This document shows, piece after piece, positions 1 to 64,000 of a stretch of DNA of 64,000 nucleotides. Positions within the stretch are counted from its first letter, which is position 1. Each line of letters starts with the position of its first letter. A program made the translations under genes and the position numbers. The notes beneath the pieces are model-generated. The model was not told where the DNA came from and did no database searches. It was given only the letters and a program-made list of their open reading frames with translations. The stretch is from Topomyia yanbarensis. Its lineage: Eukaryota > Arthropoda > Insecta > Diptera > Culicidae. The stretch lies in the NCBI RefSeq assembly GCF_030247195.1, contig NC_080670.1, forward strand, positions 157,926,580 to 157,990,579, written 5' to 3'.

Positions 1-649
1 GGCTTTGTAAACAATGATGCTGTCAATTTCGCCCGTACACACTACCTTAGAAATGCAGAGGCGTAATCCGCCTGGCGGCTTGTTTACAGTTGAAAGTCAG
101 ATCCGCCTTTTTGTTTTTTATTGATTTTCATGAAGTGTGAAACATTTATAAATGAGTTTTTATATTTATTATGAAGTATTTTTACTCCTCTTTAAGATAT
201 TACTCAAATCGCCGTTTGTGTACATTTGTTAGTTTCGCCCATTTGTCGGTTCACGATCGATATAATGTATTCCAAAGAACTTGCAATATGGAAGGTTTCC
301 ATGAAATTAAGCAGTGGGTTATAGTGATCCATTCCGATGCGAAACTTGATCTACTATTTTAATGAAAATTTCAGCAGATCATCAGCGTGAATATCAAGAG
401 TAGAGCTAATATCGTGGTACTACCATTAACATTACGAATCCTTTCTGGTCGATGATCGCACATATTTCGAAAAGCCAATGCACCCTACTGTGATTTTTTC
501 ATACAAGAGCCTTTTGGAAATATATGATTAGATCTTAATTTGTGACAAATAATGTCAACTTATTGACGAAAATCCTAAGAAAGTATAAACAACAACATTA
601 CTAAATATGGAGGTGGCGAAATACTATATCCGACGGACTCGGTCTTATG
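1..649. other. AT-rich spacer, nothing recognised
   Basis: No coding frame or repeat that I recognise is visible here. The only long-range match is at the right edge, where the terminal repeat of the next element begins. Confidence 0.5.
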
Positions 650-1791
650 CAGCCCGGGGACAACTTGACAGATAGTGCTTGTTTCATATATGTACCACCG
701 ATTTGATGGTGGCGCTAGTATGTCTTTTCTGTACGACTACCACGAACAACGACACGAAAAAGTTTCAAGAGAAAAGCGTGTTTCGTTACGTGTGTTATGA
801 ACGCCGTCAATGCGGCTAGAACAACATTTAGAAAAAGCGTATTCCAAAATTTGGATAAAGAAAAATATTATTAGAGAATAAATTTATCCCTGATTGGAAA
901 CCGTCAGCAAAGTTACATAAATCTTATTATAGATTTAGCTGGAAGGTGTTGTTTTTTCCTTCCTAAAAATGTTTTGGTTTTCTTGTTGTGTGAAGTTTGT
1001 AATCGGTAAATCATTGGTGTTATAAATGAAATATAAATAAAAAACTTTTTGGCCAATGAAAGTAAATCACCAAGCTTAACAATTCGTGAACCTGCGACAT
1101 CTTGTTTCAAGTTCATTAAAAACGTCAAGAATTCTAGCATTTTGATTGGGAGAATAAACAATATATGTAGGATTTTCTACACATTTAGCAAAATTGGTTT
1201 TGAATAAAATTTGTGAGCTTTTATCAGAATTCTGGCATCAAACCAGTAGTGCTCGGTTTCAGCAAGAATGCTGCCAGGAATGCACAATTTTGTTCGACTT
1301 CGGCCAGAGTTTTGTTCGACTTTTTCAATAATTCTGTCCGGAAGATGTTGCGATGGTTTTGGTATGGATCCCTTCAGAATTATTCTGGCATTTTCCTCGG
1401 CTCTACCGGAGGATTTCATGCCTTAGGAGATGTTGATTAGTTTCGGAAGATTTTCGGAAATTCCAATATAAGTGGTAGTGGCTTGATTTTGAAAGTCATC
1501 TTCTTGTATTTCCGAAAATCGATTTATTTTCTTTCGGATTTTTTTAAATTCCAAATGGAATCTATGTTTCTGTTTAAGTATGGGGGAATGAGGACAGTTT
1601 CTAATGTGAAAAGCAAAATAAATTTGATGAAAGAAATGCTTAAATTGATTGTTTTTTAGATATGGAAAATAGTAAATAGGATGCGCCTTTTTCAAATTTT
1701 GCTCCATTCGGGCCGCCATGACATCACCAAATCACCACAAAATTTGCTTATGAGTTCAATATATGGGAGCTGTCATGTTGTCCCCGGGCTG
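650..1791. mobile_element. hAT-like non-autonomous DNA element with 22-bp TIRs
   Basis: The left end (650-671) starts CAGCCCGGGGACAAC and the right end (1770-1791) is its inverted copy, with one mismatch over 22 bp. The flanking 8-mers are GTCTTATG (642-649) and GTCTTACC (1792-1799), identical at six of eight positions, which fits an aged 8-bp target duplication. The interior has no transposase frame that I recognise. The 8-bp duplication and CA-initial ends fit hAT or a related superfamily; that assignment is inference. The element sits beside the 3' side of the BEL/Pao relic and may have inserted into it. Confidence 0.6.
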
Positions 1792-2030
1792 GTCTTACCT
1801 TTAGGCCGTTCCTTGAATGCACAGTCGAATTACCTGTCGTCCAATGTAGCGAACGGCGACAGTTGTAATTCCCTATCCGGATTCTGGGAATTGTTCTATG
1901 CTGCATTCTAGCCGCAAATCCTTTAGACTTCTTTCACGCAAGTCCGAAATATTCAACATAATTTGTCTTATCTTCCTTTAGACACAACTTTTAGCTTTGT
2001 TTTTGTTTTGCTTCTTCTTTACCCTTTTCC

Positions 2031-2610
2031 TCACCTGACGTCTTTTTGTCGAAACTTTTCATCTTTGCGAGTGTTACTTGACGTCGGTACGGCAGTGTTA
2101 CCGACTACCGAAATTGTTTGCCTAGCGGTGTCAATATATCCCAGCTCGTAACATCCGGTAGTTTCTCCGGGAGTCCCGGAATTACCGTCCTGAACCTCCA
2201 ACTCCGCGTCTATGCACCTTTCCATCAGTATTTCTCACATCCGCTTGGCGAATCCTTCCATCCGCTCCTTTGACTATTTCTTGTATTCTTCCTCGCATCC
2301 TATCAACCACGAACACCAGGTCTCCAACTTGCAACAGCATTCGGTCCTCTATTAACTTTGGCCGATGATTCAGAGTTGGTAGATAGTCCTTTGACCAGTG
2401 TTCCCATAATTTGCTGGCCAGACACAGTGACCGCTTGTCATGATTTCGTAGAGCTTCTGCGAGGTCCACAGAATCTTCCATTCGCATGTCTGTCCTAGTA
2501 GTTAAAGGTAATGGCTTCAAAGATCGAATGTTACTGATATCCTCAGCTTCGGCTAATGTGGTTGACAGTATTGTGTCCGTTAGTTTTCGTCCGTCATATA
2601 GCACACGCAA
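2031..2610 (-). pseudogene. BEL/Pao integrase C-terminal domain (DUF5641-like)
   Basis: A 142-codon frame (2182-2610) contains LWEHWSKDYLPTLNHRPK, followed by GDLVFVVDRMRGRIQEIVKG and GRIRQADVRNTDGK. This is the hallmark of the DUF5641 domain at the end of BEL/Pao integrases. A shifted frame (2031-2225) supplies the last residues. The domain follows the catalytic core and probably contacts DNA. A comparable domain from another BEL element lies at the right edge of the window, also on the minus strand. Confidence 0.85.
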
Positions 2611-2619
2611 CCTCCACAG

Positions 2620-4119
2620 GACCTAAGTAATGCACTGAAGGGACACAAAATGAGAGGTGAAGCGTTGAATTGACAGTGGTGCTATCATCGGAATACGAGC
2701 AATACAGCGATTCACGTTGCACCACACACATTCTTTCGTCCTGGAAATAAAGGATCAGCTTTTTCGTTATCTCGTGCTTCCTGGACAGAATTATCGGATA
2801 CTTTTTGTCGAATGGGATAGACTCATTCTTTTTCAGCCTGCCTCATACTCCAGTACGCCCTCTGAATCCAGCACTGGCAACAACTTGTAAAGGTAATCAG
2901 ATTTTTCAATTTGCTCAATTTGCAAACCTGGTTTGTGCTGCAGGTGTTTCGTCAATGCGCTCATCTCGTCCGGAAAATTATCATACAGCACCTGCTTCCA
3001 CAGCATAGTTTCGGTCCCTCTAAGTTCCTCCTGCTGAAGTGACTTCAGAACAGTCGTGTGGTCAGCCTTGATGTGTTTGTGTTGGATCTTTGTGACCTTG
3101 GATGTAACGACTGCTAATCCGGCTGTCTTACGCTACCAGTTAGCAATGAAGCGCACTGCCGTTGCAGTCACTCTAATCAGCTTTATCTATCGAGAAACAG
3201 CTACAGCATCGACAACTGCGTGACATAGCACGACTCCTCGCACTTCTTCGTTTGTCTCATCTATGGCCACTGATCGTGCGATTGATACAGAAAATACGAA
3301 CCATTCTTCCATTTCGCATAGTTCTGTAACGGTGGATCACGACCCCATTAGATGAACACATCTGTAGCATTTTGTTTCGATGGCACCCAGTACCAGTCCA
3401 CTAAGCTCGCTAAATCCAGAATCTTCTCCACTCTGAATGCGACGAACCGGTAGTACTTATACGTATCGGAATGCAACTAGGAAACCATTGTTCGCGAATC
3501 GGCCCAGAGAATGGTGTGCATTGAACTGCAAATTTTTTGATGATAGAATCGTGTGATTCATTCCAAGGACCGCAACAAATCAGCTTCAACCGAGGGATTG
3601 ATTGGAGTCACCTTTGTGCGGGACATGCCCAGGCTACACTGTACCGCTTCGTTCACAGCGGCACGTAGATAGCATCGCGGGATTCGCAATGCTTCTACCT
3701 GCGGCAACACGTCCATCGCTTCCACTTGAACCAAACCTTGTCGTCGATCAGTTGGGCCCATCCACAATCATTTTGCCACGAGTGTTGTGAATAATTATTT
3801 TGCCATGAATCGTGAAGGGAGATAACAAACCCAGCGAATCATATCGTAATCCCATCACGTAACTCAAAACAATCCGTTTCGTCGGTCGCTCGCTTTGATA
3901 TCCTTACGGTGTTTATGGTGACCGCAAATACATTCCGATCCGGATCCTAGAATACATCAAGTACACGCTCACTGCATGACTATTTATCTTGGTTAGAGAG
4001 TATCGGCCCCATGGGTCTCTTCTCTCCCAAAGCCGACAGAAAGTCAGGGGAGTTCGACACCCAATTGTGAATCTCAAACTCGACTTGTTTGTAAATGTGA
4101 CTCATCAGCTTTGCGCGTT
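2620..4119 (-). pseudogene. BEL/Pao RNase H and integrase core (heavily broken)
   Basis: No long frame survives here. A 69-codon segment (3558-3767) and scattered short frames on the minus strand keep the position expected for the RT connection, RNase H and integrase core, but I could not place catalytic residues with confidence. The call rests mainly on lying between a clear RT and a clear integrase C-terminus on the same strand. Confidence 0.4.
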
Positions 4120-4829
4120 CTACAGTTTCTTCGACAGTGTCAACACTGTCAAAGTAGTCAGCGACACAATGCCGATTGATAATTGCCCCCGCAGCTTCCG
4201 GATATTAATGTACTGCACAGACACAGAAAAGCGCGTTGACCCAAACGTGGCAACGCCCATCACATACACTTTCGGTGACTCACTACTGTTATCCCGGAAG
4301 AGGAAGCCTTGTGCTTGCTTGCCTGCGGGAATAATCTCCAGCAGGTGATACATTTCTCGAATGTCCCTACCAAAGGCAATTCTTCGTTCACGGAAACCAA
4401 TGATCAGCGACATCGATGGCATGAGTTCCTTCAACAACATTGAATTCAGTGTAACTCCTTGCACGGTTGCAGCTACGTCTCAGACTATTCGAACCTTTTT
4501 GGGTTTCTTCGGGTTCAACATAAAGTTGAGAGGAAGATACCACACATTGTCCCGTTCGGTCCCAACTAACTTTGATTCGGTGGTTAGATAATAGATCCTT
4601 TCTCTTGGTAATTCTTTATCTGATCTCGTAAGTTTTGGTACAATTCTTTCCAACTGCTTCGTCCGCTTGAGAGCCATGGAATAGCTATTCGAAAAATGTA
4701 CGTCGTCCATTTCCCAAAGAAGTCTAGTCTCAAAGCGACTACCCACACGTTTCGTGGCTCACTCTGATATCGAACGAGCCCGTTTGCCTCGACTAATTCC
4801 TGCTGCAGACTCTCTACCGATTCATCCAA
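4120..4829 (-). pseudogene. BEL/Pao reverse transcriptase region (fragments)
   Basis: Several short minus-strand frames make up a broken RT. One includes FRERRIAFGRDIREMYHLL, then an AQGFLFRD segment and a PKVYVMGVATFGSTRFS segment, in the order of the fingers and palm of Pao-type RTs. The active-site box, normally YVDD, reads CVAD at about 4145-4175, so tyrosine is replaced by cysteine and the first catalytic aspartate by alanine. The DSVDTVEE continuation is well kept. Upstream frames (4480-4829) hold the region before the RT core. The protein would copy element RNA into DNA in an intact element. Confidence 0.7.
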
Positions 4830-5248
4830 TGAATCTTTAGAAAACCATGAATTTCTTCATTAGATACCTCATGATGGTACCCCAAATAGCTTCCTGACAG
4901 AGCAGAATATGCCTGTTGATGTATTAAATAAAATAAATAAATAAAGAATCTGTTTGCCTCGGTCCGCAGATTGTCCATCCAAGTTTGCAGCGAACCACGA
5001 TCGGATCGATTGTGGTGCCGACCTTCGCTTCTATCGGGGCAAATGAATGAATATTGTTGATTAATATTTCCGGGCGGCCATCATATGACGCGATTGGCAG
5101 GCCTCGTATGTGCTCGTATTTCGCCGACAACTCGTCGGTATTCAGCGTTTGATGAGGTAACAGCATTCTCTCGACCGTACGAACAGTTTGAAGCGAAAGC
5201 TGGTCAGGGCTTGTCCCACCGACCACCAAAGACCATAGGTTCATCCGC

Positions 5249-5575
5249 CTATTGCTTTTCTCCACACGGGTTGATGGTGAGTTTCTCCTGCATGCCTACA
5301 AGTCTCAAACGATTTGCCAGCTTATTCTCGATCGAAGTGACTGATGCATACTTATCCAGAATAGCAAGTACTATCACTGATCTTGCTCTGCAATGTACCT
5401 GCTCCGGAACCATTCGGAACAGAACCGTGGGGCTCGAGAGAATGTGCGAGTTCATGCCGAACACGCTTGTGACAGGATGAACTAAAGAATTGTGTAGCAC
5501 CCTACAGTCACCCACACTGCAACAAATCTTAAAACGGCACTGACCACCGTCCTTGAAGTCTTGGAAGATTCGCAA
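5249..5575 (-). pseudogene. BEL/Pao nucleocapsid-to-protease region (fragment)
   Basis: This 108-codon frame opens with a cysteine-rich part (CRFKICCSVGDCRVLHNSLVHP region) resembling degraded zinc knuckles. It continues into an aspartyl-protease-like segment, in which a strand-rich RARSVIVLAILDKYASVTS stretch occupies the place where BEL proteases have an LDxGSSVT catalytic loop. The catalytic aspartate is present, but the glycine and serine after it are replaced by KYA, so activity is not expected. The following frame (4924-5265) carries the usual downstream linker, including a KLGWTICGP motif. Confidence 0.6.
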
Positions 5576-5822
5576 ACAATGGCCTGTTCGATGACATATC
5601 TTGCACGACTTTTTCTGCGTCCAACTGGACCCATTAATGTTGGAATACTCTACCTCCGAGCGGCTGTATAGTGCTGCTTTCTCCTTCGGTTTGCTTCTTC
5701 TACTTGTACCTACCGCAAACCTTGCATCCGGTTTCTACTTGAAAGTGACATTCGTCTCGCAAGAATCTGCCACGATTCTCGAAAAACAAATCGGTAAACG
5801 TTCGAAGCATAACTGGATTCTT

Positions 5823-6242
5823 CTACCGTTTATATGGCACCCATTGACGCTTTTCCCCGTCCGGAAGTTTGCTGTCCAAGTCTTGGATGAGAATCGGAGT
5901 CACCAAGTAAAGCCTGCGATCCGCTGCTTCCAAGTGTTCGCACAGCTCTTCGACCGCCTTACCGAACGGTATGAAACTGGCTAGCTTTTTAACTTTTGTC
6001 GGCTGGAGCCGGCGTACCTTTTCAATGTGGCTTTGCAGCAACTGTTCTGGGCGTCCATAAAGCTGGCGGAGCTTTCTAATTGACTTTGAAAGAAGAACCT
6101 GGTTTTCTCGAGAAAATTCGAAGCTTCTTTGCAAGTCCATTACTCGCAGCCAGTTGAGCTCTGCTTGATCCAGCACGCTGTTGCTCCACCACGTAGTGAG
6201 TCGTATCGACGATCGGTTTCTGGTTTCTTGCGCCGCTTTCAT
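5823..6242 (-). pseudogene. BEL/Pao Gag body (fragment)
   Basis: A 139-codon open segment lies on the minus strand between the PHD-like start and the protease region. It holds the Gag-type stretch KAVEELCEHLEAADRRLYLV, followed by a run on an aspartate-rich loop and a terminal PDGEKRQWVPYKR-like motif typical of mosquito BEL Gags, whose role is particle assembly around element RNA. Its upstream neighbour frame (6076-6369) carries the preceding Gag residues with a shift. It was identified by pattern recognition and position only. Confidence 0.6.
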
Positions 6243-6853
6243 CGGTGCTGTTGTCGTCGCTGTATGTACTCTTTAACCGGTTTTCTTCGTCGATGGTTCC
6301 TTTGGAGTTTCGAGCAAACATCTTAAGCAAGATTAATTCTGTCAATTTGCCGAGCGCCGGATGACACAACGAGGTACCTTTCCCGCCGGATGACGCAACG
6401 GGATACCTTTCCCGTGGGACACTCCGGAAAAAAAACCCTCTTGGGGTTCAGCGACCGATTTTCTCTTCTGTCCGCTGTTAACCAGAAGTGCGTCCTTCAA
6501 CTGTTCTTCTACGATGGACATCCTGTTGGATCTCTTCCATCTTCTTTATGCGGCAAAGATGTTCCTTCTTCTCCTGCAGTTCTCTTTGATGTTGTTCACG
6601 AAGCTCTCGGTCCTTCTGCCGTTCCTTTTCTCACGTCTGCCGGTTTATACGCATTCTTCTTTCCTTCAACGCGTTATTCATTTCTATTTCTTTTTCCGCC
6701 ACAAACATTTCTCCTCCAAATGCCTCTTCTCTGCTTCCATTGCTTTTATTTTTGCAGCGATTGACAGAGGCAAGGTCGGAGGTTGACGCTCGATCGATTC
6801 GAATCCTTCGTATTCTTCTTCGTACGGGTTGCCTTTTTCTGCTTCTGGTACGA

Positions 6854-7048
6854 TTAGAAAACTGCTTGGCAGCCATGTTTGGAACAGAACCATTTCTTGT
6901 CCTTTTTTCTCGCTGCTGTAACTTCCACGCAACGGGAGTGATACCAGCACGCACAGCTGTCACAGGCAATCAACTCCTCGATCTGCGTTGATATATTCCC
7001 GCAAACCCCACACGAAATCATAGTGAAATCCAAGTTAGATTCGTTCAT
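6854..7048 (-). pseudogene. BEL/Pao Gag N-terminus with PHD-like zinc finger (fragment)
   Basis: This 64-codon frame starts at an ATG at 7048. It carries an ordered cysteine/histidine set: CGVCGN, then CDSCACWYHSRC, then WFCSKHGC. That is the C4-H-C3-like layout of a PHD finger. Mosquito BEL/Pao Gags often begin with such a domain, and its role in the element is not established. The frame stops just after the finger, and the charged, lysine- and arginine-rich Gag continuation is found in other frames between about 6850 and 6600. It is the first open segment of the BEL relic, so its start probably matches the original Gag start. Confidence 0.75.
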
Positions 7049-7060
7049 CGTGGTTGAGGT

Positions 7061-8814
7061 TATCCGAAATTTCGTTATTTGATTGGTTTGATAGGGTTAT
7101 ATAATCATCAGATTGGCTATAAATCCATATCAATATCATTGTTTGAGTAAATCGAAAATTCGAATTCTCATTGTCACTGATCGTTCTGGTTCGAATTGAT
7201 AGACTCCTTATTTTTTCTAAACTTTTTGACAGACTATGTTTGTGAATTTCCGACTATTACAATATCTAAATAAGATGGACTATTGTCGACTGTCCGACGA
7301 TTTGGCCATTGAGTTTGGCCTTTTTCAAGGGAACTAAGCTGTTGTTCTTCGCCTGAGCATCATGTGTCAATGATGGCTGGGTCTAGAGTCATAAATTGTT
7401 TGTGCCAGGAACTTAACTGTTTCGAATTTTAAAGTTAAGCATTAGCAATGATGATGAAAGTTCACGTCTTAACAGCGCAAGACTACTAATCTGAACGGGG
7501 CGATAAGTATAAGTCAGCTAGAATTTTTTGTCATATTGCACCCCCATTTATAGTAACCCTGTCGTTCTTGTGTTTATCGAATGAGATTTCCGATGCTCCA
7601 GGAGTCAACGAGACGTGACAGTCGTCTGTATACTGAACGGAATGAGATTCACTATCGCACGAAGTTCAGCACTATACATTGCAAATATAGTTCCTTCAAG
7701 ACTTATTATTTTCCTAGTAGCGAGTTAGTTAACATGAGAGTAGATCAAACTCTGCAACGCATTCCGCACATACGTTGCAATTCTTGTATCCCCACACAAC
7801 TTCTCAATAGATGCACCGATGCACACATCACAAAAGAGCAAACATACATTCATAAACACCTATTAATAACGACGAGCAGCTGTGAACCTGGAACACCGCA
7901 GGCCCAATCCGCCGCAGTTCAACAGCCACAAAAGAAAGCACACCTAATTAAGTCAGAACTTGATCGATTGATCCTCCTCTCTGCGGAATTAAAAGGGAAC
8001 AAAAAGCTTCTATCCACTATATGACCAGAAGCAGAACACAACTAAGTAGCCCGTAACTCGTAGATGAAAAGCCACCGTCTCCATTCCCACATTTATCTTT
8101 TCCCAGCCTGGTCGGTCAGCCATCCAGCGGAAAAATCTTTGCGCCCTGTTTGAAGATCTCACGACTCACACGCGTAACAAAAGAAGAGCGACCTTTCAGT
8201 GTGAGGGATGAGGCGGCCCTCCTCCTGCTTGATCATCATTATTATAATTCACAACTTAACAAATGAGATCAGGACGCCCCTCCCCATTTCCACTGGTGTA
8301 GTGTCTGCTGATGTTGGGTAACTGGGCAGCAGCAGCGTATCGACGAAGTAGTCCCCGATGGGCTCGGAGTTCCGAAGTCATTATCAGGTTTGCTGCCTCA
8401 TCGTGCATCGCAGAAGAAAGATGAACAAAATATAAAACTGCCGCTGCTGTGCAAAAGATTGTGCAGAACAGAAGCCTGATGGGAAAATCATCATCATCAT
8501 CGTCGTCGTCGTCGCCTTCGTTGAACAGAAAGAGATAGTGATTTCACAGATGCATCCGTTGCTGTTGGTTTTTTTTTCGTTGCAAACCAATTTAAGGATG
8601 CTGGGGGCATGAACGTTCTCAGATGACGGAGGATCTGATATTTCGATAACAGCACAAGAAAATGTACGTATGAAATGGATGTATGACAATGTGTCGCGGT
8701 TACTACACACAATATTTCAACAGAAAGTTTTCCAAAACTACAATTCCTCCAATTTCTCTCATGCGACACGGTCTATCGGAATGAGCGTGATAGATGCTAT
8801 TCCATGAATTGGTA
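7061..8814. other. Unassigned region with one 147-codon unrecognised frame
   Basis: I recognise no family here. The longest open frame (7581-8024, plus strand) starts MRFPMLQES and is rich in Thr, Gln and Lys without domain signatures. Its composition does not separate it from chance. If any unit of host DNA survives in the left third of the window, this relatively transposon-poor stretch is a candidate. Confidence 0.35.
8487..8514. repeat. ATC/GTC trinucleotide microsatellite
   Basis: Four or more ATC units run directly into four GTC units, so a single point change (A to G) separates two adjoining trinucleotide tracts. Confidence 0.85.
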
Positions 8815-8865
8815 ATTACTTTTTATTCTGATTATAGAGTTTTTGACCTTAGAGAAATTGGTTTC
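8815..8865 (-). mobile_element. SINE 3'-tail fragment
   Basis: The stretch TTATAGAGTTTTTGACCTT resembles the reverse complement of the 3' part of the SINE at 9259-9429 (TTATAGAGGTTTTAACCTT there). Only the tail is present, as expected for a 5'-truncated insertion. Confidence 0.45.
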
Positions 8866-9258
8866 GAAATTAGTCTAAATAATGTCGCAATAAATAGTGA
8901 TCCGGCCCATTAAGCAGATAAGATTAGTTTTTCTGGGCAATACTCCCACGATCGCCTGTGTGTTGAAATTGCTTTTGTTTAGAAAACAGGATACTCTCGG
9001 TAGCCGGCTGCCCAGATTTTAAAAGAACAAAAAACTAAACAAGATCTTATTTTTCAAGCGATCGTGTTCTCGAAAACTAACTGAACTACAAACTAATAAA
9101 CTATGCTTTACAGGTCGCATCGCTTGCTTGGAGCGAATCCTATTTCCTTCCAAACCACCAACTCCACGACACTTGCGCTATAATTACGGTCCCCAGCCAG
9201 GCCCGTAGCCAGGAGTTTATTTCGGGAGGGGCTTAAAAAAGTATTGTATAAAGCTTTT

Positions 9259-9429
9259 TTTTTAATTTCGATTATAGAGGTTTTAACCTTGTGGTTATTC
9301 GCCTCTTTTTGGGTAAAAAAAATTTCTTTAGAAAAATTTCTAACCCCATATGTGCGGGATTGATGAACGAACCGTGATGAGCTGCGTACAAGGCAATTGA
9401 TTTACCAACTACGCTTTACCCGCCCCTGC
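9259..9429 (-). mobile_element. tRNA-related SINE flanked by an 11-bp target duplication
   Basis: On the minus strand the element starts near 9429 and carries a tRNA-like box A region (AAAGCGTAGTTGG), a common CCTTGTACGCAGCTCA segment and a degraded box B. It ends in a CTATAATCGAAATTAAA tail with an A-run. The 11-mer ATAAAGCTTTT occurs at 9248-9258 and again at 9430-9440, directly flanking it, as expected for LINE-machinery insertion. The same head occurs at 24800-24942, where box A and box B are clearer. The family resembles the abundant tRNA-derived SINEs of Aedes. It would be transcribed by RNA polymerase III if intact and encodes no protein. Confidence 0.8.
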
Positions 9430-9955
9430 ATAAAGCTTTTAGTTCTAATTACTTCATATTGTCACTAGAAACAAAAACGAAAAGCCAAATCTAAGACAAT
9501 CCATGTTCTTTGTCACAAGAAAGACTGTAGTACATTATTGATGTTAAATTTGATTTTTATTATTTATTTTTATTTACAAATTACAATTTACTCTCGTTGC
9601 AACAATGGATATTCTAGAGTTCTCAGTATTTATGCGCTAACCGAATATGACAATCCTTGACGGTGCTGGAAAACGCAAGGTGTTCTAAGCTACACGTTTA
9701 AAAGGTGTAGAAGACGCTAAATCGAAATGAGTAGAAAAATATCCATAAAATGTTCGATCGAAGAGAATGTCGAAATTTGCACAAAATCTTCTGATTTAGC
9801 AAACGAATTGTAGATGGTTCAACTTCTATTTTCTTGATCTGGCGTCCTGTAACTATTACCAGTTCTAATGCATATGCATTAGATGCTAACATAATTTTTT
9901 GACATACCCCAGTTAGGAAGGAGGATCTTTGGTGATCAATAGGATCAAAATATAT

Positions 9956-11717
9956 GGGTCATTCCGCGTCTGATTTACAATCAAAATTTGAATTCCTTCC
10001 AATTTTTTTTTTCTTGCATTCATTACCTAAAATAATTGACACGTATCTTTTATTTTGGCTGAATATGATTTTTTTTTTCAAGTTATTAGTTTTTGAACTT
10101 TTGAAGTTTATAACATTGATCATTTTTCAATCACTTATAACTCGGAAACGATTCGATATATGAAAAAAATTAAATAAAAAAGTTGTGTACTCAATGAGCT
10201 TACTGAAAAAAAATGCAATTTCTTTATGAAATTTGCAATTGTTTGAAACAAATTTAATTTTTTTTTAAGTTGGACCAATTTTTTTACTTATTATTTTCTT
10301 TAAATATTAAGAATCATGTTAAAATAATTGTGCAAAAATTTGGGAGTGGATATCAAAATACTTTGCGAGATATTACAATTATAAACTTAAAACAAGGCAA
10401 TTTTACACCAAACGCCTAGTGATAGGCCTATTGTAATTGAAATATCTCGTAAAATACTTCGAATTTCTTTCTGAAATTTGTACACAATCTTCTCGATATA
10501 ATTATAAACTATTTGAAAAAGCTAAAAAGATTTTTTTGGCTCTACCCTGAAAAAAAAATTATTTGTTACTAATATTTGCATAATACATAAATTTTTTAAC
10601 AAAAACAAATATTACAAAAAAAATCCGCCGAAATCTTTCGAAAACGCAGCTTTTATTATTTAATGCTTTTTTCCAGAAATCTTATAGTTTCTCAGTTATC
10701 AGGGAATGAAAAATGTCCAATTCTATTAAATTTATAAAACTTTAAAAAATCACTATATTATTAAAAGTCGATATTTGTATGTATATGATTTATGGACTCC
10801 CAAACGGCTTAACCAATTGCCGTAAAAATTTATGCATAGTAGGAATTTGTTATGGAGCGTGTTTGTGTGCTATTGGTGGGGATTATCTGCCTACAAGATG
10901 GCGCTTCGGAACAAATTGTGTTTTCCTCCTATTTCGTTGAAAGTCGCATCAAAAAAAAAAAAAATCAAATTCAGCCTAAGTAAAAAAATCGTGTCTATAA
11001 TTTTCAGCTAAAGAATGCAAAAAGACTGGAGGGAACTAAAATTATAGTTGTAAATCGTGGAATGACTCGCATTCTGCAAATTGAAGACTTTTTTTGGGGG
11101 TATTCTAATGTTAAAAGCATATATTTTTTTAAAGTCCCCCGAAATCAAATTTATTTTGATTACATAACTATATTAAGAAGATTATGTGAAAATTTCAGAA
11201 TGGAACTCGAAGTGTTTTACGAGATATTTCAGTTATAACAGGCCTTTCACTGGGCGTTTAGTGTAAAATTGCCTTGTTTTATGTTTATAATTGTAATATC
11301 TCGCAAAGAATTCCACTGCCAAATTTTTACACAATCTTTTTAACATAATTTTAATACTTAAAGAAAATAATAAATAAAAAATTTGGTCCAACCTTAAAAA
11401 AATTCAATTTGTTTCAAGTAATTGCAAATTTCATAAGTTATATAACAAAAAAATTGTGATTTAATTTGGTAAGCTTATTTGAAAACGCCATTTTTTTTAT
11501 TTAATATTTTTTTTCATATATCGAGTCGTTTCCGAGTTAGAGATTGAAAAATCTTCAATTTTATAGACTTCAAAAGTTCAAAAGCGAATAACTTGAAAAA
11601 AATATAATATTAAGCCAAACCAAAAAATACGCGTCAATTATTTTTAGCTAAAGAATGTAAGAAAACATTTTGGAAGAAATAGAAATTTTGGTTGTAAAAC
11701 TTACGTGGAATGACTTA
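9956..11717. repeat. Long inverted repeat, two arms of about 560 bp
   Basis: The left arm (about 9956-10510) and right arm (about 11150-11717) are imperfect inverted copies over their whole length. Shared landmarks in mirrored order include the outer GTCATTCCRCGT ends, an AACTCGGAAACGAYTCGATATATGA block, an AACAAGGCAATTTTACACYAAACGCC block and a TATCTCGTAAAA block. The centre holds a third partial copy of the outer end (about 10990-11072) in right-arm orientation and the dispersed repeat at 10762-10949. No coding frame is visible. It may be a foldback or long-TIR DNA element. A transcript across it could fold into a long hairpin. Confidence 0.8.
10762..10949 (+). repeat. Dispersed repeat, copy 1
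   Basis: This segment matches 53473-53662 in inverted orientation along its full length, including TATGATTTATRGACTCCCAA, ATGGCGCTTCGGAACAAATT and TCGTTGAAAGTCGCA. An A-rich run of 14 follows the right edge. It lies between the arms of the long inverted repeat, so it is probably a later insertion. The class is unknown to me; similar modules occur in some Helitron-like elements, which is only a suggestion. Confidence 0.7.
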
Positions 11718-13255
11718 TGTATTTCAATGATTTAATCAACTAAAGGTAACTGCCCGGAATTTAATCTATTCAAGAAAATTGTCCACAAATCGAATGAAAA
11801 TCACTTAACACAGTTACTACTATCATCTAATTTACGTAAAATTTTACTAAATGCTTCATTGCTGACAACATAACTAGAAACTATAAATGTGAACAAGCTC
11901 AATAATTTCAGCATCTTTTAATTTCGATACATAGAAGGGAATACATCGCACTTACTTCCCCTCGATTTCAATTTATTGATTCCTTTTTGCTTTTTTTCTC
12001 CGTGATGTCTTATCATCTTATTCCATAAAGACCAAAAATAAAACGAAAGACTGTAATATAATGAAAACATGAAATCGAAACAATAATCCCACCTTATTGA
12101 CTTATAGACTCAATTAGTTACAACATTTTAGTCGCTCTCCGTGATAACCTACTGATGTCTGATCAATCTATCGACACGTCGTTTTCAAACTTACATAGGC
12201 ATTAATTATAAACCATCGAAAGCGACTAAAATGCTGGTGGTGGTTGCAACATTTAGTTTATTATGGTTGATTGACTAATATGTGGTTTAGCATCAATTGA
12301 TCAATTGACATCCGAAGGAAAGTAAGTCACGTCAGTTAGTCCTACCGCTACTGTGTACGTTCATATAAACAAAATTAGTAATATACGATTCGTGGGTTGA
12401 TGAACACCTCAGGAAAACCGCTGGTTTACCACTTTTTGGCTTGTTTACTTTTTCACGTTTTTCTTGCTTATTGTTCGATTTTCCAGACTAACAGTGTTTC
12501 AATACGGCCAGCATTCCTCACATAAAATGAAATTGAGTGTCAATAGAAATACTATTGCATTAAAATGATGCGAAAATAAAAAAAAAAAACTGTCGTCTCG
12601 GCTACAACTATGTTATCAGCTAATTGAAATGTTTTTGTTTAGCACGCTTGAGTGAGATGCCTGACGTTTATATTAAGCGTACAGTGCTCTAATCTATTAC
12701 AAAAATCCAATTTGCGTATGATTTAACTAACTTTCTTTATTCAGGCCAATATCTAGCATAAAATGAGTTTTGTTAGATGCCATTACTAGCGATAAATGTA
12801 AATTTTGGGACAGTTTTTATACTCAGTTTTCAATGAAACTCCCAATTTTTTATTATATAATTCGTTTATTTGAGTCGGTTCAATGCGTTAGCTAAATGAA
12901 GCCTTGAGCCTTTAACATATTTCCACGATGTAAACAATGAAAATGATAAAACGCTAATGGTTGTCCAACAGATCTCGTGCGATTGACCTGTTTACTGACT
13001 GAGAAATATTTTTCATAACCAACCGCGTCTTGGTGGTCGTTCATATCTATCATGTACACTTCCGTATTATTATCGTGGTAACTGCCATGTCCACCGTTAA
13101 TTTTGAGATACTAGACGCAGTTTTTGCCGTCAATATTATATGAACAGCAGCCACAAATTTGGCAATTGTTTGTTTTTCAGGTAATCGTATTGGAGACTAT
13201 GGATGTGCAAAGATGTAACGTGTATAATGATACTATCGCATTGCGTTTTGTACAT
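11718..13255. other. AT-rich spacer with a minor inverted repeat
   Basis: No family is recognised. A 13-bp perfect inverted repeat CATTTTAGTCGCT (12124-12136) and its complement (12221-12233) enclose 84 bp and may be the ends of a small MITE, but no target duplication is evident. Confidence 0.4.
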
Positions 13256-13292
13256 GCAGGGTCAGCTAGGACGAAATCCTAGCTGACCCTGC
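13256..13292. repeat. Perfect 16-bp snap-back hairpin, 5-nt loop
   Basis: Positions 13256-13271 (GCAGGGTCAGCTAGGA) and 13277-13292 are exact reverse complements separated by CGAAA. There is no T-run after it, so it is not a canonical terminator. The near-zero loop suggests a template-switch or fold-back event rather than a transposon pair of ends. Confidence 0.9.
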
Positions 13293-13387
13293 CCGTCTAA
13301 TTCCTAGATGTGTCCTTTATAATAAATTCCATTTTTTCCAAATGTGACAGGAATCTTTTAATGGCCACGGTTCAAATAAGTTAAGTT

Positions 13388-13425
13388 TGTTTATTGGGGC
13401 TTTAACCTCCTGGTCGTTCGCCCGC
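13388..13425 (-). mobile_element. SINE-like 3'-tail fragment
   Basis: TTTATTGGGGCTTTAACC followed by TGGTCGTTCGCC resembles the insert at 19677-19727 and, more loosely, the 3' part of the full SINEs on the opposite strand. Only the tail remains. Confidence 0.45.
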
Positions 13426-13949
13426 GGTTCAAGTAAGTGGTATCAGATCTTGTAGCCGAACATTGATTTTCTCATCATCCATATATATGAGAATCAACCA
13501 CGTGTTACAAGTTGCAAAATGACTGGTTTCGCCTGGGTTTATTTGTTCAATAACATAAGTACTGAATGCCTGACAAGGTAGAACTCGTTAAAGGCGAAGT
13601 TCGTAAGCATAACCTCTATTTTCACCTTCAGCAAATATTTCCCATCATGAAATTCGGTTATACAAAAATTCCGGAAGTCAATAGCCTCCACGTTTGGCTG
13701 GAGCACCACTTCTTGCTTCTGCGATTCAATCATCCGACGGATCACCCCAGCAAGAATTAAAGTAACAGTTTCTTTTGTTCTTCCGACGAGTCACACAATA
13801 TGAAAGGAAGTGTGTTATCAGACTCGGCATACTGAGTAGATATCGTGACCGATGTCTTCGGTGGCTCGAAATAGTAATCTTCCTCACCATTCTCCCATTA
13901 ATTTGTTGAAACCAAACAAGATACAATTTTTTTACGAGTTACCGAAAAA

Positions 13950-14030
13950 CATGTTGCTTCTTAAATTTATTTTTGAAAAATTTCGGGGGGGGCTTTAGCC
14001 CCCTAGCCCCCCCTCTGGCTACGTGCCTGT
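13950..14030. mobile_element. Terminal fragment of a G/C-run MITE
   Basis: A run of Gs, a run of Cs and TCTGGCTACGTGCCTG end this piece. The complement, CAGGCACGTAGCCAGA, resembles the CCCGTAGCCAGGAG-G-rich segment at 9199-9235, so both look like ends of the same broad DNA-element family. Only one end is seen at each place, so these are fragments. Confidence 0.4.
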
Positions 14031-15025
14031 CCCCAGCACAAACTGCTTGATATACTCCATGTCGGTTGGTATTTTCCACAAAGTATTCTCGCAGCTGTAG
14101 CACCTGCGCTACACATATTGCCTGAATGTCGACTATTTCTTGTCCTCCTTCATCCCGTGGCAATGTGAATCTTTCGAGCACCGACCGAGGATAGCGCATT
14201 CCCGCTGGTTCTAAACGCCTTCCTCCACTTTCTTTCGAGATTTTCCAGAACTGAACTGACCAACTCTATTTGTTGACGCCGAAACTGTAGGTTAACACGG
14301 GGACAGCAAACGTATTGATTGCTCTGACTTTATTCCCCGCGTTCAGGAAAGACTTCAAGATACACTTCACTTGGCTCAAGAACGTTATTTCGGGGCTTAA
14401 GCTTGATGTCGGTGTGGCGAATCCCGGGGAGCTGCAGGAATTCGATATACTGATATGATTCGCCGCAAATCGTGTCCCGAATCATTTCACCTTCGTTGAT
14501 CTCGCAGTGTCCAGTCTCGAGCAGATCGGCATTTCTCTAGGCCAAACACCCTGCCGATGTCGCCACTAATTCTTTCGGCTAGTTTGATGACTACACCCAG
14601 CCGTTCTGTCGAGTCAGCATAGATCTTGATATCGTCCACGTAGAAAGTATGGGACGTCTCTTCCGGTGAGTTTTCTCTATACCTTTTCTGATAGTCATGC
14701 GGTGATAGTCATTGAGGTGTCCTACTGAGCGGGATAAAAGAATCGTCTTGGAAGGTCCCCCTCAAGATGTGAAGCATTCTAGACCGCAACACGTCTTTCC
14801 CACTTCTGAGCTGAGCAGTTTTGTTGTTCCTCTCTCAATTACCTGCCGTACGAACCTTATACTACAGGATCAACTTTATACATCTTTAATACCTTGATGA
14901 GGAGCGAGTGCGGTATGGAGTTGTATGTCTACTTGTAATCGATATAGGCCATACATCCGTTGGTTACACATTACTTCTCCATCAATGACTGCATCGAGGA
15001 TGGTTTGATCTTTTCAGTCTTGTGT
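14030..15025 (-). pseudogene. LINE reverse transcriptase, C-terminal half (R4/Dong-like)
   Basis: Broken minus-strand frames give, in order: a KDQTILDAVID segment, an AYIDYK-xx-YNSIPH segment (the F/Y-x-D box of the RT palm), then a DDIKIYADSTERLGVV segment after the catalytic DD. A later frame (13939-14199) has PRSVLERFTLPRDEGGQEIVD, matching the connection region of R4/Dong-type LINE proteins. Frameshifts and stops separate the pieces. This half continues the RT fingers found at 16262-16912 on the same strand, so one LINE has been split by an insertion. The clade call is from memory of the family and is uncertain. Confidence 0.65.
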
Positions 15026-16300
15026 ACAGGGATGGGAATTATCATTCATTCGCATGATTCTTGGCGAATCAGTTCATTGCTTTGACAGCAGCCAGTCGTT
15101 CATTCACGATCCGACGAAAACTCTCCAAATGAACACAACTGAACGTAGGTAGAGATGAACTTCCGTAGAAGTGAGCCAGGTAAAAGAATGACACGTACTA
15201 TGTTGAATGAAGAAGATTGTGGTTCTTCATTCGCGGATTGAATCGGAAGATTGTATTGTAAACATTCACAAGTGAATCAACTTTTAGTTCGCAAATGAAT
15301 GTGAGATTATATTCTCCAGTTGGGTTAGGTCAACTTTATACTGCAAATGTGCACTATAATCATTATTTGGAAGTATATTGCACTAGAATCCACTTGAAAT
15401 TGATGTTGTTATATACAGGGAATCGTTTTATGAAGTTATTTCTGGGCAAATGCATGCTTGTACATGACATACATGAAAATTGTATAATTGAAATTATTAA
15501 CAATTTCGTATTTTTCAAACAATTCATGTTACAGTTCCGCGGTTTGGTTTTCTCGTTTGGCGGTGCTGGTAAATTCATTACTGCGTAGACAGCAGGGTGC
15601 ATTTTATGTTTCTTTTGAAATTTTCGAGTATCAGCGGTGCTTGCTTACATTCGCAATTCTCATCTGGTTTGCAGTGGAATTTTCTGCCCTCCTCCTAGAT
15701 AACTTGCAACAGAATCTTTTTTTGGGTACAGCGTCGTTTCATTCTAAAAAATGTTTTTTTTTTCACCAGCACATTGCGAGCTTCTTACTTGGCAATTAGA
15801 GATCACCAAGTGAAAATTTCACAGGTCTATAAACAAGAACGAAAAGTTTTTCTTATTTGAACGATCTGGTGAATGTTTTGAAATGAATCTTTGTGAATGA
15901 AAGAATGCATTCATTTTCGATCCTTTCTGCTTTCATTCAAAACACTATATATGTGATGGAGAATGAATCATTGGGTGAACACTAACATTGCCGTGCGCTG
16001 TCAATTTTTTCAGTTTTTTGTTTTGTTTCTCGCTTTCGCATGAACGCGTAACTCTACACAAGAAGGGTTGCCGAGCACACTTATTTTTTTCTGCCGAATC
16101 TCAGAATGTTGTGCATCTTTTGCCGAAATCTCAACAGCTGAGATTCAGCAAATATTATTTTTTGCTGAGATCTAAGCAAAAGTGACGTTTGAGTGCTGAG
16201 ACTCGGAAAATATTTCACCGAAAATCAGCAAAATAATCTAACTTTACTGAGATATCAGCTACTACATTTGCTGACTACACAGCTGTTGGGAAATTACCGA
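15026..16300. other. Insertion splitting the R4/Dong-like LINE
   Basis: About 1.2 kb of AT-rich sequence separates two halves of one LINE protein. It begins near CAGGGATGGGAATTATC and contains repeated TTCATTC and AATGAATGA motifs near both sides. Its right part (about 16070-16270) is made of repeated GCTGAGAT and TTTGCTGA blocks in both orientations, as in palindromic MITEs, so two elements may be stacked here. No clean target duplication was found and the limits are approximate. Confidence 0.45.
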
Positions 16301-16912
16301 GCCGAATTGAGTGTGAGGTCGGGTTTCACAGTAGGAGCATGTTGGTGGATGATTTGAAATTGATCGTTTCGTGTAATGATTTTTTCCAAGCCTGCTTGTG
16401 TGTTTATTCTTACATCCCTTCTGCTCATCTGTCAGGATGCTATTCTTCTCATAGTGGGCTCTTACGTATGTAGTGATTAAGGTGCTCATGATCTTGTGCA
16501 GACTTGTTAGACAGCTAATTGGTATGTCCTTGGGGTTCGCGTAACGCCCAATTTCTAAGATACTGCGCACCCTCGCGTATATCATTGGTTTCGACGGAGA
16601 CAGCTGACATCTCGTCGTTTTTTTCGCCTGCTTATTTCTCCTCGCGCTTAAGCCACTGTTGCCCTTCGCGATATTGTACGGGGACATCCCAAATACTGGT
16701 TCAAAAGCTATAACATCGCTGATATCCGGTAGACCTTCGCTGAAATTGGGCTTCTTGTGTCTGATTTGGACATAGAAGTGAAACGCCTTAACCATTTTGA
16801 TAAGACACTCCGTTACTGTGTCGTGTTTTTTCGTCGACTGGCGAGCTCCCAGCATGCGAAACTCAGTAGGTGCAATGATAGCGGCAGAGTTGTTCGAGAT
16901 CCGACTCTCCAA
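16262..16912 (-). pseudogene. LINE reverse transcriptase, N-terminal half (R4/Dong-like)
   Basis: A 216-codon open segment on the minus strand includes KDIPISCLTSLHKIMSTLIT and, shortly after, NSILTDEQKGCKNK. These are the RPITCLPTxYKIxTS and EEQKGCRK boxes in the RT fingers of R4/Dong-like LINEs. The frame then runs into unrelated sequence at the insertion. Upstream, a frame at 16996-17187 may belong to the same ORF but is not diagnostic. Reverse transcriptase of this type copies element RNA at a nicked target. This copy is broken and lacks its other half here. Confidence 0.65.
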
Positions 16913-17347
16913 TCTCCGCTACCTTAGAGGTATTTGCTTTTACCGGTGATGTTGTGATGGGTAGCCTCTAGGTGTAAGTCGGTATCGTAAACATCTTACG
17001 TTGCCACTGCAGCACAGAATATTTCCAGGCTCTGCACAAATTCCAGGTGAATTGGGAGCACTTTACCATTCATGACCTGAAGTTCACAGGTCAACTTAAA
17101 AGAATACTGCAGCTTCAGGATCCTGGGGCGCGATATTGGATCCGTGTCGCGACATTGCGCAAACGCTTCATCCACAGACCTAATCACGTAGTAGCTGCCG
17201 ACCCAGGGGTGGGTCTTCTGGCAACGATTCTGTTTTTTCCTTTTCTTTAAAGACTAAGAGTGAATCGCGTGGAAAAGGTCATATGAGCAAGCTTTGAGTT
17301 TGTTGACGACGTAACCCTTTGTGTTCTACAGCAGGAGTCAGTATCAT

Positions 17348-17740
17348 CACAGAGAACAGACATCCATGATCGAACAAAAATATTTAAAAAACGTGTGTAA
17401 ACATTTGAATTAATATACGCGCCGCCACACCAACCTATCCCAACTATCCGTCAAATCCATTCCGGAACCGGTTCAAAATCCTGTATGGATTCAGTATGGA
17501 ATCTTGCTCAAAGAAAATAACCGATTCCGAATCTATCTGTTGATGCATTTGAGCTGGAATTCATGCTGGAAGTCCAAACCGGTTCCGGACTAGTTTAACT
17601 GGGTAGAGGAATAATTGTGTCGAACTCAGCCACAAAAAAACATGACAGTAGCGCACCTGGTTTGGATATCGCAACTACCTTCGAAATCGTTAGAGATTTG
17701 GCACAAGTTGAATGCTGAAGATGGACGTCTGTTCTCTGTG
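17348..17740. mobile_element. MITE with 20-bp TIRs and perfect 7-bp duplication
   Basis: The ends are CACAGAGAACAGACATCCAT (17348-17367) and its inverted copy at 17721-17740, with one mismatch. The 7-mer GTATCAT flanks it on both sides (17341-17347 and 17741-17747). The interior has no transposase. A second, inner inverted pair, TCCGGAACCGGTT (17461-17473 and 17577-17589), encloses about 100 bp and may be a nested palindromic MITE. A 7-bp duplication is unusual among common superfamilies. Confidence 0.85.
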
Positions 17741-17749
17741 GTATCATCT

Positions 17750-18213
17750 TGAGTACTGTGGCTCTAAATATTAAAAATAATTTTTCTACTAGTCCATTGC
17801 TTTAAATATATGTTGAGTTTAATAAAAAAAAATTGCCCCCCCCCCTCACGCAAAACAGGATTGCTAAGGCTCTGCTGACAAAAGGGTCTGCCGGTCAAAT
17901 AAGAACCCGTATAGTGTGCAAACCACTACTTACAGTTGATAACGTAACACGTCTTTGATTCAAGATATACGGATTCATCGTAAATAACTTTAATCTGCTT
18001 AATATGGATTTGATAATAAAGTACTCAACAGTAGTATACTCAAGCGTGACGTAATAATACGAAAAATATACAGTTTGGATGATTTCGAAATAGTACATTC
18101 CAAATGCTTTCTAAAATTCAGTTTGAAGCCCAGTAGGACTCCCTCGCACCAAACCGCTAATACACACGCGACTAAACTCGTCCTTACTGTCGTGTGCAGT
18201 TTTCCTAGCACAA
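17750..18213. other. Unassigned AT-rich spacer
   Basis: No family is recognised. The stretch CCAAATGCTTTCTAAAATTC (about 18099-18118) recurs in slightly changed form at about 20527-20546, so similar sequences stand on both sides of the I-clade LINE between them. They may be 3'-end remnants of the same LINE family. Confidence 0.4.
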
Positions 18214-18489
18214 GTGGCACACCTCTATTTCGAGCCATCTACCGGTGACATCTGGCGGTCAATCAAGCCATCACCGCCGCAAACACTTCAAATACTAAAA
18301 AAGACCCCCGCTAGCCGTCCCATGAAAGAACAAAGTGCTACACACTTTCGTAGTTCACGAAACCTAACCAGGAAGGTCATTGAGGTTTCAAAGAACAAGA
18401 ACTGGAACGCGTGTCTTCAAGGGATACCTTCCGATGTTTCCACCGCCGAGATTTGGAGGAGAGTTCCTCTTAGCAGACCAACACTAACT
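18214..18489 (+). pseudogene. I-clade LINE ORF2, endonuclease-RT linker (fragment)
   Basis: This open segment reads through a basic linker with RKVIEVSKNKNWNACLQGI and AEIWRRV, matching the region between endonuclease and RT of I-factor-like LINEs. It is cut by the MITE insertion at about 18490, and the same protein resumes on the plus strand at about 18690. The endonuclease itself is absent upstream, so this copy is 5'-truncated or its 5' part is degraded. Confidence 0.6.
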
Positions 18490-18640
18490 TAGTGGCAGGA
18501 TTGAACGCTAGCTTTAATAATGAAGACAGTATTTGTGCTTCTGAGCAAACCACTAAGTCCTATGTGTTGTCCTGCAAGATTAACTAATTTAGTTATAGGT
18601 TCTGTGCCCTTTACGTGTAAATGTGATTTAAAAACAATTT
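18490..18640. mobile_element. MITE nested in the I-clade LINE
   Basis: ACACTAACTTAGTGGCAGGA, a GACGCTAGCT-like block and an ACTAATTTAGTTATAGG block all recur, in matching or mirrored order, in the palindromic MITE at 33950-34280. It separates the LINE linker (to 18489) from the RT domain (from about 18690). Its exact ends and duplication are not clear. Confidence 0.6.
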
Positions 18641-18689
18641 TCCCCTTAGTAGAGAAAAAATATAACATTGTTATCCCTCCTACTTAACG

Positions 18690-19980
18690 GAACCACAACA
18701 GTCGAATCCCAAGAAAGTGTCGAAGAACTCGGCTAACATTTCAGCTAGTTATCGTCAGACGCTACCCTTTTTCCAACCTTTTAGCATGCTGTAGAAGACC
18801 TGAACGAGCGCCGATATCCTTTTACTGGACTCCGAACAAGACTTCAACAGAACATTCACCGACATGATATTAACGGCGGCGCTCGCTACCGCTCACGGTA
18901 AATCCGCCGGATTGGATGACGTTAGTTACCCTTAGCTACAGCATGCTCCACCAGATGCTAGGTGAGTGCTGTTGGAATGTTAGAACCGCATCTGGAATGT
19001 CCAATCCATCCCATCTTCTTGGAAATCGTCCCCTGTAATCCCCATAACAAACAAGAGTGAGACTATCCGTATGATGAAAAACTTCCGGTCGATTAGCCTG
19101 CTTCCCTGTGTAGGGAAAGCTATGGAACGGATGGTCAACAAACGGCTTATGGACGAACGGCGAAGAAAACTTTCATCTTGACCAGCACCAATTCGGTTTT
19201 CGCAAGGATTGGAACGACTGGAACCCGTTTCGGAGCCTTTGGAAAAATCGTCCGGCTGTCCGTGGTGGACGATTTGCATTTCGATATATTCTACTGTGAG
19301 GGAGTTCTCCGCCAACGCTGGGAAGTCGCCGGAAACCTTGGGAATTACATAAAAAACTATCTCTACAATGGTGTCTTCCTAGTGGGAATCGGTAGATAGC
19401 AGTCCGGAACGTATGTGGAAGAAAACGGTATTCCACAGGGATCTGTCCTTGTAGTCACCTTATTCCTCGTCACCATGAATTCCCTCTTTGTATCCCTGCC
19501 GGCGGAGTACATGTTTTCGTTTAAGCCGCCAACATCATAATCGTCGTAGTGGGAGGATCCTCCGCTCGAGTGAGGATGAAGCTGCAAGCCGCTATAAATG
19601 CCGCCTGAAGATGAGCTGAAGCAGTGGGGTTGCGGTCACTAACATCATACTCAAATGCACTCTTGGATTCCTCGAAAGGATTTGGTTTATTTTGTTTATT
19701 GGGGTTTTAACCATTTGGTCATTCACCATTCCTCGAAGGGCCTTCTGAAAGAATTTATCGTCTCTTGAAAGCGACACAAAGCATATTCCTAGAATACACA
19801 TACACAGTACTCCCAGAAATAGCTCGCCTTAACAGGATCTGGGACCGACCCTGGTACACGAGAAGTCCAAAGTTCGGGGTTCTGAAGAGACGAGGTCGAA
19901 ACGCAAACACCTGTACTAATTACGTCCAAACACGCCAACTTATCCAGATCCCTACGATCAGGCCCTCTTCCTGAGGCCGC
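18690..19980 (+). pseudogene. I-clade LINE reverse transcriptase (broken)
   Basis: In order along the plus strand the frames give AHGKSAGLDDVSYP, IPSSWKSSPVIPI, LLPCVGKAMERMVNKRL, ENGIPQGSVL (about 19424-19450) and a YADD-region relic. These are the successive RT boxes of I-factor-like LINEs. The catalytic box has decayed: at 19522-19533 the four codons read TAA-GCC-GCC-AAC, so YADD has become stop-A-A-N, while the following IIIVVVG is preserved. A 51-bp SINE-like tail interrupts the protein at 19677-19727. In an intact element this protein drives target-primed reverse transcription. This one is dead. Confidence 0.8.
19677..19727 (-). mobile_element. 51-bp SINE-like tail insertion with 10-bp duplication
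   Basis: The 10-mer ATTCCTCGAA occurs at 19667-19676 and 19728-19737, directly flanking a 51-bp insert that contains TTTATTGGGGTTTTAACC and TGGTCATTCACC. The same tail is seen at 13388-13425. Removing the insert and one repeat restores the LINE reading CTLGFLE-RVL. It is a severely 5'-truncated retroposon. Confidence 0.8.
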
Positions 19981-20390
19981 TTAGGCTAAATTTCTAGAGC
20001 TGATGAAGCAACGATTCCCGAACCACGTCCGGGTCTACACTAATGCTTCCAAGCTGCATAAAAGAGTCGGATTGGGAGTTTGCAGAATATAAGTGCATCT
20101 GGCCTACTGCCTCCCCACAAGATGCTCCGTTTTCTCGGCAGAGGCTGTGTGATCAGTTAGTCGATTGCAAGGAAACCAGAGGGAATACCGATCATCATAC
20201 TGACTGTCTCTCTATCGGTCTTGTCCGCCCTGTAAACGGAAACGTCACGCCACTCGTACAACCAGGTTATAGAAGATACCTACGATCCGTTGACCACGAT
20301 ATGCTGAGGAAACAAACTTATTGGCTGCTCCCAAGAGACAGTCCCGAAGATAGCTGACCAAATTAGTACCATCGAAAAATAGCTTCTCTC
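19981..20390 (+). pseudogene. I-clade LINE RNase H domain (broken)
   Basis: The RNase H start is recognisable as RVYTNASK at 20029-20052. Related LINEs have RVYTDAS here, so the first catalytic aspartate is an asparagine. A VGLGV-like strand, an FSAEA-like region and a TDCLS segment (normally TDSxS) follow in broken frames. RNase H removes the RNA strand during element replication and is characteristic of the I group among LINEs. It closes the element that begins at 18214. Confidence 0.65.
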
Positions 20391-20399
20391 ACTTCAAAT

Positions 20400-21325
20400 T
20401 TAAAAAAAAAAACCATGACTTACTTCATAAGCCACAAGTGAAGCAAACTGAGCTACCTCTAAAAAAGAGAGCAGCGGAAGGATGAGCTGACAAGGGTAAC
20501 AGAATCGAGCAGAGAACCCCCTCCCAAATCCAAATGCTCTTTAAAATTCAGTTGAAACCCAAACTCCTAAATTCTTCACCGACGATTATCGATTGAGTAC
20601 TGTTTTGTAAAATAGTGTAGTGTTGAGTGTTTGGGAAAGAGTGAAATAGCGGAGCATTTCGAAGCGTTCAGTACCACTCTATGGATGTAGAAACAGGCCG
20701 TAAAGGAGACTGTACGAAACTGGTGTCTTCGAATCATTGATGGGGTGAATTGTTTTGGAATCATCGGCAAATTTGAACATAGCAACAAAAAGTTTACATT
20801 ATTGATATTTAGCAGAAATACCCTGGGTGGCTCTTGAGTTTACAGTGTAAGGTCAGATTTGACAGTTTCCTCTTGTCGCTGCCATATACCGTCAGTTAAA
20901 TACGACTGATGTCAATTTTAGAAGAATCCCTGAACCCTAGCCTGTCTAGCTTGACAATTGCTATCTGCTAGTTGATCTTGTCAATCTTGTCTAAATTCAG
21001 TGTGTGTAGTATTTGCAGTATTACGTACGAAGGGCTGCAGATTTTTTTAATCCGCCAAACTTTTGAAAATTTACCCAATAAAAATATATTGGATACCAGA
21101 CCTACAACTGTCATTTCGAATAAAGCGAGCGATTAAAACCCGTTTAATAAACGTTTGTAGGTGAGTAGATGGCAGTAGTGAGTCACTTATTTTCAACGTA
21201 TACTGATTTGAAAATTGTAAGTAGGTATTTCCCCACTACTTGAGTTCTTGTTTGCCCTGCGGACCCTATGTATCAGGGCAGCCTAGATGCTTCTACCTGA
21301 ATTTCAGCTTTTCGTAAACAAACAA
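20400..21325. other. Unassigned spacer
   Basis: No family or coding frame of note. Part of the left edge (20527-20575) resembles 18099-18135 on the other side of the LINE. Confidence 0.45.
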
Positions 21326-21543
21326 TCAAAAGTAAGCATAACTTAATTTATTTACTCCGATCTCCTTTATTCTGCACACTTCGATGATGCTGGTGGTGGC
21401 GGAAATGGGTTGTGGTTCCTTGCCGCTTCCGTCCGGTCGAGATTCCAAACGGCCACGTTCTTCCTTTTGCGAATGCTGCTTGTTGTTGGCTGCTACGGCA
21501 GCAGTATTTTGCATATAGCCAGGGCTCCTTCGTTGGAACCTCC

Positions 21544-22029
21544 CTAGCAACACTGACGTATTATCGCCAGATCGTCTACTCGCCGTAAACGATCTCGGAA
21601 GATACCGCGGTGAGCTATCCAGGGGACCCTTTGTTCGCCCTGGTTTGTTCCTACTGTGGATGAGAGCTTGTGTCGGTTAACCACAGTGAGAACGGGCGAT
21701 GCTTCGGATCTTTGAAAATAAGCTGCGAACGCAAGTAGCTCCTTTGCGATTAGCGTTCCACTATGGCGATCCTGCACCAACCTTGTAACTGACCGCGGAT
21801 CAGCACTTTCGACGGTCTTAACTGGCAGTCGAACACGCACACTTCTGCACACTCGGTTACTGTGGCGGAAAACTGTTTGGAAAAAAGTATTGTTTATTCT
21901 GGGCATCTTTTTTCTACCATGGTCCATCACCCACTGATTTCTACGATAGCGGCCATCGCGCTCGACCAAAACAAAACACAGACCGAACCGCCGATAAATA
22001 GCATAACCAGCACATACGTATTTTTGCAA
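21544..22029 (-). CDS. Unrecognised 161-codon open frame
   Basis: This is one of the longest uninterrupted frames in the window. From an ATG at 22029 it reads a short Tyr/Cys-rich start, then a strongly basic, soluble-looking protein with many Arg and Val and no evident membrane segment or known motif. A further frame (21326-21553) continues on the same strand after a stop at about 21544. GC content is higher than in the surroundings. It could be a fragment of a retroelement Gag or of a host exon, and I see no domain that decides between them. No start context or splice site was convincing. Confidence 0.3.
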   Translation of the reverse strand: MQKYVCAGYAIYRRFGLCFVLVERDGRYRRNQWVMDHGRKKMPRINNTFFQTVFRHSNRVCRSVRVRLPVKTVESADPRSVTRLVQDRHSGTLIAKELLAFAAYFQRSEASPVLTVVNRHKLSSTVGTNQGEQRVPWIAHRGIFRDRLRRVDDLAIIRQCC

Positions 22030-22069
22030 GAGGAGAGCGGAGACCTATCTAAGTCATTTGTTATTTATT

Positions 22070-22264
22070 TACAATTGGTCGGTGTTAAGTCAGACCGGAC
22101 TAAGTCGCAAAACCTTAAAAACTGAGGTAATCATAGCGCTGGATAAAGAATTTCTTTAGCTACATTCTGCTTTTAGCTGATTTGAAATATGTTACTTGAA
22201 ACTCGTTTTTCTCGAAATCAATACAATGCCACTTGGACGGTCTGACTTAACACCGACCAATTAT
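22070..22264. mobile_element. TA-flanked MITE with TIR of at least 25 bp
   Basis: AATTGGTCGGTGTTAAGTCA and its 5-bp continuation (22073-22097) are repeated exactly in inverted orientation at 22238-22262, and similarity continues inwards for about ten more bases. TA dinucleotides lie just outside both ends, as expected for Tc1/mariner-type insertion. The interior is too short to code. It is about 195 bp in all. Confidence 0.85.
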
Positions 22265-22269
22265 AGAAC

Positions 22270-23199
22270 AAAAATTATTACACCTATGTGGACTAACAAA
22301 ATCGTTCACGAACAAAATTTTGCAGAAAATGCACAATAATATGGAACAGAGATGAGCATTATGTTGCAAAACAAATACACTCTACGGAGTGTATACACAA
22401 AATCAGCGATATTTCCACTCAGTGCTAAATTGTTAACCTGACGGGTTACAAAGTTTACATAGGTGTTGAATAGATTAATATTAGATCTGTTATCTGTGGT
22501 ATTGGGCTGGCTAAGTGGGAACTATTTGGAACTAAGAGGAAAGTAAATAGCGCCAATGATTTCAAAAAGAAATAGCAAAACGTCGCCGCTAACGCGTCGG
22601 TGGATATACTACGGAACCTGATTGCAGATATATTATTAAAATTCTAGAATTTTACATATAAAAAATATCGGAATAAGCTACACGTCAAACAAAACATTTG
22701 TATTTTTTTGGTCCTGACGCATTAACTCCCTGTTATGGCTCCAAGAGGGCTCCGATTTAAATCCAATCCAGAAACTCTAGGTGAATCTCGATGACTAAGT
22801 GGAAAAATGCTTTCCGGACCTCGGAAAATGTCTTGGAAGTTTAGGCAAATTGTATGCCTTTCTTATACAAGAAAGGTAAACCGAAGCTAACGTTCTCCAA
22901 AGATCCGATCGTTGCGGCAGTGTGATCACATTGACAAACACGTTCGAAATAGGACCAAGAAGGGAACGGATCGTGCACCCTTGCGTAACAGCATCAAATC
23001 GAGCTAGGTGCGATTCTCTTTCTACACTTCAAGGCATGCAAAATGGCACCGAATTCACACGTCAATCAGCGGCAACAATCCGTATGATTCTGTTACGAAT
23101 CACGACTGCAGCCAGCCAACATCTCTATATATTCAAATCGCGCTTCTGAAAAGTTCCCTACAGCAAAGTATAGAATGCCCACAACATTGTACAGTATCC
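22270..23199. other. Unassigned spacer
   Basis: AT-rich sequence without recognised coding. A TGCCTTTCTTATACAAGAAAGG palindrome-like motif (about 22855-22876) resembles ends of common mosquito repeats. The frame at 22922-23149 has no recognisable domain. Confidence 0.4.
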
Positions 23200-23860
23200 C
23201 AAAAAAGGGAATGACCCACCCATCGCCACCACTGCACTCGACATCGACCGCCGCGCACAGTTCTTACAGTTGCAGATTCTGCGTCCCAATCAGAATTCCG
23301 CACCGTTCCAGTTCCAGCCTATTGAGATGTTAACGCGCCAAGTGTGAGATGCCTGTCGGTGGACAACATTTGAATGGCATCTCGGCCACTCGGCTGCAGT
23401 CACGATCCATCGACATCGTGGAACCGCCGCACCGTGGCATAGTTTCGCTAGGGCTCTCAGGATGAAGATGCCGCAGTGTTGATTAGGAGCGTTGCGCGTC
23501 GCGACGCGGCGGCATCCGTGCTTTGAAGTGAACTGTCAAAAAAGGCGAAAATGGCGCAAAATTCGGTTAGACTAACTCGCCGCCGGTCCGGGATGCATTG
23601 CACTTCCTGCTCAGGCAGCGCTCATTATTGGATGGTTAGCAGCAGATGCGGAAAATAATGCTCAATAAGGCGATGCTGACTGCGGCAAGTCGGAACCTGC
23701 CGACCGTGAGAGAGATCAGCATTGGCGGCTTATCCCGCGCCACTCTCCTAATTGGCAATAAATTGACGCAATGTAAACAACTATTATTGTACGATTATAA
23801 CGTAAACGCATTCAATCGCTGCGTCGTCGCCAGCACGCTCTGCCTAGGTGAGTAGAAGGT
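23200..23860. other. GC-rich island, possible host or unknown sequence
   Basis: This stretch is clearly GC-richer than its surroundings and free of recognised transposon motifs. It includes a perfect 12-bp palindrome GCGTCGCGACGC (23496-23507) and a 69-codon plus frame (23646-23855) whose end overlaps a donor-like CTAGGTGAGTA. I cannot assign a product. It might be a conserved non-coding or exonic remnant of host DNA. Confidence 0.35.
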
Positions 23861-24799
23861 GGGGCGGTAGATAGAGGGGATGGGAGCATAAAGGCCAAGG
23901 GAGAGGATTTAGCATAAATGAATAAAAACATAAATGAGCACGGCGTGCTCATACACAATGCCGGCGAGGTGGTTGCCTGAGGGGCTGGCGAAGCAATCAG
24001 TGCTTCCAGACCTGTTAGGTGAAAACATTCTTGTTCGTTCGGGGAAAACAGCTGATTTTCAGATATCGGTTTTTTAGTCTGGTAATGCGTCACATAAATA
24101 ACAACAAAGCTTTAGTTGTTTTGTGCTAAGATGCAACATTTGTGTGCGGCTTGAATGTAGAATATTCAATTGATCTTTCTACTCCCGTTAAAAAAGAAAC
24201 GGTGCCGAATTATTTCGTGAGGAAAACAAAAAAAAAATGCACTGCAAAAACCGGTTGAGGTTAGGTATTTCGTGAGGCAAACAAACCAAACTTCTTTGGT
24301 TTAACTTTGCATCTGTGGTTGTAAATTAGCTGTCAGAAATCTTAATAAGCGGGGCTGCTTTTTTCGCCACGTATTTGGTTTGTTGTGATAAACAAAAAGG
24401 TACACATTCACAACACACAACAAAACTATTTATCCAGTTGTGCTAATGTTCCTGCATACATTGATGCAATTTATAAGCATTCTAAGGTAAATTATTCAAA
24501 TTACCACTGATTTAATCTTGCGTGATAATGCAAAGTTTTGATTTTGACAATGAACAAGAATAATATGAAGAATTGACGGTATCCATTTTTAGCTGTCAGC
24601 TTGTGATACTGTTCACGAGCAGCGATGCCAGATGCCGATTAATTCCGTAGAATTCCTCTGTATGAAAAAAAAAAAACTAAAATAACCCAAATAAAGTTTT
24701 TTATCCTATATAAGGTTTTTGTGTCAAAACCCTGTTCCGAGAAGAAGGTGTGCTTATAATGGAATTCATATTTAGTACTATTTAAGCACAACAGCATAA
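23861..24799. other. Unassigned spacer
   Basis: No recognised family. A-rich and T-rich runs and one repeated TTTCGTGAGG motif (about 24210 and 24269) are visible. Confidence 0.4.
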
Positions 24800-24942
24800 G
24801 AGAGGCGGACATAGCGTAGTTGGTATATTGCCTTGTACGCAGCTCACCTGGGCTCGATTCCCAATCCCGCATATGAAGTTGGAGATTTTTCTAACTTGAA
24901 AAAAGGTTGAAATCGCTATAATCAAAATTAAATAAATAAACT
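24800..24942 (+). mobile_element. tRNA-related SINE
   Basis: An internal polymerase III promoter is visible: box A TAGCGTAGTTGG at 24812-24823 fits TRGYNNARNNGG, and box B GGCTCGATTCC at 24851-24861 fits GGTTCGANNCC with one change. The body continues CCCGCATATG...TTTTTCTAACTTG and ends in CTATAATCAAAATTAAATAA. The minus-strand SINE at 9259-9429 shares head and tail. It is not a tRNA gene, because no cloverleaf acceptor stem can be formed around it and the tail is retroposon-like. Confidence 0.85.
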
Positions 24943-24999
24943 GGCGGAAAAAGCATTTTCTGGACATAGTAGCAATGTGGCCGTCTATTTTTCCTAAAG

Positions 25000-25720
25000 C
25001 GATTTTAAATTAGTATTTTTGTGAGCATTTTTATATTCTTGGTACAGCTCTTGGTTCATACATCTGCGCCATTCTCAACTCTCCACTATGCCGCGAAGAA
25101 TAGTGAATAGTGGTGCTCTCAAATACATTGAGCACTAGATAGTAGGTCTTCCATATTCGCAGTCTCAGCGTGCATAGACTCCAATAATGTCGCCCACAAA
25201 CCCCAGAAGCATACGAGATATCGTGATGATAGTTTCGTTATTTTGAACACCTTCGACAACAAATTTGAAAGCGCATCGTCTGGTTTCAATCGATATGTCG
25301 TAAGACGTCTCTCTGTTTATTCTGTGACTAAATTTTTATAGCTGGATGAGTCGTATGACATAATCGGTTTTCTTGGAAAGCAATAATGAAGCGTTATCTG
25401 CTCAGTACGCTTAGTTTCACTGAATCGTACGCTGCCTTGAACTCCACAAACGGATGGCGACTCCACTAGTCGAATTTCCGAAATTTATCCAAGATCTATC
25501 GTAAAGTAGAATCTGGGCTAAACAGAAAAGGTGCTCATAGACGATATTGAGGATCGCTATGCCTAGATAGTTATTTTACTCGAGTTTATGGCACTTGTAG
25601 ATAGGGCATGAGCCCATCCAACCAATCAGAAGGCATTTCTTCTTCCACCCAGATCAACCCGACCATACAGTAGGTTATTTCGTACAGCCGGTCACTCCCA
25701 ACCGAAAGGGCTTCTTGCCA
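25000..25720 (-). pseudogene. RTE-clade LINE reverse transcriptase fragment
   Basis: On the minus strand the broken frames run in the order of RTE-type RTs: WVEEEMPSDWLDGLM, a STLR-x-ILDKFRKF segment, FVEFKAAYDSVK (the F-x-D-x-xxAYDS palm box), an FQENRLC helix and a TIIT-R-SYASG segment where the LLGFADD box should be. The active-site box itself is not readable. Stops and shifts are frequent. RTE elements such as JAM are common in mosquitoes. Only about 0.7 kb is present, so this is a fragment. Confidence 0.7.
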
Positions 25721-25866
25721 ACGGCCTTACTGTTTTCAACTTAAGCGTTTGACGTGGATGGCTCCACAGCGTGTCATTTATTCACAACCCACTAAAAACA
25801 ATAGTGTTATTTTTTAAATAATTTATTTATATAACAAGGCTTAATGGGTTAGCTCAACGGAGCCGT

Positions 25867-26433
25867 GTGTTAGCATTAAATCCTGCGCGCACTTTTACAA
25901 TTGTGTGCGGAGATTTTTGCCGTGGCAGTGAGCCATTTTGTCGTTGTGTGACAACGCCTAACGGCCATTCAGTCTGCTTCCTAGGCCGTTGCTATTGTAC
26001 AAACTATCGTTACTATTGTTGTCTTGAAGATCACAATCGATTGGTTTAGAAAGCTTCTTCGAGTTGCTGACTACGGTCGTGAAGCCTTCCTCTCTGTTGT
26101 TTACGTCTTGTTTGGCGAGGCTACTTGTTGCTATAGAAGCACTGGTTGTAGTCGTTGATTATTCCATAATAGATTGTGGTTTGGCGGTCAAGTCTGGGTG
26201 ATTTTGTTTGTTGTAGCTGACATATCTCTCATGTGGGCTTCCACGCAGGGTTTTCCATGGTGTAATAGTTGATCACAAAACTGACACCTGGCAGTTTGTT
26301 GGTCATATGTGCACAGTGTGGTCTGTGCATAGGAAGTGCCATGTTCGAGGGTAAGAATAGAGCTTTTTAGTTGTATTCTGAATATCCAAACACTGTTGGG
26401 AATACCGGGAAGAAATTACTACAAGCGTCTTCT
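25867..26433. other. Unassigned region
   Basis: Short frames on both strands, none recognised. It may be the decayed continuation of the ORF1-like relic on its right. Confidence 0.3.
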
Positions 26434-27250
26434 TCAATGGAAGCCGTATTGCGACATGAATCTGTGGATTGCGTCATCGAGGGTACCACGAGATAAATCA
26501 TACGCTATTGATAAGCGCGCATCGAGTAGCATTAAGCTGTTCATGGCTGAGGGTATTCGCAGGGTACCCAACCGGAATGATGGCCATCGAGTACGACTTG
26601 ACCATTTCGTTGAAGGTTGGGCGCTGCTCAATTTTTAGTGTCTGTTTGGGATCCTGATCGTTTTCGGTTGCGGTTCCTTCCTGCACCCATCATTGTCCAG
26701 TTGTCCAGCGACTCCGTGTCCGTCGAACGCTGTCCCTTGGAATTTTTGCCAACTCTAGCCCTTCAGCGGGTTTGGGGCCGTTTCTCAGCAGCCACCCATA
26801 GCGTTTCTTCGCCGCTCCGCATAAGTGACGAGTTCTTCCTGTTTTTCTTGTTTTATTATCGGAGCCCTTCGACCCACCGGTTGCTCCGCCGGACTGGTCT
26901 GTGTCCTTTCTGGTCACTATCCGATCCTCGTTTCTATCTGGAGAGTTGAGAATGGATGAAGTGCAGGATACATCATCCTCCAATGAGCGCTGAATAGTTT
27001 ACTTTCGGGGCAAAAATACTGTGGTGGGCGCCCTGGTGCCACACAGGCTCCGTGCGCGACTTGGTATTTGTTCACACTTCGGATTCCAGTGCAGTGTTGG
27101 AGTTCGAAGTGTTGATGCCCCCCTCGCCATTCATCTCTCGGTGCGGGTCGCGTCACACCTTTAATTGGGACATACATTTTACGTCTCGGATTTTGAGGTC
27201 CGCCTGTTGGCAGCAGAAGAATGATAGCACCAGGCCAACATCGATAGACT
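26434..27250 (-). pseudogene. Retroelement ORF1-like fragment (DUF4780-like)
   Basis: Minus-strand frames (26690-26983, then 26498-26686 and 26434-26631) contain KKRYGWLLRNGPKPAEGLELAK, a low-complexity charged stretch, and RPTFNEMVKSYSMAIIPVGYP with EQLNATRCALINSV. This succession, a K/R-rich helix followed by a YPxxxLTxxQ segment, resembles the DUF4780 family of ORF1 or Gag-like proteins carried by insect retroelements. The next expected piece (a W-rich strand region) appears as shifted short frames. Function would be RNA binding in the element particle. Assignment is from pattern only. Confidence 0.4.
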
Positions 27251-27503
27251 CACGTGAAGGCATGAGATAGGAAACTTGTGAGTACGATGTTATCTCACGA
27301 ATCGATGTCACAGCTGTTGTCAGTCGCCTCTTACGACATGGGGAACAGAAACCCAGTGGGTCAATTCTTTGCTGAAATACTGCGAGAGATTTCAGCCACC
27401 ACCGGATACCACACGGCTGGAACCCACATCAAATTGCATCACGGAAAAAAAACTGTAGAAAATAACCCATTGGGTATTTTTTCTTGAAAATTTGATAGAA
27501 GTA

Positions 27504-27695
27504 CTTTAATAAAAGCACTATTTTTGAGCGACTTAGTGAAATGTTATATTAAACACTTTTACCGTTGTCAGAATGTGATACAATACACTGATGAAGACTG
27601 CAAGTCGTAGCCGAAGTACGTATCTGTAACAGTAAAATGCATTTTTGCATTTTGTTCATCATAGTGGAATTAAAACGGAAGACAACGGTAAAAGT
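27504..27695. mobile_element. 192-bp insertion in mariner copy 1, 10-bp duplication
   Basis: GATAGAAGTA occurs at 27494-27503 and 27696-27705, exactly flanking 192 bp that are absent from the same place in mariner copy 2, which therefore serves as the empty site. Inside, ACTTTTACCGTTGTC (27555-27569) and its reverse complement (27681-27695) form a 15-bp inverted repeat, so the right 140 bp could fold back. No coding. Confidence 0.85.
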
Positions 27696-27761
27696 GATAG
27701 AAGTAGTTTTGAGTGTATTGTTTACACTGTATTTTTATCGCTGTCAGTTTTTCGAAAATTG

Positions 27762-28737
27762 GCTTCACCTGAAAAGCAATGTCGCGAATTGATTTCGCAC
27801 AAGCACCTGGAAAATCCTCAACTTTCTCTCATCGGGACATCGGAAAATAACTCGGAATTGTGTAGTCATCGGTGAGTCTTGTCATTAAACGTTACTACCA
27901 AACTCAGACCATCGGACGGAAGGAGAAATGCGACCAGAATGGATGTTCGATTAGTGATCAAGATTGCAAGCCTGCAATGAAAGTGTTTAAGCGGAATCTC
28001 AATGCTTCGGTCAGGTATGTAGCCAAAAAATTGAATGGATCCAGGTGCTTTCGTTCAGAGAGCAGAAGGCTTCAAATGCTGACGAACGGCAAAATACGGT
28101 AGGAATGTCACGGGTCCGGAAACTTTACACCCAGATGCCGACGAAGCCGCATTACCTCATCATGAATGATGAGACTTACGTCAAGACGAACTCCCGACAG
28201 CTTCTGGGGTTACTGTTTTTCACCGCCCAGCACAAGTTTAATGTTCCGGAGGAAGTCAGGAAGCAGAAACTTTAAATGTTTGCCAATAAATACATGATTT
28301 GGAAAGCGATCTTCTCATCTGGCAAACGGAGTGCGCCGTTCGTACCTACCGGGACTGTAAACGGGAAGATCTGCCTCAAGGAGTGTCTACAGAAGTTTTT
28401 GCTTTCTCTGTTGAAGCAACACGAGGGCCCTACGATCTTTTGGCCGGATCTAGCTTCGTGTCACTATTGAAATGTTGTCCTGGAGTGGTACGGGGTAACT
28501 TCGTACCCAAGGACATGCTCAACCCCCCCCCCCACATCAGAACTAAGGCCCATCGAAAAATACTGGGAAATTATGAAGTATGCACTACAGAAGCATCCTA
28601 AGGTCAAATCTTAGGAAGATATGGACAAAATGTGGATTTTCGTACAGAAGAAGCTGCAGCCAGATATTGTACAGAACCTAATGAGTGGAGTTAAGCGTAA
28701 GGTTTGAGCGTACGGTTAAGGTATTGAAGTTGAATGA
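27762..28737 (+). pseudogene. Mariner transposase (broken)
   Basis: An N-terminal helix-turn-helix region is followed by recognisable catalytic segments: NDETYVKTNSRQLLGLLFF (first Asp), SGKRSAPFVPTGTVNGKICL, FWPDLASCHY (second Asp, codon 28447-28449) and ELRPIEKYW (Glu, codon 28555-28557). Stops and frameshifts break the chain, for example a stop after SCHY, and a TGA at 28705-28707 stands where copy 2 has CGA before the natural end. The Asp-to-Glu spacing is disturbed by a 10-nt deletion relative to copy 2 and a run of Cs. Allowing for the deletion it is near 37 residues, fitting the mosquito ITmD37E group. The enzyme would cut and paste the element; this copy cannot. Confidence 0.8.
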
Positions 28738-28859
28738 AATAAGTATACCAAAAGGTTACTAATGGGTTATATTTTATTGTCTGAAAGTTTGAAAAGGATC
28801 GGTCTACTAGATAATATTCTACCGCGTTTTTCCGTGACGTTATTTGATGTGGGGCACCC

Positions 28860-29512
28860 TTCATCAAAGACAATGGTCACTATACGCAGTGTGCTTTTCG
28901 TTTCTTCTCGAGTCAGCGCGAGCCAAACGGCAAAACAATTACTTTTATCTTGTGTATTATTATCTGAAGAACCAAGAAAATTGTCTTTCGGACATCGCCT
29001 CCATCTAGTTTTACCATATCGAAAAGATTTGTTTTGCATAACAATAGCAAAGTGGTAGTGTGTGTTAATGCTAAATATAAAAGTCTCCGCTAAGCTAACG
29101 CGCCACTTCGTGCTAAATAAACATTACATAAAAGTCCTAGGGCAGAAAACTTGAACTTTAATTTTGTACAAATGATTGATGTATTTTTGTTGGATTTATT
29201 AATTAAAAGTGCATACAATTGGTCTAAATTCTCCATTTTAAGACTTATGTTTACTTAAGATATTCCAATAGAAAGTATATCCGTGGCAACATACTTCAAA
29301 AGTACGCTGGAGATAAATCCGTAGATGTTCGGAGACAACATTGAATTTTGGTGGTAGATTTTATCTACGGATTCGTAGATCCGTTGAAAACCTTCAAATC
29401 CGTATATCTACGGAGATTTCTGTATACCTGACATTGCTGTATCATGAAACTTTTTGATTGTCGGAATAGTGTTCATAGAAAAAAATTATCGGTTTTAAAT
29501 CACATAAACTCA
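28860..29512. other. Unassigned region with a TCCGTAGAT motif cluster
   Basis: Most of it is featureless. Between about 29308 and 29412, ATCCGTAGAT-type motifs occur several times in both orientations (for example 29318-29327, 29366-29385 and 29398-29416), forming interlocking inverted repeats within about 100 bp. This may be a small palindromic MITE. Confidence 0.5.
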
Positions 29513-29929
29513 ATGGCTTACAGGGCCGGCGGAACACTTTTTTCCCGAGTGGGTAGTAAGATTCGGAGTGATTTCTCCCCGTGCTGACGATAGTTCGGCT
29601 ATGGAATGTGTAAGTGAAAATTAAAATTCTCTGATAATATCTGGTGGCTATTTGGAAACACCCTTTTTTAACAGGGCAGTCTGTCTGACGGCTCAGCGAA
29701 AATGTGTGTGTTGAATACAAATACTACAAACAGCTATGTACCAATTACTCCATTCTTTTAAATTTAGTTGCATTCATTTTCCGTTCCCTGCTATAAAACC
29801 TTCTTTTCGCGGGTACTGAAGCCCACATGATAGTGTTGACTAATGGGAAGGTAGTGGAGGTCGTTTTGAACATTTCTCCGATGGCAAAAATAATGCCGAT
29901 AAGTCTCATTTTCAATGCTAATTATATCT

Positions 29930-30420
29930 AATACAACCGGCCCCTGGATGGTTTACTTCCGGACCAAAGACCAGCCATTTAACATCGTAGATATATCGCG
30001 TGATCTAACTAACCAACACTCGACCGTGTTCGAAAAAGTATTTTGTCTATGTACCCGCCCGGGAAGTAGAGATTGATGGTGTAGTCTCCGAGAAGGGCCT
30101 TAATTGCGAAATACGGAGTGCTCCTTCTAGATCCCTGTGCTTCAGTCAGTGAAAATTCTGGTATGCAAGCAATTGCGTTCAGAAAAAATCGAGGAGTAAA
30201 AGAAAATTTATTTTCCATCAGCTTCATTTCAGGCCTTTCGCCGGATTTGTTCTTCTAAAATTTGTTCTTTTGAACGGGGCTAGTCTATTCGCCTTTTTGT
30301 ACTGCGGGGCATGGACTGCCGTCGTTGCAAACAACGAGCCCATTGTAGAAATAAAGTACGGTGTGGAAAATGTCGTTTGTTAAATCCGAATCATAGACAA
30401 AGATTTATTGATATTGTTTC
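29930..30420 (+). pseudogene. I-clade LINE ORF1 (nucleic-acid-binding protein), fragment
   Basis: Shifted plus frames give TKDQPFNIVDISRDLTNQHS, then a VEIDGVVSEKGLNCE segment, and a cysteine-rich knuckle CRRCKQRAHCRNKVRCGKC at about 30313-30372. This matches ORF1 of mosquito I-clade LINEs, where an RRM-like fold precedes zinc knuckles and the protein coats element RNA. In the first knuckle a cysteine directly follows the histidine, so spacing is altered. The same family is found at 46000-46770, where the matching knuckle sequence is also decayed. Confidence 0.7.
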
Positions 30421-30429
30421 CATATACGA

Positions 30430-31035
30430 CGCACCTTAGCTGGTTCTAGAAGACTTCAACTCCCACGCTATGCCATGGGGTTGTTTTTATTCCGATCTAT
30501 TTTACTGCTTGATATTCGCGACAATTCCAATATGACCATGTTGAATACAGTGGAAATGAAACGAATGCCTACCATCGCGGCCAAGCACGTTAGATTTTTT
30601 CATTAGTGTACTCATTGGTCGAAAGAGCAACGCGTCCACTATATCCGAAACAATCGAATCAAAATAAAAAATTCCTGTGGTGTAAATGTCCAAAGTTTTG
30701 ACTGGCTGGTTTCTTTACACTGCGATTAAAGGTCAGACGAAACGAATATTCGACGCTAAAAACCGTGGACGATTTCCCACTCCGTTATTGTCAGAGAGTG
30801 CTCAGAATTGTATGCGAAAAGGTCCTATGAGGACTTTTTGAACGTCGGATCGCCCGAATTTTTTCGAATACTCGCGACGTTAGAAACGCAAATAAAAAAC
30901 TTGATGAAAACCGAAAAAACGTGGTTATTGGCACCGGTTCGTCATCGGATTAACGAAAGAAACAATATTTCGTTTGGTAGCTGGGCCCTACGCTGTGTAC
31001 TCGATTCGGCCTTTGACCGGAATACATGGAACTAA
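30430..31035 (+). pseudogene. I-clade LINE ORF2, endonuclease and linker (fragments)
   Basis: The endonuclease core is visible as LVLEDFNSHAMPWGC at about 30437-30482, corresponding to the LxGDFNSHxxxWG box, with the glycine changed to glutamate. Then come a VEMKRMPTIAAKH segment and an open frame (30808-31035) with FDAKNRGRFPTP before it and a LMKTEKTWLLAPVRHRINE linker, which also appears in the related LINE at 50400. The RT domain that should follow is missing, since the RNase H relic begins about 200 bp later. Confidence 0.65.
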
Positions 31036-31179
31036 GAATCCTTTATCGGCGACAACAGCATTCCACGTAGATTCACATTCAAATGATAGACGTTTCGCGA
31101 CTAAAATATAATAATGTAAATAAACGTAATATTTGTTCTTCAAATACACAAATTTATCTGACAGCAAAGATACTCGCGC

Positions 31180-31620
31180 TAAGCATTCTCCCTACAAAAG
31201 TTATGGTTTTATACGACCATGTCCACATCGTTACAGTTCCAAGTAGGCGCTTCGATCGATGGAGCATGGAAAGCACTCCTTATTTTCGTGGATGTTCCTA
31301 GATTCTTTATGTTGAAATCGTTCCTGATTGCCTGATACAAATATTAGTTTGAGTTTTTTCGCATTGTTCTATTCCGGGTAATGAGAACAGTGGCACTTAG
31401 ATTAGAGTGGTAATGAGAAAGCGGACACTTAGGCATTGGAAGGAAATATTTGTGAAAGGTCGCACAGCTTTAACGAACTTTTTAGTATTTCTTGTCAGAG
31501 GACGCAAATTTCGTGGAATAAAAAGGAAGGATGAAAAAATATTTCTAACTTCATCCCATAGTCTGAATAAAATTGCAATAAATTATTTGTCTATCGATCC
31601 TTGTATTAAGATGTAGATGT
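31180..31620 (+). pseudogene. I-clade LINE RNase H relic
   Basis: A CSIPGNENSGT segment at about 31360-31395 corresponds to the HCGIPGNExAD box of LINE RNase H, and an open frame (31407-31616) follows with MRKRTLRHWKE. The catalytic histidine and aspartate positions are not preserved. It lies downstream of the endonuclease and linker relic on the same strand, with the RT deleted. Confidence 0.45.
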
Positions 31621-31862
31621 GTCAAAATGTATTCCCATGAGTATAAATATAAAAAAAATCATTCCAAATTTCAAACAAATCCCAATTATTATCCCACATT
31701 CTCAAAAAAGGAGGATTTCCAACGCAAGAACTTTGTGCGCAAGACACATACGTGGTTAATCTTAGGTTTTGGTTTGTTCCAAACTTTCGAGTGGGTAATT
31801 CCCCCACGGTAATTTTCGAGTGGGTAGTACTACCCACGCATTCTGCCGGCCCTGATGGCTTA

Positions 31863-33930
31863 TGTTATCATTTGTGAATCAAAACTTGGTCGATCGATGC
31901 TGAAAGACGGAAGGACAGATTATGCTTCATTAAATTATTTTAAAATGACACTAGAAACTATCGCATATTGCAATTTTGTTCATATAGTATCTAACACGAA
32001 AAAGGCTTCCGGCAGCACTGGTTCAAGGCACGCAAAAACCATCACTCGCGAAGATACGATTAGACACCCAATAATAATACCGATGCAACCGGTACGCAGG
32101 CTGCCCCCTTCTGAACGGGGCTTACTCCTTCTGTTGTAATGTAATACACCCTAATAGTGCAAACGAACTATGGCGTTGTGATGGTAGATTAATATCTCTC
32201 CGCATGTGGATCTGCGTACGAATCTCGCAACCCGTGCACCCCTTACCATATCGCGCCCCGTTTGGTCCACCCCGGCAGCAACTGTATGCGTTGATCCCGT
32301 CTTGCGGTATTTCGCGGCTACAGGCTTGAAGCGGGCCGGTATTAGATATAGACACGGACGGACAGGTTGCAGTACGCGCATTCTAATTCCCATAAATGGC
32401 CACTACAGTGTCGCCTGTCAATTTCCACGTAAAACGCGTTGCTTTGGCGTAGACGTACAGAATGGCCACTCGGCGCTGTCTCAGTGGGTCGTGTTTGATT
32501 GTTTTCCGCGTTTGAATTCGAAGGCCTTGTGCAATGCAGCGACGTACAAGCCTCTGACTCCGATGGCTATATAGAGATGTAAAAACCGTTTTCCGAGGCA
32601 ACGCGGGACTAATATTTGCCTCCGGGGAACCGTCGCCGTCGCCGTCGTCGTCGCCGCCGCCGTTGCTTGCTGACCGGCGATGGCAGTCGATTGTCAGCTT
32701 TTATATTCAAATTTGAAAGGTTACCATAACGAAGCTGTCGCCATCAACGGCAGGTTGAAAGTGTGACATTCCGCTATCTGCCAGAGATGGTTAAGGTACT
32801 AGGACACTGAGCTAGCTTTCCGAATACTAGATGACTTAATGAGATGGAAATCTTGTTAGGGAATGTTTTCATTATGCTATCGAAAAGGAACAACTATATT
32901 AAAATTCCTTTCTTGTTAGCAGCTGTTAAGTCGCTTTCCATTACTAGGTTTCAACCACAGTCGGTGGTGGACACTGCCAAAAATAAAAACATATTAATCG
33001 CCTGGACCGTTTCTCACGGTTCTGTTCTGTCAAATTTCCATTAATGCTTCCGGCCAATGAAGAAAAAACTAATAGCACTAATCAATTTGTATGAATTTCT
33101 TTTGTTTCGCCTCACCACCACAACCAAATTCATATTATGCCTCCGAAGCCGGAGACCAATCCTTCAGTTGCGACCAACTGATTTGACGCGGTAACGGTAG
33201 CAATCATATTTATGCTAATACTTTTTAACAATTCCAGCGCGCGGTTCAGGTTGACTGCTCCATATTCCGGTGAACCATTTCTGCAGCTTTGCTGGATAGT
33301 GACCTTTCGCGAATGTCTTAGATTTGTTGAAATCGGTTTCCGATTAGGATGCAGACGCAACAAATACACCGCGGCGCGCGTCAGTCAATCTACTCCCGTT
33401 GGACGACTCTCCATCAAATTGAACCGGTTTTTGTGCGGCGCGTGTCAGTAAAATTTAATGTTTGACAATCTCGTCTGAACAGTGACACTTGACCAGTTGG
33501 CGGCAGTGGGTCGGTTATCTGAATGGAACCATGATTAATGCGACAGGCTGTGGAATCGTCTCGGTGTTATGTTATCGATTTGATCTACATTTGTAGTCGT
33601 ACGAGGAGGGAGGACTGATGATATATGACATGGAAATTGATGTGCATTTAGTGTCAAATTTGTCAAATTAAAGCAGGAGGATGAGTCGACCAGATTGATT
33701 TCGCCTAGGTTGTTTCTCGCAACAATAATACATATAGTGGAGACGCGTGGTTATTAGTACTATGTGTGAAATGTCATTTTCGCGATGCTCGACGCAGCAA
33801 TCCCTATGAGTGCGTAAGATTAGCGTGAATCATTGTCTAGAACATTGACAACAATATCAAAGCGGACACAGAAAATATTCTTCGCAGATTGGTAATATCT
33901 TTTTAAGGTTCAACTCGAAAAGCAACAGAA
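31863..33930. other. Unassigned region with a GC-rich core and CGN repeats
   Basis: 32160-32670 is GC-richer and open in short frames on both strands without a recognised domain. A GTC/GCC trinucleotide tract lies at 32630-32663. The frame 31855-32139 is unrecognised. The rest is AT-rich without visible structure. Host or unknown repeat DNA are both possible. Confidence 0.35.
32630..32663. repeat. GTC/GCC trinucleotide tract
   Basis: Alternating GTC and GCC units run for about eleven triplets, the kind of tract common near insect genes but also in repeats. Confidence 0.8.
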
Positions 33931-33949
33931 TAACCAGCGCTATGCTGTA

Positions 33950-34280
33950 ATTCTTCTGAGTGGAGAAAATTACTTAAAACACATTTGCACGTAAAGGCCC
34001 CTACAACTAAATTAGTTATGAAATATGTGCGTCGTCTTCGTCTCATCAGAATCCGACACTAACTTAGTGACAGGACTAAGGTAGCACCGGATTGACGCTA
34101 GCTCCAAAAACAAAAACACTAGTTGTGTTTCGGAGCCATCCCCTAGTCAAACGTTGTTGTTCAGCTTAGTCCTGTCACTAAGTTAGTGTCGGATTCTGCT
34201 GAGATGAAGTTGGAACGCAAATTCCATAGCTAATTTAGAAATGGCCAGGGTAGTTCTAAGACCATTTCGAACCCCATAAT
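33950..34280. mobile_element. Palindromic MITE (reference copy)
   Basis: A 43-bp arm at 34038-34080 and its inverted copy at 34165-34207 differ at two positions; both contain ACTAACTTAGTGACAGGACT. Weaker mirror similarity extends outwards through an ACTAAWTTAGTTATG block on the left and its counterpart on the right. Related copies lie at 18490-18640 and, as a fragment, at 41728-41800. No coding. The outer limits and duplication are not certain. Confidence 0.75.
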
Positions 34281-34284
34281 TCAA

Positions 34285-35870
34285 ATTTGGCTTGCGTTTT
34301 AACTTCTGTTCAGGTTTAGTTATTTTGCTAATAACTTTAATTTCCAGTAAGTTCACAACTGAATTTCACAGCTGAAGCAGATTACTAGTTTTTGTTTTCT
34401 CATTTTCCCTAAATTTACAATTCTTAGTGTAATTTTCATTTAACGTAATAATTTGAGTGAGCAGCGATTTAATTGATTAATTAATGGGAATGTTGTGAAG
34501 AGTAAAAATGGCAGCATACAGGGTGTCTCAGAAAAGGTGTCACTAAAACAAAAACAAACAGTTGCAAAACTAATCAACCGAATTCAAATATTTATTTTTT
34601 ATTCAAGAGGTAATATGTTTTAGAAACAAATCACAATTATTCAGTCATCATATGTTATCTTTTTGTACCATAAGTTTAATCGATCTATTTTTGAAACCGT
34701 CGCAGTCGGTCCGCATTTCGCCATGTGTTCGTGTAACTCACGATCGAAATTGAACAATTACTATACCACAGATTTTGAGTATTAGACATCTTGGAAGAAG
34801 TTTCTGTACATGAAAAGTTGCATCTTTTGATATAATGAAAACCAGATAGAAAATATATTTTTCCAATTAATTTAGTTGAATGCATAAGTCTTGCGTTTTA
34901 GCAATTTCATTATGAAGAACTTTATAGAAGCCACTATTGAGTATCGAGGTATGAAGCGCTATTTGCGATATACGTCTTTAAACCAGTCTCATCACTGGAT
35001 GATCAAAATGAACTTTATAATTTACAGTAATTTTTTTTTAAAATTTTTTATCGTTATTCAATGCTAATAAGGCTGCAAAAAATCGTACACAGAGCTCACG
35101 TTGTTTTATTTTTGATATAAGCTTACCACATAAATAAATTTATAGCCTGATAATTTTTATTTTTTATGCTTCTGGCATTACAAGCTCAATAGCTAATACA
35201 TTTAATGGAAAATGAATTTACAGTAAGGCTTTTTTTACACGGTTTTTAACACGGCTTGTTTACACGGTTTTCGGAAATGGTTCAGTTATTTTGTTCGGAT
35301 TTAACAATTCGCGCGGTTTCTGCAAACATTTTCTATTTTATCTTGAATGAAAAAAAACTTTTTGGAAAAACATTCCTTAAAGCCCGTGGGAATGGGCTTG
35401 TTTGGTAGATGCTACAAATCGCTGTTTGACACCATTGTGAAATCCAAGCTAACAACTTCCGTGTTAGCTAAATTCTCCATAACCTAATCAATATGGGTAT
35501 CTTTCTTACTTAGCCAAGATTCCAATAAAGTGGCGAGAATTTAATCCACACTCTCATCCAAGCCAATTATAGATTCAATCGTTGGAAGACATCGATAAAA
35601 TTATATTTCATAGTTCTCTTTGTGGAGGCGCCAGTTCGTAAATTTGGGATTATTGTTATGTGATAAATGGTCATTTAAACAAGACCAGAGAAGATTTATT
35701 TATGGTTAGATAAATGATGTGAGCTCGTGCGGCTCGAACAAGAATGTCAACTCATGAGTAATATTGTCAGAGCAGAGAGTTGTATCTAACACATTTTCCC
35801 AGCCAGATCATGCTTGGCATAATCTAAAAATAAGTTAAAAGGTTGAAAATCTTCTTCAAAATAAGAAATG
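34285..35870. other. Unassigned AT-rich region
   Basis: No recognised coding. GGGTGTCTCAGAAAAGGTGTC at about 34521 resembles a repeat end, but no partner was found. A TTTACACGGTTTT motif is repeated at about 35235-35270. Confidence 0.4.
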
Positions 35871-35879
35871 CTCAGAATC

Positions 35880-36389
35880 TCTCTTCATCGACGTTGAGGA
35901 AACCTTCGAAAAACTGCTTTCTACTCTATTCGACGTGCGGCTGCCTTCAAGCAGGATTACTGACACCTCCTATCTGTGTTCTCGGGTAGTGGACGGAGTC
36001 TTCAACGAAGTGAAGGTACTTAAATTCGGAGTAGAGGATTATAATCACTGTTAGGGGCAAAGATGATTTCACGATTTTGTATCGTATTAAAATTTATTTA
36101 AAGGTTAAATTACAATGATGGAAAAGAGAGATTCCTAGAATAAACTCTCAACAAATCACCGTGGTCTCTTTTACAAGGAAAGGGAAAACAGTATGAAACT
36201 ACCTGCCCTTAATAGAACTATTATTGAATTTGCACGGAAGTATTTTTTTTTTGACGTAATAAGGGATGACAAATTGCTGTGGAATCAGCATATCCAAAGA
36301 ACGTCGGGAAAAGCTGCAAAAGACATGTTGGTTTGTCGAAATGTCTTTGAAACAAAAGGGGGCTTGGAATCAGAAACCTTCAGTTATCT
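35880..36389 (+). pseudogene. Jockey/R1-group LINE RT fragment, post-catalytic region
   Basis: The frame 36193-36531 contains DDKLLWNQHIQRTSGKAAKDMLVCR and a KGGLESE-like segment, corresponding to the LDxKLxWxxHI...KAxxALxxCRxxxGKxWGLKP stretch after the RT active site in jockey and R1-group LINEs. Upstream, 35880-36030 may hold a further decayed part. A hAT MITE interrupts it at 36398. Confidence 0.6.
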
Positions 36390-36397
36390 GTCTAAGG

Positions 36398-36621
36398 CAG
36401 CGGTTTTCAACCTTTTTCGTACCACCGACCCTTTGGAAATCAACCTGAGTTGTTGCGGACCCCCACTGTTAACAATCTTTTTCCTATGCTATCAATATAT
36501 CATTTTCAGTCTATTAGAAAGCAAGATTTGAAATGTCTATATCCACTCGGAAAAAATATTTTTCTTCGCAGATCCCCAGCAACTACCTAGGGGTCTGCGA
36601 ACCCCAGGTTGAGATTCACTG
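36398..36621. mobile_element. hAT MITE, 8-bp duplication
   Basis: The left end CAGCGGTTTTCAACC and the right end GGTTGAGATTCACTG are inverted copies with few changes, and GGACCC-type and GGGGTCTGCGAACCCC blocks lie inside each end. Flanks GTCTAAGG (36390-36397) and GTCTAAAG (36622-36629) agree at seven of eight positions. The termini match the widespread CAGxGGTTxTCAACC hAT MITE type. It inserted into the LINE relic. Confidence 0.85.
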
Positions 36622-36879
36622 GTCTAAAGGTTTTGCATATGATTTAATGATTTTGTGGCTTAAAGTGGAAAGAAGAAAGGCATATGGCGTGTGAACACAT
36701 CTACTGGAACCATGGCAATCAGTTTGTCAAGTGGAGTTATATGTAGTTGAAACCTGTTCCACAACAAGTCTGCTTAGAAACGACCCAAGGGTAAAGATTT
36801 AGAAGGTCGGGATTCTTGTTACATAGAGTCTAAATTCGTTTGTGGCTTTAGGCAAATTCTGGTGGATCTGTCAAGAAAA

Positions 36880-37145
36880 GACTTTAGTAAAGTATATTAA
36901 CCATATTGACATATCTTTATTAATCTTCAAACTGCAAAAATATGGTATTAAAACAAACAGTTTGAATGGCTCGAAGCACACTTAACGAAGCGCAGACAAA
37001 CAGTTCGCTTTCAGAATATACACTCTGAACTAATTAATGTCACCTCGGGCTCCCACTTAGGCCCTCTTCTTCTTATTTTATATATTACTTTTACACCAAA
37101 AGTGCTTTAAAAAGCAGGCGACACGAAACTTTTCATAGAAATGCT
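36880..37145 (+). pseudogene. Jockey-group LINE RT fragment, palm region
   Basis: A plus-strand frame reads INHIDISLLIFKLQKYGI, then NGSKHT-x-RSADKQFAFRI and SPRAPT-x-ALFFLFYI. This is the AFDRxNHxxLLxKLxxYG...RxQxVxxxxxxS...GxPQGSxLGPLLFLLYI order of jockey RTs. It lies after the post-catalytic fragment at 36193 although it precedes it in the protein, so the two come from different insertions. Confidence 0.55.
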
Positions 37146-37159
37146 ATAGACATTTGACG

Positions 37160-38085
37160 GGCCCTGATGGCTATCGCAAACTCTAGGCACCACCAGTGCA
37201 TCGCCTTTCGGGGAGAGCTTTCACTTGTTCTGGGGATGCAGGAAGCGGCAACCCGGTTAAAGAAGCTGGTGAGTGCATCCGGCGTGAATGACTTCCCGAT
37301 TTGTCAGATCTGCCCGATCGTACAACCACCGCTTTCGACGGGTTATTGAAGGTGGCGTCTGACCGTGCGTAATCTACTTAGCGAAGTAGTCACTTTTGCA
37401 TGGGTCGGCAAGGACAATTCACCCACAAGAGCCTGCGAGTACCCCCGAGCAGATAGCGATGTCGATGGCGGATTCCGTCTGTCCGCGGAGAAATGTTGAA
37501 CTAACATCGTTGAGACAACGGCCCGTTGTTTTGGACTAATTCGGCGATATCGTTTCCTCTCCTGCTGCATGTACGTTAGCCCCACATAGTGTGGTGTCCG
37601 TTCACATCTCCCATGGGGAATGATGAATGGGGTCTTACTTAACTTATCAATGAGTTGCTGAAATCTGAAGCTCACTTCCCGGGTACTGTCGTGGATGTAC
37701 AGGGATATGACGGTGCATTGGACTGGGTAATCAATCCTGCGGACGACGGCTACTAGTTCGGTATCCAATGATATCAGTTAGGATGGCAAATCGACCCGCA
37801 TGACAGACCCGCCGTCCTATAGATGTTATCTACGCTGGAGGCATCCCCACGCGTATCGGTGTCCGAACCATGATGCCGGATACGTCTGATCTCGTATGTG
37901 CGTCTTCTGCAGCGCCAAGCAGATGGGCTCCATCTGAGCAATGATCCTTTGTATCCAGGCATCCTCGCAGACCATTTATGTTCCACAGGAAGGCCAGTGT
38001 TGGTGGTTTGATCGTCGAAGCAGTGGAGTGGAGGTACCCATAGCCTCCGACGGCGTTGTTGTGAATGCCTGTGGGAGACATACAA
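37160..38085 (-). pseudogene. I-clade LINE ORF2 start: endonuclease (broken)
   Basis: On the minus strand WNINGLRGCLDT (in the frame 37830-38081) marks the endonuclease start, the QxNxxGLRxxxxEL box. It is followed in 37343-37768 by AVVRRIDYPVQCTVISLYI, the strand before the catalytic loop, and LIDKLSKTPFIIPHGR where the FIxxGDFN box is degraded (GDFN lost). The rest of ORF2 is absent, as the relic stops at about 37160. The endonuclease nicks target DNA in an intact element. Confidence 0.65.
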
Positions 38086-38349
38086 ACACCAGATAGTTCC
38101 TAACTAAGTGTACCATAGGACTAGTTTACGTGGCGAGAGGCCGCGTCTCCCACACCAGCAGGCGCCGAGAGAGGCCGGAGGGCATCGATAAAAGGCGGAA
38201 CGTCCCCGGTGGGGTCGATACGGGAAATGCGGGCGCTCGTGTTGTCGCCTGTCAAATTTTTATTCGAACTGGTAGAGACTGTGGTGAGAGAACGGATACT
38301 CTCGTTTTGGCAATGATTAGTTTGTTGCTGCTGTTGAGTGTTTCCTGGG

Positions 38350-40400
38350 TGCTCCCATCCTAAATACCTTTCCGGCTATTGAGCCTGTGACCGAAATTTC
38401 CTCGGTAGGTGGGTTTCGATCGGGGTTGAGTGGGCTGGTACTCACCCGGGTAAGGCCCGGGCCTCCCGCACCAGCAACCGCCATGGAAGCTATAAGACGG
38501 AACGTCTACGGCCAAGTCAGACACGGGGAAGTGGGCTTGTTGTAGTCTGGGCAAAAAATTCCTCCCGGTGGTCCGCGGGGTGCGAGAGGATCGGGAGACT
38601 TGAGCCGGACCTCGCTGTTGTTGAATTGGTTGCTTACTCTTCTCGTTTCAGGTATCGTTGTTGCGATTAGGCGGGAGGATCGCCTGCTACGGAGCATGGT
38701 GCGGGGCGCTGGAGGCGGTCGTGATTCCCATCGTTTGGGGTTGCTGTGTTCGTAGATTTTCGGGATTTTGGTCTAATTGGTCTGTGGAGGATGTTTGTAA
38801 AACGGTAGAATGAATCCTAGTTGGAATATGAAAGATATTTCCCAGTGGGGGTTTCAATGGTCCTGTGTAGTAGCCGGGAGTGCGTTGAACATGTTTAGAA
38901 CTTCTCCGATCGAGGTCGAGACAGGTAGGCTGTTGTTGGTTCAGAGTTATTCGGAAATATCGAGCGACACATGGGACACGGTGCTACGGTGTCCGAGATG
39001 TTCAAAGTTCCGACTAATAGAGGCCTGTATTTGCAGGAGTTTTATCGGGTTTTCCATTGCATTTTTGGTGGTTTTAGCTCTACTTTAGGAATTTTCCACG
39101 TCGCCTGCTCAGTTACGATTTTCTTGCTGCTTGCTTTCTTGACATAGTCTGGCGTATCGCTATTTCACAATGCTCGTACTGACTTTGTTGAAGCTTTTCT
39201 ACTCTGCCTGTACTTCGGTGTGTAGTGTGTTGGTTTGCTCTGCTCGTTCCATTCGTTAGTTGTTGTTTGGTAATTTTGAGTTGGCGGACAGCCTCCGCCA
39301 GGTGACTTTTCAGGCGTAGTATTTCGTCATCCCGTTTTCTTTTGACGGATTAATCTTTTCCGTCTTTAGTTTAGTACTTTAGTCCGGCGATAGTACAATC
39401 CTTCACCTCTCCTCTCGAGTCTGAGTGGTCTCTAGTCTCCTCGGCATATCTGGGTTCTCTGTGGTTTTGTACGATTAGTACTCTTGCTTCGAGAAATGAA
39501 ATGCTTCTGGACACATTTATTTCAATTATGGCCTCTTCCTCCGCATATTTGGGGCACTTTTTTGATCTAGTTGGGTGCTCACCGTTGCAGTTTATGTACA
39601 GCTGGTCGTTGGTGCATGGGTTGTCTTGGTCTGATTGGTGGTTCTGGCTACAATTTAAGCAAGTTTCCTGGTTGAGACACGTTCTAGTACCGTACCCGAA
39701 GTTGCCACAGCGGTAGCATAACATAGCCGAGGGGTTGTAGTGCATACCAGGCTGAGGTAGATGTATTCGGGAAGGACTGAACCGTGTAACGATATCACCG
39801 CTAGGAGGGTATTGCATAACACCCCGATGTACGACTTGGTAATCCTAGGGACTGCTACGACTCCCTGTCTCATAATGTTCGTTGACTGACCGATCTGAGC
39901 TGTCAGCTCCTTTAGGAGTTCATCATTTGCCATGTCTTTGGTGTCGATGTCGCATATCACACCCTGGGTGATATTGAGCGTAAGGTAGGAGACCACATCA
40001 AACTTTTGGCCGTCGATCAACTCTTTCATACACAGCAGTGCGTAATACACCTCTTGCGAAGTTGACCTTAAAATATACCAAGCACTTCTGAACGTGTAGT
40101 TGTCAAGTTGTCAGTCAGGCATCTGACTCACCGTCTGATGCTATGGTTCGCAGTAGCTGAGTCTGCCTATCGGTTATGTCACTTGAGTTTAAGTACGCAG
40201 GTAACGTTCGACTTATAGGAAGTCCGCTGTTCCCCTGATCGGGCGGAGGGGAGATCCTCCATTGGATTGAGGGGGGGGGGGGGTGCTTGTAGCTCGTCGG
40301 GTCGGCGGTAGCTAGCACTTTGGAAAAAACCACCACACACTGCACTAAAACGTCGATACCCATAGTGAAGACGGACAGTTGCTCACGGCTCAAAAATTGG
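38350..40400 (-). pseudogene. I-clade LINE ORF1 with zinc knuckles (broken)
   Basis: The frame 39655-40050 carries the N-terminal nucleic-acid-binding region and 39371-39817 the zinc knuckles. The first knuckle is CYRCGNFGYGTRTC, with tyrosine in place of the zinc-binding histidine. CLNCSQNHQSDQDNPC and INCNGEHPTRSKKC follow. A KYAEEEAIIEIN helix comes next, and proline-rich frames between 39350 and 38350 make up the C-terminal part. Together with the endonuclease relic at 37160-38085 it forms the 5' half of one LINE; the RT half is missing. Confidence 0.75.
40271..40283. repeat. G13 homopolymer
   Basis: Thirteen consecutive Gs, within ORF1 relic sequence. Long G runs are prone to length change and sequencing error. 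Confidence 0.9.
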
Positions 40401-40829
40401 GGGTTTGGTGGAGACGCGTTGGCGCCTTCAGGATCTGCGCTCCTGATATCGGTAGAAAATATTCGGTTCAGGTTTTTTTGCCAAAAAATCTAGTAGCCTT
40501 TGCATTCACACGGGACATAACACTTGTGGAGATAAGCCGGTCGAAAACGGGGACATTGACCTGGTGACTAAGGCTTAACGTTGGGAGGTATGTCGGTGGC
40601 GTAGACCGAGCGGAAGTTTGGGCTTTTAAACGCGGAGCTTGTGTTGAAGACAAGTGACGGCCGACCGAGAGATTTTAAACTCTTAGCAATTTGAAGCTGT
40701 ACCTATAGATTAGAAGATTTGCTCGAAGCTCCATGAAATAAAAAATAGGAAGTTTCAAAATTAGAAGATCTAGTGATTATAAAATTTGTTCCGTGATATT
40801 AACTAAACAATGATGCTCTCTATCTGATG

Positions 40830-41000
40830 GCTTTCGACACAATGATTCATTTTATGTAATGACTTGTTCGACTAAATCATCCTTTCGGGTAATTGATCCA
40901 TTTGGCTTTATGACCCATTCGACCATTTTGATCTATTCGGCCTATGGCCATTGCTAAAAGATTTCGGCCTTATGGGTTTTGGCCTTTCATATTCTGTGCC
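40830..41000. repeat. Degenerate TTCGGCC-type direct repeats
   Basis: Units built on ATTCGAC, ATTTGGCTT and TTCGGCCTWATG, each preceded by a GAYCCAT-like spacer, recur about every 20-25 bp. This pattern resembles a repeat common in mosquito non-coding DNA. The units are too diverged for a clean tandem call. Confidence 0.5.
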
Positions 41001-41056
41001 AACTATTAACATATAGGATCATCGCAGGGTTAGTTAGCCCTTCATATACTGAGAAT

Positions 41057-41461
41057 CAGTCTTCCCATGAACATCGACAAGTTTGCACCCGTGCACAAAA
41101 TTTCGTCCACTCGTTCAACATTAAACATGCCTTGCCTTTGTGTACTGGTTCGCATTGAACACCGAACCCAAGCGAACGATGTGCAAACTTAGGTTTAAAC
41201 ACCGTGTACGTACATCGTGTGCGCACACAAGAAAACAGAATGAGTCAATGCTAGTGATGATGAGTGGGAGAAAGAGAAAAATAGTATCAAAAACCTGTGT
41301 GTACGAACACCGCGTACGTACATGGGGTTCGGTTGTGCAGACGAACATGTGCTCGTAGTTTAGTATGCATTAGTGCGTTCGAGTTTGCACACGAAATGTG
41401 GGTGTAAGATGAGCACAGAACTTGAGCGAACATGGTGTTCGATGTTCATTTGGGAAGACTG
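41057..41461. mobile_element. CAGTCTTCCC MITE, copy A, perfect 8-bp duplication
   Basis: The ends are CAGTCTTCCCATGAACATCG and its inverted partner (CGATGTTCATTTGGGAAGACTG at the right), which differ by a 2-bp insertion. CTGAGAAT flanks both sides exactly (41049-41056 and 41462-41469). The interior is rich in short palindromic TGTAC/GTACA and CGAAC/GTTCG motifs in both orientations. Copy B lies at 59045-59454. No transposase. The 8-bp duplication and CA start fit hAT. Confidence 0.9.
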
Positions 41462-41727
41462 CTGAGAATCCTTCTAAGTCAAGGCTCGAATAAACTGCAA
41501 TTGTTCCGTACCATTTTTACCACTCTACAAAGACAACGAGTGAAGTATATACGTTGAGCCCGTTTGCATGTTGCATTGGCCTAAGCCGAATCAAGCTTAT
41601 ATTTCACTAGGGCTCATCGGCAAATCAGATTTTCTTATTAAACAGGACATCAGATTTGATAAGTCGTTTGTTTCGTAACAAAAATCCTGTCTCCGTGTGG
41701 GATCTAGTATTTATTTGGTGCTCAGTT

Positions 41728-41800
41728 ATTCCGGCGCTAAGTTAGTATCGGATTCTGAAGAGACAAAATTGACACGCAATCTATAACTTATATTAATTAC
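41728..41800. mobile_element. Fragment of the palindromic MITE
   Basis: CTAAGTTAGTATCGGATTCT, then a GAGACAAAATTGACACGCAA block and a TATAACTTA block, matches the right part of the copy at 34165-34240 in order. Only one end is seen. Confidence 0.6.
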
Positions 41801-41809
41801 ACGTCTTGT

Positions 41810-44800
41810 GTCCTTCATGCGAGTATTTAACATGCTCTTGTATATTTATTTATGTAATTAATGCAAAATTGTTAATTTTCAAATATTTTATTTAAAGTGC
41901 TAAAGTTTTGTGAAATACGTTTAATTCTAATTAAATAAAATTTTAAATCTTTTGAATCTTTACGATCCTTTAAATCCATTAAGGGGCTTATACATATTTT
42001 GTCGTTAAGAAATCTTCACTATTCCATCGAGAAAACCGTCATGATGACTGTTTTGCACTTCATAATCGAGGTAATGAACTGTCCGTTTCGGCATGTAAGA
42101 CAAGTAAGACCGACGGTTCAGAACAATGCACCCAGATCCGTTTGAAACTAAAGCTAAGCTCCGCCTTATCAGAATCCTATTCTGTCCATTTTTATTATGC
42201 TGATATTAGTACATGTACATGCATATATACAAGCTTAGGGGCTGGCCTAATCATGCCACCACGATCAGAGCTGACCTAGACACATACCATTTTTTTTGTA
42301 AACTTCGCCTTATCAAGGTCTTTAAAGGCAGGAAACAAGCTAATAAAAACAAACCTGATGGAATCCACCATAAATTCAGTTCTCTTTTTGTATCTTTTCA
42401 GCAGAGCGAATTTCGCGCGGATAAAAACCCCTCACAAAACACTCATCGTCGCGCCGCAGCGCGTTAATGTTCAAAATTGATAATAAATGCCTATAATTAC
42501 GCCATTTCTTCGTGGTGTTCCAGCGCAATTCTTGTTCTTCGTTCTTTCAGGTTCTGTTTCATTGCAGCCTCCCGAAACCTCCCGACCGATCGTGTGTCGA
42601 TGCCAGGGATCGAAGAAAGTGTTGAAGTTGCATCGGGTGGCAAAATGAAACCGCACCGCAGTGCAAGGTCTGCCGCAGAGATGCGCTTCAATGAAATCGT
42701 AATTTGTATAACAAAGTTGTTATTAACATGAATTGCCGGGTTCGTCGGCTAGCGACCTGTTGCTGTCATTCTGGTTAGTTTCATTGCAGGATCGAGGTAG
42801 GTAATCTAAATGAATCCTATTGCATACAGGCCGGGACGCTTTGAAATTGATTGTCGGAATCTGCTATGTGAAGGATAGGTACGATGTAAGTGCTTTCCGA
42901 TATAGATCTAACCTTGTTTCACACCGTTCATCACAGAGTCTGGTCCCTTCCGTAACCCCGCAGGGGTCAGCCAATCTTCAATTACCGCTCGCGCACTGTT
43001 TTCATAATTGAAAATGTTCGCTTTTATGTTGATTTTTATGTTCATTTTCAAATTTAAATTATTCCCCTCACTTGTAATTGCTTCATAAATAAATATCTTT
43101 TTTCGCTGGTCTTGCCCGAACCGGACCGAAGGTAGCGCACACCGTATCGCACCGTTGATGACGGCTCGAAAGTAATCGTAAAAGTTGTCTACCTTCGACA
43201 CCAAGTTCGAGTTTGACAGTCTGGAAGCTGATATTTTATGGGATTTTCGCTTACTCATTCCGGTGCGCTACCATTTCTATAGAGAATCCGTTCCACAGTG
43301 CGGCAGATCCTGCGTGAGACCTCGCAAGCCTATGGTTGGGGCTTTGAGTACACACCTTGGCCCAGGTTCCCCTATTGCTTGATGGTAACCCATTGGAGCA
43401 GCTTCCGACAATCCGTCTGTGCTTCCCATCAGGAAGCTGCGCCGATAGGGAACACACAGGGTGTTGGAATAATACGACCAATGTTCTGTTGATGCGCTAC
43501 GCGCATCGTTTGGCCGTAACTTTTTGAATAGCCATCACCAAACATAAAATAATTTGATTTATTGCTACCGCCAGGCTTAGCCAAGGGTAATAAGCCTTAC
43601 GTGTAGGCTGCGCGCTACGAAACATTCTTCGCACTTGGGGCTGCGAAGCATCAGCGGTGTGACTTATGGGTCGTGAAACGGATTACCGATGCTCACTGCC
43701 CAAACTACCGTGTCCGAAATTGGTGCCAATTACCCGAGGGCTACTGAAATTGATTTTTCCCACTTTCTTCCGTAGTTGAAAAAAAACGGGCTTGAGTTGA
43801 GTGTAAAAAGGGCAGGGAGTTGGGGTTTCGCATTAAGACGAAAGTAGTAAAAGGTTTTTTTTTGCTCAATATAATTCGAGGTCAAAGTTGTCAGATTCTG
43901 GGGAATCGTTCGAGCCATTATCATGAATTTCACTCTCGATTAGCTCGCCATAAGGAACCACACAGATCTTGCAGTCAAAGTTCGCCTCACCTCATTTCAT
44001 GCTGCTAATCAATTGGGCCACCACCTTTTTACTGTACTATATATCTGCTGTAGGGCATACTTGATCGTTACAGACATTCCCATTGCCGGCTATGATTGGG
44101 GATTGACCGTAAACTGATGGTCGAACAGGAATATGTGATCTTCGGTGAATTTCGCAGCTTTTGTTTGAAGGGATTCATCACCTTTGATTTTGTTTATCAT
44201 GTTTACAATTTTTATGTCCCATCAGTGAAGTTTCGTCCTTACGACAAGGAAGATGTTTACTACTTCAGTAAAGCTAATCTAAGAATGCAAATAAAGCTTC
44301 GATTTTTTCAAAATAATTTTTATACGTAAGGAGTCGTCGATAGAGGTTCTATTTCCCGGCAGGCAGCTTCCTTGAATTCGGGAAATAAATACGTTCTTTC
44401 CCGAGAAATCTCGGGAATGCAGAAAAAATTGAAAAATGTATAGTTTTTCTGAATACAAAAGATTGTATTCATTGGATCTCTGTTCTGCTGAAAACCGATT
44501 TATTTTATTTCAGTTTTTCTTCAGTTTTGTTTTTTGCAAAAGAAAGGGAGCTTTGTGCAGCTACCGGTCGATGCCTGATTGATTTGGCATAAATTTAAAT
44601 TGAGTAGTTCAATATTTCCGTATTCTCAAATCTTTGATGCGCTGAATCAACTTTCAGTACCTTCTTTGGGCATGCGAAACAAAGAAACTTTTGTGACCTA
44701 TTGCTGTCAAGGTTTTCGCTAGTTTCTTTGTGCTAGTAGTGTTGGTGTTCAGTCGCCGGCAAGTCTATAATATTAACATCCAGCCGTCCACCGACTAAAG

Positions 44801-44812
44801 ATAAAAAGTGTC
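41810..44812. other. Unassigned region, two GC-richer patches
   Basis: No recognised coding. 42500-42720 and 43100-43500 are GC-richer and open in short frames on both strands (for example 42497-42691 minus and 43298-43492 plus) without known domains. TTAAGGGG at 41989 resembles one end of a TTAA-type MITE, and a similar start is seen at 49059. GATGCGCTACGCGCATC at 43491-43507 is a 7-bp stem with a 3-nt loop. Confidence 0.35.
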
Positions 44813-45965
44813 CACATCAAAATGCATCACGGAAAAACGCTGTAGAAAATAACCCATTGGGTACTTTCTTTCGAAAATTTGGGTAGAACTAGTTTAGAGT
44901 GTATTGTTTACATTGTATTTTTATTGCTGTCAGGTTTTAGAAAATTGGAGAACGGCCACGAATTGATTTTGCGCAAGCACCTAGAAAATCCTTAACTCTC
45001 TCATCGGGACATCGGAAAATAACTCCGAATTGTGCAGTCAATGGTGCGCTTGATGATTACTACCACACTCTGAGCAACGAATGGAAAGAGAAATGCGGTC
45101 GAAATGGATGTTCTATTAGGTATCAGGATCACAACCATGTGGTGAAAGCGTTTAAGCGGAATCCCAATGCTTCGGTCAGGGATTTGGCCAAAAAATTGAA
45201 TCTATTCAAGTTTTTCGTTCAGATAGCCAAGGGTTGCATACGTACAAACTGCAGAAGGCTCCAAATAGTGACGAACGGCAAAATACGGTGGGAAAGTCAC
45301 GGGTCTGGAAATTGTACCCCTAGATGCTGACGAAGTCTGATTGTCTCATCATGGATGATGAGAATTACGTCAAGGCGGACTTCCGGTAGCTTCTGGGGCT
45401 ACTGTTCTGCATCGCTCAGCACAAGTTTGGTACTCCGAAGGAAGTAAGGTAGCAGAAACTTTTAAAGTTTGCCAAAAAATACATGATTTGACAAGCGATA
45501 TTCTCATGTGACAAACGGGGTGCGTCGTTCGTGACAACTGGGACTGCAAACGGGGAGATCTACCTCAAGGAGTGTCTATAGAAGTGTCTGCTTCTTCTGT
45601 TGAAGCAACACGAGGGCCCTACGACCTTCTGATCGGATCTAGTTTCGTGCCACTATTCAAATGTTGTCCTGGAGTGGTACGAAGCCAACGGAGTCACTTT
45701 CGTACCCAAGGACATAACCATGAATGAAGCAGGCACTATGGAAGCATTCTAAGGCGGTCGAATTTGAGGAAGACATGAAGAAAAAAGGGTTTCCGTACAG
45801 AAGAAGCTGCAGCCAGATGTACAAAACCTAATGAATGGAGTTAAGCGTAAGGTACGAGCGTACGGTTATGATATTGAAGTTGAATGAAATAAATATGCCA
45901 AAAGCTTACTAATAGGATATATTTTATTTTCTGAAAGTTTGAAATGGATCGGTCCACTAGGTTAT
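44813..45965 (+). mobile_element. Mariner (ITmD37E-like) element, copy 2, 3'-truncated
   Basis: It shares with copy 1 the start CCACATCAAAATGCATCACGG, the 5' leader CTGTAGAAAATAACCCATTG, the transposase body and the 3' flank up to about 45965, but the right TIR is absent. Recognisable protein pieces are VKAFKRNPNASVRDLAKKLN (45139-) and, in other frames, relics of the catalytic segments. Stops are more frequent than in copy 1. It lacks the 192-bp insertion of copy 1 and so shows the empty site. Confidence 0.8.
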
Positions 45966-45999
45966 TTTCCATCCAAGTGTATTCTTTACAATCTTGCTT

Positions 46000-46770
46000 T
46001 GTGGCGGGCTCTGGGTCCGAGTATAAATCGCCTTCTTCGAGAGAGGAATGAATGTCGAACAAGAATCGTAATCAAAAAACCCGATCCCCTGTTTGAAGAC
46101 CTACTCATTGAATTCGGCTGCACCGTACGTGATCTTCTTCCGGCTCTGAGATAATGCACGAAGAATTCTAAAACCTGACGGAACAATATTTGCCGTAACC
46201 GAAATTTCGAAAGTCCACCCAGATAGCTCAGGGTTGTAGTATGCGATCTAAAGCAAGTAAATAACATTGCTGATGGAGACAAGACTCTAACGACATAGTT
46301 CCGTCTCTGTCTGCCCGCCCACAAAATGAAAGTAAATGGCGTCGTATCCAATTCGAGCTTGACCTGCTATCTTTGACAAAGTTCGGCTGCCTGTTCGCCT
46401 TTTTATGCCGTGGATCATGAACTGAACTTATTGCAAGCGATTGGGCTAAACAGTAGCCCATTGTAGCAACAAGGCCTGGTGTGGCAAGTGCTGAGGGAAT
46501 TACGGTGATGATTTTTTGAAAAGTGTCTCTACTGTGAGGTAAGTTTACATGTGCTCTTGACAGGTGTTTACATGTACAAACAGCGCCAGAAGAAACTGAA
46601 TCGTTCGCTTAAGCTACGCTCTTATCACTCTTTCGTAGAAATGTCAAAAGAGGACTATCCTACCGACTCTTGCTCCCTCGGGTCAGAATAAGTGCAACTT
46701 TGATGCTTCACAAGAAGGGACATCTTTTACTGTACCTGAAAGCTACAGGACAAGGGAGAATATTTCCCTT
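46000..46770 (+). pseudogene. I-clade LINE ORF1 (broken), 5' part of a split element
   Basis: A knuckle region around 46395-46490 aligns with the one at 30300-30375, sharing GCCCATTGTAG and GGTGTGGMAARTG. It is followed by shifted frames with YKQRQKKLNRSLKLRSYHSF, VEMSKEDYPTDS and FDASQEGTSFTVPESY, the basic, then acidic tail of ORF1 in this LINE family. The protein is then cut at the TTAAGG junction (about 46770) and resumes at about 49280. Confidence 0.65.
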
Positions 46771-47569
46771 AAGGTAGGATGACCATACGTTCTGGTTTCC
46801 CAAGAAATGTTCTGATTCTCCTGATGTTCTGGAAAGTCGAGGAAAACGCTTGATTTGTCCTGGTTTTACTCCTGTAAGTTTTTATTTATCGAGTTTTTGC
46901 TTTATTCACTCTGCTTCAGATCGCAGTTCTCGCAACCATAACTCATTCTCAATCGGAGTACGACAAACAAAAATTTAATACACTCGTATCTCCCAATGGT
47001 TTCGATGGTTTTTTTAATCTCTCAAGAGTGCCTCTTTATTTCTCTTTTCAACTTCCTTTTATTACATGGAAATTGTAAAGAGAAAGAAGCATTCTTGTGT
47101 ACGTAGCATATAAATGAGCTGTAGTCTGTTGACAAGGAAATTTGACATCCGAACAAATCGAACCGATTCCAGTTGTGGACCAAACTCTGACCGCTATCAA
47201 TATCGATGAAACGATGGTTTTAGAGCTTCTTCTCGGCTTAAATCGTCTTTCAATTCGAAACCCAAAGAATTCCGTTTGGTACCTTCGAGAAGACACACCA
47301 ACGTTTCGGTGATTCTGCTTCTTCTTAAGTTTTCCTGCTACTGGCATTTTTTCGTCTTTCTGGAGTGCATTCCATAAAACGGAAAATAGCGAAACATCAA
47401 TAACTATCGTGGAATAATTTAATTGAGCGCTCACTCGAGATGGTGATTATGGAATCACTTCAAAGTCAATACCAGTACCTAATCAGTCGCTCTGCTTGTT
47501 AACAGTGCAGTGAATCAAACGAGCTTCCTACCTACAGTCTGCTGTTTACATGTACCGCGCCAGTGCAGT

Positions 47570-48290
47570 AAGTAACATGGTTGAGCATGACAACGTTAGA
47601 ATCAAGATACCCGTTTACATTGACAGTGATAAGATTGAGATGCGTCTGCACGATCTGTATCCGAGTACTACCAATAAATTCATTACAACCATCATGTCAT
47701 GAATACGTAACGATGGAATCCGTTAAGTTTGAAATTCTTTTCTAATTTTTTTCTAGATATTTCCAACGGTGTTCGTGTTGCGAGAATGCGAGTGACGTAA
47801 CGTACTCCTTCACACCCGAACTTTCAATACACAATAGAGGGCGTAATCAAATATCAAATCACGCTGTGCACATATGAAGGACAGACCCCTACGTCTTCTG
47901 TAACAAGAAGACACACTACGAGAAACCATGTACACAAACCACAAGCAAACCCAACACACAGCTCTCATCAACATCAACTAAAGCACAAACAACCAGAGTT
48001 GGACCTCATGCACCAACAAGCCTACGCACAGCGTGTTCGATCATTATGATGAACCTACTACTTCTCAATCAAATGCCAGTACCGCCGATAATAAAGTAAA
48101 TGACAAAATATCTGGATGGATCTTGACCCGTAGGTGCCACAAACAACTCAAACCAGGTACTCGTGAAAACCCATACATCATCAACAGCGAGGATAGCAGG
48201 AACGAAAACGATAAACCGAGAGAAAGCAAGCTGAGTGATTTCCAACCAACAACAGGCAATGCAATAAATGGATCTCCAATCACCAATTAG
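47570..48290 (+). pseudogene. Second LINE ORF1-like fragment, nested
   Basis: Plus frames give IKIPVYIDSDKIEMRLHDLYP, a GVRVARM-like strand relic around 47775, and NKKTHYEKPCTQ, a knuckle-like segment. An open frame (48033-48290) follows with YDEPTTSQSNAST and acidic, serine-rich sequence. The order, nucleic-acid-binding fold, knuckle, disordered tail, is that of jockey or LOA-type ORF1 proteins. It lies inside the hAT-like element and belongs with the RT relic at 48600. Confidence 0.45.
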
Positions 48291-48599
48291 ATCTTCACGT
48301 TAAGTTACAAATCGGGTACACAAGATCCGATGGATATACACAAAAATTCAATTTATTTTTATTTATGCATTGTTAATATAAAAATATCAACGGCTCTGGT
48401 AAGCTAAAGCATTGAATTGTGTTAAACAAATGAAATAAAATAGTACCTCATAGACGATTAACATAACTTCACGCCTGGGCGCTGAACAGTGACTAACCTT
48501 CCGAGTCTTGCATCCTGCATAACAGAGAGTATGGAATGTCGCGCTCAAACTGATATTATTTACACCATTCTATACGCCAGTTTTCGTATAACAATCGAT

Positions 48600-48990
48600 A
48601 AAATGAAGAAATTTGGAAACAAGGATAGGTTTTTCGATCCTAGCTCTCAGATCGAGAGATAATGGTTGTCAATGGAGATAGCCAGGTATAGCGCAGGGAA
48701 GCTACTTGGGACCGTTGGTGTTTCTGTTTTACGTCAATGACGTGTATTTAGTGCTGAAAACTCCTCGCCGGTTCCGCACAGACGATCTTAGTATAAAATT
48801 TTCAGTGGAGTAGCAAGAACTGCGTGTGTGTTAATCCGAAAAAGTGCTTGGTGATCGAATTTCGACGAAAGACTCTGGCAGAGCTCTTCCTCCCAGACCC
48901 CTTGAACTATTTTACTGTAGAAGTTCTGTCTGCCAGACGCTAGATCCTTTTAACTGCTGAAAACATGTAAAGAAGACACAGTCGATTGAT
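48600..48990 (+). pseudogene. Jockey-group LINE RT fragment, nested
   Basis: The frames show YLSDREIMVVNGDSQ-like, then a GVPQGSHLGPLLF box decayed at about 48690-48740, and CVNPKKCLVIEFRRKTLAEL after the catalytic site. This is the order of jockey RTs. The catalytic box reads approximately SAQTI in place of FADD-type sequence, so it is inactive. It ends before the right end of the hAT-like element. Confidence 0.55.
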
Positions 48991-49225
48991 AGGTAACAGG
49001 GGAGTCAGTACCCTTTCGACTGTCCTGGTTTTTTACTCGCCTGATATGGTCACCCTTCTTAAGGGGTTATATACAAAGTTGAGGCTTGGAAAAAAAATAT
49101 TGCAAATATGTACTAGCTTTCGACAATAACTGTGCGAAATTTCATCCTGATCGAAGCACTGGATTTCAAACTACAGTCGCTTGCAGCACGCTGGTTCTTT
49201 CCACAAATAGAGTTAGCATAAAATT

Positions 49226-51560
49226 TTGAACGCGATTATCTCGGAATGGAGTTTCTTGAAAAGGACCGCTACGGTGAACGTGAAACTACTCAACCAAACA
49301 AGGAGTTCCTGCTGCTTCCAGAGACATCAGAGTCCCCAAATGTCTAGCCAGTCAGCGACTCAACCTAGTGCTGGAATGATGAACTTCTCTGATATCGTGG
49401 ATTTGATGAATACATCTTCCAACATTTCTGATACCCTTAAGTTTTTTGATAACTTTTCTACTTATAGTCAGATCGCTTTTGAAGCAGCTGACTACGAAAT
49501 GGCTCTTCTTGCAGCGATCGTATCCTTCGATAGCTGATTCATCGAATGAGTTCACGGAGTTGATCACTCTCCTACAGTGGAACTGCAGGAGTATCAGTTC
49601 GAAAATTGTTAATCATTTAATAAATAATTCAAAATATGACGAATTTGCATTATGCCAAATATAGCTCTCTTCAGAAACAGACCTCAACTTTCATGATTTT
49701 AATATTATCCACTTGGATCGAGGAGCCCATCATGGAGGTGTATTTTTAGGGCTCAAATAGTGCTATGACTTCTATCGAGTTAACCTCTCCTCGACTCCAG
49801 GCGTTAAAGTTGTCGCTTGCCAAGTCACGATCAAAAGCATCTTTGTATTCCCCCAGAGCCTCGGTTGGCCAGCGCCGGTTTTTTTGATATTGTGTAACTA
49901 CTTCCCACACCAAAACTATTCTAAGGAGACTTTGTGACAATTTCAATATGACAATATTGAACACAAGAAAAATGACACGGATTCCTGCATCACCAGGACA
50001 CCCAAAGCACGTTAGACTTTTCCCTCTTTTCAACATCACTGCGACTGGATTGTATATGACAGGTAATGCCTGATCCCTACGGCGCCGATCGTAACCACAA
50101 TCGCTAACGAATCAAGGCTACCTGAAACAATTAATGTTTCGTATGACTTTCCACGAATTGGAAAAGTTACGCGACTGCGATATCCAACAAGATCGAGTCC
50201 AATCAAGAGCTTCCTCCGGAGAAAGAGTACCCGTTTTTGGCTGGTTTGATTCTCGACAGCGCGACTCAAGCACAGTCGAAACGCGTACCAGATGCAGCCG
50301 CGGATGGTCTCACAATCCATGGTGGGATGCGCAGAAGGCTTACGCGTATAAAGAATTCCTGAAGGTTGGAACGACCACCAACTTGAGGTAGTACACGGAA
50401 TTGGAAACAAAAATGTGAAGCCTAACGAAAGCTAAAAAACATGGTTATTGGCACCGGTTCGTCAACGGGTTATTAACCGAAATAATACCAATGAAAGTGC
50501 AGAATTCTCCAACCACTGGATATTCAAATTTCGCCAAGAAGTCTGCCCGGACTCCGTGCCGGCACAGAAGACTTCCTAATCGCGTCCCTTCACGACACCG
50601 TAAACGAATCGCCGTTTTCGATGGCGGAATTCTCACTGGCTTCGTTGTCATGCAGCAATATCCTGTTGAACAATTTACCTGACTGCGAAAATGCGTTCGT
50701 TGGTTTTCTTCATAAAGTGCCTGATGAGTAACATTGTCTCTCAAGATTGGAGGCAAGTGAGTGTGATCACCATTCCAAAACCGGGAAAACCAGTCTCCGA
50801 CCACAATTTGTATCGGCCGATCGTATTGCTGTCCTGCTTTCGGAAGTTGTTCGAGAAAATGATTCTGTTCCACCTCGACAACTAGGTCGAAACAAATAGC
50901 TTTCTGTCCGATATTGACACAATTTGGCGGATGCCGGAGTTGTCTCTCTTATAGAAGCTGTTCATCTGCAAGGACTACTGCAAGATACTTTGGCCACTTT
51001 GTCTACCTGGGCTCTCTATCTGAGTATCGAATTCTCTACAAAGACAACTGTACTAGTCGTATTTTCAACGGAGCATGAACCAGCGCAACTACAACTTCTA
51101 TTGATGGGTAAAACTATGGTTCAAGTTTAAATGATTAGATATGTCGGGATCTGGGTCGACTTTAAAGGTAACTGCGGATGCCAGATTAGGTAGTGGGAAT
51201 CACAATGCCAAAAAAGGATCAACTATCTCCGTACAATAACCGTGACATAGCGGGGAGCCCACTCAGGAGACCAACAACGATTTTGTCGGTGATGGAGTAC
51301 GGGTGTTTCTGCTTTCGCGTCGCTGTGAACATCCATGGAACATGGAGTGAAACCAGTATCGTTGTTTGCATATTTCATTGGGTCGCATGCAGTCGACCCA
51401 TACGATGTGGCTCGAATTGGCATTTTCAAGCTTCTTGGTGCAGTGCCTTACCAAATAAACAGACTTAAAAAAACTTGTATTAGTGGAATAATTGCATCGA
51501 AATGCGCATGTAGATGCAATTTTGGAAGACACAAGACAACGAAGTTCAATTTCCAAAAAT
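49226..51560 (+). pseudogene. I-clade LINE: ORF1 tail, endonuclease, RT (broken, RT core deleted)
   Basis: The ORF1 tail is open at 49226-49537 (MNFSDIVDLMNTSSNISDT region). ORF2 begins near 49570 with LLQWNCRSISSKIVNHLIN, continues with NFHDFNIIHLDRGAHHGGV and FYRVNLSSTPGVKVVACQVT (endonuclease), a linker, then LPDCENAFVGFLHKVPDE and SADRIAVLL in the RT fingers. At about 50925 the text jumps from FLSDxxxxW to MADAGVVSLIEAVHLQGLL, so roughly the whole palm between the fingers and the catalytic box is gone, and the box itself is MADA instead of xADD. Thumb and connection segments follow to about 51560. Confidence 0.8.
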
Positions 51561-51599
51561 AATGAGAAACTATACTACCTGGCCACCCCACCACTGGTA

Positions 51600-52690
51600 A
51601 CGCAGCACGATGGGACCGCGCTTGACAACGGAAACTCATATCAAGAATTTATTTCCACTGACATTATGATAACATCTATTTTTTCTTTCATTTCTCTTCT
51701 AGGATTCCTGGAACAGTCATTACGTTATGAATTAATACTTTTACACCTGAATTTTTCAGTGCTGAAAAGCCTATAGTCAGTTCATAATGTCTTAAAGATC
51801 AAACGGCACAAAAACAAAAAAAAGTATGATTGATCCCCTTCTTAGCTACTGCTGCTGTTTCAACTGCTACTGCCAAACAGACAGAAGCATCGCACCGGTC
51901 AAAGCAATCGAAGTAACCCTACATAGTAATCACCGTCTGATACGGCTTTGGCGGAGATTAACTCGGAATCTTACCTCATCTCAGGCAAACAGTAGCTGTA
52001 AGCTCTTCTTGGACGACAACCGCGATGACGTCGCGTCGGTCGGTCGGTCGGTTTGGCGCAAAGAGTGCAAAGAATTAAAAATAAAAGAAAATAGCGCCCG
52101 CTTTTTGTTATCCTCCTGCTTGATGAAGTCGCGCGGGTGCAATGCATTAAAGCACGACCGCAAAACTGCATGCTGCGTCTTCTACACCGGGGATTCTCGA
52201 GGGAGGTACGGAGCGGTTTAACGGAGCGGAGCGGCGCGGCGCGGTGTTAATGAAGAGCGCGAAAAAATGACCACAAGAAGTTGTAGACATCATTCATGTA
52301 AGTGCAGTAAAAAAATCAGTACGTGCATACACGATGCACCCCTTTGCAAGGAGGTGTTACCTCGGAGGTGCGCGCATTCCTGCGAATTAAAGTCCGCTTC
52401 TTCCGCTGGCTGCAAACGCTCTCGGGGATCGGGCCGGCGGCGTAACAATGATTGAAAATTATATTCGATGATGAGTTGAAAAATTTATGTTTCGCGCAGT
52501 AATTATCATTACATTGAGATTGGAAGATGCGATGCTGATGACGGGCGGTCGAGCAAAGGAACGGAGACCGGAGACGGAAGGTTTTTACTTCGCTACACTT
52601 CTTGTGCGAGAAATAGTTTGTATGCATTGGCATCGGAGCCTGTAGGTTTGGGTTTCATTACAGCCAACTAACGATTTTGTCTGGATAAAT
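51600..52690. other. Unassigned region, partly GC-rich
   Basis: 51820-52640 is GC-richer, with a short CGGT repeat at 52037-52052 and a GGAGCGG/GGCGCGG run at 52206-52241. Frames on both strands are not recognised. It resembles neither of the LINE families nearby and could be unclassified host sequence. Confidence 0.35.
52037..52052. repeat. (CGGT)4 microsatellite
   Basis: Four exact CGGT units. Confidence 0.9.
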
Positions 52691-52693
52691 TAC

Positions 52694-52747
52694 TAAGTAA
52701 TTGTCTGATAGTACAAAAGATAAGTAATTGTCTGATAGTACAAAAGA
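52694..52747. repeat. Perfect 27-bp tandem duplication
   Basis: TAAGTAATTGTCTGATAGTA plus seven bases (52694-52720) is repeated exactly at 52721-52747. Two units only, with no decay between them, so the event is recent. Confidence 0.9.
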
Positions 52748-52749
52748 TA

Positions 52750-53472
52750 AGGTACCGAAGGCCGGCTTATAAATCCGAATACCATACCAACGGGTGGTGG
52801 TGGTTAAAATTACAACTGGTGGTGACTAAATTGTTCGAAATTTCATTTTAAATTAAAAAAAAACTGAGTATTTTTTTTCTAAAACGAACATTTCAGAAAC
52901 AGTCAAGAAAAACTGTTCAGTTGCTTACAGTGGTTCTATCAACTTTTTTATGTGCATACTGAAATAGAAGATAACAATTGTTTTGAATATAGAACGCCAT
53001 AATTACATTATACGTTTGTTGTGGTGTTGTTTACTGCTTTTACGAATTTTATTATTATTATTATCTATCTTAAATAACCGTTAAATTGCCAGCGATGCTC
53101 TGCAGTCATCATATGAGCAAACCGAAGGATAAGTACTTAATTCGTTACAGTTGCTCTACCTACATAAGTAGCTATTAAAGCTGTAGTACTCGTAATCACG
53201 CTGTTAAATCCGGCAACAGAAGTTAAGACTGTGACTACGTTTATTTTCATGGATCAAATTGATTAATCACGGTTCAAAGATTTGAGATGCAGGCATTGAA
53301 AACTCTGGGTACAGTCGCAATAAATTAGGTTGATAGTGATAAAAAATCATTTTTAGGCTATAACCTTCAGCTGGATGAATTGATGCGTTTCTACGATTCA
53401 TGTCAGGTGATTTCAAGGTGTAACATTGGGTCACTTAAATATATGGTACTAGCTAATACCCATCGCGCGTTG
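52750..53472. other. Unassigned AT-rich region
   Basis: No recognised coding or repeat. Confidence 0.45.
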
Positions 53473-53662
53473 CTGCGACTTTCAACGAAATAGGAGGAAA
53501 ACACAATTTGTTCCGAAGCGCCATCTGGCGGACAGATAATCCCCAACCAATAGCACACAAACACACTCCATAACAAATGCCTACAATGTATAAATTTTTA
53601 CGGGAATCGGTCAAGCCGTTTGGGAGTCTATAAATCATATACATACAAACATTGACTTTTAT
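53473..53662 (-). repeat. Dispersed repeat, copy 2
   Basis: It is an inverted copy of 10762-10949 over the full length (see that entry) and carries a TA-rich and (TAGA)n tract on the side away from CGCGCGATGGG. The frame 53453-53644 (minus) is open by chance or as a relic. No duplication was found. Confidence 0.7.
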
Positions 53663-53685
53663 ATATATAGATAGATAGATAGATG
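53661..53685. repeat. (TA)n(TAGA)n microsatellite
   Basis: A short TA run passes into four TAGA units at the edge of the dispersed repeat, as often found at element tails. Confidence 0.85.
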
Positions 53686-54164
53686 GGATCTTTTCGATCT
53701 AGGCTGAGTATATGTTTTGCGTAGGGCTATCTTCAGATCACCGGGTTTTACGTAAATTTCTCTGGTCCGAGTTAGACGATGGAAAACTTCGTAATTTCTT
53801 TTATATCTTGGATTCAGATTAAATTTGCCAGTTTCGTTTCAAGGTGACCAACTCGAGTTCACCAAGTATTTCGGATTTCGTTCATAAAACAAAAAAAAAT
53901 GAACAACAAATCTACTTTTTAATGACTATAAGAAAAAGTATGTAAAAGTAATTACCGAAAGTTGTAATGATACCTGTCGCTTAGGGGCCGTTCCTTTATC
54001 ACGTCGACAGCAATTCAGCGAACGTGAAAAAATTCCTACATCATCAGTGAACAATCTCTACATCAGCAGTCGAGCCATTGAAACATGGCACACGAATTGA
54101 CATATTTGGACTTCAACCGCCGGAAATAGAGGCTCAGCGAATCAATTAATAAAACCAGTTCATG

Positions 54165-54270
54165 GAGTGCACGTGAGCTCAGTTAGTTCCTACTGCTCAA
54201 GTGTAAAACAATCTTAGTGTTCAAGCATGTAGTTGGCGCAGCCGGTAGGATTGTAACTAATCTCTTTGAT
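54165..54270 (+). repeat. Repeat with a tRNA-Ser-like primer-binding motif, copy 1
   Basis: TTGGCGCAGCCGGTAGGATT starts at 54232 and recurs at 57776, in both cases followed by GTAACTAATCTCTT and preceded by ACAATCTTAGTGTT. TGGCGCAGCCGGTAGGATT is close to the complement of the 3' end of insect serine tRNA, as used for priming by some gypsy-group LTR elements. It could mark the end of a 5' LTR, or be the 3' region of the LINE family that also surrounds both copies. Confidence 0.5.
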
Positions 54271-54329
54271 GACCTCTCCTCCCGAGATCTTATAGCATGC
54301 ACGTATCCTGGGTTGGATAAACGCAACCC

Positions 54330-54561
54330 TTTTTTTAGGGAAAACTATACCGCTTTTCAGGTTATCTTTTGTTTGCTCAACATGTTACAAATTGGCCGAA
54401 TCCATTGTTGTTGGAAGCAAGTTATTTGTTTGTCCACTTGTGTCCTAAAGCCATGCTTAGTAACTTAGTAAGCAGAGGTAAGGAAATTGAGTATTTGCGG
54501 CTGTCCTCAAGGTGACGTTCTGTCACCTTTCTTATGGAACCTCGTTGCTGACGCACAGTGT
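54330..54561 (+). pseudogene. Jockey/R1-group LINE RT, part 1 of a split element
   Basis: The plus frame ending at the insertion contains CGCPQGDVLSPFLWNLVAD, the GxPQGxxLSPxLxN box of the RT palm. After removal of the insertion (54554-56562 and one TGACG copy) the reading frame continues without a break into LSKLNELGF at about 56577, so the insertion is precise. Upstream sequence holds decayed RT pieces to about 54330. Confidence 0.75.
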
Positions 54562-56562
54562 CTAGGGTTCGCAGTACCGACCCTTTTTGGTGAGAACCGG
54601 TACTACGGTACTGAAGCCCTCAGTACCGGTAGTACCGGTAAAGTACCGGTACTCGAACATTTAAAAAAAATCGAAAACAGCTTCAAAGTGAAATCGAATG
54701 CTCACACTGATGACCTTATTCTCAGATGATTGATTTGTGCTGATCAAAAAAAACATGTTTATTGTTTTTAATTGCTTCGGAATGATATGACTCATTTCAC
54801 AGAAGATATTTTTCGTATGCGGCACTTTCTTTTATTTTCAAATCTAGGCCACTTTGATATCACTAACTGCTAAGCGGTGCGACTTTCGTCGACTTCAACA
54901 GATGGTAACTGTAAGAAACCCTATTAATAACAGTAAATCAAAGCGAGAATGGCAGTAAATCCGAGCAGGTTGCTCGCATTTCCTCTCTTGCTTTTCTGTA
55001 AATTGGTTTTGATCTTTATGTCATTTGCCTACTATTCTCTAATGCATACCAAGGCTCCTTGCATTTCCGTAAAGTATTGAGTTTTCCAGAATTTTTCCGA
55101 TCACCAATAATTACAAATCGACCCATTTCAAGTAGTTCACCAACTCTAAAATTATTAGCTCGCTGTTCGTTCTTTTATAGATAATGGTTTAAGATCAAAC
55201 CAAATACAGACATGACTTAGACCATAGTCTTATTACGCGCTACCCAGTGAATAATGAAAACCAGAATGTCGCTAATAAACACAATAATAGCAAATTTTTA
55301 CGTCGCTTACGCTAGATGGGAATATTTTGAAATTTAGTACAAGATCGTTAAATTTTAATTTCGACAAAATAAAGCAAGAATTTAAACATACCGTTCAGTA
55401 CAACGGGAGCTAGTAATGTTTTACTTCTAGAATTATTATGATGATGGCCCCACCTTATTCCCCTACAAAGGTGTTAGCTCAACGATTTATCTAGAAGACA
55501 ATTAATATATTTAAAAGTCATCTTGTAGACCGATATTTTGAAACAGGTCCCCCTAGAGAGTTCACATATTATTCATAAAAAATTGTATGGTACCGAAAAT
55601 ACCGGTACTGGCTTTTGTTCAGTACCGGTATTACGGTACCAAAAATGGGTCGGTATTCCCGGGATTTTTTGTACCGGTATTACCGGTACCACAACCCTAA
55701 CAGTGTTGCCAAGCCGGACAAAACCTCAAAATTTTGTTTTAGATTTTTCGTGATTTAACATTTTTCTCTGTTTCTTAATAGGTTGAATAGAGTCTTCTCA
55801 AAATATTAAGTCCCGAAGACGAGAGTTCAATTTTTTACAGAACTTCACAGGTGAAATAGATGATGAATTCTGAGGAAAACGCTTTTCAAACCTAAGTTAT
55901 TCAAATGAATATATCTTTTTAGTTAATATTCCGATTGGGGTCAAACTGATTTCATTTGAAAGGTTATTCGCTGGACTTATAGCTGCCATCCGATTTAGTC
56001 GATACACGCCTTTCTTCTCGCTCAGACATGAAAAACAAATAATAAATCGAGCAATAGTTCAAAGTTATAATGCTCAAAGTGGCTGTACTTTTTTTTTGAA
56101 ACGGTTCGGAGAGATCGCTTGTTGTTCATTATACTTGAAAATTAGTGTACTTTCCGAAAATAAATATCTTGTTTTGCCCCTTTCTGCCCCGAGGTATGAA
56201 AAAGGTGATTTTTCATGATACGTCTGAAGGAGACGCATGGTAGCCTTTGACTACCCAGGATTCGCAATATAATTTATAGATGTGTCTTATCATTATCAAC
56301 AATTGAAAAAATGTGTGTTCTGCTAAAAAATTCACCGAACCTAATTTTTTGAAAATGAATTTTCGGAAATAGTGCACTTTATATTCGTAAATGTTGAATT
56401 TTCGAACCACCCTAAGTGTCAAAATCTTGAGGATTTAAAAAACGAAAAATAAACATCAAATATGAATTCAGCGTCACAAAATTACCCTAATGTGAAGTTT
56501 TCATCAAATTCGGGCCACTTTTGAGATTTTGTCCGACTTTTGTATGGAAGGTGATCACTGTG
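54554..56562. mobile_element. Transib-like element with 12/23 RSS-like ends
   Basis: Both ends are CACAGTG (54554-54560 and the complement at 56556-56562) and TGACG is duplicated exactly outside (54549-54553, 56563-56567). In the right end the heptamer is followed inwards by 23 bp and then ACAAAATCT. In the left end, allowing for the younger nested insertion at 54563-55699, it is followed by 12 bp and then ACAAAACCT. The host LINE frame is restored when the insertion is removed. The remaining interior, about 850 bp (55708-56555), has no recognised transposase, so it is non-autonomous. Heptamer, spacer rule and 5-bp duplication are those known from Transib elements and RAG signals; membership is inference. 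Confidence 0.75.
54563..55699. mobile_element. TAGGGTT-ended hAT-like element nested in the Transib-like element
   Basis: The ends TAGGGTT and AACCCTA are inverted. The flanking 8-mers ACAGTGTC (54555-54562) and ACAGTGTT (55700-55707) agree at seven of eight positions and contain most of the outer heptamer. ACCGGTA-type motifs occur four times within the first 100 bp and four times within the last 100 bp (both orientations), and an AxTACCGACCC block lies in each end. Clustered subterminal repeats of this kind are transposase binding sites in hAT elements. No transposase is seen inside. Confidence 0.8.
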
Positions 56563-56576
56563 TGACGGTTTGTTGA

Positions 56577-56790
56577 GTAAACTCAATGAGCTTGGATTTC
56601 TAACATACAGATTTGCTGACGATTACTAAATACTAATTACTGGACTTGGCATCGGAACAATCTTCGACTTAATGCAACAAGCATTAAGAGCTGTCGAACA
56701 GTGGTGTTAACTAGTTAAATTTTCAGTTTATCAAAATAAAACAAATGATTCTTTTCACGAAGAAGCGAATAACAACTGGGGTTTATCCCA
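56577..56790 (+). pseudogene. Jockey/R1-group LINE RT, part 2
   Basis: The frame resumes after the insertion with LSKLNELGFLTYRFADDY, in which the catalytic FADD box (56612-56623) is intact, followed by a stop and LGIGTIFDLMQQALRAVEQWC, the thumb helix. SVYQNKTN follows. It continues the RT of 54330-54561 and is cut again by the hairpin and MITE at 56801-57104. Confidence 0.75.
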
Positions 56791-56800
56791 GTTAACTTAA

Positions 56801-56843
56801 CACAGTAGCACAGAATGCAGTTCTTGCATTCTGTGCTACTGTG
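56801..56843. repeat. Perfect 19-bp snap-back hairpin, 5-nt loop
   Basis: CACAGTAGCACAGAATGCA (56801-56819) is followed after GTTCT by its exact reverse complement (56825-56843). It lies directly left of the MITE at 56851. Like the hairpin at 13256-13292 it has a 5-nt loop and no mismatch, so the inversion is young. It does not form a recognised regulatory site. Confidence 0.9.
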
Positions 56844-56850
56844 CACAGAT

Positions 56851-57104
56851 CAGGGGCGGATTCAGAAAAAAAATTCGGTGCTGTACGAATTTTCGATTTT
56901 TAAATGTTCATTGAACAATGCGTAATATGTAATTACAACAATTAAAAACAGTGTTGTTGGTCGTAACTGGTTTGAAATGATTTTAAGTTTAGAACGAATT
57001 TAAAATAGAAACTCTTTTAAAATCGATCAACAAGTAAAAATTTTCGGGGGGCGGGCTTCGGACCCCCAGGGCCCTCCTGCTGGATCTGCCTCTGCCCCTG
57101 TCCG
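56851..57104. mobile_element. CAGGGGCGGAT-type MITE
   Basis: The left end CAGGGGCGGATTCAG and the right end CTGGATCTGCCTCTGCCCCTG (ending about 57100) are imperfect inverted copies, the right end carrying a 6-bp insertion. G/C-rich runs precede the right end, as in other mosquito MITEs of this type. It interrupts the LINE between RT and C-terminus. Confidence 0.65.
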
Positions 57105-57499
57105 AACTCCGCAATTATTGGAGAAATCTACAAACGTGTCGCCAAGCAAAAGCGTTTCTAAAACAAACATGTCCAGTGATTTCGAAAAATCTCCAACATT
57201 TTCGAAATTTCACTGTGGCATGCTGACTGGGGCTTGAGCTGGCCACTGCAAACTCAATTGTCACATGGCAACTATTCAGCGCGTTGAGTAATTTTCATGC
57301 GATCTTTGTGAATCCGACTACGGATCCACATATCATCTAATATGATATGCAACTACTCATCTAATATGATATGCAACTACTCATCGCGTAATTGCGATTT
57401 CGAGTTTTTGGCCGTCCTTACATAGACGACACCGTGTTTGGACAACTGAAACTCAGAGACATACTAATGTTTCTTAACTAATGTGGTAAAGAGCTCTAG
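57105..57499 (+). pseudogene. Jockey/R1-group LINE ORF2 C-terminus
   Basis: The plus frames give HCGMLTGA, then GHCKLNCHMATIQRVE and CDLCESDYGSTYHLI. This is the HxC...CxxC...H...C knuckle region at the end of R1/LOA-group ORF2, followed by FRVFGRPYIDDT-like and ending in the frame CGKEL-stop (57482-57499). A 24-bp tandem duplication (57334-57381) lies inside the knuckle after YHLI. It is probably the end of the element begun at 54330, with the stop codon still at the expected place. Confidence 0.7.
57334..57381. repeat. Perfect 24-bp tandem duplication inside the LINE knuckle
   Basis: CATCTAATATGATATGCAAC plus TACT (57334-57357) is repeated exactly at 57358-57381. Confidence 0.9.
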
Positions 57500-57694
57500 G
57501 CTTACTCGCAGGCGGTTTGAACTACTTGCGAGTTTAACTTATCTGCTTTGTTTTTGTGTTGTTATTTATGCACCCTTCCAATTCTTCTTTCTCCTTCTCC
57601 TTTCCTTCCGGCCAGGAAATGATGAGAAGACACGGCAAAGCACAAATCCCCGACTACATACAAGGAGCGTGTCATTTGAGGCAATATATTCTGA

Positions 57695-57810
57695 TTCCTG
57701 ATAGTTCCTACCACTTATGTGTAGAACAATCTTAGTGTTTTTTTAAAAGGTCCAACCGCCACTCAGGCAGTTAATTGGCGCAGCCGGTAGGATTGTAACT
57801 AATCTCTTAG
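57695..57810 (+). repeat. Repeat with a tRNA-Ser-like primer-binding motif, copy 2
   Basis: See the copy at 54165-54270. Here TTGGCGCAGCCGGTAGGATT (from 57776) is preceded by GGCAGTTAA and lies about 280 bp after the LINE stop codon, so belonging to the LINE 3' region is a real alternative to an LTR remnant. Confidence 0.5.
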
Positions 57811-57814
57811 TCGA

Positions 57815-59036
57815 GATTCCACAGTTGTCAAACCATATCAATTTGAAATAAAATACCTGCATTAAACAGTCCAATAGAAACTGATTCCGGAGTTCTGGAA
57901 CTAAGCAACCCTAATTTTATAATCATGTTGAGCTTATTTTTGAAAGTATGTACCGAAATATGGATTAGATGGAAAGAAAACTATGAAAAATGGCGTTTTC
58001 CGCTTGTCTCCAGTAGACCAGGATCGAATCTTATGAGCATTTGATTTTTGTTGAATTCTCAATTACTTGAATATCTAAAATAAAGGTTCCAGAACAGTTG
58101 TCCACAGTCAAGATCATGATTTCGAAAGTTTCAACCGTGGAGGCTTTAGTATCTTCGAAGAATTTTACAACATAAAACAGCACATCTTCTGATAAAATAA
58201 GTTTTTTTTTGTCTATCCTCCTAGCAGCAATTATGGAGAATGAAATTTTCAAACAAATTTTGTTCGAGACTCAATGACCTCCACGAAGTGTTCAAGACTG
58301 CTATTACAAACAACTTTGCTGATGTCTTCATGTGTTCAGGTAATCAAAAAATGTTTGGTTATTTGTGAAAGAAAATCTTTAAAATAAATTATTCTGCCGT
58401 TACTGTTTATGAGAAATGACTTGTACTGTTTAGAAAAAAGTCACATTTTGTCCAGGGCATAAATTTCTGAAGCATAAAATAAAGTTATTTTGAAGAAAAG
58501 TGGATTTAAGACAAAATTCCGAAGCCGTCATCTTTGAAAGTTTAAAAAAAGTAATTTATTACACTTCAAAAGTGCATATTGGTTAACTTTATTAACAAGC
58601 AATAAAATACAATTATCAATGGAGGTTTGAAAGCTGTTCTATATTGATTTTTCTTGTTTATGGACTCAATGTCTTATCAAAATTACATCAGATTCAAGCA
58701 TTTTCGAAAGTTTCAATTTTCATCAAAACCCCCACCAAATCGAATTTCTGGCTATGTCACTACAGCTTAGATTACGCGAATCGTTGAGGAAATCCTAATA
58801 TAAAGCTAGATATGCTGAAATTGAACACTTTTGTGATGTATCATTGTCAACGAATATCAACGAATATAACACTACAAATTATTGCATTTACTTGTTCACC
58901 TAAAGGGGCCCCTCAATTCAATTGTGGCCAGGGGTCTCAAGTGATCTTCAGACAACCCTGAACAGGACTGACAAGTATGGTATCACTGCCGCGAACTTTC
59001 TCCGAAAAATAATAGAGTTTTAATGTAGAACGTATT
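57815..59036. other. Unassigned AT-rich region
   Basis: Low-GC sequence without recognised coding or repeats. Confidence 0.5.
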
Positions 59037-59044
59037 GAATTTAG

Positions 59045-59454
59045 CAGACTTCCCATGAACATCGATAAGTTTGTACCTGTGAGCAAAATTTCGTGCACGC
59101 GTTCAACCTCAAACATGCTTTGTCTTGATGCACAGGTTCGCCTCTAACATCGAACCCAAGCGAACGATGTACAAACTCTAGTTCAAACATCCGTATACGT
59201 ACACCAGGTGCGTATACGAGAACTATTCGCACAAGGCGAAAAAAGTCAACGCCAGTTATGATGAGTGAGAAAGAGAAAACTGGTGCCACGAACCTATGTG
59301 TACGCACACCGTGAACGTGTATGGGGTACGGTTGTGCAGGCGAACATGTTCACGTGTTTTGGTACGAAATAGCGAGTTCGTACACGAAGTGTGGGTTTAA
59401 TATGAGCACAGAACCGGAGCGAACATTGTGTACGATGTTCATTTGGGAAGTCGG
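59045..59454. mobile_element. CAGACTTCCC MITE, copy B, perfect 8-bp duplication
   Basis: It is a full-length relative of copy A at 41057-41461, in the same orientation. The ends are CAGACTTCCC and GGGAAGTCGG. GAATTTAG flanks it exactly (59037-59044 and 59455-59462). Shared interior blocks include CGAACCCAAGCGAACGATGT, ATGATGAGTGRGAAAGAGAA and TATGAGCACAGAAC. Copy B has different TGTAC-type palindromes from copy A at the same places, so the palindromes rather than the exact sequence may be kept. Confidence 0.9.
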
Positions 59455-59464
59455 GAATTTAGGA

Positions 59465-60600
59465 GTATTTCAGTGTTCTATTAAGGAGGTTTTCGCCATG
59501 GGGATAAACATGACTACATCACCAGCATAAAAATTAACGAAAATTAAGTCAACCAAACGTAGCAAACTATCTCGTGCACATGGTAGTTGTATGCCTGTAT
59601 CAAAAGAATGTTCAAAGTAAACCTAATTTTAAATAGTGGTATAGTTTGAGAAAGTTACTACACTCGGATACGTTCCTAGTTTTTCTTCTAAGGTTTTGCG
59701 TGCTGTGTCTGCTTTTCTAAGTGAGTGCGGACATCAGTTTGTTACCAAGCATAACCGCTTCTATTGTGCTGTGTGCGCGTTAGTGAGTTACGGTTGTCGT
59801 TCATTGTTTGGCTTACGATTAGTTGGGCACAAACTACACTAGTTGCACAACTGAAGCGAATTTTTTTTTTCTTTTACATATAATTCTGTCGTGTCGTAAA
59901 TTTCTTAACAAGAAAAAAAATTCGCAGGCGATGATAGTTAGAAGCAGCTGCAAATAAGATTCGCCAACAGCCAGGACCACAAAAGTGCCCGTCTGTATCG
60001 CTTAAGGGGGTCCTTTTCTCTCGAGTCCTGAAATTGAGCTGTGTTTTGAGGAATAAATTGTAAACTATCTACTAAATAAACTGTGAATTTTAATTTGAAT
60101 TGGCGTCTTGACTTTAATTTTGAAGGCAGAAAAACACATTGGTGACCATGAAACGTGCTTTTTGCTGCCGAGTAAGACTTTGCATTAATTTCCGACGCCA
60201 ATATTTTTTAAAATTATTCAATGTGCATACCGCTTTGGTTTTCCAATGCACAATTTGCAAAATTTCGTTTTGTTCTATTGTTTTTAATCTCAAATATGTG
60301 AAAAATAGCGTAACATTTTAAAAAAAAAAAAATAGACAGATCGTTACATAAAATTCGCGAAATAAAAAAATATGTCACAGTAAACCATATGTTTACTGAA
60401 TAATTCGAAAAAAATGTTGGGATCGGACCAATAATTTTAGGAAAAATATTACTCTGCAGCAGTTTCAACATCAATGTAATCAATGTCGTTTCAAGGCCAC
60501 CAATGTTTTTTTCTGGTCCTCAAAATTAAAATTTAAACGTTAAAACTTGTAGCTTCAAACTCAAAATCTGTTCAGTATATTTAATTTATTCCCAAAAGAC
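59465..60600. other. Unassigned AT-rich region
   Basis: No recognised family. Poly-A and poly-T runs and short unremarkable frames only. Confidence 0.5.
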
Positions 60601-61300
60601 TGCTCAATTTCGGGCCACTAGAGTAGGAGGACCCCCTTAGGGACCCAACCGATTAGGGTCGCTCCGAACTTCAAACAATCAGGTCCGGCATTTTAATCAG
60701 CCTTCTCATGGCAGCGCACTCTAACGCCGCGCAATCAACCTGGATTGCACTGCGAGGTATCACTCCGGTGCTCAAATTGCAAAACCCGCCACGGGTCGAA
60801 GCGGGCCCCCTCGGGGCCCATCGGTCGGACGGTGTCGGCGAGGAACTAATTTTCGCGCTCCTAAATTGACCGGGTACGGAATAATTGAAATTTTATTTGC
60901 ACTCTGGTTTGCCATCAGCCCGCGATCCAGGAACCGCAAGGCTTTTGCTTCTTTCACGCATTTCTGCTTATTTATTATACGTTCGGTCGGTTGGCGCGAC
61001 CGACCCGGTGAGCGGCGGCGTTGAATTGCGACCGCCTGAGCTTCGCTGTGTTGGCAAAGAGTCAGAATGCAGTGCATATCTTCAGCACACCTGCATCTTC
61101 TCTCGGACGGGGTCCGTTTCGAAATGGGGTGATAATAATGTCATTAAAATAGTTGAACACACCTCGTTACCACACGCGTTCGACGAATGCGGCACAATAA
61201 TTGAAATCGTTTCCCGGCCGTTTCTGTTTTTAATGCTCCAGAAACGTGAAACCACCGCCGCCGTTGTGATGAAGCTTGATGTTGAATGTTAAACTGAATT
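60601..61300. other. GC-rich island, possibly host sequence
   Basis: Notably GC-rich compared with its flanks and without transposon motifs. It contains CGGTCGGTTGGCGCGACCGACC at about 60985-61006 (a 7-bp stem) and a GGGCCCC-rich run. Frames are open on both strands (60885-61292 plus, 60772-61077 minus) with no recognised domain. It could be conserved host DNA such as a regulatory region or exon, which I cannot show. Confidence 0.35.
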
Positions 61301-61652
61301 GATTTGATCTGTTCTGGGTGGCTAGTCAAGCTACGGGTCAAAGGTTTGATTTTAATTTTTGTGGTACTGGTAGTAAAGAAAACTGAACATTTATTTGCTG
61401 CCACGAATCGAAAAAATAACGATTTGTCAATACTAAATATGGGAAATTCCAAATAAAAAGATGAACTAATACATAAACACGATTTTAAATGTAGTAAATA
61501 GAGCGAACCAACATTTGTGAAAGTTCTAATCCATATTGTAGTTTTTTAAACAGTCCCATATTCGACATATCCATTTAATTATTGCAATTCGATCATTTAT
61601 ATTTAAACAGAAATTTATTAGGGAGTGATTACGAAATGTGATTATACCTTTC

Positions 61653-62410
61653 AGTAGATACAGAACACTAGATTAGGATTGTTGCTCGTGTTCCCATTGT
61701 TTTCGCTTCGAAGTATGATTGTTTTGTTTTCGGCATATATCTGTCAGGTATCTCTGGTAATAGTCTTTGGTCCACATTCTTGGTAAACGCAGAAAAATTT
61801 GGCTTGCTTGTAACAACAAACTGTTTAGTCCAATTTGTTAAAATTGCATATTTTTCATTTCCGTCTTTTTATACTGCTGTGATGTTTATGCATTTAAGAC
61901 ATGCATAAAATTTACAGCAGAAAAAACTGAGAATCAGACAGAAAAATGATGTGAAATTTGCTACGAGTCAAATTTCTATGTCGCGTACTATTATAATTTT
62001 GATTCACGGCAGAGCAATTTCAATAGCTTTCACATGATATTTATGTGTGTATCTGTCATTTTTATGTGCAGCTACAAATTGCAAAAAATCATGTATGAAA
62101 TCAATAGATTCAATATAGCGATTTTTCTCGGTGTAAATTTTCGACTGTTATTGTTATGAAATGAAAGAGTTTGTATATACTGCACAAAGAAATGAAAACT
62201 TATCAAAATTCAATACAGATTTAGACAATTTGTGTATTCCAATTAATAAAAATACACCAACCAAGAATGGCCATTGTTTTGTTGGCTATAAGACACAAAA
62301 ATGTTTAGTCGCTATGAAACTACGATAGAGGAAATTGTTTTGTTTTTTTAACTATTCGGCCCATTTGACAGGTATATGCCGGAACCCTAATCTAATGTTC
62401 TGTATCTACT
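61653..62410. mobile_element. MITE with AGTAGATACAGAACA ends
   Basis: AGTAGATACAGAACACTAGA and 8 further bases at 61653-61680 are mirrored at 62383-62410 with few changes. After a gap of about 50 bp in the left copy, a TTYCGGCATATAYCTGTCA block (left at about 61729) is mirrored at the right (about 62367), so the left arm has an internal insertion. No coding or clear duplication. Confidence 0.65.
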
Positions 62411-62445
62411 TACCGTGTAGAGTTAAAGTGAACAGTACCTTCTTT

Positions 62446-62955
62446 ATCACGCAGAAAAAAAATTAGTAAAAATAAACAAATTTTGGTTTTAAATAACAAT
62501 TTTCCCGTTTAATATAGTGACAAACAAGATTCAGGTTTGATTCAATCAATACTGTTGGTTGAAATTACCAACTAATTCATTTGTTGGCTTTTCAGTAGTT
62601 TCAACAAATATTTCGTTTGAAACAACAAAATCATGTTAAGTTTAACCGAACAAACAAGTTTGAAGGAACAAAAACAAATCTTTTGTATCAACCAAAGGAG
62701 AGAACAACTCAAATTTAGTTAAAATTAAACAAAGATTCTGTCGGTTTTTAACAAAGGGATCAGTTAGATCTAACAAATTTTATTTCAACATTTCAACAAT
62801 GTTTCTATTTAAAATGTAAACAGAAGTATTTGTTGAACTAAACCAAATACATGCTTTTGAAAAACGCCCATTTCAGTTTGAAACAGTCATTCGCCACGTT
62901 TTAGATTCAACAAAACGTTTTGTTGATTCAAAAAGGCCTGACTCTTCTGCGTGAT
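62446..62955. mobile_element. MITE with ATCACGCAGAA ends
   Basis: ATCACGCAGAA (62446-62456) and TTCTGCGTGAT (62945-62955) are exact inverted copies enclosing AT-rich sequence full of AACAAA and TTGTTGA motifs in both orientations. No target duplication found. Confidence 0.6.
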
Positions 62956-63159
62956 GTATGGTCACATTGGGCTAGAGCTGAATGTTCCGCACTTTGGATA
63001 CATTTAAAATCAATGTAACTGCCAGCACTGGCGGTCCTAATAATACATGTTCTTTCATCATGAAAAAATTCGATGGGTGGGTAATGTCAGATGGACCACT
63101 AACCTTAATGACTTGTTTGGTTTCGAAGTGTATTTAAATTCTAATTTTAATATGTTCCT

Positions 63160-63265
63160 AATGGTCTTGTTCGCACAGTCCTCGATCCGTGCTGTTTCCG
63201 ATCCATATTAATTGTATCCGTACTGTTTCCTACCCGTACTAACTCTATCCGTACTGTAAGTTTAA
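63160..63265. repeat. Short degenerate TCCGTACTGTTTCC repeats
   Basis: TCCGTGCTGTTTCC, TCCGTACTGTTTCC and TCCGTACTGT, with intervening CCRTAYTAA-type units, recur within 70 bp (about 63188-63258), a decaying short tandem array. Confidence 0.55.
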
Positions 63266-63430
63266 TTCCTATTAGGTTTAATATTGGGTATTTATTAGCG
63301 TATAATTATTAAACTTATTACAGTGCATTAAACTTATTGTAGTGAAGATAGGGTAAATTTAGTTAGAAACAGGAATAATTATTTCACTTGAGAATTAGAT
63401 ATATTTGTAACTATTGTGACAATTTGTGTT

Positions 63431-64000
63431 CTAGATCACGTTGCTTTTTACCGAATGACTTGACGTTTTTTTCTTTCTACCTATCGGACTTGTCCGTGAC
63501 CGATACTTGTGCCAATCCCTCAAGAAGTTGAAGGGCACGGTTTGTTGATGTTGATTAGCTGCATGGGCGTTGAGTGACTCGCTGAACTGTATGGTGCTGT
63601 TAGCACTCCCTCCCGGAATGCGGTTAGGGTCTCCCTGTAGAGCATTCATCCCAACTGCTACGCCCAGGACAGCGAGTTTCACCGCAAATCTCTCTTAGAT
63701 TTCGTTGACTGTCTGCACCGTCGCCCATCAGCACCTGCTTTGAGGCAGATAACTCTACCCTTCGGTCAGCAATTTCGCCGTAGATTCGGGTCCACGATAA
63801 TGACGCCGTCACCGACTGCAATTGGCCTTACTGGTTTGAGCCATTTCGGTTTACATGTAAGTGTTGGAAGATAGTCTCTAACCTACAGGTTCCAGAATCG
63901 GTTGGCTATGGTCTGCGAACGTTGCCATCTGTTTCGTAAAGCTACAAAGCTGTCGTCGAAAGGAACCCTCGGTCGTAGGCCATTTTATGTACCCAGGAGA
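63431..64000 (-). pseudogene. BEL/Pao integrase C-terminus (runs off the window)
   Basis: On the minus strand, frames read from the right edge give QTIANRFWNLWVRDYLPTL, then WLKPVRPIAVGDGVIIVDPN and GRVIDLKAGADGRVRQ, the DUF5641-type end of a BEL/Pao integrase. The last part (63431-63682) has KLAVLGVAVG, the usual RPAVKLAVL tail. It is better preserved than the BEL element at 2-7 kb but still shifted. The rest of the element lies to the right of the window. Confidence 0.8.

What the first reader, a model, noticed from the sequence alone, without database searches (positions are those of the whole stretch)
54554..56562. Element with exact CACAGTG ends, 12- and 23-bp spacers and ACAAAA nonamers: RAG-type signals
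Seen: both termini are CACAGTG; TGACG is duplicated exactly outside; inwards, one end has 23 bp then ACAAAATCT, and the other has 12 bp then ACAAAACCT once the younger insert at 54563-55699 is discounted. The host LINE frame is restored by precise removal. Known: V(D)J signals are CACAGTG + 12 or 23 bp + ACAAAAACC, and Transib elements share a CACWRTG heptamer and a 5-bp duplication. Inference: a non-autonomous Transib obeying a 12/23 layout. Most described Transib ends do not show this pairing so neatly.
Basis: partly seen in the sequence, partly recalled or inferred. Interest (0 to 1): 0.93.

Follow-up and report, generated by a model that had tools for sequence, protein, structure and literature searches.

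The report
Non-autonomous Transib transposon with 12/23 ends
A broken, non-coding jumping-gene copy carries end signals that look very much like the cutting signals of vertebrate antibody genes; such transposons were already known from mosquitoes and flies, so this is most likely one more copy of a known kind.

Summary
The element at 54554-56562 has CACAGTG at both termini and an exact TGACG duplication outside. It lies in a LINE reverse transcriptase whose frame returns when the flanks are joined. With the younger insert 54563-55699 set aside, the ends read CACAGTG-12-ACAAAACCT and CACAGTG-23-ACAAAATCT. Heptamer pair plus 5-bp duplication arose in 0 of 300 simulated windows. The ends match at 28 of 33 positions once 11 bp of the right spacer are skipped. 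Best reading: a non-autonomous, now immobile Transib; six frames gave no transposase. Two corrections. First, 12/23 Transibs are in print: a 2021 paper names Transib5 of Drosophila melanogaster and Transib2, N1, N2 and N3 of Anopheles gambiae (PMC8355894). Second, the right end also has ACAAAAGTC exactly 12 bp from its heptamer, so it is not purely a 23-signal. The decisive test, other copies in the source genome, could not be run: the genome search gave no answer in 18 tries. One copy cannot show that 12/23 is a family rule rather than an 11-bp deletion.

The parts
54549..54553 (.). left target-site duplication TGACG
   Evidence: read directly; equals 56563-56567
54554..54560 (+). left terminal heptamer CACAGTG
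   Evidence: read directly
54555..54562 (.). left copy of the 8-bp flank of the younger insert, ACAGTGTC
   Evidence: 7 of 8 equal to 55700-55707
54563..55699 (.). younger non-coding insert, TAGGGTT/AACCCTA ends, 1137 bp, hAT-like by its 8-bp flanks
   Evidence: ends and flanks; longest open stretch in any frame 60 aa; six frames without a transposase match; the hAT label is inference
55700..55707 (.). right copy of that 8-bp flank, ACAGTGTT; the base before it is A, so the inner heptamer reads AACAGTG
55706..55717 (+). 12-bp spacer of the left end, read from the inner flank copy
55718..55726 (+). left nonamer-like ACAAAACCT, 7 of 9 to ACAAAAACC
55711..55731 (+). 21-bp block AAGCCGGACAAAACCTCAAAA shared with the right end
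   Evidence: (I4)
55732..56518 (.). interior of the element, non-coding; 34% GC over 55700-56562
   Evidence: 11 to 22 stops in each of six frames; no transposase match in any of the six
56519..56539 (-). 21-bp shared block of the right end, AAGTCGGACAAAATCTCAAAA, 19 of 21
   Evidence: (I4)
56524..56532 (-). right nonamer-like ACAAAATCT at spacer 23, 7 of 9
56535..56543 (-). second nonamer-like ACAAAAGTC at spacer 12 of the same end, 7 of 9
56533..56555 (-). 23-bp spacer of the right end
56556..56562 (-). right terminal heptamer CACAGTG
56563..56567 (.). right target-site duplication TGACG
54496..54553 (+). host LINE reverse transcriptase, part before the insertion
   Evidence: with 56568-56707: RVT_1 E 2.1e-10
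56568..56707 (+). host LINE reverse transcriptase, part after the insertion, one stop after FADDY

Best explanation
This is one old copy of a non-autonomous Transib-superfamily DNA transposon with 12/23-spaced ends. A RAG1-core-like Transib transposase made elsewhere in the genome would bind the two ends as a pair, nick at the 5' side of each CACAGTG, cut by hairpinning the flank, and paste the element into a 5-bp staggered target; here that was TGACG in a LINE, which left the 5-bp duplication. The 12-bp and 23-bp spacers set two homologous nonamer-bearing blocks 11 bp (about one helical turn) apart in their distance from the heptamer, as in a 12/23 RSS pair. Later a transposon that duplicates 8 bp landed at the left heptamer, moved its nonamer 1137 bp away and left the inner heptamer without its leading CAC, so the copy is very probably immobile. 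Shown: ends, spacers, both duplications, restored LINE frame, homology of the ends, no transposase domain found in six frames. Inferred: the transposase, the cleavage chemistry (from Transib and RAG literature), and any functional role of the 12/23 asymmetry.
For: Identical CACAGTG ends and exact TGACG; 0 of 300 Markov windows with such a pair; precise LINE empty site; ends equal at 28 of 33 (27 with the outer flank copy) when 11 bp are skipped, and 21 of 26 beyond the heptamer against a maximum of 17 in 20,000 simulated ends given the same free choice of cut; nonamer-like motifs at 12 and 23; no transposase domain in six frames of the interior. Literature: 5-bp duplication and RSS-heptamer-like ends typical of Transib and RAG-like transposons (passages of PMC7204232 and PMC4411706); Transibs with 12/23 asymmetry named (legend in PMC8355894).
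Against: No second copy, no autonomous partner and no partner transposase could be sought: the genome search gave no answer in 18 tries. No second copy in the window. The right end has a motif at 12 that scores as high as the one at 23, so its spacer is ambiguous by motif alone; only homology with the left block favours 23. Nonamers match 7 of 9.
Confidence: 0.8

Rival explanations
1. A Transib whose ends are normally symmetric (about 23 bp at both), in which this single copy lost 11 bp from its left spacer; the 12/23 layout is then an accident of one copy.
For: The left end equals the right end with 11 bp missing (28 of 33); most Transib families have symmetric ends (passage of PMC8289069); if a shared block could lie anywhere at spacers 8-36, it falls on 12 and 23 with p about 0.0024, small but chosen after the fact.
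Against: 12/23 Transibs are named from Anopheles and Drosophila, so the layout is expected in some families; the loss would have to be exactly 11 bp.
Confidence: 0.2
2. A Transib whose right end works as a 12-signal through ACAAAAGTC, so that the ends are in effect a 12/12 pair; the block at 23 is only the remainder of the inverted repeat.
For: ACAAAAGTC at spacer 12 scores 7 of 9, as high as the motif at 23.
Against: The 21-bp block shared by the ends contains the 23-spaced motif, not the whole 12-spaced one (I4).
Confidence: 0.1
3. A member of another CAC-ended superfamily such as Chapaev or CACTA.
For: Those also end in CAC (recalled).
Against: They duplicate 2-4 bp (recalled); here the duplication is exactly 5 bp and the heptamer CACAGTG is followed by a nonamer-bearing block.
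Confidence: 0.03
4. Chance pairing of two heptamers with no element.
For: CACAGTG alone is as common as expected; 8 looser CAC pairs with 5-bp duplications exist in the window.
Against: 0 of 300 simulated windows, the restored RT frame and the homologous ends.
Confidence: 0.01

Closest known systems
Transib2, N1, N2, N3 (Anopheles gambiae) and Transib5 (Drosophila melanogaster)
   Same: Transib ends with 12/23 spacer asymmetry and RSS-like heptamer and nonamer (legend of Fig. 2 and section 6 of PMC8355894)
   Different: their letters were not available here, so whether this is the same family or a new one was not tested; nor could the second motif at spacer 12 of the 23-end be compared
Hztransib (Helicoverpa zea)
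   Same: active Transib that hairpins the flank (passage of PMC6941560); heptamer similar to the RSS heptamer (PMC8289069)
   Different: symmetric ends with little or no nonamer similarity (passage of PMC8289069)
V(D)J 12-RSS/23-RSS pair
   Same: heptamer CACAGTG exact, spacers 12 and 23, ACAAAA core of the nonamer
   Different: nonamers 7 of 9; the conserved block reaches beyond the nonamer on both sides; no evidence of a pairing rule
ProtoRAG of amphioxus
   Same: CAC ends, asymmetric spacers (27/31)
   Different: other spacer lengths and a distal element unlike the RSS nonamer (passages of PMC8289069); no genes found here

Membership tests
Transib superfamily | 5-bp target-site duplication | tested here: met
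   TGACG both sides, empty site restored
Transib superfamily | inverted termini beginning with a CAC heptamer like the RSS heptamer | tested here: met
   CACAGTG at both ends
Transib superfamily | inverted repeats beyond the heptamer with an A-rich inner motif | tested here: met
   21-bp block, 19 of 21; 21 of 26 beyond the heptamer with an 11-bp gap
Transib superfamily | RAG1-core-like DDE transposase in a partner element with the same ends | not tested
   PF12940 was asked of the own genome twice, unanswered. Inside this copy no transposase match was found in six frames, which a non-autonomous copy would also show
Transib superfamily | several copies with the same ends | not tested
12/23 RSS layout | heptamer CACAGTG | tested here: met
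   exact at both ends
12/23 RSS layout | spacers of 12 and 23 bp on opposite ends | tested here: inconclusive
   12 on the left with the insert set aside and 23 on the right by homology, but the right end also has a motif at 12; constancy across copies untested
12/23 RSS layout | nonamer ACAAAAACC | tested here: inconclusive
   ACAAAACCT and ACAAAATCT, 7 of 9 each
12/23 RSS layout | pairing restricted to unlike spacers | not testable with these tools
   needs a cleavage or excision assay

The most novel reading that the evidence does not exclude
The right end is a two-register signal: equally good nonamer-like motifs at exactly 12 and 23 bp on one end, 11 bp apart, opposite an end that has only the 12-spaced one. 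If fixed in the family, it would record an intermediate by which 12/23 asymmetry arose from a 12/12 or 23/23 Transib through an insertion or deletion of about one helical turn, in a system without RAG2.
Probability: 0.12. Interest if true: 0.6.

Novelty: new member of a known kind. Interest (0 to 1): 0.35.

Why it matters
Transib ends and transposase are widely held to be the relatives of RSSs and the RAG1 core. A family with exact CACAGTG and clean 12/23 spacing would be a good substrate for asking whether a RAG2-less transposase already prefers unlike spacers. The single copy here adds an example and a possible two-register end, not a new principle.

Tried and rejected
Copies elsewhere: CACAGTG-N12-ACAAAACC in viral contigs gave 39 scattered hits. 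CGGACAAAAYCTCAAAA in genome contigs gave 99, of which 80 were listed, with bacterial or archaeal titles. I take both for chance from their scatter; I did not read any of these loci and ran no chance estimate for them. AAGYCGGACAAAAYCTCAAAA and CACAGTGATCACCTTCCATAC in viral contigs gave 0. 55700-56562 against phages gave no match. These collections are not expected to hold the source genome. In the window: no second copy at E 1e-5 (self-BLAST), no other block with 4 or fewer mismatches, and the right-end 13-mer is not enriched (15 matches with up to 3 mismatches, 12.5 expected).

Source organism: a protein search with a DUF5641 relic gave 5 unnamed proteins, no help. Insect, perhaps mosquito, is my inference from BEL/Pao-type relics and general look only.

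Coding capacity: six frames of 55700-56562 hold one 114-aa open stretch. All six were searched against Pfam at E up to 1, three and three. The best matches, E 0.043, 0.068 and 0.11, are to unrelated domains, each below its curated cut-off. Six frames of the younger insert gave one such match at 0.11.

Literature: Kapitonov and Jurka 2005 is not held; I know it by recall and through papers that cite it. Five name forms of non-autonomous Transibs gave 0 papers as search words. Whether this family is already in Repbase was not tested.

Full report
What is there. The stretch 54554-56562 begins and ends with CACAGTG in inverted orientation and is flanked by TGACG on both sides. The bases next to the duplication differ on either side, so it is exactly 5 bp. 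Joining the flanks and keeping one TGACG restores a reverse transcriptase frame (frame 1); the 66-residue joined piece, with X at its single stop, matches Pfam RVT_1 at E 2.1e-10 over profile positions 117-177 of 205. The insertion is precise, and it is younger than the LINE.

The younger insert. From 54563 to 55699 lies a 1137-bp stretch with TAGGGTT and AACCCTA at its ends and 8-bp flanks ACAGTGTC and ACAGTGTT, 7 of 8 equal. Its longest open stretch is 60 aa, and six frames gave no transposase match. The hAT-like label rests on the 8-bp flank only. It landed on the left heptamer: the outer copy keeps CACAGTG at the true end, while the inner copy, next to the spacer and nonamer, reads AACAGTG. 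The order of events was LINE, then the CACAGTG element, then this insert. The left signal is broken, so the copy is very probably immobile (inference).

The ends. Right end inwards: CACAGTG, 23 bp, ACAAAATCT. Left end with the younger insert set aside: CACAGTG, 12 bp, ACAAAACCT; the spacer is 12 whichever flank copy is used. Each nonamer agrees with ACAAAAACC at 7 of 9. Both lie inside a 21-bp block, AAGYCGGACAAAAYCTCAAAA, shared by the two ends at 19 of 21 (I4). When 11 bp are skipped in the right spacer the ends agree at 28 of 33 positions, heptamer included, or 27 with the outer flank copy. Beyond the heptamer the match is 21 of 26, against a mean of 7.8 and a maximum of 17 in 20,000 simulated ends with the same free choice of cut. 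So the ends are real inverted repeats whose spacers differ by 11 bp, about one helical turn.

The right end also has ACAAAAGTC exactly 12 bp from its heptamer, again 7 of 9. By motif alone it is both a 12- and a 23-signal. The left end has no such second motif: nothing above 6 of 9 at spacers 8-28 other than the one at 12. Homology with the left block favours the 23-spaced motif, but one copy cannot decide.

Chance. CACAGTG alone is not enriched: 7 seen, 5.9 expected. The pair with an exact 5-bp duplication within 6 kb occurred in 0 of 300 first-order Markov windows. With CAC heptamers that agree in their first five bases there are 9 such pairs in the window, and only this one has identical heptamers. 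ACAAAA at a given offset has p about 0.001; both offsets in either order, 2e-6 to 3e-6. If a shared block is assumed and only its position is free between 8 and 36, the {12,23} outcome has p about 0.0024; this is the fair measure of the spacing itself, and it is post hoc. In the whole window, CACNNTG followed by ACAAA at spacers 8 to 31 occurs 7 times: two at the right end described here, and one unrelated site each at spacers 12 and 23.

Coding. The 863-bp interior has 11 to 22 stops in each of six frames and one 114-aa open stretch. No RAG1 or other transposase family was found in the six frames, three searched and three; the best matches (E 0.043 to 0.11) are unrelated and below their cut-offs. 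It is a non-autonomous copy.

What could not be tested. The decisive test, other copies and an autonomous partner in the source genome, needed genome search, which was unreachable in 18 tries. The other collections hold phages, viral contigs and prokaryotes; searches there gave nothing or scattered hits that I take for chance without having read them. The source organism is not known to me.

Comparison with print. PMC8355894 (passages and section 6) names Transib5 of Drosophila melanogaster and Transib2, N1, N2 and N3 of Anopheles gambiae as Transibs with 12/23 asymmetry, with spacers of 12 or 23 give or take 1 and some heptamers and nonamers identical to RSSs, after its reference 8, which I take to be Kapitonov and Jurka 2005 (not held). 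PMC8289069 (passages) says most Transib families have symmetric ends, such as Hztransib, with little or no nonamer similarity. PMC6941560 (passages) says some Transib heptamers and nonamers are identical to those of RSSs but with spacers of various lengths, and describes hairpin cleavage by Hztransib. PMC7204232 and PMC4411706 (passages) give 5-bp duplications and RSS-like termini as typical. PMC3442997 (passage) reports imperfect Transib TIRs in An. gambiae that are nearly identical among copies. PMC7728395 (passage) reports Transib missing from neotropical and New Guinean anophelines. PMC9033116 (passage) lists Transib MITEs with 5-bp duplications in moths. PMC11844651 (preprint, passages) compares Transib with RAG structures.

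Verdict. The 12/23 layout is as described, with an ambiguity at the right end. The most novel reading left open is a family in which one end carries both registers, bridging symmetric and 12/23 Transibs.

Noticed in passing
window 54563-55699: Younger 1137-bp non-coding insert with repeated TACCGGTA motifs, TAGGGTT ends and 8-bp flanks 7 of 8 equal, sitting on the Transib heptamer.
   Followed up: partly
window 9948-11724: Long imperfect inverted repeat (9948-10505 against 11164-11724, 81% identical), a foldback-like element, with further repeats between and beside the arms.
   Followed up: partly
window 27424-28819 and 44812-45969: Two direct copies of one repeat, 77% identical over about 1.1 kb and 86% over 86 bp; six read-through frames of 44884-45969 gave no Pfam match.
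   Followed up: partly
window 2182-2622 and 5823-6272 (minus strand): Relics with DUF5641 and DUF1759, as in BEL/Pao-type retrotransposons (family label recalled).
   Followed up: no
window 10753-10952 and 53470-53670: Inverted pair of about 200 bp, 90.5% identical.
   Followed up: no
window 41057-41457 and 59045-59450: Direct pair of about 400 bp, 78% identical.
   Followed up: no
window 56801-56843: Perfect 19-bp inverted repeat with 5 bp between the arms, about 90 bp beyond the LINE fragment (I5).
   Followed up: no
window 34007-34238: Stretch that matches its own reverse complement at 74%.
   Followed up: no
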